Assembly (NCBI GenBank): GCA_014801875.1
Contig: JAAVDJ010000011.1
Span: forward strand, 20,014-56,199
Direction of reading: 5' to 3'
DNA from: Bacteroides sp.
Lineage (GTDB): Bacteria > Bacteroidota > Bacteroidia > Bacteroidales > Muribaculaceae
Length of the DNA stretch: 36,186 bases
Shown: positions 1 through 36,186 of the stretch, piece after piece
How the letters are laid out: each line of letters begins with the position of its first letter
Numbering within the stretch: the first letter of the stretch is position 1
The notes under the pieces: model-generated
Databases searched by the model: none
What the model saw: the letters and a program-made list of their open reading frames with translations, nothing else
Told to the model about the DNA's origin: nothing
Program-made: the position numbers and the translations under genes

Positions 1-3000
1 ATGTCCATAATTGGGCAGTCTGTAAATATGAAATATGGAGCAGCCTCAAGTGTTGCGCCTTCGAGTGCAATCCCTTTTAAAAATACATTTAATTATTCCC
101 CCTCTTGTGAATATTTTGAAAAAGACTATATAACTGATAATTCTAAATGGGAGGAATTAATTAAGGGAAATCTGGATGCTGGTTATCCTGTGTATTATAC
201 AGGTACTGACTATGATAATTTAGTAGGGCATGCATTTGTAATTGATGGGTATAACGCCACAGGTTTTCATGTCAATTGGGGTTGGGATGGTTATTTTAAC
301 GGTTATTATGCCCTTGATAATCTCGCATCAGATCCAGAAGGCGGTTTCAGTAGTTCGTTCAACTATAGTGCAGACAATGGGATGATATTCAATATTATAC
401 CGGATAAATCAGGTAAAAAACATTCTCCTCTTAGTGTGGATTATGGTGTAGGAAATAATCCTCCGAAGAATATGCCGCCCGGGTATAATATCAATATATC
501 GGTGAGTGAGGTGGAAAAAGGTAAACCCTTCACATTTATAGTTCATCAAATCGGTGTGGTCAAAGGTTATAGCGGAGAATTCGGCATTGGATTGATATCA
601 AAGGATGATGAGATAAAGGAGGTGCTTAAAAGTGATGAAATCCGTAATTACGGTTATAACTATCGTACTAAAATAGAGAATCATAATCTTCAATTTACGG
701 TGGATATCGATCCTTCAGACCGAGTTCAGCTTTTAGCCAAGAAAAATGGGGAAACAGAGTATCTGCCGGTTCCGGGTAGTAATTACGGTTATTCCTCCCT
801 CCCCGTCATTGGTAATACTCCCCAATATGCAAAAATAAATGTAAAAGTGGGGAAAGACCTAAAGTTCTATTATAGTGATAATGGGAATTATTATTGGAAT
901 GGAGTAGGAAGCCAATTTAATCCGTTGGGAGAGGGGGAACATGAGATTACGAAGGTTCTCAAAGGAACATTATTTACTCCCCATTTTTCTACACACAGCA
1001 GTCTCAGAGTGGAAGCATTTCCTTTTATCGGTATAATCACAGAGACGATGCCGGATGGCAGTGTTAGAGTTGCGCAGCGTGGAATGACGGAAGATACCCG
1101 TAGCGGTGCATTTGCTCCGTTTGTGGTTTATGGTGATGTGTATGATATAGAGGGTTACTATAATATTCCTACGACAAGCGATACATGGGAAAAGAAAATC
1201 GACCTTGCTAAGGGAGGTACCTTGAAAAGCGTTTTGTCAGAGGCGGATGCCATGACATTGAAGACACTTACACTTACGGGAGTGATGAACGCAATTGATT
1301 TTTGGTATATAAGAGAGCGTTGCATTTGTTTGAAGGAGCTTGATCTCTCAGGAATAGATAATATTGAGGAAGTTACGGCTACTGATACCGAACTTCCTAT
1401 AATCGGGGCAGCCCGTGAGCTTTTCTGGCAAAAAGATTTTCTTCCGGATAATGCTTTATATAATCACAGAGGATTGGAGACAGTTATCCTTCCGCCCGGA
1501 CTTAAAGGTATTGGTGGGAATGCATTAAATAATTTGGCATTGAGGAGCATCACTATTCCTGCTTCAGTTGAGGAAATTAATAGCCAAGCTTTGAGATCCA
1601 ATTATAATGGTATTCTCAAGTATATTACTATGCTGAATCCTGTGCCGGTTGAAATTGATAGTTATGTATTACCATCAACAAATAAACCTATAATTTATGT
1701 TCCTGAAGGTAGCCTGGAGGCATATACCTCCGCCGAAATCTGGAAGGACTATACAATTAGGGAAGGTGTAGCACCCGAAACCAGGACTTATGATGAAATG
1801 ATCGGTAATATTGTGTATCATGTAGAGGATGGACAACTTACGATAAAGGGTTGTTATAAACCGGTGGATATCGTTATCCCGAATGAGGTGGAGATAAAGG
1901 GGCAAACTTACAAAGTGACTTCAATCCCTAATAATCTCTTCCAAGAATGTGAGTCGTTGAAGTCGATTGTGATAGGCGACCAAATTACGACGCTTGGAAC
2001 TAACGTCTTTTCTCGCTGCTCTAATCTTGAATCAGTTACACTTGGTAAGGGTCTAAAATCTCTTCCTGAGGGAACTTTTAACGGCTGTTCTAATCTTGTA
2101 GAGTTGGTGATTCCGGCAAATATCGAGGATATTTCTTCAAATGCTTTTGTCTCAACTGGCAAATTAAAAAATATAACGGTAGAGGACGGTAACTCTAACT
2201 ATATGTCATTTGAGGGTGCCCTCTATTCCAAACAAGAGGAAGGTGGACTTCCTCTGATTCACATGCCGGCAGGAAAAGAGGGGAAGGCAGTATTGTCTCC
2301 TGACTGTAAATTGGTGAAGAGTGGGGCGATATACAGCTCTACACTTAATTCTATAGAGTTTAACGAAGGATCGGAGATTGAGACCAGCGGCGTTACTATA
2401 CGGGGAGAGGAAACAATTGTTACTTTACCCAAGGATATAACTCTTAACCCCGGGGCGTTTGAATATTGTCAGATTAGAGCGTTGATTCTGAAGTCTACTC
2501 CAAAAATTACATCCGAGGCATTTACTTCTTCCTCTCCCGGTAATGTTATTATAGATTCGGATGAGGAGAATGTTAATCTCGATGGTCTTTTTGCTAGGGA
2601 ATATGCTTTGCCAATACTTTTTACCACCTCTGTAAATAAAAACTTTACTTTGTCAGCTAAACATTCGGTACTGGTTCCTTTTGGGGCTGAGAAGAATTTC
2701 AGTGGATACGATGAAGGTAGCCTGCGGCAAATGTGGAAGATGACCGTAGATAAGGATGAAAGGCTAATGAAGGTAACACCTTTATTGTATGATTATGATT
2801 TCCAAATCACAAGCGTAAAGGTTAACGGAAAGGAAGCAGAACCCGCTTTCGGGGCTTATGTATTACCGGAGGGTGATGAGATAGAATTGGAGGTTGTTTT
2901 TTCAGTGCATGGAGTTGATAATCTTACCACTCATTATGATGCAGACTTCTATGCCTCTCTTCCGAGCGAGTCTATAGAATTGAATAAAACAGTGACTGTT

Positions 3001-3954
3001 GATGAACTTGTATATGATTGTGAGAATGATGAAGCCGTAGTGAGTCGTTACTCAGGAGAGTCAGCCGATATCGTTATCCCTAATGAGATAGAAGAGGGTG
3101 GCAAGACTTATCCTGTCACTAAAATAGCATCCAGCGCATTCTCTTGGGTTGCTATTGAGAGTGTAGTGATTCCTGACGGTGTATCAGAAATAGGAAGCTG
3201 GGCATTCGACGGAACCGCTCTGAAAGAGATTTCACTTCCCGCCGGTGTACAAGTGGGATTTGGAGCATTCAACAATTGTGAGTCTCTTGAAACAGTGAGA
3301 TTTAATGGCGATTTAGGAGCTCAAGATGTAATCTTTGGCGACTGTCCGGCATTGAGACATTTGGTTCTCGACAATAAGGAAGTATTGGATATCGAACCTC
3401 TATTCAGAGCTATTCCACAAAATCTTTCACTCTATTCTCCGTCTCTGGATGCCAACTATAGATGTAATGCTGATGTTGTGATCTACATTCCCGGAGCTGC
3501 TTTAGAGCATCATTTGGCTACCAGAGCGAGTGAAGTGAAAGAGATGTGGACGTTTGGCGTTAACAGAGAGATCGGTAAGTTTGAGATTGTTCCGGTTTTA
3601 GAAGGTCTGACCATAGATGAGGTGATTGTTAACGGAGAGCCGATTGAACCGGAAGGTAATGATTATGATTTGCCGAAGGGAGATAATGTCGATATCAAAG
3701 TTGTTTACACACTCCCTAACGGCCATAAGCTGGAGACCCATTATACTCCGGCATTTATTTCTGAGCTTCCTAATAAAGTGCTTCAGTCTGACATCAATGG
3801 AATTAATACAGACAGTGATTCAGTCGGAACAGTGTATGGTATTGACGGTAAATTCTATATGAAAGGTAGCCGCGAAGAAGTTGTGCGTAAGCTATCTACT
3901 GGTATCTACATCTATCGCTGTGGAAGCAAGAGCGAGAAGATAATTGTGAGATAA
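1..3954 (+). CDS. C10-family cysteine peptidase with BspA-like leucine-rich repeats and T9SS sorting tail (5'-truncated)
   Basis: The first ~125 residues match the C-terminal half of a streptopain (SpeB, C10) domain. They show the GQSVNMKYGAASS segment, then VGHAFVIDGY with the catalytic His at codon 77, then VNWGWDG (Asn 92, Trp 95). The catalytic Cys and the signal peptide and propeptide lie upstream in C10 proteins, so the gene starts before the window and the ATG at base 1 is internal. A middle region follows, then several LRR_5/BspA-type repeat blocks at about 470-600, 640-760 and 1045-1120, with phrases such as 'VVIPDGVSEIGSWAF'. The last ~60 residues resemble a type IX secretion C-terminal domain (VYGIDGKFY... 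STGIYIYRCGSKSEKIIVR). The protein is probably exported and anchored or released at the cell surface to act on host or community proteins. The peptidase fold and LRRs are clear; substrate is unknown. Confidence 0.85.
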   Translation: MSIIGQSVNMKYGAASSVAPSSAIPFKNTFNYSPSCEYFEKDYITDNSKWEELIKGNLDAGYPVYYTGTDYDNLVGHAFVIDGYNATGFHVNWGWDGYFNGYYALDNLASDPEGGFSSSFNYSADNGMIFNIIPDKSGKKHSPLSVDYGVGNNPPKNMPPGYNINISVSEVEKGKPFTFIVHQIGVVKGYSGEFGIGLISKDDEIKEVLKSDEIRNYGYNYRTKIENHNLQFTVDIDPSDRVQLLAKKNGETEYLPVPGSNYGYSSLPVIGNTPQYAKINVKVGKDLKFYYSDNGNYYWNGVGSQFNPLGEGEHEITKVLKGTLFTPHFSTHSSLRVEAFPFIGIITETMPDGSVRVAQRGMTEDTRSGAFAPFVVYGDVYDIEGYYNIPTTSDTWEKKIDLAKGGTLKSVLSEADAMTLKTLTLTGVMNAIDFWYIRERCICLKELDLSGIDNIEEVTATDTELPIIGAARELFWQKDFLPDNALYNHRGLETVILPPGLKGIGGNALNNLALRSITIPASVEEINSQALRSNYNGILKYITMLNPVPVEIDSYVLPSTNKPIIYVPEGSLEAYTSAEIWKDYTIREGVAPETRTYDEMIGNIVYHVEDGQLTIKGCYKPVDIVIPNEVEIKGQTYKVTSIPNNLFQECESLKSIVIGDQITTLGTNVFSRCSNLESVTLGKGLKSLPEGTFNGCSNLVELVIPANIEDISSNAFVSTGKLKNITVEDGNSNYMSFEGALYSKQEEGGLPLIHMPAGKEGKAVLSPDCKLVKSGAIYSSTLNSIEFNEGSEIETSGVTIRGEETIVTLPKDITLNPGAFEYCQIRALILKSTPKITSEAFTSSSPGNVIIDSDEENVNLDGLFAREYALPILFTTSVNKNFTLSAKHSVLVPFGAEKNFSGYDEGSLRQMWKMTVDKDERLMKVTPLLYDYDFQITSVKVNGKEAEPAFGAYVLPEGDEIELEVVFSVHGVDNLTTHYDADFYASLPSESIELNKTVTVDELVYDCENDEAVVSRYSGESADIVIPNEIEEGGKTYPVTKIASSAFSWVAIESVVIPDGVSEIGSWAFDGTALKEISLPAGVQVGFGAFNNCESLETVRFNGDLGAQDVIFGDCPALRHLVLDNKEVLDIEPLFRAIPQNLSLYSPSLDANYRCNADVVIYIPGAALEHHLATRASEVKEMWTFGVNREIGKFEIVPVLEGLTIDEVIVNGEPIEPEGNDYDLPKGDNVDIKVVYTLPNGHKLETHYTPAFISELPNKVLQSDINGINTDSDSVGTVYGIDGKFYMKGSREEVVRKLSTGIYIYRCGSKSEKIIVR

Positions 3955-3972
3955 TTAGGCGGGAGTATCAGG

Positions 3973-4002
3973 TTCTTTCCGGAGGACTCACTCCGGAAAG
4001 AA
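3973..4002 (+). repeat. 12-bp perfect hairpin after the peptidase gene
   Basis: TTCTTTCCGGAG at 3973-3984 and its exact complement at 3991-4002 are separated by six bases. It starts 19 bases after the stop codon and has no T-run of its own. It is probably an RNA 3'-end stabiliser or the first part of a tandem termination region. Confidence 0.6.
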
Positions 4003-4022
4003 TTTAGGAATATAACTGATGA

Positions 4023-4064
4023 AGAGGGCGTATCAAGTTTTGAAATTTGATGCGCCCTCTTTTT
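4023..4064 (+). terminator. Intrinsic terminator of the C10 peptidase gene
   Basis: A 14-bp stem, AGAGGGCGTATCAA (4023-4036) with TTGATGCGCCCTCT (4047-4060), has one G-T pair and is followed by T's. It separates the peptidase from the metK unit. Confidence 0.8.
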
Positions 4065-4075
4065 ATATGTATTTT

Positions 4076-4107
4076 TTTGGAGAAATAGGGAATTTTTAGT
4101 AATTTTG
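4076..4107 (+). promoter_or_regulatory. Bacteroidetes-type promoter for metK
   Basis: TTTG at 4076-4079 and TAATTTTG at 4100-4107 are 20 bases apart, matching the Bacteroidetes TTTG/TAnnTTTG pattern. Transcription would start just upstream of the riboswitch. Confidence 0.65.
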
Positions 4108-4153
4108 CGCATGAGTATGGGGCTCCCGTTTTTTGGACTGCTCCGGACTCGAC

Positions 4154-4207
4154 AGGTGGAGAAATTTGGCTGCTTGCAACCACTCGAAAAAATGCTAAAA
4201 CTGCAAC
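4154..4207 (+). promoter_or_regulatory. SAM-II-like riboswitch aptamer upstream of metK
   Basis: The ordered conserved segments are GGTGG (4155-4159), ATTTGG (4164-4169), GCTTGCAACCAC (4172-4183), an A-run, and ATGCTAAAA (4192-4200). GGTGG pairs with CCACT (4180-4184) as P1. This order matches the SAM-II/SAM-V pseudoknot consensus (GTGG, ATTTG, GCTTGCA-CCAC, GCTAAA). It sits between a promoter and the SAM synthetase gene, which is the expected target. I could not trace the second pseudoknot helix confidently by eye. High SAM would be expected to reduce metK expression. SAM-I is less likely because its kink-turn and larger four-way junction are not seen. Confidence 0.75.
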
Positions 4208-4247
4208 CCATGATTATGCGTCGGATGCCTCCGGCGTACTTGCAGCT

Positions 4248-4292
4248 GAGCGTTTGGAAGCGGACTTTCTCCCTCCAAAGGCTCTTTTTTTT
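4248..4292 (+). terminator. Intrinsic terminator (attenuator) between riboswitch and metK
   Basis: GAGCGTTTGGA (4248-4258) pairs with TCCAAAGGCTC (4274-4284) with one G-G mismatch, and eight T's follow (4285-4292). Its position between aptamer and start codon implies control by premature termination. GCTGC in the aptamer (4169-4173) can pair with GCAGC (4242-4246) beside the terminator arm, a possible switching helix (inference). Confidence 0.7.
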
Positions 4293-4351
4293 ACCCCTTT
4301 TGGAGTTCCCCTATGAAGAAGATATTAATTTTGAAATAAAATACATAAGAT

Positions 4352-5674
4352 ATGAGTTACCTTTTCACTTCAGAATCAGTGTCGGAAGGACATCCTGATA
4401 AAGTGGCTGACCAGATCAGCGACACAATCCTTGACGAATTTCTCGCCCGTGACCCTCAGAGCCACGTGGCTGTGGAGTCTCTTTGCACCACCGGACAAGT
4501 TGTCGTGGCCGGGGAGGTCTCAAGCGACGCTTACGTCGACCTCCACAATTCCGTCCGCGAGCTTATTAAGGAAATCGGTTATGACAGGGGAGCATACCGT
4601 TTTGACGGCGATTCTCTCGGCATACTCAATGCAATCCATGAGCAGAGTGGCGACATAAACAGAGGCGTTTCCCGTGGAGAACAGCTTGAGCAAGGTGCCG
4701 GCGACCAAGGGATGATGTTTGGGTATGCTGTGGCTGAGACAGAGAATTTTATGCCATTGACTCTTGACCTTTCCCACAAGATTCTCCGAGAACTCGCCGA
4801 CATACGTCGTGAGGGTAAGGAGATGTCGTATTACAGAAAGGGAAAACTGAAGACCTATCTGCGTCCGGATGCCAAGAGCCAGGTGACAGTGGAATATGAC
4901 GATGACAACCGCCCTGTGCGTATAGACACGATTGTCGTCTCCACGCAGCACGATGAGTTTATCCCCGCGCTTGATGGCAGCGAGCAGGCTCAGGTGAGAG
5001 CCGATCAGGAAATGCTTGCAAGAATACGTAAGGATGTAGAGGAGGTGCTTCTTCCTCGTGTAGTGGCCAAGCTTCCTGAGGATGTGAAGAAGCTTTTCAA
5101 TAAAGATATCAAGCTCTATGTCAACCCGACCGGTAAGTTCGTGTTGGGTGGTCCGCACGCCGACACGGGTTTGACGGGAAGAAAGATAATTGTGGATACG
5201 TATGGCGGACGTGGCGCTCACGGGGGCGGTGCATTCTCCGGAAAAGACCCCTCGAAAGTTGACCGTTCCGCGGCTTATGCCTGCCGACACATAGCGAAGA
5301 ATATGGTGGCGGCCGGAGTTGCAAGGGAGATGCTTGTTCAGGTGAGCTACGCCATCGGCGTGGCAGAGCCGGTGAATGTATTCGTAAATACTTTCGGCAC
5401 CGCGCGTCCGGGATTGACCGACCTTGAAATAGCTGAGAAAATCACAAAACTTTTCGATTTGCGCCCGGGAGCAATCGAACGCGACCTAAAGCTCAGGAAT
5501 CCCATCTATCGCGAGACAGCTGCCTACGGCCATATGGGACGCGAGCCGCAGACTGTTGTGAAAGAGTTCAAATCCCGTTACGACGAGCAGCCCATAGAAC
5601 GGGAAGTAGAGCTCTTCACATGGGAAAAACTCGACCGTGTCGACGACATCAAACGAGAGTTTGGAATAGCGTGA
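4352..5674 (+). CDS. metK: S-adenosylmethionine synthetase
   Basis: This 440-residue cytosolic enzyme makes S-adenosylmethionine from ATP and methionine. The N-terminus [21 protein letters not shown] carries the hallmark SEGHPDK ATP/metal motif. [12 protein letters not shown] (the methionine-adenosine loop) and [22 protein letters not shown] (phosphate-binding glycine-rich loop) follow in the expected order. Length fits Bacteroidetes MetK (about 430). The start is set by the conserved N-terminus; frames upstream are occupied by the leader. It is a single-gene unit controlled by the SAM-II-like element and attenuator in its leader. A long open frame on the opposite strand (4520-5290) is a shadow of this GC-rich gene. 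Confidence 0.98.
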
Positions 5675-5727
5675 AAGGGGTGGCAAAGGTTAATTTGGTG
5701 AAAAAATACATTAAAACAATTATAAAA

Positions 5728-5758
5728 TTGGGTAATTGCAGTAAAAGTGTTATCTTTG
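5728..5758 (+). promoter_or_regulatory. Bacteroidetes-type promoter for ppiD
   Basis: TTG at 5728-5730, 20 bases of spacer, and a perfect TATCTTTG at 5751-5758. The transcript would carry a ~100-base leader. Confidence 0.75.
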
Positions 5759-5775
5759 CGTGCTCAAACCGTCTT

Positions 5776-5808
5776 GCGGAGAACCTTCGGTAAAAGGGGG
5801 CTCTCCGC
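5776..5808 (+). promoter_or_regulatory. Leader hairpin upstream of ppiD
   Basis: GCGGAG (5776-5781) pairs with CTCCGC (5803-5808), with a smaller ACC-TTC-GGT hairpin inside. It lies in the 5' leader 55 bases before the start codon. No T-run follows, so it is not a terminator. Role unknown. Confidence 0.35.
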
Positions 5809-5863
5809 TTGGCAAATTTCTTTTACGAATTAATCAAACATATTTTATCAGCTATAGCACAGA

Positions 5864-7996
5864 ATGGCAACTTTAGAGAAAATCAGAAGCAAGTCAGTGT
5901 TCCTGATCATCGTGATCGGCGTGGCTCTGCTTGCCTTCATCGTTGGCGATGCAATCACCAACGGGCGTAACCTCTTCGGCGACCATACGACAGTCGCCAA
6001 AGTCGGGAACGAGAAAATCGATTATACGGACTATATGCGCAAACGCGAGGAGCTCAACAACCAGCTTGAGCAGATGCGTCGTCAGAATCCAGCGCAGGTA
6101 GCTAATTTCGACAACCAGCTTATTTCGCAGATGGCACTTGACCAGCTGATCGGCGAGCGCCTCATCGACAAGGCCGCAGCTGACGCCGGGGTGCGTACTT
6201 CTGCCGAACAGCTCCGTTTCTACATGCTCGACAATCCGGTGAACCCCCGCATCCAGGAGTTTATTCAGGCTCTGAATGCTCAGGGCATGAGCGTATCGAC
6301 TCCCCAGCAGGCTTACGAGATTATCTTCAATCCTACCCGCAACGGCATGTCGGAGGCGCAGGCTCAGCCTCTCCAGAGAGCTTGGATCGCTATGGAGGAT
6401 GAGACAAAGCAGATGATCAGCCGCCAGGCCTACCAGCGCCTTCTCTATGGCTCTGTCAAGGCTAACGAACTTGATAAGAAAGCCCTTTACAACGACTACG
6501 TGTCTGCCCTCAACGTAGACATCGCTTTCCATCCCTACGGACAGCTTGACCCGGCGAAATATCCCGTGGACGATTCCGAAATAAAGGCGCAATATGCTAA
6601 GGTCAAGGAGGAATTCAAGGTAGACGAGCCTTCAAAAGACGTGGCTTTCATAGCTGTGAACATCGCTCCCTCGGCAGCAGACACCAAGGCAGCCAGAGAA
6701 CTCGCTCAAAAAACTGTCGTTTCTCTTTCCGACAGCACAGGGCAGCTTGACAAGGACCTCAGAAAAGAGGGTATCGTGGTTACCCGCAAGGAACAGCGTG
6801 CCACTGACATCTCCAACACTCTCATCAAGGAGTTTGTCGAGACCGCTCAGAACGGCCAGGTAAAACTTGTCAGCGAAAATATCAAAGGCTTCACCATTGT
6901 CAAGATGGGGAAGCGCACTCAAGCTCTCGATTCAATCCAGCTTAATATCGTGACCGTAGCGGGCGCCACCCTCCCCGGAAAGGTTCTCGCGCAGCTTAAC
7001 GGCTCTCTCTCTGTAGATTCCCTTGCAACTCGCTTTGGCGCAGACAGCGTGATGGTGCAGAAAGAGCAGTGGTTCCCCCTCTTCACCGCAGAAGGTCCGA
7101 CAAATGTCCTTGAAAAGGGTCAGCTTGACTCTCTGCTGAACGCCGGGGGTAAGTATATAACCCTCATGTCTTCTCCCCAGGGCTCTATGCTTGCGAAGGT
7201 GTCCAACCGTGGCTCACAGAAGACTGTGTATGAATTCGAGGAGGTAAATTATGATCTTAAGCCGAGCACAAAGACTCTGAACGAGGAGCGCGCGAAACTT
7301 GAGAAATTCCTTGACGCCAACCCTGACACGAAATCTTTCATAGCTAACGCGGCCAAGGCCGGCTACTCCGTGCAGGACTACACACTTTCCGCATCTTCAA
7401 CAGCTGTGCCCCGTGTGCCGGGAATGCAGAATTATTTCCCCGACAGCCGTCAGGTGGTGCGTTGGGTGATGATAGATGGCGAGCCCGGTCAGGTAAGCCA
7501 TATCTACGAGAGCAAAGACGCTCTTACTCCCGCGCTTTACGCAGTGGCCGTAGTCAGCGAATATGACGACTATGCACCTCTCGACAACAAGAGCGTGAAG
7601 AATTATGTGACCGACAAGGCACGTAAGGAGAAGGCCGGAGATGCCCTCGTGAAGGAATATCAGCCTAAGGCCGGCACAATGGCTTCCGCTGCCCAGGCAA
7701 TGGGCGTAGAGGCTCAGAATAACCCCAACTTCCGTTTTGGCAGAAACTCTCAGGTGCGCGATGCGGAAGTGATGGGTCGTATCGCCGGAGGCAAGCCGGG
7801 CAAGGTTGTAGTGGTGAAGGGTGACAACGGTGTGTATGCTTACCAGATCACCAAAGAGGTAAAGGAAAACTTCCCTTATACCGACACTCAGTATGAGCAG
7901 CAGTATTTCCAGCTTATCAACCCGAATCTCGGGGAGATGCTCAAGGGGGCTGCTAAAGTGAAGAACAACATCTATAAATTCGAAGCAGGCGACTGA
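5864..7996 (+). CDS. ppiD: PpiD/SurA-like periplasmic peptidyl-prolyl isomerase-chaperone
   Basis: The 710-residue protein has one N-terminal transmembrane anchor (residues ~12-31, SVFLIIVIGVALLAFIVGDA) and a large periplasmic part. After the anchor comes the SurA_N-type chaperone segment with VAKVGNEKIDYTDYMRKREELNNQ. The central region should contain the parvulin-type rotamase domain, but its sequence is diverged and I cannot point to catalytic residues. Proteins of this family help fold outer-membrane and secreted proteins at the inner membrane. It has its own TATCTTTG promoter and a strong terminator, so it is likely monocistronic. Confidence 0.85.
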   Translation: MATLEKIRSKSVFLIIVIGVALLAFIVGDAITNGRNLFGDHTTVAKVGNEKIDYTDYMRKREELNNQLEQMRRQNPAQVANFDNQLISQMALDQLIGERLIDKAAADAGVRTSAEQLRFYMLDNPVNPRIQEFIQALNAQGMSVSTPQQAYEIIFNPTRNGMSEAQAQPLQRAWIAMEDETKQMISRQAYQRLLYGSVKANELDKKALYNDYVSALNVDIAFHPYGQLDPAKYPVDDSEIKAQYAKVKEEFKVDEPSKDVAFIAVNIAPSAADTKAARELAQKTVVSLSDSTGQLDKDLRKEGIVVTRKEQRATDISNTLIKEFVETAQNGQVKLVSENIKGFTIVKMGKRTQALDSIQLNIVTVAGATLPGKVLAQLNGSLSVDSLATRFGADSVMVQKEQWFPLFTAEGPTNVLEKGQLDSLLNAGGKYITLMSSPQGSMLAKVSNRGSQKTVYEFEEVNYDLKPSTKTLNEERAKLEKFLDANPDTKSFIANAAKAGYSVQDYTLSASSTAVPRVPGMQNYFPDSRQVVRWVMIDGEPGQVSHIYESKDALTPALYAVAVVSEYDDYAPLDNKSVKNYVTDKARKEKAGDALVKEYQPKAGTMASAAQAMGVEAQNNPNFRFGRNSQVRDAEVMGRIAGGKPGKVVVVKGDNGVYAYQITKEVKENFPYTDTQYEQQYFQLINPNLGEMLKGAAKVKNNIYKFEAGD

Positions 7997-8021
7997 TTCA
8001 GACTTTAGACAAGAGAATAGA

Positions 8022-8060
8022 AGAGGGCCGAAGCCGGATTACGGCTCCGGCCCTCTTTCC
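8022..8060 (+). terminator. Intrinsic terminator after ppiD
   Basis: A 15-bp stem with one mismatch (8022-8036 with 8042-8056), a five-base loop and a short T-run. Confidence 0.8.
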
Positions 8061-8145
8061 GTTATCGGAGTTCAGGAACTGTGAGGAGGAAGCCTTTCCC
8101 GATTAATCCTCTGATTTTATAATTATTCTAAATTACTATTTTTCT

Positions 8146-9186
8146 ATGAAACCGGCATTGATAGGAATGACCTTGGAACAGCTCACTAAGGTTGCCCTCT
8201 CCGGAGGGATGCCTAAATTCGTGGGCAAACAGCTCGCTGAATGGCTTTATAAGAAGAAGGTCACCTCGTTTGACGAGATGATAAACATATCGAAGAAAAA
8301 CCGCGAATGGCTCACCGAAAATTATGTCGTAGGGCGTGAAGCACCCGAGTCAAGACAAAAATCAAATGACGGCACGGTGAAATATCTGTTCAACGTGGGT
8401 GCCGGGATGAACATAGAGAGTGTCTATATCCCCGATCATGACAGAGCCACTCTGTGTGTCTCTTCTCAGGTTGGATGCAAGATGAATTGTTATTTCTGTG
8501 CCACGGGGCGTCTGGGATTTAAGGCCAACCTTACTCCGGCGCAGATAATGAATCAGATTCTCAGCATCCCCCCGGCTCCCAAAAAAGGGGAGACCCCGGC
8601 CGGGGAATTGACGAATGTCGTTTTTATGGGTATGGGTGAGCCTCTTGACAATCTGGCTGCCCTTTTACCCGTAATAGAGATAATGACCGCGCAATGGGGT
8701 ATGGCCTGGAGCCCTAAGCGAATAACGGTCTCCACCGTGGGTAAACTTCCTCAACTGAAAGACCTTCTGGAGAAGACTCAGGTGCACGTGGCCATCAGTG
8801 TGCATACGGCAGATCCTGTGGAAAGGGAGCAGCTTATGCCGGCTCAGAAGGCCTTCCCGATAAGCAGCGTGATGAAAATGTTGGCGGGGTATGATTTCAG
8901 CCATCAGCGTCGCCTTTCTCTGGAGTATATAATGTGGAGAGGGGTGAACGATGATATCGCCCACGCCGAGATGCTTGTGCGTCTTTGCAAGGGTCTTGAT
9001 TGCCGTGTCAACCTGATACGCTTCCATGCCATCCCCGGAGTGGAATTGCATCCCTGCAGTGAGGAGAGGATGTTGATGTTTAGAAATTATCTTAATTCCA
9101 AAGGGATCACCGCTACAATCCGCACTTCGCGGGGAGAGGATATAATGGCGGCTTGCGGAATGTTGGCCGGTAAGAAAAAGGGATAG
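8146..9186 (+). CDS. rlmN: Dual-specificity 23S rRNA/tRNA adenine-C2 methyltransferase
   Basis: This 346-residue radical SAM enzyme methylates C2 of A2503 in 23S rRNA and of A37 in certain tRNAs. The [4Fe-4S] motif CxxxCxxC is at Cys 111, 115 and 118 (GCKMNCYFCATGRLGF). VVFMGMGEPLDN (GGE-like SAM motif) follows, and the C-terminal IMAACGML holds the catalytic Cys. Length fits RlmN. The next gene, pdxA, is 90 bases downstream and may be cotranscribed. Confidence 0.95.
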   Translation: MKPALIGMTLEQLTKVALSGGMPKFVGKQLAEWLYKKKVTSFDEMINISKKNREWLTENYVVGREAPESRQKSNDGTVKYLFNVGAGMNIESVYIPDHDRATLCVSSQVGCKMNCYFCATGRLGFKANLTPAQIMNQILSIPPAPKKGETPAGELTNVVFMGMGEPLDNLAALLPVIEIMTAQWGMAWSPKRITVSTVGKLPQLKDLLEKTQVHVAISVHTADPVEREQLMPAQKAFPISSVMKMLAGYDFSHQRRLSLEYIMWRGVNDDIAHAEMLVRLCKGLDCRVNLIRFHAIPGVELHPCSEERMLMFRNYLNSKGITATIRTSRGEDIMAACGMLAGKKKG

Positions 9187-9276
9187 CAACTAATAATTAT
9201 TGATTATAGAAAAGGGAAGGAGTGTATGAGAGGGTAGAGGGCGCTCGCTGCGCCACATAATAAAATATTAAAGAAA

Positions 9277-10401
9277 ATGTCAAGAATAGTGAGAGTGGGG
9301 ATAACCCACGGAGATATGAACGGAATTGGATACGAGGTCATCCTTAAAGCTATCGGAGCTGAGGGAATGACTGAGATCTGTACGCCGGTGGTGTTCGGAT
9401 TCCATTCCGTAGCGGAAAAATGCCGGAAACAACTCGGCATGGACGAATTGAGACTCTTCCGTGTGCCCTCGGCCGAGGCTGCGCAAGACGGAAGGGTGAA
9501 TGTGGTTGATGTGGCTTCCAATGTGCCTGAACTGACTCCGGGGGTCATCACTCCCGAAGCCGGAGAAGCGGCGGTGGCCGCTCTTGAAGCAGCGGTCGAA
9601 GCCTTGAAGGAGGGGAATATCGATGTGCTCGTGACTGCTCCTATATGCAAGGAGAATGTGCAGAGTGATGCCTTCCATTTCCCCGGCCACACGGAATATC
9701 TTGAAGAGAAGATAGGAGAAGGAGCCAAAGCCCGGATGATTCTGTTTGATGATTTGTTGAGAGTGGCATTGGTGACAACCCATCTTCCGATTGCCAAAGT
9801 GGCGGAAAGTATAACGGCTGAAAGCGTCGGGGAAGCCATTGATTCTCTTGACCAGAGCTTGAAACGCGACTTCGGAATTGTTCGGCCAAGGATAGCGGTG
9901 CTTTCCCTGAATCCTCATGCCGGCGACGGAGGCCTGCTCGGGACAGAGGAGAAGGAGATAATTGAGCCCGTGATTATGGGCGCGCGTGAGAAAGGGGTGC
10001 TTGCCTTCGGACCTTTCCCGACCGACGGTTTCTTCGCCCAAGGAGATTACCGTAAATTTGATGGTATTGTCGCGATGTATCATGACCAAGGGCTCGCACC
10101 TTTCAAGACAATCGCCGGCGAGCACGGAGTGAACTTCACTGCCGGACTCCCCTTTATCCGCACATCGCCTGACCATGGGACAGCTTTCGGCATTGCGTGG
10201 AAAGGGGAGGCTGACCCTACTTCAATGCGCGAGGCAATATACAAGGCGATTGATCTCTATCGCCGACGCAGCATTTTTGATGAGGCATCCGCCAACCCGT
10301 TGAGAAAATTTGTATCGGATAAACCTGATAAGGGTGAGCGTCATGACCGTGCGCCCAAGAAGGAACCCAAGCAACAAGAACAAACATCCTCAGAGCAATG
10401 A
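9277..10401 (+). CDS. pdxA: 4-hydroxythreonine-4-phosphate dehydrogenase
   Basis: This 374-residue cytosolic enzyme oxidises 4-phosphohydroxy-threonine in the DXP-dependent vitamin B6 pathway. It has the family motifs in order: VGITHGDMNGIGYEVILKA, APICKENV, FPGHTEYLE, VTTHLPIAKV, LNPHAGDGG, GPFPTDGFF, MYHDQGLAPFK and RTSPDHGTAFGIA. The metal-binding His residues lie in GHTEY, YHDQG and SPDHG. The last ~25 residues are a charged Lys/Gln-rich tail. Its stop overlaps the start of the nucleotidyltransferase by four bases (ATGA), implying translational coupling with the lipid genes downstream. Confidence 0.95.
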   Translation: MSRIVRVGITHGDMNGIGYEVILKAIGAEGMTEICTPVVFGFHSVAEKCRKQLGMDELRLFRVPSAEAAQDGRVNVVDVASNVPELTPGVITPEAGEAAVAALEAAVEALKEGNIDVLVTAPICKENVQSDAFHFPGHTEYLEEKIGEGAKARMILFDDLLRVALVTTHLPIAKVAESITAESVGEAIDSLDQSLKRDFGIVRPRIAVLSLNPHAGDGGLLGTEEKEIIEPVIMGAREKGVLAFGPFPTDGFFAQGDYRKFDGIVAMYHDQGLAPFKTIAGEHGVNFTAGLPFIRTSPDHGTAFGIAWKGEADPTSMREAIYKAIDLYRRRSIFDEASANPLRKFVSDKPDKGERHDRAPKKEPKQQEQTSSEQ

Positions 10402-11108
10402 ACTACGGAATAATCGCTGCGGGACAAGGGGCACGTCTCGCACAGGAGGGGGTCGAGCTCCCGAAACCTCTGGTCAGAATAGATGGACGCCCGATGATAG
10501 GGAGACTTATGGACATATTCACAGCCTGCGGCGCTGAGTCGATAAGCGTGATTGTCAACGAAGAGATGACGGAAGTGGCAGACTATATAAGAGAACGCGC
10601 CAAGGAGAGTGATTGCCCGATTAATCTTGTGGTAAAGACGACACCAACCTCCATGCATAGCTTTTACGAGCTTTCCAGCCTTATGGAGGGGAAGGGGCGT
10701 TTCATCATCACGACAGTAGACACAATTTTCCGCCAGAAGGATTTCGCTCCATATGTGGAGCAGTTCCGCAACGCGCCGGAGGAAGTGGACGGGATGATGG
10801 CGGTCACTTCGTTTATTGATGATGAGAAACCTTTGTATGTGGCGACTGATGCGGAAAATCGCATCACCGGATTTCTTGACGCGCCGGCTCCGGGGGTGAA
10901 ATACGTCAGCGGTGGAATATATGGATTGTCGGGGAAAGCGATTCCGGTGCTTGGAAACTGCCTTGAAAAAGGTGTCGGAAGGATGAGGAATTATCAGCGT
11001 GCGCTTGTTGAGGAGGGACTCCTTCTGAAAGCATTCGATATGGGTAAGATAGTGGACGTGGATCATGCCAGCGACATAGCGTCGGCAGAAGCTTTTTTAA
11101 ATAATTAG
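10398..11108 (+). CDS. NTP_transferase-family nucleotidyltransferase, candidate inositol-1-phosphate cytidylyltransferase
   Basis: The 236-residue protein has an N-terminal GT-A-like nucleotidyltransferase signature: IIAAGQGARLAQEG followed by PKPLVRIDGRPMI. An acidic metal-binding site in ITTVDTIF (around residues 108-115) follows. The family joins a sugar or polyol phosphate to a nucleotide. The family is clear; the substrate is inferred from neighbours. With inositol-phosphate synthase and a CDP-alcohol transferase in the same cluster, CTP plus inositol phosphate giving CDP-inositol is the simplest reading, analogous to the IPCT step of archaeal di-myo-inositol-phosphate synthesis. A sugar-phosphate substrate remains possible. 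It overlaps pdxA by four bases. Confidence 0.75.
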   Translation: MNYGIIAAGQGARLAQEGVELPKPLVRIDGRPMIGRLMDIFTACGAESISVIVNEEMTEVADYIRERAKESDCPINLVVKTTPTSMHSFYELSSLMEGKGRFIITTVDTIFRQKDFAPYVEQFRNAPEEVDGMMAVTSFIDDEKPLYVATDAENRITGFLDAPAPGVKYVSGGIYGLSGKAIPVLGNCLEKGVGRMRNYQRALVEEGLLLKAFDMGKIVDVDHASDIASAEAFLNN

Positions 11109-11175
11109 AATATCGGAAGGTCGGATAATTGAAAGGTGTGCTTTACGATGGTCCGGTCTTTAAAACTTCAGAAAT

Positions 11176-12045
11176 ATGGCAGAGATAGAGATAGCGGGGG
11201 TCATGAGGGCGGGAGCCTACTCCCCGAACCATATAGGGAATGACGCGGCCATCTTCAACGCAGCCGCCGACCAATTGCGTAAAAGAGGATGCGTGGTCAA
11301 CATTTATAGTGAGGAACAGTTTCGCGATGCAGACATAAAGGAGCAGGTGGTGCTCAATATGTGTCGAGAGCAGGCTTCCATTTTAAAGCTGCAAAAACTG
11401 GAAGAGGGGGGAAAACTCGTGATAAATTCCGGCTTCGGGATTGAGAATTGCACCCGGGAGCGGATGACACGTATCCTTCTGGGGAATAAGATACCTTATC
11501 CCGAAAGCCTGATTGTTAACACAAACGAGAGCGTGACAGAGGATCTGAAAGCCGCAGGCTTTTCAAGCTGTTGGATAAAGAGGGGAGATTTTCACGCCAT
11601 GCACAAGGAGGATGTCAGCTATTGTCGCCATCCGGAGGAGGCTCAGGAGGTGCTCCACGAGTATTTCTACAGGGGTATAAAGCGGGCTGTCATCAACCGT
11701 CATCTTCCGGGTGACCTGATAAAATTCTATGGTGTCAGCGGTCAACCGTTCTTCTATTGGTTTTATCCTTTCGATGAAGGACACAGCAAATATGGGCTTG
11801 AGGCAATCAATGGGAAGAGCCGCGGATTGCCGTTTGACGAAGCTGCGTTGAGGGATATGTGTGAAAAGGCAGGTGAGATTCTTGATGTCAAGATTTATGG
11901 AGGCGATTGCATTGTGGATGCTGACGGCACCGTAAGGATAATCGACTTCAACGATTGGCCGAGCTTCGCTCCCTGTCGCACGGAGGCTGCCCCATATATC
12001 GCGAAATGTGTGCTGGCTGCTGTAAAAGAATGGAAAAACAAGTGA
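11176..12045 (+). CDS. ATP-grasp-like protein of unknown substrate
   Basis: The 289-residue protein resembles the ATP-grasp ligase fold. The C-terminal segment IYGGDCIVDADGTVRIIDF, then NDWPSF, fits the ATP-grasp Mg/ATP-binding strands (D-x-x-D then IDFNDW). An Arg/Lys-rich middle (WIKRGDFHAM) fits the nucleotide-binding lysine region. ATP-grasp enzymes join a carboxylate to an amine, thiol or hydroxyl using ATP. No ligase step is needed for phosphatidylinositol itself, so this gene hints at an extra modification of the lipid head group or a linked metabolite (inference). It is 67 bases after the nucleotidyltransferase and 16 before the phosphatidyltransferase, suggesting one operon. Confidence 0.65.
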   Translation: MAEIEIAGVMRAGAYSPNHIGNDAAIFNAAADQLRKRGCVVNIYSEEQFRDADIKEQVVLNMCREQASILKLQKLEEGGKLVINSGFGIENCTRERMTRILLGNKIPYPESLIVNTNESVTEDLKAAGFSSCWIKRGDFHAMHKEDVSYCRHPEEAQEVLHEYFYRGIKRAVINRHLPGDLIKFYGVSGQPFFYWFYPFDEGHSKYGLEAINGKSRGLPFDEAALRDMCEKAGEILDVKIYGGDCIVDADGTVRIIDFNDWPSFAPCRTEAAPYIAKCVLAAVKEWKNK

Positions 12046-12061
12046 CCCAAAACTAATCAAG

Positions 12062-13012
12062 ATGACAGAACAAAGCAATAAAGCATCCACGAAAGATAAC
12101 AGTGAATACCAATCGACCCTTAAATCGATGGACACCGAGGAGACCTTCGACCTCATCTTTTATCGGCCGATAGGTTATCGGTGGGCTCTTTTGGCGAGAC
12201 GCCTCGGAATAACACCGAACGCCATAACAATAGCATCCATCTTCCTGGGAGTAGGGGCCGGGGTTGCATTCTACTTCGATAATTTGTGGATAAATCTCTT
12301 GGGCGTGTTCCTGCTTGTGTGGGCTGACAGTTTCGACAGTGCGGACGGACAGTTGGCCAGAATGACCAAACAATACTCACGTATCGGCCGAATCCTTGAC
12401 GGAGTCAGCGGTGACATATGGTTTGCGGCGATATATGTGGCAATATGTCTTAGAGAAAATGTGACCAGCGACTTTTTCAGTGCGCATCATTGGGTCATCT
12501 GGGTTATGGCAGTCGTGACGGGTCTTTGCCATGCCACTCAGGCGGCTATGGCGGATTATTACAGACAGTTTCATCTCTATTTCGTTAAAGGGGAAGATGG
12601 CAGCGAGCTTGAATCCGCATCTAATCTTTGGAAAAAATTCCACGAATTATCGTGGAAGAAGAATTTCTGGAGCAAACTGACCCTTGCTTTCTACACCAAC
12701 TATACTGTTGGTCAGGAGAAGCGAACTCCCTGGATGCAGAAGCTGCGTGTTGCTCTGAAGGAAAAATATGGCAACGTCATACCTCAGAGTTTTCGCGATG
12801 TTTTCCGCGAAAAGAGCAAGCCTCTTATGAAATATACGAATATCCTGTCGTTCAACACCCGCAGTTTCGCTCTGTTCGCAGCTATTCTTATATTCCGTAT
12901 GCCGTGGCTTTATTTCGCCTTCGAACTCACGGTGCTTAATATCGTTTTAATATATATGGTGGTTCGCCACGAAAGGATTTGCAAAGGTTTCGTGAAACAG
13001 CTGAAGAAATGA
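12062..13012 (+). CDS. CDP-alcohol phosphatidyltransferase, candidate phosphatidylinositol synthase
   Basis: The 316-residue integral membrane enzyme has about five or six hydrophobic segments. The CDP-alcohol signature is at residues 92-118: D92-x2-D95-G96-x2-A99-R100, x8, G109-x3-D113, then Asp 118. The last Asp is four residues past D113 rather than the usual three, a small departure from D-x3-D. The enzymes move a phospho-alcohol group between a CDP carrier and a lipid or polyol hydroxyl. Two reactions are possible: CDP-diacylglycerol plus inositol phosphate giving PIP, or CDP-inositol plus diacylglycerol giving PI. The neighbouring nucleotidyltransferase and the absence of a PgpA-type phosphatase favour the second (inference). 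Confidence 0.85.
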   Translation: MTEQSNKASTKDNSEYQSTLKSMDTEETFDLIFYRPIGYRWALLARRLGITPNAITIASIFLGVGAGVAFYFDNLWINLLGVFLLVWADSFDSADGQLARMTKQYSRIGRILDGVSGDIWFAAIYVAICLRENVTSDFFSAHHWVIWVMAVVTGLCHATQAAMADYYRQFHLYFVKGEDGSELESASNLWKKFHELSWKKNFWSKLTLAFYTNYTVGQEKRTPWMQKLRVALKEKYGNVIPQSFRDVFREKSKPLMKYTNILSFNTRSFALFAAILIFRMPWLYFAFELTVLNIVLIYMVVRHERICKGFVKQLKK

Positions 13013-13033
13013 TATTATAAAATGATATTATAA
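13008..13033. repeat. 13-bp perfect tandem duplication across a stop codon
   Basis: AATGATATTATAA occurs twice back to back at 13008-13020 and 13021-13033, starting within the last codon of the phosphatidyltransferase. It lengthens the spacer before the HAD gene and looks like a recent slippage duplication. Confidence 0.8.
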
Positions 13034-13046
13034 AATAAGTAGAGAT

Positions 13047-13772
13047 ATGAATGTAGATGTAAGCAAGATCAAAGGTGTTATATTCGACTATGGGGGCACG
13101 CTCGACACCGGAGGTGACCACTGGAGCGAAGTGATCTGGAGTGCATGGCAGAAAGCCGGTGTTCTGGTAGATAAGGTAGTCTTCCGAGAGGTGTATGTCT
13201 ATGCGGAGCGGGAGCTCGCCCGGACTCTCCATATTCTTCCCCATCATAATTTCAACGACCTCCTTGACATAAAGATGCAGATAGAGCTTCAGCGTCTGGC
13301 GGAGCTCGGACAGTTCTCCCCCGAAGAGATAGAACCTAAGGCCAAGGAGATAGCCTCTCTCTGCTATGCTTCAGCCAAGGAGTCGGTGGAGAAAGCGAAA
13401 CCCGTTCTGGAGGCGCTTTCAAAGCGATGGCCGATGGTGCTTGTGTCTAATTTCTACGGAAACATAGAAACAGTTTTGAAAGATTTCGGAATAGACGGCT
13501 ATTTCAAGAAGATTATCGAGAGCGCTGTTGTAGGAGTGCGTAAGCCGGATCCGAAGATATTTGAATTGGGAGTGGAAGCCCTGGGTCTGAAGCCGGAGGA
13601 GGTCATAGTGTTCGGCGACAGTTATTCGAAGGATATTGTTCCTGCCGAGAAGGCGGGATGTCAGGTATTCTGGCTTAAAGGGAAAGGGTGGACAGCAGAG
13701 GAAGACGCGCAGATGCATCCGAATATCATCGAAAGTCTTGACGAGGCTCTCGATTTTATTGAGGGAGCATAA
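13047..13772 (+). CDS. HAD-superfamily hydrolase-like protein of the inositol-lipid cluster
   Basis: The 241-residue cytosolic protein has the HAD core. Motif I is VIFDYGGTLD (nucleophile Asp 14), motif II is VLVSNF, motif III covers VGVRKPDPKIF, and motif IV is VFGDSYSKDI. In ordinary HAD phosphatases the residue two after the nucleophile is Asp, the general acid/base; here it is Gly 16. The protein may therefore be a weak phosphatase, use another acid, or act differently. Position directly after the phosphatidyltransferase (34 bases) and before the operon terminator suggests a role with phosphorylated inositol or lipid intermediates, for example removing phosphate from inositol phosphate; this is inferred only. 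Confidence 0.85.
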   Translation: MNVDVSKIKGVIFDYGGTLDTGGDHWSEVIWSAWQKAGVLVDKVVFREVYVYAERELARTLHILPHHNFNDLLDIKMQIELQRLAELGQFSPEEIEPKAKEIASLCYASAKESVEKAKPVLEALSKRWPMVLVSNFYGNIETVLKDFGIDGYFKKIIESAVVGVRKPDPKIFELGVEALGLKPEEVIVFGDSYSKDIVPAEKAGCQVFWLKGKGWTAEEDAQMHPNIIESLDEALDFIEGA

Positions 13773-13792
13773 GGCAACTAAAAAATACAATT

Positions 13793-13843
13793 AAAATCGG
13801 GCTAAAGAACGAATAAAATCGTTTAGCCCGATTTTATTTTTTT
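13793..13843 (+). terminator. Intrinsic terminator closing the pdxA-to-HAD operon
   Basis: A perfect 14-bp stem, AAAATCGGGCTAAA (13793-13806) with its complement (13822-13835), followed by a T-rich run. Confidence 0.85.
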
Positions 13844-13945
13844 AACAAAAGAATGGTATGATGAATAATTCTTCACATAAATTGGTCAAAATATCGGTTT
13901 ATTTAGAATTATTAAGAAATAAGTGAATAAATTTTTTTAAATTTG

Positions 13946-13977
13946 TTTTGTCAAATGCAAAATAGGCAGTAAATTTA
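13946..13977 (+). promoter_or_regulatory. Likely promoter for inositol-phosphate synthase
   Basis: TTTTG at 13946-13950 and TAAATTTA at 13970-13977 (one base from TAnnTTTG) with a 19-base spacer. It lies after the terminator of the previous operon, so the synthase gene probably has its own promoter. Confidence 0.45.
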
Positions 13978-13984
13978 CAGCGTG

Positions 13985-14120
13985 AAAAGGCAAGAGCATA
14001 GCGCGCGCTGAGAGGTGGGCGCTTTTTTGCCCGTGCCAGAACCGCGAGGAAGCGGCTGATTCCATAGCTCCACAGCGGTTCTGAAGGTATTAAACTGACT
14101 AAACAAAGAAACTTATAGCA
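13985..14120 (+). promoter_or_regulatory. Structured 5' leader of inositol-phosphate synthase
   Basis: The ~140-base untranslated leader contains a GGGC/GCCC hairpin with a T-rich loop (about 14017-14032) and a larger perfect 9-bp stem, CAGAACCGC (14037-14045) with GCGGTTCTG (14075-14083). It is markedly more GC-rich than the AT-rich DNA just upstream and encodes no good frame. It may be a cis-regulatory RNA or a protein-binding leader; I do not recognise a known riboswitch class. Confidence 0.4.
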
Positions 14121-14126
14121 GAAATT

Positions 14127-15455
14127 ATGGCAACACAGAAAGCTGAGGCACCTAAGGGAAAACTTGGTGTGCTTGTAGTAGGACTCGGAGCAGTGACAAC
14201 CACCTTTATGGCAGGTGTCCTGATGACTCGCAAGGGTCTTGCAAAACCTGTAGGATCAATGACCCAGTACGACAAGATCCGTGTCGGCAAGGGTGAGGAC
14301 AAGAAATATCTCCACTATAAAGACATAGTTCCCTTGGCAGAACTCGATGACATCGTGTTTGGCGCATGGGACGTTTACCCCGCAAACGCATTTGAATCAG
14401 CTGTCAATGCAGAGGTGCTGAAAGCAAAAGACCTTCTTCCTGTTAAGGAGGAGCTTGAGGCAATCAAGCCAATGAAGGCTGCGTTCGACAAGAATTATGC
14501 AAAGCGTCTTGACGGCGACAACGTTAAGGATGTGAAAGACCGTTGGGATATGGTGGAGCAGCTTCGCGAGGATATCCGCAATTTCAAGAAAGAGACAGGC
14601 GTTGACCGTGTTGTAGTTCTCTGGGCAGCCTCTACCGAGGTTTATGTGCCGGTAGACGAAAATATCCACGGTTCTATCGAGGCTCTTGAGGCAGCTATGA
14701 AGGCTGACGACAAGGAGCATGTCTCTCCCTCTATGTGTTATGCTTATGCAGCGCTTTCAGAGGGTTGCCCTTTCATCATGGGTGCGCCTAACACTACCGT
14801 TGATATTCCGGCAATGTGGGAGCTTGCAGAGAAGACCAAAATGCCTATCGCCGGCAAGGACTTCAAGACCGGTCAGACTCTCGTTAAGTCAGGTTTCGCT
14901 CCGATCATCGGCACTCGCTGCCTCGGTCTTAACGGCTGGTTCTCTACAAATATCCTTGGCAACCGCGACGGCTTAGTGCTTGACGAGCCCGCTAACTTCC
15001 GCACAAAAGAGGTCAGCAAGCTTTCTACTCTCGAGAGCATCCTGGTGCCGGAAGATCAGCCCGATCTCTATGGCCACGGCAATGATGAAGACACTCAGTA
15101 TTATCATAAGGTGCGCATCAACTATTATCCTCCGCGCAATGACAATAAAGAGGGTTGGGACAATATCGACATCTTCGGCTGGATGGGTTATCCCATGCAG
15201 ATCAAGATCAACTTCCTCTGCCGTGATTCTATCCTTGCCGCTCCTCTTTGCCTTGACCTCGTGCTTCTGAGCGACCTTGCTCAGCGTGCCGGTCGCTATG
15301 GCACACAGCGCTTCCTCTCATTCTTCCTCAAGAGCCCGATGCACGACTACACTCAGGGTGAGGTGCCCGTAAATCATCTCTTCCAGCAGTATGTCATGCT
15401 TAAGAACGCTATCCGTGAGATGGGTGGTTATGAGGCTGACGAGGAAATCGACTGA
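14127..15455 (+). CDS. myo-inositol-1-phosphate synthase
   Basis: This 442-residue NAD-dependent enzyme cyclises glucose-6-phosphate to 1D-myo-inositol-3-phosphate, the first step of inositol-lipid synthesis. It has an N-terminal Rossmann motif ([18 protein letters not shown]), then [28 protein letters not shown] and [21 protein letters not shown], plus [16 protein letters not shown] near the C-terminus; all are typical of MIP synthases, and the length fits. It lies directly after the nucleotidyltransferase/phosphatidyltransferase/HAD operon but behind its own terminator-promoter-leader, so it can be regulated separately. Bacteroidetes use such synthases to make phosphatidylinositol and inositol sphingolipids. 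Confidence 0.95.
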
Positions 15456-15501
15456 TACGGACTGAAAATGGGGGCATAAGTGTTCCCGGACAAATAATAA
15501 C

Positions 15502-15541
15502 AAGGCGGCGCAACTCGTTTAAAGAGTGGCGCCGCCTTATT
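15502..15541 (+). terminator. Intrinsic terminator after inositol-phosphate synthase
   Basis: AAGGCGGCGC (15502-15511) pairs perfectly with 15529-15538, with an inner CTC/GAG extension. Only a short T-rich tail follows. Confidence 0.75.
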
Positions 15542-15595
15542 AGATATAAGATTTTAGATATAGATTTTCATTTCTCATTTTTCATTTTTAAAGAG

Positions 15596-16273
15596 ATGCG
15601 TATAGATATTCTTACCGTGCTTCCCGAAATGTTTGAATCCCCTTTGGGCTGTTCAATTTTAAAGCGTGCTCAGGATAAGGGGCTTGCAGAGATTGTGGTG
15701 CATAATCTCCGCGACTATACCACAGACAAACACCGCAAGGTGGATGATTACCCGTTCGGTGGTGAGGCCGGTATGGTGATGAAAGTGCAGCCGGTCGAGG
15801 CATGCATAAACGCGCTGAGGGCGGAAAGGAATTATGATGAGGTGATATTCACCTCTCCGGATGGTGAGACTTTCAATCAGAAGATGGCCAATAATCTCTC
15901 GATGTATGAGAATCTGATAATATTATGCGGCCATTATAAAGGGATTGACTATCGGATAAGGGAACATCTGATAACAAAGGAGATTTCGATAGGAGATTAT
16001 GTGTTGACCGGAGGCGAACTTCCTGCTCTTGTTATGACGGATGCGATAGTGCGTCTTATCCCCGGGGCAATCGGAGATGAGCAATCAGCTCTTTCAGATT
16101 CCTTTCAGGATAATCTTCTCGCTCCTCCTATCTACACACGTCCGGCGGATTATAACGGATGGAAAGTTCCTGACATACTTCTTTCGGGACATGAGGCAAA
16201 GATTGCTGAATGGCGCCATGAGCAGAGTCTGGAGCGCACACGCCGTCTTCGTCCCGACCTTCTCGACGAGTAA
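15596..16273 (+). CDS. trmD: tRNA (guanine-N1-)-methyltransferase
   Basis: The 225-residue SPOUT enzyme methylates N1 of G37 in tRNAs, preventing frameshifting. Family motifs are [68 protein letters not shown] (the knotted SAM site) and [21 protein letters not shown]. Length fits short TrmD proteins. It stands alone here, without rpsP-rimM-rplS. The direct repeat that frames the rloAB cassette begins eight bases after its stop codon. Confidence 0.97.
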
Positions 16274-16280
16274 ATATAAG

Positions 16281-16393
16281 GAAGCTAAAAAACTTGATTT
16301 TCCTAAAAATTTCCGTTTGGAGTGTTAAAATGGGGTAAAAACACCCATTTTAACACTTCAAACGACCCAAAAAAGTCCATCTCAGACATTTTC
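16281..16393. repeat. Direct repeat copy 1 with internal palindrome (left edge of defence cassette)
   Basis: This ~113-bp segment is nearly identical to 18175-18286. It contains inverted arms at 16314-16333 and 16345-16364 (20 bp, one mismatch) around an 11-base centre, GGTAAAAACAC. The flanking conserved tail ends ...CTCAGACATTTTC. No open frame explains the conservation. Confidence 0.9.
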
Positions 16394-16458
16394 CTCAAAT
16401 TTCCCTATTTAGGAATTAGTAGGTATGTGCTTATTCCTACCAGCAAACTTAGATCACC

Positions 16459-17646
16459 ATGATTGTAGCATTAAGATTCAAGAACTTTTTCTCTTTGCGA
16501 GATAACACAGTGATTGATTTCACTGCTGATATCACACCTACCAGAAATATAAATTTTCTAGCAGATAATCTAATCAGACATAATTCCGACTTCTTTATCA
16601 ATATAATAGGCCTTTTCGGAAGCAATGCCGCCGGTAAATCCAATCTGATTAAAGCTATGCAGCTATGTCGCGATATGGTGATTAATTCTAAGCCGACGGG
16701 GAGTTTTGTTTTGCAGGAGTTCAAACCTTTTAAATTCTCATCTTCCTGTCCTTCGGAGTTCTACATTGATTTCATTTATCAGGGAGTGGAATATGAATAC
16801 TCCTACTCAATACTTGACTCCAAGATACTTACAGAAGATTTGTATTATTATCCCAAAAAGAAAAGAGCCCGAGTTTTTTCGCGTCTTGAATCAGGAGAAT
16901 ATCGTTTAGGAAAAGGAGTCATCAACCGCCCTGCTGAGGTTATTTCCAGTACTGGCCCCGGAACCCTTTTTGTTAGTCAGGCAGCCTCTATGAATCGCGA
17001 AATTCCGGGGAAAGTGTATGATTTCTTTCTCAATAATATTGTCACCTCTGTACCGGATTTTCGTTTTGAAGATTTGAAGCGTAGTGACTTTGAAGCATAT
17101 AGAACGCTTATACTTAAAGCTATGGAGGTGAGTGATAGTGATATAATGGATATCCAATGGCAAGAGAATCTTCCCGGAGAAATTAAGTTGATAAGCAGGC
17201 ATAAAGAGAATCCGGAGATCGCTTTTGATTTTGAAAAGGAGGAATCAGAGGGAACAAAAAGGCTATTCTTTTTGGTGATGATTCTCTTGAAAAATCTGAA
17301 CAATAATCTTACAATATTTTGGGATGAGTTTGATCTTAAACTCCATCTGCGTCTTGCTGAATTCATTCTCGATATTGTCAGGGCCTCCCGATCGTTGCAG
17401 CTCGTCTTCACCAGTCATAATCCATATCTTCTTGATGCTGAGAAGATGAGGCCGGAACAGATTGTCATAGTGAATAAGGATTCCACAGGGAGCTCGGAGT
17501 TTATACCGCTTTCCGATTATGAAGGGATTGGAAAGCTAACCGACCTGAGAAAAGCATATTTGCTCGGACGATTCGATGGTGTCCCTTATACCGGTGATAT
17601 TTATGGATTAGTAAATGAGTTGAAAAGGAAGAATGAGGAAGCGTAA
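16459..17646 (+). CDS. RloA/AbiL-like AAA ATPase of a phage-defence pair
   Basis: The 395-residue ABC/SMC-type ATPase has Walker A GSNAAGKSN (Gly 54-Asn 62), an ABC-signature-like ESEGTKRLFFL around residue 265, Walker B LTIFWDEFDLKLH and a switch His in FTSHNPYLLD. This layout is that of the AAA_15/AAA_21 proteins (RloA, AbiL, related to the OLD/PARIS ATPases) that sense phage infection and control a toxic partner. The RloB-like gene overlaps its 3' end by 14 bases, so the two are coupled. DNA here is AT-richer than the flanking trmD, and the pair is framed by direct repeats, both pointing to lateral acquisition. The exact trigger is unknown. Confidence 0.85.
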   Translation: MIVALRFKNFFSLRDNTVIDFTADITPTRNINFLADNLIRHNSDFFINIIGLFGSNAAGKSNLIKAMQLCRDMVINSKPTGSFVLQEFKPFKFSSSCPSEFYIDFIYQGVEYEYSYSILDSKILTEDLYYYPKKKRARVFSRLESGEYRLGKGVINRPAEVISSTGPGTLFVSQAASMNREIPGKVYDFFLNNIVTSVPDFRFEDLKRSDFEAYRTLILKAMEVSDSDIMDIQWQENLPGEIKLISRHKENPEIAFDFEKEESEGTKRLFFLVMILLKNLNNNLTIFWDEFDLKLHLRLAEFILDIVRASRSLQLVFTSHNPYLLDAEKMRPEQIVIVNKDSTGSSEFIPLSDYEGIGKLTDLRKAYLLGRFDGVPYTGDIYGLVNELKRKNEEA

Positions 17647-18190
17647 AAATAAACAATCTCGGCTCCCGCGAAAACTGTTTCTTGTGGTTTGCGAAGGAGA
17701 AACAGAAGAGAAATATGTGGAGTTGCTTAGAGCATATTTCCGTCTTCCGATTGCTATAAAGACAAAAGTTAGTGGAAATGCTGTCAATCAAAGATTGGTG
17801 AAACAATATCTCAAAGAATTAGGGGAGGAGGATTATGGGGAAAGTAAAGTGTTTTTTATTTATGATGCGGATGATCTGAATATTGTTAAAAAGCTTCACA
17901 CTCTCCCTGGAAAGGTGATTTTATCAAATCCATGTATTGAATTGTGGTATATCCTTCATTCAAAAGAATCTTTCCAAGCTCTCACTTCTGCAGATGCTGT
18001 CCGTGTACTCCGTCAAGCTAATCCTATATGGAGGGAATATAAAAAGGGGATGCTTAGTCGAGAACAGGGAAATCATCTTTTAGAAAGAATGGATTATGCA
18101 TGTAAAAACGTTGAGAGCCATAAATGGTATGAAAATCCCTCATCCAATATGAATATTTTCATAGAGGAATTAAAGAAGGAAAAAACTTGA
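17633..18190 (+). CDS. RloB-like TOPRIM-type effector of the defence pair
   Basis: The 185-residue protein begins with a basic stretch, then LFLVVCEGETEEKYVELL with Glu 21 and Glu 23 in the TOPRIM-like acidic position. VFFIYDADDLN (D-x-D-D) and SNPCIELWYILH follow. These are the conserved RloB blocks, also seen in AbiL-type abortive infection partners. It is expected to be a nuclease-like effector held in check by the ATPase upstream. The start overlaps the ATPase by 14 bases. The stop codon and the last codons (KEKT) lie inside the right-hand direct repeat, so the repeat forms the 3' end of the gene. Confidence 0.85.
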   Translation: MRKRKNKQSRLPRKLFLVVCEGETEEKYVELLRAYFRLPIAIKTKVSGNAVNQRLVKQYLKELGEEDYGESKVFFIYDADDLNIVKKLHTLPGKVILSNPCIELWYILHSKESFQALTSADAVRVLRQANPIWREYKKGMLSREQGNHLLERMDYACKNVESHKWYENPSSNMNIFIEELKKEKT

Positions 18191-18286
18191 TTTCCCTGAA
18201 AATTTCCGTTTGGAGTGTTAAAATGGGTGTTTTTACTCCATTTTAACACTTCAAACGACCCAAAAAAGTCCATCTCAGACATTTTC
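18175..18286. repeat. Direct repeat copy 2 with internal palindrome (right edge of defence cassette)
   Basis: Matches 16281-16393 in the same orientation. The arms are at 18207-18226 and 18238-18257. The 11-base centre, GTGTTTTTACT, is close to the reverse complement of the copy 1 centre (10 of 11 bases), so the centre is flipped relative to its surroundings. Confidence 0.9.
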
Positions 18287-18337
18287 GTCAGAGGAATAAT
18301 AGACGGAAATATCATTAATCGACAGGTGGTATTTCCA

Positions 18338-18455
18338 TATTCCTCTTCCTTTTTTAGCTTATCAGCGACTTATTCCTCTTCCTTTTTTAGCTTATCAGCG
18401 ACTTATTCCTCTTCCTTTTTTTGTTTATCAGCGACTTATTCCTCTTTCTTTTTTT
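18338..18455. repeat. 33-bp tandem repeat, about 3.6 units
   Basis: Units start at 18338, 18371 and 18404, with a partial fourth at 18437. Each runs TATTCCTCTTCC, T-run, AGCTTATCAGCGACT; the third has a small change in the T-run region. There are no unique spacers, so it is not a CRISPR. It is open in one frame but lies upstream of the ATPase promoter and is probably non-coding, with a possible regulatory or slippage role. Confidence 0.9.
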
Positions 18456-18473
18456 ATATTATAATATAAAAAG

Positions 18474-18504
18474 TTGAATATATGAATATTATTCTTTATA
18501 TTTG
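18474..18504 (+). promoter_or_regulatory. Bacteroidetes-type promoter for the AAA_14 ATPase gene
   Basis: TTG at 18474-18476, 20-base spacer, TATATTTG at 18497-18504. It overlaps an upstream ATG at 18502, which therefore cannot be the start; the ATG at 18535 is used. Confidence 0.65.
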
Positions 18505-18534
18505 CATCTGAATCAATTAAACGGAAATACGAGC

Positions 18535-19896
18535 ATGATATACTTCAGAAGAAGAATAGATGAACAGTTGCTACTATGGAAAAACAGCCGTAATCGCAAG
18601 CCATTATTGTTACGAGGGGCGCGTCAGATTGGCAAATCAAGCTCCATACGCCATTTTTCTAAAGAGTTTAAATATTTTATTGAAGTAAATTTTGAAGCGC
18701 GTAAAGATATTTCAGCATTATTCGAACAAGAAAGTGATGTGGAATTGATTTGTGAGCGCTTGAGTATCTTCTTTTCCACCCCTGTCATCCCGGGAGAGAC
18801 ACTTATCTTTTTCGATGAAATACAAGCATCGGAAGCTGCTTTGAAATCGTTATGGTTTTTCAAGGAAAATAAGCCGGGGCTACATATTGTGGCAGCTGGC
18901 TCGTTGTTGGAATTTGCCCTGAAGGAAATGCCATCTTATGGAGTCGGAAGAGTAAGTTCTATGTTTATGTATCCGATGAGTTTTTCAGAATTTCTTTCAG
19001 CCTCCGGGAAAGGTGATTGGATTGAAGCTGTAGACAATTCCGATTTTGATAAGCCATTATTTGAACCACTACATAATGATTTAGTAGGTTTTTATCGGAC
19101 ATTTCTTTTGGTAGGCGGAATGCCGGCAAGTGTCAAGGCTTGGATAGAGACGCGGGATTTTCGTGAATGTATTAATGAGTTAGCGGATATTCAGCAGACT
19201 TATTACGATGATTTTTCCAAATATGGAAAATCAATATCCCCGGAATTATTAAGATCGACTGTACAGAGTGTAGTAGCACAGACAGGAGGAAAATTCATGT
19301 TCAGTAAAGTATCGGGAAATCATTCTACCGATGAAGTGAAGAAGGCACTAAGTCTCCTTACAGATGCCGGGATAATAAAAAGAGTCAGGCTGACAGCGGC
19401 AAATGGACTTCCGTTGGGAGCAGAGGTAAATGAAAAGTTCACTAAATATCTTTATCTGGACAGTGGATTATTGCTCAGGATTCTGGATCTGGATTTCGGA
19501 GGTATAAAAGTTTTGACAGAAATGATACTTGCAGGTACAGAAGAAGATTTGGTTAATAAAGGAAATTTAGCTGAATTGACTGTTGGATGGGAATTAGTAA
19601 AGAATGCAGATTTCCGACATCGTTATGAACTTTACTATTGGGAGAATTTGGCAAAGGGAGCAACGGCAGAAGTAGATTATGTAATGCCAAAGAATATGGG
19701 AGTGCTTCCGATTGAGGTAAAGTCCGGCACCAGCGGAAAAATGAAGAGCCTGCGGATGTTCATGCAAAAAAAGAACCTCACCACAGGAATCCGAACATCT
19801 TTGGAAAATTTCGGATGTCTTGTAATTGAAGATGGTGACACAACGCGCTTCATTAACATACTTCCGCTGTATGCTGTCGGCAGGCTCACAAAGTAA
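18535..19896 (+). CDS. AAA_14/DUF4143 ATPase
   Basis: The 453-residue protein, counted from the start at 18535, begins MIYFRRRIDEQLLLWKNS and continues PLLLRGARQIGKSS (Walker A, about residues 28-36). Walker B is LIFFDEIQASEAAL. MYPMSFSEFL and VGGMPASVKAWIE are hallmarks of this widespread bacterial/archaeal ATPase family. The C-terminal DUF4143 region ends with the nuclease-like segment YWEN...AEVDYVMPKN...LPIEVKSG (D-x18-ExK). Function is not known; the genes are often duplicated and patchily distributed. It has its own promoter downstream of the 33-bp tandem repeat and a two-way terminator after it. Confidence 0.9.
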   Translation: MIYFRRRIDEQLLLWKNSRNRKPLLLRGARQIGKSSSIRHFSKEFKYFIEVNFEARKDISALFEQESDVELICERLSIFFSTPVIPGETLIFFDEIQASEAALKSLWFFKENKPGLHIVAAGSLLEFALKEMPSYGVGRVSSMFMYPMSFSEFLSASGKGDWIEAVDNSDFDKPLFEPLHNDLVGFYRTFLLVGGMPASVKAWIETRDFRECINELADIQQTYYDDFSKYGKSISPELLRSTVQSVVAQTGGKFMFSKVSGNHSTDEVKKALSLLTDAGIIKRVRLTAANGLPLGAEVNEKFTKYLYLDSGLLLRILDLDFGGIKVLTEMILAGTEEDLVNKGNLAELTVGWELVKNADFRHRYELYYWENLAKGATAEVDYVMPKNMGVLPIEVKSGTSGKMKSLRMFMQKKNLTTGIRTSLENFGCLVIEDGDTTRFINILPLYAVGRLTK

Positions 19897-20037
19897 GATT
19901 TCTGAAAAGAGGTATTTGTGATTATAAAATCCCTTTCAGGTCGACAGAGGGCTTTGGCTTTACGTATCAGCCGACCATTCCTGTTTCTTCAATCACATTC
20001 ACACAGAACTTGCCGATGAATGTATTAAGGCAGCAAA

Positions 20038-20071
20038 AAAAAGCATCAGCGCTACTGTGCTGATGCTTTTT
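20038..20071. terminator. Bidirectional terminator between convergent genes
   Basis: AAAAAGCATCAGC (20038-20050) pairs perfectly with 20059-20071. A-run on one side and T-run on the other let it serve both the ATPase (+) and the Spy-like gene (-). Confidence 0.85.
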
Positions 20072-20091
20072 ATCGTTGATATTTTATAGGT

Positions 20092-20670
20092 TCAGACGTT
20101 GGCACCCTGGAGTGTGGTTGCCTGACGCTGACCCCTTTTATCGTTTGAGCCTTTCTGTCCTTTTTTCCCGTTGTTCGCATGCATACCTTTAGAACCCTTG
20201 CCAAGCTTACCACCTTTTTTCATATCTTTCTTGTGGTGGTTTCCTGCCATCATGAAGTTGTTTTCAAGGAATTTGGTGTACTGTTCCGGAGTAAGGATGC
20301 TTTTGAGGCTGTTGAGGTAGTTCTGCTTTGCCTCTTTGCGCTTGGTCTGCATTTCGGCCTTGCGCTGCTGTTTCTGCTCGGCAGTGAGCTGTTCTTTCTT
20401 CCGGTCATCCTTGGCGGCTTTCTTTGCCTCGGCTTTCTTCTGCATTTCAGCGCGACGTGATTCGTTGAGTTGCTGAAGTTTGGTCTTCTGTGTATCGGTG
20501 AGGTTTAGACCTTCAAAAGCCTTCATCCCTTTGTTTTCTTTTTTCCCTTTCACGCACTCAGTGCGAGCTTTGCCGTTGCTGTTAGCGTTGTTTGTCTGAT
20601 TGTTGTTGGCAGCGATCATTGAGAGAGAGGAGGCTGCGAAAATTGCGAGACTAAGAATTACTTTTTTCAT
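20092..20670 (-). CDS. Spy/CpxP-like LTxxQ periplasmic protein
   Basis: The 192-residue protein has a signal peptide (MKKVILSLAIFAASSLSMIAA). The helical basic body contains two LTxxQ-type motifs, NLTDTQKTKLQQL and LTPEQYTKFL, the mark of Spy/CpxP-type periplasmic chaperones and stress sensors. Between them is a Lys/Ala/Glu-rich region likely forming long helices. The last ~50 residues are Gly/Lys/His-rich (HHKKDMKKGGKLGKGSKG) and could bind metal or anionic surfaces. No TAnnTTTG element is visible upstream on its strand, so another sigma factor may drive it (inference). Confidence 0.8.
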   Translation of the reverse strand: MKKVILSLAIFAASSLSMIAANNNQTNNANSNGKARTECVKGKKENKGMKAFEGLNLTDTQKTKLQQLNESRRAEMQKKAEAKKAAKDDRKKEQLTAEQKQQRKAEMQTKRKEAKQNYLNSLKSILTPEQYTKFLENNFMMAGNHHKKDMKKGGKLGKGSKGMHANNGKKGQKGSNDKRGQRQATTLQGANV

Positions 20671-20783
20671 CGTTGTATGTTCTTTTTTTGTTTTGTTTGT
20701 TTTCTTGTTGAAATTGATGATATTTGATGTTGAAAACAGGAGAAAGCGCGTTGAATGTTATTGTTTTGCGTTGTTTGGTTTAG

Positions 20784-20813
20784 TTGTGCTTTCTTGCTGT
20801 TTTCGTATCTTTG
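20784..20813 (+). promoter_or_regulatory. Orphan Bacteroidetes-type promoter in the 20671-21112 gap
   Basis: TTG at 20784-20786, 19-base spacer, perfect TATCTTTG at 20806-20813. No reading frame of note follows on this strand before the hairpin at 21015-21059. The rest of the 440-base gap is AT-rich with nothing else recognised. Confidence 0.5.
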
Positions 20814-20819
20814 ACCGGG

Positions 20820-21060
20820 GAGGAATGGAATAGTTTAAATAGGTTTTTGATTTTATGCTTCGTTAACTAATTTGTTAATAAATATTTGCGATTTGATAGG
20901 CTTTAAGAAGAGGTATTACTCCTTAATAATTCATAAGGCATAATTCATAATTTTTTGTCAGCCAACTTTCCCAGCGAAGATCGTCATTTGTATGAGGTAG
21001 ATTTTCTAATATGAAAAACCGTGCAAATTGAAAATCCAATTTTCAATTTGCACGGTTTTA
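20820..21060 (+). ncRNA. Candidate small RNA from the orphan promoter to the strong hairpin
   Basis: A perfect promoter at 20784-20813 faces a perfect 20-bp stem hairpin (21015-21059) ending in T's, with no coding frame between. This is the usual outline of an intergenic small RNA of about 240 nt. The span is inferred from these two ends only. Confidence 0.3.
21015..21059. terminator. Strong bidirectional hairpin terminator
   Basis: Perfect 20-bp arms (21015-21034 and 21040-21059) with a five-base loop, bounded by A's on one side and T's on the other. It lies 54 bases after the stop of the minus-strand esterase and would end that transcript. Confidence 0.85.
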
Positions 21061-21112
21061 AACGGAATGGGATGGTGAATATTTATTATTAGCCGATGGT
21101 TCTATAAGCCCA

Positions 21113-22027
21113 TTAGTTTTTGAGCTTGCTGAGAAGAAAATTGAGAGGACGAGAGACTCTTGCAGCCCAGGCTCTTTCTTCATGAGGCGCACCAAAATCA
21201 ATATAGCTATCAAGATTTACTCCATATTGGTATCCCTTCTTCTGAGCAATAAGGAGAGCCTGTGTCTCCCACGGACCGTAATAGGCATCTATCGTAGATG
21301 TGCCGTGGTCGAAATACAACCTATGGGTAGCGGGATCCGGAAGACTGGATTCAACATATCGCATCATTGCGTCCCCGAATTTTGAGCCCGCACCCAATGA
21401 GCCATACCAATGAGTGGACAGACATCCTGCAGCTCCGAACACCTCCGGATACTCAGAAATAAGATAAAGCGACATCAAACCGCCCATACTTGACCCCATC
21501 ACCACCGTATTCTCCCGTTCAGATAGTGTGGGATAATAAGAATCAATGAGGGGTTTGAGGGTAGAGACCACAAAATCGGCATATTGGTCACCTAATACCG
21601 GTTGCCCTTTGAGTTTCACTTCTGCTATCAGTTCTTCAAGACCCGCATCAGCCACTGCTTTCTGAGGCATCAATTGAGCAACCCGCGTCGCGGGATCACT
21701 ATGAATCCCCACGATAAGGAAAGGTGGTGTTTTCCCTTCTCCAATCATTCTGCAAGCAGTTGAATCCATTTCCCACGACTGATGGTTCCAGGTAGTGGCA
21801 GCATCGTAGAGGTTCTGGCCATCGTGCATATACAGGACCGGATATCGTTCGGTCTGAGAGAAATTTTCCGGCAACCATACGTCTACATCTATTGTATCGT
21901 TAAGCTGGGGTGAGGCAATCCTCAGTCTCTCGATTCTTCCGCAGTCAGCATGTTGTATTGGCGAAGACGCATACGCTGATAGAAGGGAGCACATGAAAAG
22001 AGAGGCAAATACCGTTTTACGTGTCAT
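21113..22027 (-). CDS. Secreted alpha/beta-hydrolase esterase (esterase D/Fes-like)
   Basis: The 304-residue protein has a signal peptide (MTRKTVFASLFMCSLLSAYA), so it acts in the periplasm or outside. YPVLYMHDGQNLYD is the opening strand of the putative-esterase fold used by esterase D, feruloyl esterases and enterochelin esterases. The nucleophile elbow is VVMGSSMGGLMS with Ser 180, and the catalytic His is probably His 282 in GAPHEERAW. Substrate is unknown; carbohydrate acetyl or feruloyl esters, or a siderophore, are possible. A CAAAGATA (TATCTTTG on this strand) sits 23 bases before the start. Confidence 0.85.
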   Translation of the reverse strand: MTRKTVFASLFMCSLLSAYASSPIQHADCGRIERLRIASPQLNDTIDVDVWLPENFSQTERYPVLYMHDGQNLYDAATTWNHQSWEMDSTACRMIGEGKTPPFLIVGIHSDPATRVAQLMPQKAVADAGLEELIAEVKLKGQPVLGDQYADFVVSTLKPLIDSYYPTLSERENTVVMGSSMGGLMSLYLISEYPEVFGAAGCLSTHWYGSLGAGSKFGDAMMRYVESSLPDPATHRLYFDHGTSTIDAYYGPWETQALLIAQKKGYQYGVNLDSYIDFGAPHEERAWAARVSRPLNFLLSKLKN

Positions 22028-22049
22028 AATCTTAATCTTTATCAGGGGG

Positions 22050-22082
22050 CAAAGATAACAAAAATAATTTAGTAGATAGCAA
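22050..22082 (-). promoter_or_regulatory. Promoter for the esterase gene
   Basis: On the minus strand TATCTTTG is at 22057-22050, with a TTG at 22082-22080; the 22-base spacer is slightly long. Confidence 0.5.
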
Positions 22083-22134
22083 AAATTGAAATTATGCTAT
22101 TAAACATTTAATTTTTTAATTGATTATATTTGAA

Positions 22135-22210
22135 AAGTCCTTGAGGATTAGTAATTTAAAGGAAAAGCTCGGCCGTTTTTTCTCATGAAAACTACTAATT
22201 CCAAGGACTT
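22135..22210. repeat. Imperfect inverted repeat at the head of the IS remnant
   Basis: AAGTCCTTGAGGATTAGTA (22135-22153) and TACTAATTCCAAGGACTT (22193-22210) are near-complements. The second arm lies inside the start of the transposase fragment. It may be a folded IS end. Confidence 0.55.
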
Positions 22211-22379
22211 GGTCAAAGTTAACCACAACTTAAGGCGTCTTCTTCCGATAGGTCATCTTTTCAGTGGTGAGGGGCCAAGCTGGAATACAGTCTTTCATCA
22301 TTACCGGAAATGGTCTGTTAAGGAGGAATGGCAAAAGATATATTCCATTATACTCAACAGAGGCATGAATAATATCATA
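22185..22379 (+). pseudogene. IS5-family (DUF4096) transposase fragment
   Basis: The frame contains LLPIGHLFSGEGPSWNTVFHHYRKWSVKEEWQKIY, the typical end of the IS5-type transposase N-terminal domain (the family pattern is LP..HLFSG..PSW.TVF.HFRKW...W). Only about 65 residues remain: the earlier half of that domain is missing (the first ~18 residues are unrelated) and the DDE catalytic domain is absent. It is a deletion remnant of an insertion sequence. The frame runs on into the palindrome at 22380-22420, which is not coding sequence of the family. Confidence 0.75.
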
Positions 22380-22420
22380 ATTTATGTAAATTTGCAATTC
22401 AATTGCAAATTTACATAAAT
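22380..22420. repeat. 41-bp perfect palindrome with one-base centre
   Basis: Twenty-base arms (22380-22399, 22401-22420) are exact complements around a single C. It directly follows the IS5 fragment and may be the fusion point of a deletion between inverted repeats, or a protein-binding dyad. Confidence 0.85.
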
Positions 22421-22674
22421 CCTTATCACTGGAGGGGACAGGGAGATTGGTAGATGTTTGCAGAAGTATGTAGATATTAAAAAAGCTCCCTTTCTAATGA
22501 AAGGAAGCTTTGGAGTTATTCTATAAATTGAATTTTGGTAAATAGGGGTTCCTAAATTATGATCCGGCTTCATGAGCCTTCGTGTTTTTTCAGCGATGGC
22601 ATCAGTAGGGAAGATTAAGGGAATATAATCAAGGAGAGTAAGAATCGGTATTTATCAATAAATCCTGCTTCTTT
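22421..22674. other. Non-coding gap with one hairpin
   Basis: Between the palindrome and the ECF sigma gene there is no credible gene. AAAGCTCCCTTTC (22482-22494) pairs with 22499-22511 with one mismatch and a four-base loop; flanking A's and T's suggest a weak terminator, possibly for the fragment transcript. Nothing else is recognised. Confidence 0.4.
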
Positions 22675-23181
22675 TTATTTATAATCCTTCAGGAGAGCCT
22701 GGAGGCGTTTGCGGGCGAAGAAAATACGGCTTTTAACAGTGCCGAGGGGGAGACCCATCTTTTCAGCGATCTCGCTGTATTTGTAGCCTGCTACATACAT
22801 TGAGAAAGGCACGCGGTATTCCTCTGAAAACTCCTTGATAGCCTGAGAAATCTCTTTAGCGGCGAAACTGCCCTCCGGAGTGGAAAGACCGGATTCCTGA
22901 GAAAGATTAAGATGATAAAGGTCTTCAGTCGTGTCAACCACAGTCGCGCTTCTAACTTGACGTCGATAGTTGTTGATGAAGATATTACGCATGATAGTGA
23001 AAACCCAACCCTTGAAGTTTACGTTGTCGACATATTTAGATTCGTTGTCGAGAACTTTCAGAGTGGTGTCCTGCACTAAATCCTGCGCCGTCTCACGACT
23101 GGTTGTAAGTTGATAGGCAAAGTTAAGAAGATTACCCTGCAATCCTAATAGTCTCTGTTTAAATGTTGCTGAATCTGCCAT
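22675..23181 (-). CDS. ECF-type RNA polymerase sigma factor (copy A)
   Basis: The 168-residue protein has sigma-70 region 2 (ETAQDLVQDTTLKVLDN... FKGWVFTIMRNIFINNYRR) and region 4 (EYRVPFSMYVAGYKYSEIAEKMGLPLGTVKSRIFFARKRLQALLKDY), with no region 1.1 or 3, as in ECF sigma factors. A paralog of the same length lies at 28529-29035 and shares RNIFINNYR and EDLYHLNLSQESGL. No anti-sigma gene is adjacent on either side, unlike the FecI/FecR pattern. Target promoters are unknown. A ~430-base non-coding leader lies upstream. Confidence 0.95.
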   Translation of the reverse strand: MADSATFKQRLLGLQGNLLNFAYQLTTSRETAQDLVQDTTLKVLDNESKYVDNVNFKGWVFTIMRNIFINNYRRQVRSATVVDTTEDLYHLNLSQESGLSTPEGSFAAKEISQAIKEFSEEYRVPFSMYVAGYKYSEIAEKMGLPLGTVKSRIFFARKRLQALLKDYK

Positions 23182-23470
23182 CGTTGTATAGTTTTAAGTG
23201 GTGACAGGTTAGAATTGGGATTTGGTTTAATGAAGTTCCAATCGCTCCTGTCGGTGTTGTTTGACAGTATAACAACCCCGGTTGAAAAGTTATCATGAAA
23301 TTCACAACTTTTTTTATTCATGGAACGTTTTTTAACATTTAAAATGGGATTTGGGTTTGGCAGAAACTGATTTTTTTAGTGTAACTCATGCAAATTTCAC
23401 GCAGTTGGGAATAAAAGGATAAAAATTAGTTAGGGATTAAGAAATTTGGATGGAAACAGACGAGAAAGGG
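23182..23470 (-). promoter_or_regulatory. Upstream region of the ECF sigma gene with a foldable leader
   Basis: GACAGG (23203-23208) and CCTGTC (23247-23252) enclose ATTGG/CCAAT (23214-23218, 23238-23242), giving a stem-loop close to the sigma start codon. No clear TAnnTTTG element was found on this strand, so the promoter may be of another class. The remainder is AT-rich and unexplained. Confidence 0.3.
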
Positions 23471-23505
23471 ATATTTCGTTAAAAATAAAAAAATAGATAT
23501 TAATT

Positions 23506-23539
23506 TTTGTGTAGGAATGGCTTTTTATGACTAATTTTG
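23506..23539 (+). promoter_or_regulatory. Promoter for the FtsB-to-CNNM gene run
   Basis: TTTG at 23506-23509 and TAATTTTG at 23532-23539, spacer 22 bases. It is the only such element before the co-directional run starting at 23616. Confidence 0.5.
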
Positions 23540-23615
23540 TGGCGATTGGTCGAATTGACCGATTGCCGCGCTGACAGTCCGGCGCGGAAAGTGATTGTCA
23601 AATCTATATTTATAA

Positions 23616-23921
23616 GTGAGTAAGACTGTAAAAAAGACAAGCTTCTGGGTGCGCAGGCGTTCGCATATCCCCCTTATAGTGATAGGGACTTTGGTGGTGA
23701 CCATCCTCTTTTTTAATGAAGACACCTCCATATCCCTTAATATGCAATATGACCGGGAAATCAACGAACTGACGGAAGCAATCGCGGAATGCAGGGACTC
23801 TGCGGCATACTACCGCAATCAGCGGGAGCTGTTGCTTCATCAGAAGGCAGACCTTGAACATATAGCCCGAGAGAAATTCCACATGCAGCGCCCGACGGAG
23901 GATGTATTCATTCTCAAATGA
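23616..23921 (+). CDS. FtsB/DivIC-like septum formation initiator
   Basis: The 101-residue bitopic membrane protein has a basic cytoplasmic N-terminus, one transmembrane helix (about residues 18-34, IPLIVIGTLVVTILFFN), and a periplasmic coiled coil (about 40-80). It ends LEHIAREKFHMQRPTEDVFIL. That closing motif, with RE-K-and-P-x-E-x-V-hydrophobic, is the DivIC/FtsB family signature. Such proteins join FtsL and FtsQ in the divisome. It begins the run that leads to coaX and lptC. Confidence 0.85.
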   Translation: MSKTVKKTSFWVRRRSHIPLIVIGTLVVTILFFNEDTSISLNMQYDREINELTEAIAECRDSAAYYRNQRELLLHQKADLEHIAREKFHMQRPTEDVFILK

Positions 23922-23978
23922 TTCTTCTCCGGTTTCGGAAAGTTTGTTACCCTAACAACGCACATCACCTATTATATA

Positions 23979-24464
23979 ATGTCAGGTAAAAAGATATTTG
24001 ACCCCTCTTCCCTCCAAAAGCGCCGACGGTTGGCGGAACATACCGCCACTTTCGGTCTGCTCCTCGTATGTGTGGCTCTTATCGTGCCTTTCTTCAACCC
24101 TGCCAATCTGGGGATGGTCTCCATTTTCAAATGGGTATATGGCTCAGGGGCTCTAATTTTTACGATTGCACGTGTGGTGGCTGTCAACGATCCGACAGAC
24201 TCGACACGTCTCCGTCGACTCCGCCGCCTGGAATTCTGGGCCGGAATCGCTTTTGTGATAGGTGCCTTCTTCTGGTTTTACGAGGAGAACCATCTTTCCG
24301 CTTTCGGTCCGTATGTCGGAGTGCTGGCTATCCTGCGCAACACCATAATGTTCTCGCTCGTAGGCGCGGTCATACAACTTATCGCTTCATGGATGATAGT
24401 AGGACAGACGCGTAAAGAGAAAGAGGAGAAGAACGGTCAATCAAAGAATAATACAAGCAAATGA
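23979..24464 (+). CDS. Small multi-spanning membrane protein, unknown function
   Basis: The 161-residue protein has about four hydrophobic segments (near residues 23-42, 48-65, 85-102 and 113-140). Between the second and third lies a basic loop (DPTDSTRLRRLRRLEFW), and it has a charged Lys/Asn-rich C-terminus. I recognise no characterised family; similar small membrane proteins sit beside coaX in Bacteroidales, as far as I can recall. It overlaps the coaX start by four bases (ATGA), so translation is coupled. Confidence 0.75.
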   Translation: MSGKKIFDPSSLQKRRRLAEHTATFGLLLVCVALIVPFFNPANLGMVSIFKWVYGSGALIFTIARVVAVNDPTDSTRLRRLRRLEFWAGIAFVIGAFFWFYEENHLSAFGPYVGVLAILRNTIMFSLVGAVIQLIASWMIVGQTRKEKEEKNGQSKNNTSK

Positions 24465-25228
24465 ACTCCTCAAGCACCGATTTAAGTATCCTGACCATCG
24501 ACCAGGGGAATTCTTCGGCGAAGGCAGTAGTGTGGAGTGGGGGAGTGCCTGTCGACTCTATCCGGATGTCGCAGCCCGCCATAGAAGAGCTGTTGCCGTT
24601 GCTTGAGAGATACGATATACGAGGATGCGCTTTTTGTAGCGTAGCCCATAATGATGCGAAATTCCTTGAGACGCTCCGCCGCCTTGTTGACGGGCGTCTC
24701 GTGGTGCTGACCCCGACGCTTCCCCTTCCGATTGGAATAAGTTATGCCTCACGACGCACTCTCGGGAGCGACCGTGTGGCGGCCGCTATCGGAGCTGTCT
24801 CGCTTTTCCCGGGAGAAGCTTTGCTCGTGGTGGATGCCGGGACAGCAGTGACCCTTGATTTCGTCTCCGCCGACGGAGTATTTCTGGGAGGCAATATCGC
24901 TCCGGGTATGTCGTTGAGGTTTGAATCATTACGTCAGGCCACCTCGCGCCTCCCGCTCGTGGAGGCGGAAGGCCCTCTTCCGGAATTCGGAGAAGACACA
25001 CTGACGGCGATACGCTGCGGAGTGGTTAGAGGAATGACAGCAGAGATAGCGGATGCTTATTCTTTAGCAGCCGAAAGATTCGGATGCCGGCGCGTCGTGA
25101 TGGCAGGGGCTGATGCCCCGATGCTCGCTCCGATGCTTGAGAAGAGGGGGATAAGTGTGGCCACTGACCCCTATCTCGTAGGTCGAGGATTGGAAAAAAT
25201 TTATACAGAAGATATTTCACAGGACTAA
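24461..25228 (+). CDS. coaX: Type III pantothenate kinase
   Basis: The 255-residue kinase phosphorylates pantothenate in the first committed step of coenzyme A synthesis. It shows ASKHA-fold motifs: ILTIDQGNSSAKA (phosphate 1), TLGSDRVAAAIGA (pantothenate site), LLVVDAGTAVTLDFV (phosphate 2), GGNIAPGMSLRFESL and VVMAGADA (adenosine). All match CoaX rather than CoaA. It follows the membrane protein with a four-base overlap and precedes the outer-membrane gene by seven bases. Confidence 0.95.
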   Translation: MNSSSTDLSILTIDQGNSSAKAVVWSGGVPVDSIRMSQPAIEELLPLLERYDIRGCAFCSVAHNDAKFLETLRRLVDGRLVVLTPTLPLPIGISYASRRTLGSDRVAAAIGAVSLFPGEALLVVDAGTAVTLDFVSADGVFLGGNIAPGMSLRFESLRQATSRLPLVEAEGPLPEFGEDTLTAIRCGVVRGMTAEIADAYSLAAERFGCRRVVMAGADAPMLAPMLEKRGISVATDPYLVGRGLEKIYTEDISQD

Positions 25229-25235
25229 ACCAATC

Positions 25236-26495
25236 ATGATGAATAGAATAAAGATTTTGGTGATAATGGCTTTGGCGGCCGTGGCGGGATTGTCGGCACA
25301 GGTGACGACTCCATATTCTATGTATGGCTACGGCGTGCTTAGCGACAGAGCCACCTCTATGCAGCGACAGATGGGCTCTGTGGGCTACGCGATGAATTCC
25401 GGCAGACAGATCAATGTCATGAACCCGGCCTCTTATGCGGCTATCGACTCCCTCACTTTCCTTTTCGATATGGGAGCGGACCTTACTTTTCTCTGGCAGA
25501 AAGATGGTGAGGCTCGTGAACACTCCACAGGAGGCGGACTTGATTACATCACAATGCAGTTTCCGATATGTAAGTTTATGGGCGGTTCGATAGGTATGCT
25601 TCCTTACTCTTCAGTAGGATACGCCTTCGGTAAAGACATACAGCATGGTGCGAAACTCAATCAGGGCTCGGGCGGTATAAATCAGGCCTACCTTGGATTG
25701 GCCGGAAAGGTGGCGGGTTTCTCGATAGGCGCCAATATCGCCTATAGCTTCGGCACCATCCGCAACGATGTCTTCAACACTCCGGACGCGCAGGGACAGA
25801 TGCTTTTCGAACATATCATGCAGATACGAGATTGGGATATCAATTTCGGAGTGCAATATACTGCCAAGCTTTCACGCACGGAGACTCTTGTGGCCGGTGT
25901 GACATACGCTCCCAAGAAGTCACTGCATGGCAAGACCTGGGAGACCAAGCAGGCCACGACACAAGACAGCAAAGCCGACACTGTGGCTTATATGAACATG
26001 AAGGGAAATTATTACACTCCGAATTCTATCGGCGTGGGTCTTTCCTACCGTCATGAGAGAACCTCCCGCTGGATGGTGGAGGCGGATTATACTTTCCAGC
26101 AGTGGTCAAAGGCGAAGTTTTCTCCTCTGTATGAACTCTCTGACCCGAAGAATCTCGTGTTCGAAGGGATGAGCTTCAATAATCGAAGCCGTTATGCCTT
26201 GGGTGGTGAATTTGTTCCGAAAATCCGAGGTAACTATTTCCAGAGAATGTCATATCGTCTTGGCGCATATTATACGGAAGATTATCTTAATATAAAAGGG
26301 AACAGTGTCAAGGAATACGGCGTGACAGCCGGCTTCGGGTTCAATACTCCCGAAGGAAAGACAATGATAAACCTCGGTGTGGAATGGAAGCATCGCTCCG
26401 CCTCGCCGCAGCAGCTCATCGCCGAGAATTATCTCAACATCACTCTTGGACTGAACTTCAACGAACTCTGGTTCTGGCAGCGTCGCATCAAATAA
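25236..26495 (+). CDS. Outer-membrane beta-barrel-like protein, conserved in Bacteroidetes
   Basis: The 419-residue protein has a signal peptide (MMNRIKILVIMALAAVAGLSA). A mature part rich in alternating aromatic and polar strands (SIGANIAYSFG, INFGVQYTAKLS, YALGGEFVPKI, MSYRLGAYYTEDYLN, INLGVEWKHRS) follows. It looks like a 12- to 14-strand barrel distantly like FadL-type channels. The start could be 25236 or the second ATG at 25239. It lies 15 bases before lptC, so it may take part in envelope biogenesis; no specific substrate is visible. Confidence 0.75.
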   Translation: MMNRIKILVIMALAAVAGLSAQVTTPYSMYGYGVLSDRATSMQRQMGSVGYAMNSGRQINVMNPASYAAIDSLTFLFDMGADLTFLWQKDGEAREHSTGGGLDYITMQFPICKFMGGSIGMLPYSSVGYAFGKDIQHGAKLNQGSGGINQAYLGLAGKVAGFSIGANIAYSFGTIRNDVFNTPDAQGQMLFEHIMQIRDWDINFGVQYTAKLSRTETLVAGVTYAPKKSLHGKTWETKQATTQDSKADTVAYMNMKGNYYTPNSIGVGLSYRHERTSRWMVEADYTFQQWSKAKFSPLYELSDPKNLVFEGMSFNNRSRYALGGEFVPKIRGNYFQRMSYRLGAYYTEDYLNIKGNSVKEYGVTAGFGFNTPEGKTMINLGVEWKHRSASPQQLIAENYLNITLGLNFNELWFWQRRIK

Positions 26496-26510
26496 ACCGT
26501 ACAACGGAGT

Positions 26511-27086
26511 ATGTGTTTGAGAAAGACAGGTCTATCCCTGGTATCGGTCGTAGCTCTCTGCATCCTGGCGGGGAGCTGCAAGGAGGAGAGTAAGATTGAT
26601 GTGACGCGAGACATCAAACCGGGCAAAATGCCATCGATGACCACTCACAACATCTCTACTCTCATTTCTGATTCCGGAGTCACTCAATACAAGATAGTGG
26701 CTCCCGTGTGGTATGTCTACGACGAAGCAGACACCCCCTACTGGTCGTTTCCGAAAGGATTGTATCTTCAGAAATTCGATCCGAAATTCAAGGTCATAGC
26801 CACTGTGGCTGCTGATTCAGCTTATTTCTACACCGTGCAGAAGCTATGGCGTCTGGAGGGAAATGTAGAAATGACCAAGGAGCCGAAGGAGCTGTTTCTT
26901 TCTCCCCGAGTTTTCTGGGACCAACGGAAACAGCAGCTTTACTCCGATACGTTCATTCATATAGAGAATGCCACCCATGTGCTCGAAGGTTCGGGATTCG
27001 AGTCAAACGACAGATTGACAGATTATCGTATCTTGCACCCCACAGGAATTTTTCCTGTCAATAGAGACAACCTGCGACCCAACTGA
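26511..27086 (+). CDS. lptC: LPS export protein LptC
   Basis: The 191-residue protein has a lipobox (ILAGSC, Cys 23). The body, TLISDSGVTQYKIVAPVWYVYD... YFYTVQKLWRLEGNVEM... IHIENATHVLEGSGFESNDRL, follows the LptC beta-jellyroll pattern (the 'SxSGxxxxxLxxP' start and the 'GxGFxSN/D' end). LptC passes lipopolysaccharide from the LptB2FG transporter to LptA. The lipoprotein anchor replaces the transmembrane helix of the E. coli protein, as is common in Bacteroidetes. 14 bases before the CNNM gene. Confidence 0.85.
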   Translation: MCLRKTGLSLVSVVALCILAGSCKEESKIDVTRDIKPGKMPSMTTHNISTLISDSGVTQYKIVAPVWYVYDEADTPYWSFPKGLYLQKFDPKFKVIATVAADSAYFYTVQKLWRLEGNVEMTKEPKELFLSPRVFWDQRKQQLYSDTFIHIENATHVLEGSGFESNDRLTDYRILHPTGIFPVNRDNLRPN

Positions 27087-27100
27087 TAAGTTATATAGAT

Positions 27101-28363
27101 ATGGAATTCACAACAGCTATTATAGTGACCATCCTTGCCCTCCTTCTCTCTGCCCTTTTCTCAGGGTCGGAGATTGCTTTTGTGCAGTCAAGCAAGGTCA
27201 GGATGGAAATAGATGCCGAGAGGGGAGGAGTGGTAGACCGTATCATTCGGGGCTTCGCCCGACATGAGGATATGTTCATATCCACGTTGCTTGTGGGCAA
27301 CAACATTGTGCTCGTGGTCTATGGTATCACATTCTCCATCATAATTAATCCGTTTCTTTCGAAATGGTTTCACAACGAGGCGCTGGTGCTCATCTGCAAC
27401 ACCATTCTATCAACCGGCGTTGTGCTCATAGCCGGAGAGTTTATGCCGAAGACAGCCTTCCGCATAAATCCAAATTTCATGATACGCCTCTTCGCGCTTC
27501 CGCTATACCTTATATATTGGGTGCTTTACCCAGTTTCACTCCTTGTCTCAGGAATATCCAAGGGGCTGATGAAGCTGTTCGGAATCTCTGCAGAAGAGGG
27601 TCAGGCAGACCGGCTCACCATCGAGGAGCTTGATGATTATCTCCAGCACCTTGACGAGCATACGGGCAAAGAGGAAGTTGAGAATGAGGTCAAGATTTTC
27701 CGCAATGCCATAGACTTCAAAGACACCACTATGGCCGAGTGTATGATTCCCCGGAATGAGATTGTGGCTGTCGGGATTGAATCAGTGACCCGCGAAGAGT
27801 TGATTCGAAAGTTTATCGCGACCGGGCTTTCCAAGATTGTGGTGTATAAGGAGGATATAGACGATGTGGTAGGGTATATTCATCTTGCGGAGCTGTTTAA
27901 TGTGGAGTCTGACTGGCGTCGCCATCTGAAGCCTGTCATCTTCACGCCGGAGACCATGCTTGCCAACAAGATGATGCGCCGTATGCTTTCCGAGAAGAAA
28001 TCTATGGCTATTATTGTGGATGAGTTCGGAGGGACTGCCGGGCTTGCTACGCTTGAAGACCTCGTGGAGGAGATTTTCGGAGAAATAGAAGACGAGCATG
28101 ACCGCAAGCGACTCCTTGCCCGTGAGGTGTCTCCCGGAGAATATGAATTCAGCGGGCGAGCGGAGATAGAAAGCATCAATGAGGAGTTTGATCTTGACCT
28201 TCGCGAATCGGAGGCATATCATACTCTTGGAGGGTATATCCTCGACCGTTTGGGAGAACTTCCGAAGCAGGGAGACGACTTTGAGATAGACGGCCTTCGA
28301 TTTTCAATAATCCGCATGGCTGCTACAAGAATTGAGCTCGTGAGGGTAACCAAAGTTCAATAA
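27101..28363 (+). CDS. CNNM/HlyC-CorC family membrane protein with CBS domains
   Basis: The 420-residue protein has a DUF21 transmembrane domain (residues ~1-190, LFSGSEIAFVQSS... STLLVGNNIVLVVYG), a CBS pair (about 205-325, IPRNEIVAVGIESVTREEL... VDEFGGTAGLATLEDLVEEIFGEI) and a C-terminal CorC_HlyC domain (about 340-415, FDLDLRESEAYHTLGGYILDRLGELPKQGDDF). Related proteins move Mg or other divalent cations, and the Flavobacterium GldE lipoprotein-gliding factor is in this family. Last gene of the run, ending before the hairpins at 28386-28423. Confidence 0.9.
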   Translation: MEFTTAIIVTILALLLSALFSGSEIAFVQSSKVRMEIDAERGGVVDRIIRGFARHEDMFISTLLVGNNIVLVVYGITFSIIINPFLSKWFHNEALVLICNTILSTGVVLIAGEFMPKTAFRINPNFMIRLFALPLYLIYWVLYPVSLLVSGISKGLMKLFGISAEEGQADRLTIEELDDYLQHLDEHTGKEEVENEVKIFRNAIDFKDTTMAECMIPRNEIVAVGIESVTREELIRKFIATGLSKIVVYKEDIDDVVGYIHLAELFNVESDWRRHLKPVIFTPETMLANKMMRRMLSEKKSMAIIVDEFGGTAGLATLEDLVEEIFGEIEDEHDRKRLLAREVSPGEYEFSGRAEIESINEEFDLDLRESEAYHTLGGYILDRLGELPKQGDDFEIDGLRFSIIRMAATRIELVRVTKVQ

Positions 28364-28385
28364 AAATGTAAAAAAACGGGACAAT

Positions 28386-28423
28386 AAGAGGTTTTGGAAA
28401 ACTCAAAACCTCTTTTGAGTTTT
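28386..28423 (+). terminator. Overlapping hairpins terminating the CNNM operon
   Basis: AAGAGGTTTTG (28386-28396) pairs with 28404-28414. A second stem, AAAACTCAAAA (28398-28408) with TTTTGAGTTTT (28413-28423), shares bases with the first, so only one can form at a time. The second ends in a T-run. Confidence 0.65.
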
Positions 28424-28447
28424 ATTGAACAAATTCTTTCAAATTAT

Positions 28448-28479
28448 TTTGGTATAGTGGTATTATTCACTTATCTTTG
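28448..28479 (+). promoter_or_regulatory. Promoter for the second ECF sigma gene
   Basis: TTTG at 28448-28451, 20-base spacer and TATCTTTG at 28472-28479, a perfect Bacteroidetes primary-sigma promoter. Confidence 0.8.
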
Positions 28480-28528
28480 CAGTGAGATAATGATTACAAT
28501 TATAAACAACCTAATTAGTTCGCACTAA

Positions 28529-29035
28529 ATGAGCAGCAAACCATCTTTCGTAACATCGGTACTTGGAATGCAGGCAAATTTACGATCTTTCGCCTTGAAG
28601 CTTACCCTTGATAAGGATGAAGCTCATGACTTGGTGCAGGATACCACCCTAAAAGCTCTCAGTAATGAGGAAAAGTTTGTCGACAACACAAACTTCAAGG
28701 GCTGGATGCTGACCATCATGCGTAACATCTTCATCAACAATTACAGGAAGAGCACGCGGGAGAACACGATGACCGACAATACGGAGGATCTCTATCACCT
28801 AAACCTGAGTCAGGAGTCCGGTCTTGAAACGCCTGACGGCGCTTACGCTGTTAATGAAATTTCCCGGATTCTGGCCGGTTTCCCCGCTGATTATCGCGAG
28901 CCGTTTTCTCTCCATGTAGCAGGGTATAAGTATGAGGAGATTGCTGAATCCCTCAATATGCCTCTCGGTACAGTTAAGAGCAGAATCTTTTTTACCAGAA
29001 AGAAGCTTCGGGAAATCCTTAAGGATTATCGTTAA
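28529..29035 (+). CDS. ECF-type RNA polymerase sigma factor (copy B)
   Basis: The 168-residue protein, the same length as the paralog at 22675-23181, has sigma region 2 (EAHDLVQDTTLKALSN... FKGWMLTIMRNIFINNYRKS) and region 4 (DYREPFSLHVAGYKYEEIAESLNMPLGTVKSRIFFTRKKLREILKDY). The shared EDLYHLNLSQESGL linker shows the two arose by duplication. Unlike copy A it has a clear TATCTTTG promoter and its own terminator. No anti-sigma gene is adjacent; a small outer-membrane beta-barrel gene follows at 29209. Confidence 0.95.
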   Translation: MSSKPSFVTSVLGMQANLRSFALKLTLDKDEAHDLVQDTTLKALSNEEKFVDNTNFKGWMLTIMRNIFINNYRKSTRENTMTDNTEDLYHLNLSQESGLETPDGAYAVNEISRILAGFPADYREPFSLHVAGYKYEEIAESLNMPLGTVKSRIFFTRKKLREILKDYR

Positions 29036-29078
29036 TCTTTCGGTGAAGCCCGCGGGAAGTACTCGTAATCTCATTGTT

Positions 29079-29110
29079 GCCGACCTCTCTCCAGAGGTCG
29101 GCTTCTTTAA
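29079..29110 (+). terminator. Intrinsic terminator after ECF sigma copy B
   Basis: GCCGACCTC (29079-29087) pairs perfectly with 29094-29102, six-base loop, then a T-rich tail. Confidence 0.75.
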
Positions 29111-29208
29111 TTTTTGAACATTTTATTGTTTTAATTGGTTATATCGATAAATCGATTGGTAAGTATGCCTTTTAATTTGATTATTCACTTTTTTAATTCT
29201 GTTTGATT

Positions 29209-29703
29209 ATGAAGAAACTTTTACTATCTTGCGCACTTATAGCTGCCGGTTCCGTTGCTGCTTTTGCTGATAACAATATGGGTATTGGTGTGAATATAGG
29301 GGCTGCTCCTGTGATTGAAGGATCCGGTTCACCCACGAACTTCATCCTTGGCGTCAAATATCAGTACCAACCCACAAATATTATCCGCCTGGAGGCTGAT
29401 GTGGATTTTGGTCTGAAAAGCAAAGGCACCAGTACATTCAATGCGATGGCAAACGTTCATTTTATGATTCCCGTCGCAAACAGCTTCTATATGTATCCGC
29501 TGGCAGGTATCGGATATGGTCGTCTTTCCCATGATGTCGGAGGAAATGTGAATGCTACTTATGATAAGTTCGCTTTCAATGTCGGTATCGGTGCGGAATA
29601 TGAAATTACACGCAACTTCGGAGTGGATTTTGAGTTCAAATACCAGTATATGGCCGACTACAACCGTTTGCCGATTCTCGTAGGAGCAACATATAAGTTC
29701 TAA
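29209..29703 (+). CDS. Small outer-membrane beta-barrel protein
   Basis: The 164-residue protein, counted from the ATG at 29209, has a signal peptide (MKKLLLSCALIAAGSVAAFA). The mature part resembles an eight-stranded OmpA/OmpX-type barrel: strands such as IRLEADVDFGLKS, FMIPVANSFYMYPLAGIGYG and GVDFEFKYQYMADYN end in a C-terminal ATYKF, the terminal-Phe signal for barrel insertion. It stands alone between two terminators. It could be a target of the adjacent ECF sigma factor (inference from position only). Confidence 0.8.
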   Translation: MKKLLLSCALIAAGSVAAFADNNMGIGVNIGAAPVIEGSGSPTNFILGVKYQYQPTNIIRLEADVDFGLKSKGTSTFNAMANVHFMIPVANSFYMYPLAGIGYGRLSHDVGGNVNATYDKFAFNVGIGAEYEITRNFGVDFEFKYQYMADYNRLPILVGATYKF

Positions 29704-29729
29704 AAAACAGTTTTTCTTATAAATTTTAG

Positions 29730-29760
29730 GGGAGATTCCTTCGGGGAGTCTCCCTTTTTT
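29730..29760 (+). terminator. Intrinsic terminator after the barrel gene
   Basis: GGGAGA (29730-29735) pairs with TCTCCC (29749-29754), extended inside by TC/GA-type pairs around a TTCGG loop, then TTTTTT. Confidence 0.8.
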
Positions 29761-29772
29761 CTTGCCATTCTG

Positions 29773-29801
29773 TTGGAAGTCAAATTATTTTATTAATTTT
29801 G
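29773..29801 (+). promoter_or_regulatory. Promoter for the TPR regulator gene
   Basis: TTG at 29773-29775 and TAATTTTG at 29794-29801; spacer 18 bases. Confidence 0.5.
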
Positions 29802-29869
29802 AGGATTGAAAAGAATGGGGGTCATTTGATGAGACATTTTAATCTCCAAAATAAAAAATAAATACGCAG

Positions 29870-31585
29870 ATGAGTATTAAGAGGTGTATAAGCTGTGGGT
29901 TTGTCTGGTTATTCTTCCTTAGCATGATGTTTGTCGGATGCAACCAACAGACAGAGGCGTGGTTGGAAATGGATGAGGCTGAGGCGTTGATGCAGGAGAA
30001 ACCTGATTCCTCTCTTGTAATTCTTAATAATATCACGACCTCCTCATTGCAGGGGAAGAAGGAGAAGGCAAGGTATGCTCTGCTTAAATCGATGGCATTG
30101 GATAAGAATTACATTGACACCACCAACTTCGATGTGCTGCAACCTGCGATCGATTATTATCCCAAGCATGGGACAGCGGATGAAAAACTCCGCACTTATT
30201 ATTATCAAGGTCGTATTTATCAGAATATGAACAATCCTTCACAGGCTCTGGAATGTTTCCTGAAGGGGGAAGATTTGGGAAAGGACATCGCTGATTCTAT
30301 AGTGTTCGCCCATTTGCTTACGGCACAGGGAACCATTTATTTTAGACAATACAATACCGATAAACTAATCGACTTGAACCTCAGAGCCGGAGATATCTAT
30401 ATGAAGAAGGGAAAGGTATGGTATGGATTGAAAGGCTATCTAAGCGCTTTGGATGCTGCCAATGTTAAACGCAACAAGAGTTTATGTGATAGTATAATGA
30501 AGTTGGTAGACAAAATAATTGAGGAACATCCTCAATTAAGAGTCCGTACCTTGCCCTCTGTGATAACTTATACAATAAAGTTTTCTTCAAAACAGGAGTT
30601 GGAGAAATTGCTTGATTCGGTAAAGGATGAAGATCTCCCGGACTATATAAAAATGAGTGTAGCCAATGGTTATAATGAATTAGGGGAGGGGGATAGAGCC
30701 CTTGGTTGGCTTACCGATCTGAATGTTGAGGGAGGAGATTCATTAAGGTATACGGCTATATTGATGGAGTCGTTGGAGTTGACGGGAGATTATGCCGGAG
30801 CTTTCAAGACCCTTCGGTCATATTTGCGATTGTCGGAAAAACGTTCATTAGATATTATCCGGGATGATGCTGTCTTCGCAGAAAAGCGACATAAGTTGGA
30901 GACTGAGAATCTCCGACAAATAAATAAAAAAAATAGCATTATATGGGGGTGCGTAAGTGGTGTGGTGATAGTCGTGAGTATGATAGGGTGGTTGCTTACC
31001 CGGCAACGGCTTCTTAGAACCGAGAAGGAGAGGATAGAGGAAAGGGCATCATTGTTAGAGTTGCAAAATAAATTCAATGAGGAGGAGAAAGAGAAACTGA
31101 AAGCAGAAATGGTTGCTCTCAGGTTGATTAAACAGGGGTTGGAGGAAGAAAAGGAGGATCTTGCCAATGCAGTTAATCAGCAGAAGGAGATTGGGGAAAA
31201 AGTGAAGAAGGTGTTGCAGGAACGAGTCGGTATCCTTAATGGACTCCTGTCGCAGGAACTGTCTTCACCAAGGAAACCGAACTCTTCTTTGGACAAACGC
31301 ATTGCTATAATATATGAGGACAGGGCTGCCTTTATAATAGCGACACGGAAAGCTTTTGAGGTGTCTCATCCAAGTTTTATTGAGCATTTGGTGTTCCGAG
31401 GGTTGACAGAGGAAGAAATCAATTATGTCTGCCTCTATGCGGTTGGTCTCAATGGCAAAAATGTGGGTGACTATATGAAAATGAAGGGCCATTATAATCT
31501 CAGCAGTGCCATAAGGAAAAAGCTGGGACTGGATGAACACGCCACTAATTTAGGCATTCACATACGCCGTCTTTTGAACGAATAA
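29870..31585 (+). CDS. Membrane TPR regulator with coiled coil and C-terminal HTH-like domain
   Basis: The 571-residue protein starts with a lipoprotein-like signal (FVGC around residue 24). A periplasmic tetratricopeptide array follows (about 30-340; YYYQGRIYQNMNNPSQALECFLKG). Next come one transmembrane helix (about 353-372, IIWGCVSGVVIVVSMIGWLL), a long Glu/Lys coiled coil (about 375-465) and a C-terminal helical domain (RGLTEEEINYVCLYAVGLNGKNVGDYM... IRKKLGLDEHATNLGIHIRRLLNE) that looks like a winged or LuxR-like DNA-binding module. This architecture is common in Bacteroidales beside DUF3244 and peptide-export genes, where it probably senses an envelope signal and controls them. Here it precedes the DUF3244-precursor-maturase-exporter set. 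Confidence 0.8.
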   Translation: MSIKRCISCGFVWLFFLSMMFVGCNQQTEAWLEMDEAEALMQEKPDSSLVILNNITTSSLQGKKEKARYALLKSMALDKNYIDTTNFDVLQPAIDYYPKHGTADEKLRTYYYQGRIYQNMNNPSQALECFLKGEDLGKDIADSIVFAHLLTAQGTIYFRQYNTDKLIDLNLRAGDIYMKKGKVWYGLKGYLSALDAANVKRNKSLCDSIMKLVDKIIEEHPQLRVRTLPSVITYTIKFSSKQELEKLLDSVKDEDLPDYIKMSVANGYNELGEGDRALGWLTDLNVEGGDSLRYTAILMESLELTGDYAGAFKTLRSYLRLSEKRSLDIIRDDAVFAEKRHKLETENLRQINKKNSIIWGCVSGVVIVVSMIGWLLTRQRLLRTEKERIEERASLLELQNKFNEEEKEKLKAEMVALRLIKQGLEEEKEDLANAVNQQKEIGEKVKKVLQERVGILNGLLSQELSSPRKPNSSLDKRIAIIYEDRAAFIIATRKAFEVSHPSFIEHLVFRGLTEEEINYVCLYAVGLNGKNVGDYMKMKGHYNLSSAIRKKLGLDEHATNLGIHIRRLLNE

Positions 31586-31623
31586 AATGGAGCTGACTCA
31601 TACCAAAAGGAGTCAGCTCCATT
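31586..31623 (+). terminator. Intrinsic terminator overlapping the regulator's 3' end
   Basis: AATGGAGCTGACTC (31586-31599) pairs perfectly with 31610-31623. It separates the regulator from the peptide genes. Confidence 0.75.
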
Positions 31624-31799
31624 GTTTATTATAGCCAAATTAAACTTTGGCGAGCCGTTTTAAACTTTAGATAATTGGCTTGTTTGCAACTTTCAGAAAA
31701 TAAATTTGTTAGAATTTAGAAATGAAACTTTCATACTTGTGTATAAACTTAAAATGTGGTTATTTTGCACTCAAAATCGAACTAAATCAAGAGTGAGAA

Positions 31800-32162
31800 A
31801 TGAAGAAATTTTACATGGCCGTTGCGCTATTCTTTCTCTCATTGCTGAGCGTGTCGGCGAGAGGAGAAGAGGTCATAATTGACTATAATAAGAATGATCC
31901 CTCCTATCAGGGTGAAAAAGTAAATAGGATGCCCATGAGGATTCCTGTTCAAGTAAGCTATGATATAACAAAAGGTATCATAGAAGTTGAATGTGCGTCC
32001 CTGCAGGAAGGAATGATTTATATTTATGATGAGTATGGCGCTCTTGTTGGCTATGCCTCAAATCTGAACGCAGTCTTCCCGGTCTATTTCCCGGCCATCT
32101 ACTATATCCATTTGGAAGGGGAGAATTGGATTGGTAATGGAGTTATAAACGGGTTTTCTTGA
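31800..32162 (+). CDS. DUF3244-like small secreted protein
   Basis: The 120-residue protein has a signal peptide (MKKFYMAVALFFLSLLSVSA). The short beta-rich mature domain (IPVQVSYDITKGIIEVECASLQEGMIYIYDEYGALVGYA... YYIHLEGENWIGNGVINGF) matches the DUF3244 pattern of Bacteroidales, a small immunoglobulin-like fold. It lies 78 bases before the precursor peptide and may be cotranscribed. It could be an immunity, export-accessory or surface protein; none of these is shown by the sequence. A TAnnTTTG-like element (TATTTTG near 31761) is imperfect. Confidence 0.7.
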   Translation: MKKFYMAVALFFLSLLSVSARGEEVIIDYNKNDPSYQGEKVNRMPMRIPVQVSYDITKGIIEVECASLQEGMIYIYDEYGALVGYASNLNAVFPVYFPAIYYIHLEGENWIGNGVINGFS

Positions 32163-32240
32163 ATAAGAACGAAAGAAAAAATCGTAGAGACGAAAATAAA
32201 ACTGACAGTTATGTTGACTGTCTTTAATAAATATTTCATT

Positions 32241-32507
32241 ATGAAACAAACAGATCAAATTGCTGATTTCATCGATTCTCTCGGAGAGGATTCGATGCTG
32301 AAGGAGGAGCAATCCTTTCTGCTCTCTCCGGAAGTGAATGCCATGGGTGCAGGTCCTGGCGATAACGGAGGTTCTTGTGTTAATGCAGTTACAGATAATT
32401 GTAGCCATAAAAATGGTGGAGATTGCTCTAATTCAAAAGGAGCATGTAACGGTGCTGACAACAAGAAGGCATGTAGAAACCTCCCAGAAGAGTTTATGTC
32501 CTGCTGA
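32241..32507 (+). CDS. RiPP precursor peptide with six-cysteine core
   Basis: The 88-residue peptide, counted from the ATG at 32241, has a leader MKQTDQIADFIDSLGEDSML then KEEQSFLLSPEVNAMGAG. Residues at -4 (Met), -7 (Val), -8 (Glu) and -12 (Leu) relative to a cut after MGAG match the double-glycine leader pattern read by C39 peptidases, although -2 is Ala. The core, about 50 residues, has Cys at 46, 54, 62, 69, 78 and 88, with recurring NGG-S/D-C and C-x-N phrases and no Trp or Tyr. Such Bacteroidales precursors are usually modified by a neighbouring radical SAM maturase. The alternative start at 32211 adds ten residues not typical of the leader. 40 bases before the maturase gene. Confidence 0.8.
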   Translation: MKQTDQIADFIDSLGEDSMLKEEQSFLLSPEVNAMGAGPGDNGGSCVNAVTDNCSHKNGGDCSNSKGACNGADNKKACRNLPEEFMSC

Positions 32508-32547
32508 ATTAAATTTTCCTGAACTATCCTATCTATTGATTCCTATC

Positions 32548-33849
32548 ATGAATCTTCGACAAAGCCATTATAACAGTGTAATACATGTAGCTGAAGCGCA
32601 TACTATTATTTTCAATGCCTTGAGTGGATGCTTTATTATCGTCCGCAATAAACTCCTTCCAAAAGAATGGAATTTGAATAGTATTCAAATTGAAGATTCA
32701 CTTCTTTTCTCACAAATGGTAAAGGGTGGCATGATAGTAGAGGATGAGGTAGATGAGATAGAATTGGTAAGGACAAAGATTGCAGAGTCTGAGAACAATG
32801 CCAACCAGTATATACTACATATCAACCCAACTGTTGATTGTAATTTTCGCTGTTGGTATTGTTATGAGAATCACAAGGTGGATTCCAGAATGTCAAAAGA
32901 CGTTCTGGAATCCATTAAAGCCTTTATAATCCACAAAGTGGAGGAGGGAATCAAGGTTTTCCATCTGGATTTCTTTGGTGGAGAACCTTTGCTTGAGTTT
33001 GATAACGTCGTGAAACCTCTCATCCTTACGACTAATAGTCATTGTAAGAATAACGGAGTTAAACTGTCCATTCATTTTACGACTAATGGATCACTATTAA
33101 ACGATAGGATAATTGAGTTTTTAGCAAACTATGAATGTACATTCCAAATTACTCTGGATGGTGGTAGGGATACTCACAATAAGACACGCTTTTTCAAGGG
33201 TGGTAAAGGGAGTTATGATTTAATACTTGAGAATATACAGAAATTACTAAGTCAAAAATTATTTGTCCAATTACGTATTAATTACACTTCTTCAAATATA
33301 GATAGTGTTAGAGACATGAATGAGTTCCTTAGTAATATTTCAGATTCTTGCAAGAAATATATTAATATTGATTTTCAAAGAGTCTGGCAGGATAAGAAAC
33401 AAGTTGAGGATAATACAGAAAAGAAGGCAGAGGGATTAAGAGAGGGTTTAATACAATTAGGCATGCAAGTCGTTCCTTCTTATCTTCCGGATAATGTAAC
33501 TAATCCTTGTTATGGAGACAAAATCAATCATCTTCTTATCAATTATGACGGTAAAGTGTTCGGTTGCACAGCCCGTGATTTTAACGAAGACAACAGTATT
33601 GGATGCCTTAATCAAGATGGGACTGTAAGTTATAAAGAAACAAAAATATTACAACGAAGAGCAGCAAAATTCTCAAAAAAAATATGTCACACCTGTAGAA
33701 TTGCTCCATTATGCGGAGGCGGATGTAGGCAGGTGGCAGTAGATACCCTTTCCTATCCAGGGTGTAGTATGGGATACTCTGAAGAGGATATAGACAAAAT
33801 GATACTTCAAATATTTAGAAAAAATTATTTAAATCAGAAGACAGATTAA
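32548..33849 (+). CDS. Radical SAM/SPASM peptide maturase
   Basis: The 433-residue enzyme, counted from the ATG at 32548, has an N-terminal region that may be a peptide-binding (RRE-like) domain (SHYNSVIHVAEAHTIIFNALSG). The radical SAM motif is CNFRCWYC (Cys 98, 102, 105), then FFGGEPLLEF and FTTNGSLL. The C-terminal SPASM domain carries auxiliary-cluster cysteines: CYGD, FGCTARD, ICHTCRIAPLCGGGC and YPGC. Enzymes of this class install thioether or C-C crosslinks in ribosomal peptides. With a Cys-only core next door, sulfur-to-carbon crosslinks are the likely chemistry (inference). Longer upstream starts overlap the precursor in another frame and lack family likeness. Confidence 0.9.
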   Translation: MNLRQSHYNSVIHVAEAHTIIFNALSGCFIIVRNKLLPKEWNLNSIQIEDSLLFSQMVKGGMIVEDEVDEIELVRTKIAESENNANQYILHINPTVDCNFRCWYCYENHKVDSRMSKDVLESIKAFIIHKVEEGIKVFHLDFFGGEPLLEFDNVVKPLILTTNSHCKNNGVKLSIHFTTNGSLLNDRIIEFLANYECTFQITLDGGRDTHNKTRFFKGGKGSYDLILENIQKLLSQKLFVQLRINYTSSNIDSVRDMNEFLSNISDSCKKYINIDFQRVWQDKKQVEDNTEKKAEGLREGLIQLGMQVVPSYLPDNVTNPCYGDKINHLLINYDGKVFGCTARDFNEDNSIGCLNQDGTVSYKETKILQRRAAKFSKKICHTCRIAPLCGGGCRQVAVDTLSYPGCSMGYSEEDIDKMILQIFRKNYLNQKTD

Positions 33850-33877
33850 TTCTTGAGAGGAAATTTTAGTTATTGAT

Positions 33878-36049
33878 ATGTTTAAATGTTACAGACAACT
33901 GGAATATTCGGATTGCGGTTTATCCTGTATAAGGATGATTGCAAAACATTATGGAGTCGAGATTCCATTGAAAGTTTTAAAGTCTTTCACTGATTTAAAC
34001 CGCCTTGGCTTATCAGTAAAGGATATTGAGACTTGCTGTAGGAAAATTTGTTTAAAAGCAATAGGGGTAAAGATTGGGGGAGAGAAACTTTATAGTGTGC
34101 CACTTCCTGCGATTATATATTGGCGTCAAGGACATTTTGTTGTGCTGTATAAAATTGATAAAAAACGAAAGATTTTTTATGTGGCTGATCCAGCTGAGGG
34201 AAAAGTAAGGTATGATGAAGAATTCTTTCTTAAATGTTGGCTACCGTCTACAGGAAGCAGGGGTATTGTAATAGTATGTGGGCCGACTGAAGGTTTTTCG
34301 TCTATACATTATCCCCATGAACGACCGTTATGGGAACTGTTCAATTATATATTTTCGTATATACGAAAGTCCAAATCTCCTTTTTCGGTAATTTTACTTT
34401 TATCGCTCACAATAATTGCAGCTGATTTTGCTATACCATTATTACTTACAAGAACGGTTGATGTTGGTATAAGGGAGAAAGATATCAACTTCATCGTATT
34501 GTTATTGTTAGGGCAGTTAGGAGTATTCGTAGGTAGTATTGTTTCAGCATGTTTTTTTGATTATTTCCTTAATAGAATAGGGCTCACAGTAAATAAAAAG
34601 ATGATGGGAAACTTTTTGAGGAGTCTTATAAAATTTCCTATTTCTTTTTTTGACAGGCGTGTCAGTTCAGATTTTATAGAGAAAACCGAAGATCAGACAC
34701 GAATAAAAGATTTCCTTTTGGATTTCCCAGATACAGTGCTTGTTATGTGCTTGAATCTTTTGGTATTTTCGGTTCTTTTGTGGAAATATAGTCCGGAAAT
34801 ATTCGTATTTTTCTTTTTAATATCATTTTTAGAGATTGGGTGGACGGCTCTTTTTGTAAATAAAAGAAAATCCCTTAATTATGCTACCTTTGTAAATTCT
34901 TCCGAGAACAGGACTCATATATTTGAACTAACTAACGGTTTACCTGAACTAAAAGTAAATAATGCAGAGGAGATAAAATTAAAAAAATGGGAGGAATTAC
35001 AAGATAGAATCAATGTTGTCGGGAATAAAAGGTTAAGACTTAATTTTTCTCATAATATGGGAAAGAATATATTATCAAGATGTAAGGAATTATTGGTCAC
35101 GGGAATTAGTGCTATAATGGTAATTAATGGAGATATGAGTATAGGAGTTATGATGACGCTTGGTTATATTACAGCAAGACTTTCACAGCCTTTCTCCATG
35201 TATAGTACTTCTCTAAATACTTTACAGGATGCACTTATTTCTTTTCAGCGAGTAGGTGAGATTCTGAATCCAACTTTTGAAAAAAGGGGGGAAAGGAAGA
35301 TTGAAGGATACGATTTGTGGTTTTCCGGATTGTGGTTTAAATATCCGGGAAATTCATCTCCTTTCGTAATCAAGAATCTTGATTTGAGTATTGAAAGTGG
35401 ATCCATGACAGCCTTAGTTGGGGAGAGTGGGAGTGGAAAATCAACATTAATAAAATTGATGCTTGGTTTTCATAATCCTTCAAAGGGAGATTTTAAGATT
35501 GGTAATATTCCGATTCAAGAAATAGATATTCAGGATTGGCTAAGTCATTGTGGGGTTGTGATGCAAGGAGGGAAGGTATTCACTTCGACTATTCTTGAAA
35601 ATATTGCAATGTCTGATGAAAGCCCTGATTTGGAAAATGTCTTATCGGTTTTAGAATCTGTAGGTCTCAAAGAGTTTGTAGATAGTCTTCCAATGGGAAT
35701 CCATACCCGATTGGGGGTGTCAGGTTTGGAACTTAGTGGGGGACAAGTACAAAGACTCTTGATTGCGAGAGCGATGTATAAGAAACCTCAGGTTCTTTTT
35801 CTTGATGAAGCTACTTCTTCATTGGATGCTAATAACGAGCGTATCATCGTAGAAAATATCAGGAGATTCAAAAAGGGAAGGACGCTTATTGTTGCAGCTC
35901 ATCGATTAAGTACGGTTATGGATGCTGATAAAATAGTATTTATAAAGAATGGTATTATTAGCGAGCAGGGAACGCATCAGGAACTGGTGGATAAGAAGGG
36001 AGATTATTGGAAACTGGTAAAAAATCAATTACAGTTGTCAAGCTGTTAA
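33878..36049 (+). CDS. C39-peptidase-containing ABC exporter (PCAT)
   Basis: The 723-residue protein cuts double-glycine-type leaders and exports the peptide. The C39 domain (1-125) begins CYRQLEYSDCGLSCIRMIAKHYG with catalytic Cys 13; His is in GHFVVLYKI and Asp in VADPAEG. A six-helix membrane domain follows (about 160-440). The ATPase domain has Walker A VGESGSGKSTL (about 514), signature LELSGGQVQRLLIARAM (about 618), Walker B VLFLDEATSSLD and the H-loop His in AAHRLST. All catalytic residues are present. It follows the maturase by 28 bases and is the natural exporter of the precursor at 32241-32507. A membrane-fusion partner is not in the window. Confidence 0.95.
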   Translation: MFKCYRQLEYSDCGLSCIRMIAKHYGVEIPLKVLKSFTDLNRLGLSVKDIETCCRKICLKAIGVKIGGEKLYSVPLPAIIYWRQGHFVVLYKIDKKRKIFYVADPAEGKVRYDEEFFLKCWLPSTGSRGIVIVCGPTEGFSSIHYPHERPLWELFNYIFSYIRKSKSPFSVILLLSLTIIAADFAIPLLLTRTVDVGIREKDINFIVLLLLGQLGVFVGSIVSACFFDYFLNRIGLTVNKKMMGNFLRSLIKFPISFFDRRVSSDFIEKTEDQTRIKDFLLDFPDTVLVMCLNLLVFSVLLWKYSPEIFVFFFLISFLEIGWTALFVNKRKSLNYATFVNSSENRTHIFELTNGLPELKVNNAEEIKLKKWEELQDRINVVGNKRLRLNFSHNMGKNILSRCKELLVTGISAIMVINGDMSIGVMMTLGYITARLSQPFSMYSTSLNTLQDALISFQRVGEILNPTFEKRGERKIEGYDLWFSGLWFKYPGNSSPFVIKNLDLSIESGSMTALVGESGSGKSTLIKLMLGFHNPSKGDFKIGNIPIQEIDIQDWLSHCGVVMQGGKVFTSTILENIAMSDESPDLENVLSVLESVGLKEFVDSLPMGIHTRLGVSGLELSGGQVQRLLIARAMYKKPQVLFLDEATSSLDANNERIIVENIRRFKKGRTLIVAAHRLSTVMDADKIVFIKNGIISEQGTHQELVDKKGDYWKLVKNQLQLSSC

Positions 36050-36144
36050 GTGATCAGGGAAGATTGTTTATAAGATATATTACAAGTCATGAGTTTGACA
36101 TCAAAATCTGTTTTAAATTATTATCTATTTTATATTTTTTCATC

Positions 36145-36186
36145 ATGAACTATTTTTATAGAGGCTTGAAATTTATGGGAGTGGGA
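36145..36186 (+). CDS. Possible start of another gene, cut by the window end
   Basis: An ATG opens a frame reading MNYFYRGLKFMGVG with no stop before the window ends. Fourteen codons are too few to recognise. The preceding ~95 bases after the exporter are AT-rich. It may be the next gene of the peptide cluster. Confidence 0.25.
   Translation, partial: MNYFYRGLKFMGVG

Follow-up and report, generated by a model that had tools for sequence, protein, structure and literature searches.

The last genes of the 36,186-nucleotide stretch of DNA analysed here (the window) probably equip a gut bacterium to produce a small peptide rich in cysteine, to cross-link it and to export it, judging from their sequences. 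The precursor belongs to a family from Bacteroidales that is apparently undescribed and unstudied. As read from the alignment, Asn in a fixed register, and not the C-x3-D motif, is the conserved partner of Cys in its core. We favour, with a probability of about 0.55, a RiPP locus with a ranthipeptide-like product carrying Cys-Asn thioethers, which would leave through a C39 exporter and, in relatives, be handled by an outer-membrane barrel acting in protection or reception.

The locus comprises three adjacent genes on the forward strand, a precursor gene (32241-32507, an open reading frame of 88 aa), a maturase gene (32548-33849, 433 aa) and an exporter gene (33878-36049, 723 aa). They are separated by gaps of 40 and 28 bases, in agreement with the coordinates and the gaps under 45 bases of the original prediction. 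A short precursor with a leader lies beside a modifying enzyme and is linked to it across genomes, as in RiPP loci. Since 55 related loci were found and precursors recur near the maturase, this is not a chance arrangement. The locus had also been called complete-looking; this is doubtful, as the window ends with its contig (G000:C11, position 56199) 137 bases after the exporter gene. No barrel gene of the relatives' type was seen in these last bases (36050..36186), and such a gene may lie past the end or be absent. All genomes compared are metagenome-type assemblies. Carriage by plasmids was considered and rejected: the maturase has matches in 172 plasmid records, but none reaches 60% identity (23.5–41.7% among the eight listed).

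Two genes precede the precursor gene on the same strand. The first (29870..31585) encodes a TPR protein with a weak TPR match and a BT3442-family match below cut-off; it is a likely regulator and, as read from the sequence, has a lipoprotein-like start and a regulatory C-terminus. Its relatives are found near the locus in 13 of the 30 table rows, some rows having supplied queries. The second (31800..32162) encodes a small DUF3244-like protein with a signal-peptide-like start and a modelled beta-sandwich (pLDDT 74). The best PDB match of this model, the DUF3244 structure 3d33, is weak (E 2.9e-3), and none was found at E 0.001 or below. Matches to this protein were detected by phmmer upstream of the maturase in three related loci (L014, L037 and L008) and relatives occur in 10 of the 30 table rows, most rows having supplied queries. 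The motif TANNTTTG is located ahead of genes (29794 and 31701) and also within the exporter gene (34885 and 34918); it appears too short to be given weight.

The precursor carries six Cys within 43 residues (C46, C54, C62, C69, C78 and C88), as predicted, but only the first five are conserved in 25 aligned precursors; C88 is variable, and Cys beyond the fifth are present in 15 of the 25. The leader would span residues 1–37 and the core residues 38–88. Cleavage by the C39 peptidase had been placed after MGAG; alignment with MGG in the relatives leads us to expect it after MGA (residue 37). Cys are distributed evenly along the whole core, with steps of 6–11 residues, mostly 7–9, in the aligned precursors. 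The register N-x2/3-C-x-N is found at Cys 1, Cys 3 and mostly Cys 5 of the 25 sequences, and the register Asn of the window precursor are residues 42, 48, 58, 64 and 74. In the 23 long-type precursors, all 115 segments preceding one of the five Cys contain an Asn. This residue is at −3/−4 of Cys 1 and Cys 3 in all 23 and of Cys 5 in 22, at +2 of Cys 1 and Cys 3 in all 23 and of Cys 5 in 15, and at +4/+5 of Cys 2 in 22 and of Cys 4 in 21. The spacing from Cys to the downstream Asn is fixed in 104 of 115 cells, and Asn lies at −3/−4 of the downstream Cys in 83 of 115, which would favour pairing of Cys with the downstream Asn in the long type. Pairing of Asn with the downstream Cys would be favoured by the constant Asn ahead of Cys 1 and by a short subtype: in four related precursors, which end with their fifth Cys, the residue at −3 is N or D for 20/20 Cys (N for 16, D for 4). 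Because Asn is abundant in the core, the pattern partly reflects composition; the shuffle control of the Asn/Cys pattern ignores relatedness and uses cores anchored on a first C-x-N.

The C-x3-D motif, previously proposed as a crosslink signature, was rejected: D is at +4 of 7 of the 115 conserved Cys of long-type precursors, and the motif is found at 11 of 198 Cys in 39 distinct cores. CNGADN of the window precursor corresponds to the C-x2-S-x-N position of the family. A homologue search with the precursor alignment retrieved 15 proteins from 221 candidates. A characterised product from an identical precursor was sought: the precursor matches no model of Pfam or NCBIfam (0 NCBIfam families at E up to 1, in a library presumed to include TIGR04149, the GG-Bacteroidales-type precursor model), and no paper listed by literature searches was recognised as a description of the precursor family.

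The maturase, a radical SAM/SPASM peptide maturase, carries a CxxxCxxC motif (C98/C102/C105) as well as SPASM-type Cys at seven positions (C321, C340, C380, C383, C389, C393 and C406); the Cys of both motifs are invariant in 50 aligned sequences, except C340 (90% or more). In Pfam, it matches SPASM at 15.5 bits, short of the 21.5-bit cut-off, and it scores below every NCBIfam cut-off among the best 25 of 65 matches, so that assignment to CefB, TIGR04463, Clo7bot, PapB, geopeptide or SCIFF was rejected. CteB (5why/5wgg), a SCIFF maturase, is its nearest solved structure in sequence and, with the model of the maturase (pLDDT 92), also in fold; TigE ranks second by fold and SkfB (6efn) 22nd. The N-terminal region looks RRE-like in the model. 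Of 4573 homologues retrieved with the maturase, the 120 listed share 43–54% identity with it, the window's own protein excepted. In the maturase tree (L028, L051, L055, L057 and L059, for which no long frame was recovered, are left out), one clade (SH-aLRT 97 in a quick tree) has 28 rows, of which 24 come with such a precursor at their locus. This excludes that maturase homologues are always found without such a peptide, a case that the original prediction had considered. The four other rows are L007 and L030, with 299 and 0 bases upstream, L012, with no precursor in 6 kb upstream and only 154 bases downstream, and L026, which has a different Cys peptide.

In the exporter, Peptidase_C39, ABC_membrane and ABC_tran all score over their Pfam cut-offs, which identifies a C39 exporter (PCAT); it carries Walker A and LSGGQ, and its relatives lie near the maturase in related loci. 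The prediction is borne out in that the locus is of RiPP type, its exporter of the C39 kind and its leader of the double-glycine type. A dedicated membrane-fusion protein was considered and rejected: in the window's own genome (76% complete), HlyD_3 has six matches, all of them on contigs other than C11.

The loci of the relatives add a gene encoding an outer-membrane barrel of about 700 aa, of which none is visible in the window. It is present at 24 of 29 maturase loci (locus table plus L024 by Pfam, the degraded L057 not being counted). In the window and in L027, no barrel is found at the relatives' usual places, which leaves room for one only beyond the end of the contig. A survey of solo barrels, carried out with one L005-type query at E 1e-100 on two overlapping genome sets, gave 20 loci. 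Contig ends cut 4 of them; among the 16 that could be assessed, an intact maturase accompanies this barrel at only 4 and is missing at 12. Stubs of cluster genes are carried by 5 of the 12 maturase-less loci; 3 keep the barrel with an intact exporter (G009:C11, G031:C28 and G029:C38), and 6 have neither stubs nor exporter and may never have had a cluster. The window's own genome has one solo barrel. Among the 16 genomes of the 297-genome set that hold a maturase, 12 have no match to the query; in the four of these 12 that were retrieved, a more distant barrel takes its place, so the asymmetry between barrel and maturase holds for one barrel type.

As the barrel stands intact at loci devoid of producer genes, it is a candidate immunity or receptor gene, and the solo copies suggest such a role. 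The barrel could instead be no more than an exit through the outer membrane for the exporter, its solo copies serving other ABC exporters or functions. This is consistent with its position next to an ABC gene in many loci, with the 3 of 12 maturase-less loci that hold barrel and exporter together and with other Bacteroidales clusters that are reported to encode a C39 exporter and an outer-membrane protein without any membrane-fusion protein (PMC10352776). It is nevertheless doubtful, as barrels persist where the exporter is reduced to 34–63 residues of its start (G007:C32, G255:C25, G109:C86 and G003:C315) or, at some other loci, is not found. A metallophore-type uptake receptor, the peptide scavenging a metal or cofactor and solo barrels belonging to non-producing cheaters, would fit both the solo copies standing without producer genes and the OMP_b-brl_3 matches in the barrels of L053, L021, L024 and L109 (with carboxypeptidase-regulatory and Plug matches below cut-off in L021), but appears slightly less probable still. 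No genes related to metals were noticed in the loci, and L005-type barrels have no Pfam match.

Concerning the chemistry, a thioether product had been considered likeliest. This part of the prediction gains from CteB being nearest and from PapB being among the best matches, albeit below cut-off. The sactipeptide-style variant fares less well. Cys would then be joined to alpha-carbons, perhaps of Asn, in a hairpin, and the Asn register would reflect the fold. Asn is among the known sactionine acceptors (PMC8326336) and the PDB entries of CteB bear sactipeptide titles. However, nearly all sactipeptides are reported to form a hairpin with N-terminal donor Cys and C-terminal acceptors (PMC8326336). 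The Cys of the window family are not confined to the N-terminal half, and this even spread disfavours hairpin nesting. As, in addition, no sactipeptide-maturase model was recognised among the best 25 of 65 NCBIfam matches and SkfB ranks low by fold, a sactipeptide is unlikely. It is equally improbable that the maturase catalyses a different modification, such as epimerisation or a C-C or C-O crosslink, with Cys forming disulfides or binding metal after export: radical SAM/SPASM enzymes yield many product types, cyclophane-type models also match the maturase weakly and TigE is second by fold, but the core lacks a conserved aromatic pair, its invariant residues are Cys and Asn, and the closest fold is that of a thioether maturase. 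The likeness to ranthipeptides would lie in this proximity to CteB by fold and sequence, combined with the Asn register.

Under the preferred reading of a Cys-Asn thioether peptide, the following model can be drawn. The maturase would bind the leader and its radical SAM cluster would activate the side chains of the regularly placed Asn. Neighbouring Cys would attack them, and the core would thereby acquire several small rings closed by Cys-Asn thioethers along its length. The exporter would cut after MGA and move the core across the inner membrane. The barrel, encoded in the relatives with the maturase or the exporter, would act at the outer membrane, most likely in self-protection or as a peptide receptor, possibly also as an exit. 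More tentatively, one enzyme may stitch Cys to regular Asn along the whole core, and the barrel may be a self-protection protein kept as an orphan immunity gene in relatives and in the window's genome after loss of the precursor, the maturase and often the exporter.

Bacteroidales are common in the human microbiota. According to PMC10352776, their capacity to make RiPPs is largely unknown, and no homologues of immunity proteins already described were found in that study. The precursor family offers a simple, testable core rule, the Asn/Cys register, and the maturase a confident structure model; both the chemistry and the role of the barrel can be tested by laboratory expression and gene removal.

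Among known systems, SCIFF/CteB shares with the window family several Cys in a core of about 45 residues, a SPASM maturase and the nearest solved structure. In CteA, Cys32 is joined to Thr34 or Thr37 (PMC8326336), and these +2 and +5 spacings also occur in the window family. However, the latter has Asn where SCIFF has Thr, and a leader and an exporter of the C39 type; TIGR03974 scores its maturase at 96.9 bits (cut-off 425) and its precursor has no NCBIfam match. In the peptide of the NxxcA/NxxcB system from Streptococcus, Asn precedes Cys by three residues, a spacing shared by the four short-type precursors, where Asp replaces Asn ahead of Cys 3; NxxcA has a single ring, a beta-thioether between Asn20 and Cys23 (PMC8326336), whereas the window family has five conserved Cys. 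Freyrasin resembles it by a repeated Cys motif with a polar acceptor, and the PapB model matches the maturase (142.6 bits), but below the 340-bit cut-off, and C-x3-D is not conserved in the window family. CefB (Cys-every-fifth, NF038107) is the best NCBIfam match of the maturase (167.7 bits), but its cut-off is 600 bits and its Cys period differs from the longer steps seen here. The Bacteroidales clusters of Fernandez-Cantos 2023 (PMC10352776) likewise combine a GG leader, a C39 exporter, radical SAM and TPR genes and, in some cases, an outer-membrane protein without a membrane-fusion protein. The text considered from that study mentions neither an Asn/Cys register nor solo barrels; the window family may overlap its BGC1 or BGC2.

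The original prediction placed three adjacent genes on the forward strand, and all of them were recovered: the frame of the 88-residue, six-cysteine precursor (32241–32507), the 433-residue maturase (32548–33849) and the 723-residue exporter (33878–36049), separated by 40 and 28 bases, respectively. The maturase matches Radical_SAM and the exporter matches C39 peptidase, ABC membrane and ATPase domains, all above the Pfam cut-offs. The SPASM match of the maturase is below its cut-off (15.5 vs 21.5 bits); the three cluster cysteines and six of the seven SPASM-type cysteines are invariant in 50 aligned maturases, and C340 is found in at least 90% of them. The maturase model (mean pLDDT 92) includes an N-terminal strand-and-helix region that we read as RRE-like, and comparison by fold ranks CteB (5why, 5wgg) first, then TigE; CteB is also the top match by sequence among solved structures. 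The maturase remains under the cut-off for the best 25 of the 65 NCBIfam models matched, and no Pfam or NCBIfam model matches the precursor, even at E values up to 1. The locus had been described as complete-looking: its three genes are present but its completeness is not established, because the contig and the window both end (at 56199) 137 bases past the exporter. Upstream of the precursor lie a TPR protein (29870–31585) and a small protein, exported by our reading (31800–32162), which is modelled as a beta-sandwich (pLDDT 74) and whose top fold match, DUF3244, is weak (E 2.9e-3). The window also encodes two related 168-residue proteins (22675–23181, reverse strand, and 28529–29035, forward strand) that we read as sigma-factor-like.

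A scan of genome contigs identified 55 related loci (L numbers below; Gxxx:Cyy designates genome and contig, the window being G000:C11, 20014–56199). The maturase tree (quick method, midpoint root) includes 53 sequences: 50 from these loci, the window's own and two from other loci of the window's genome. One group of 28 rows has an SH-aLRT of 97, and in 24 of these 28 rows a profile built from 25 precursors locates a precursor in the same locus, no more than about 4.3 kb from the maturase. Some tree rows nearly duplicate one another, and L009 and L010 do so exactly. L018, which is labelled Muribaculaceae, has the same precursor as G051, a genome of the window's genus, and the host is on this basis probably one of the Muribaculaceae. 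Among the rows lacking a matching precursor, hardly any upstream sequence is available for L007 and L030, L012 has no precursor in 6 kb upstream and is cut 154 bases downstream, and L026 carries a different cysteine peptide instead. The precursor is mostly 5' of the maturase and lies 3' of it in L013, L014, L017, L019 and L020; more than one different family precursor accompanies a single maturase in L016, L020, L053, L118 and L129. Other Cys-rich double-glycine peptides accompany many maturases outside the group, including two of the window's genome. Counting this genome, the maturase (E at most 1e-80) occurs in 16 of 297 genomes at family level and in 15 of 101 close relatives.

In the 25 aligned precursors, seven positions (F10, C46, N48, C62, N64, C69, C78) never vary and four more (I7, G36, C54, N58) hardly do; 15 of the precursors have a cysteine beyond the fifth. 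As two short-type rows do not align at Cys 2, counts for individual cysteines (Cys 1 to 5: C46, C54, C62, C69 and C78) use the remaining 23 precursors. An asparagine is present in the segment before each cysteine (115/115 segments) and, in 18 of 23 precursors, at most six residues after Cys 5. It is located at -3 or -4 of Cys 1, 3 and 5 in 23, 23 and 22 precursors and at +2 in 23, 23 and 15; for Cys 2 and 4, it is located at +4 or +5 in 22 and 21 and at -3 or -4 in only 5 and 10. Relative to 39 distinct cores whose non-Cys residues were shuffled, the excess is 13.2 standard deviations at +2 (inflated, the cores being anchored on the first C-x-N), 6.8 at -4, 6.1 at -3 and 4.4 at +5, in a control that ignores relatedness and includes near copies. 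The C-x3-D motif noted in the original prediction does not hold, as only 7 of the 115 conserved cysteines have it.

By analogy with its kin, the maturase would form thioethers, and the asparagine register suggests that Asn may be the acceptor. According to PMC8326336, NxxcA has an Asn20–Cys23 beta-thioether and CteA has Cys32 joined to Thr34 or Thr37; there is thus precedent for an Asn upstream of the Cys (-3) as well as for partners downstream of it (+2, +5). Two pairings remain. The constant Asn before Cys 1 supports pairing of Asn with a downstream Cys, as do the four related short-type precursors, which have N or D at -3 of 20/20 cysteines (16 N and 4 D, the latter before Cys 3), Asn at +2 of 14/20 and the fifth Cys as last residue; a fixed spacing of -3/-4 fits 83 of 115 cells. 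Pairing of Cys with a downstream Asn fits a fixed spacing in 104 of 115 cells. The even spread of the cysteines speaks against a sactipeptide hairpin.

A gene encoding an outer-membrane barrel of about 700 residues is present in 24 of 30 neighbourhood-table rows, seven of which supplied queries, and at 24 of 29 loci once the degraded L057 is left out and L024, whose barrel is recognised by Pfam, is added. L008, L018 and L030, which have none, are truncated on a side on which the gene is found in close relatives. In the window and L027 it is missing from the usual places, and only beyond the contig end that follows the exporter could it still lie. The barrels of L053, L021, L024 and L109 match OMP_b-brl_3; those of L005 and of a solo locus in the window's genome (a barrel without intact maturase beside it) have no Pfam match and are named barrels by similarity to the others. 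TPR genes (13/30 rows) and small exported-type proteins (10/30) are counted by placement rather than independent detection, several of these rows having supplied queries.

The L005 barrel (E at most 1e-100) gave 16 matches in 12 genomes among the 101 relatives and 17 in 13 among the 297 family genomes; combined, these overlapping sets contain 20 distinct loci of this one barrel type. Four have an intact maturase (G052:C11, G032:C39, G007:C76, G030:C26) and 12 have none (G000:C15, G009:C11, G028:C30, G031:C28, G029:C38, G007:C32, G291:C19, G255:C25, G277:C31, G237:C108, G233:C43, G109:C86), the contig ending downstream at G028:C30 and G233:C43 and little sequence following the exporter or its stub at G009:C11 and G109:C86. 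Four others (G003:C315, G041:C6, G020:C137, G233:C2), whose contigs end on the maturase side, are left out of this comparison; G003:C315 has an exporter start of 63 residues. Stubs of cluster genes can be seen at 5 of the 12 loci: a leader without core at G031:C28 (profile E 0.006), G109:C86 (0.002) and, by eye, G007:C32; maturase ends at G007:C32 and G029:C38; and exporter starts of 34 to 50 residues at G007:C32, G255:C25 and G109:C86. An intact exporter is kept with the barrel at three of the 12 (G009:C11, G031:C28, G029:C38). Six have neither stub nor exporter (G000:C15, G028:C30, G291:C19, G277:C31, G237:C108, G233:C43) and, save a TPR-like fragment at G000:C15, show nothing that points directly to the loss of a cluster. 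No internal stop occurs in 17 of the 18 barrel frames checked; a second barrel of G029:C38, 3' of the exporter (L115, 8499–10532), has an in-frame stop. At G007:C32 (L109, 7106–10169), a leader-like start fuses directly to a remnant of the maturase; the middle parts of both the maturase and the exporter are missing, with an intact barrel between the two. Of the 16 genomes with a maturase in the 297-genome set, 12 gave no match to the L005 barrel; four of these 12 (G349, G323, G346, G208) were examined, and each has a more distant barrel near its maturase.

A solo barrel is also encoded in the window's own genome (G000:C15). It shares 78.6% identity with the L005 barrel, and neither a precursor nor a maturase or exporter was found within about 8 kb to each side of it. 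The solo barrel adjoins a transporter gene whose counterpart borders the L005 locus, some 5 kb away from the precursor of that cluster; there, the counterpart has another barrel beside it (24% identical), and hence the two locations do not simply correspond. The dN/dS (Nei-Gojobori) is 0.091 over 667 codons of the solo barrel, vs 0.057 over 173 codons of the transporter, and the former value suggests that this barrel is under purifying selection. Identity between the window cluster and the L005 cluster reaches only 46% for the maturase and 56% for the exporter; the window cluster is thus a different copy of the system. Beside the solo barrel, a 310-residue protein (L086, 6874–7806) matches the C-terminal part of the L005 TPR protein over its last 117 residues (38%). 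The same genome has a further RiPP-type locus on contigs C9 and C24 (L061, 1404–3079; L062, 2406–4081), with a 75-residue Gly/Cys-rich precursor, a 444-residue maturase, barrel-like genes and a C39-type exporter; the two contigs share the precursor and have proteins of equal lengths and starts, which may reflect either a duplication or an assembly copy. Contig C1 (L063, 961–4714) encodes a maturase, a 67-residue cysteine precursor and a barrel relative. Three proteins, TPR-type by our reading (L062, 17–1747; L063, 3–686 and 7782–9500), have nearly identical N-terminal residues, as if the 5' part had been duplicated or converted between loci.

A gene that stays intact next to lost producer genes would be expected to confer immunity or to encode a receptor that recognises a shared product, two roles of the barrel that the data do not separate. 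Export alone explains the barrels without exporter poorly and fits the three loci keeping both. Gut Bacteroidales are reported to carry orphan immunity genes directed at type VI secretion toxins. No paper on this precursor family was recognised among those listed by the literature searches. The family may overlap one of the clusters of PMC10352776; this mining of Bacteroidales RiPPs, the nearest work, describes C39 exporters associated with an outer-membrane protein and no membrane-fusion protein.
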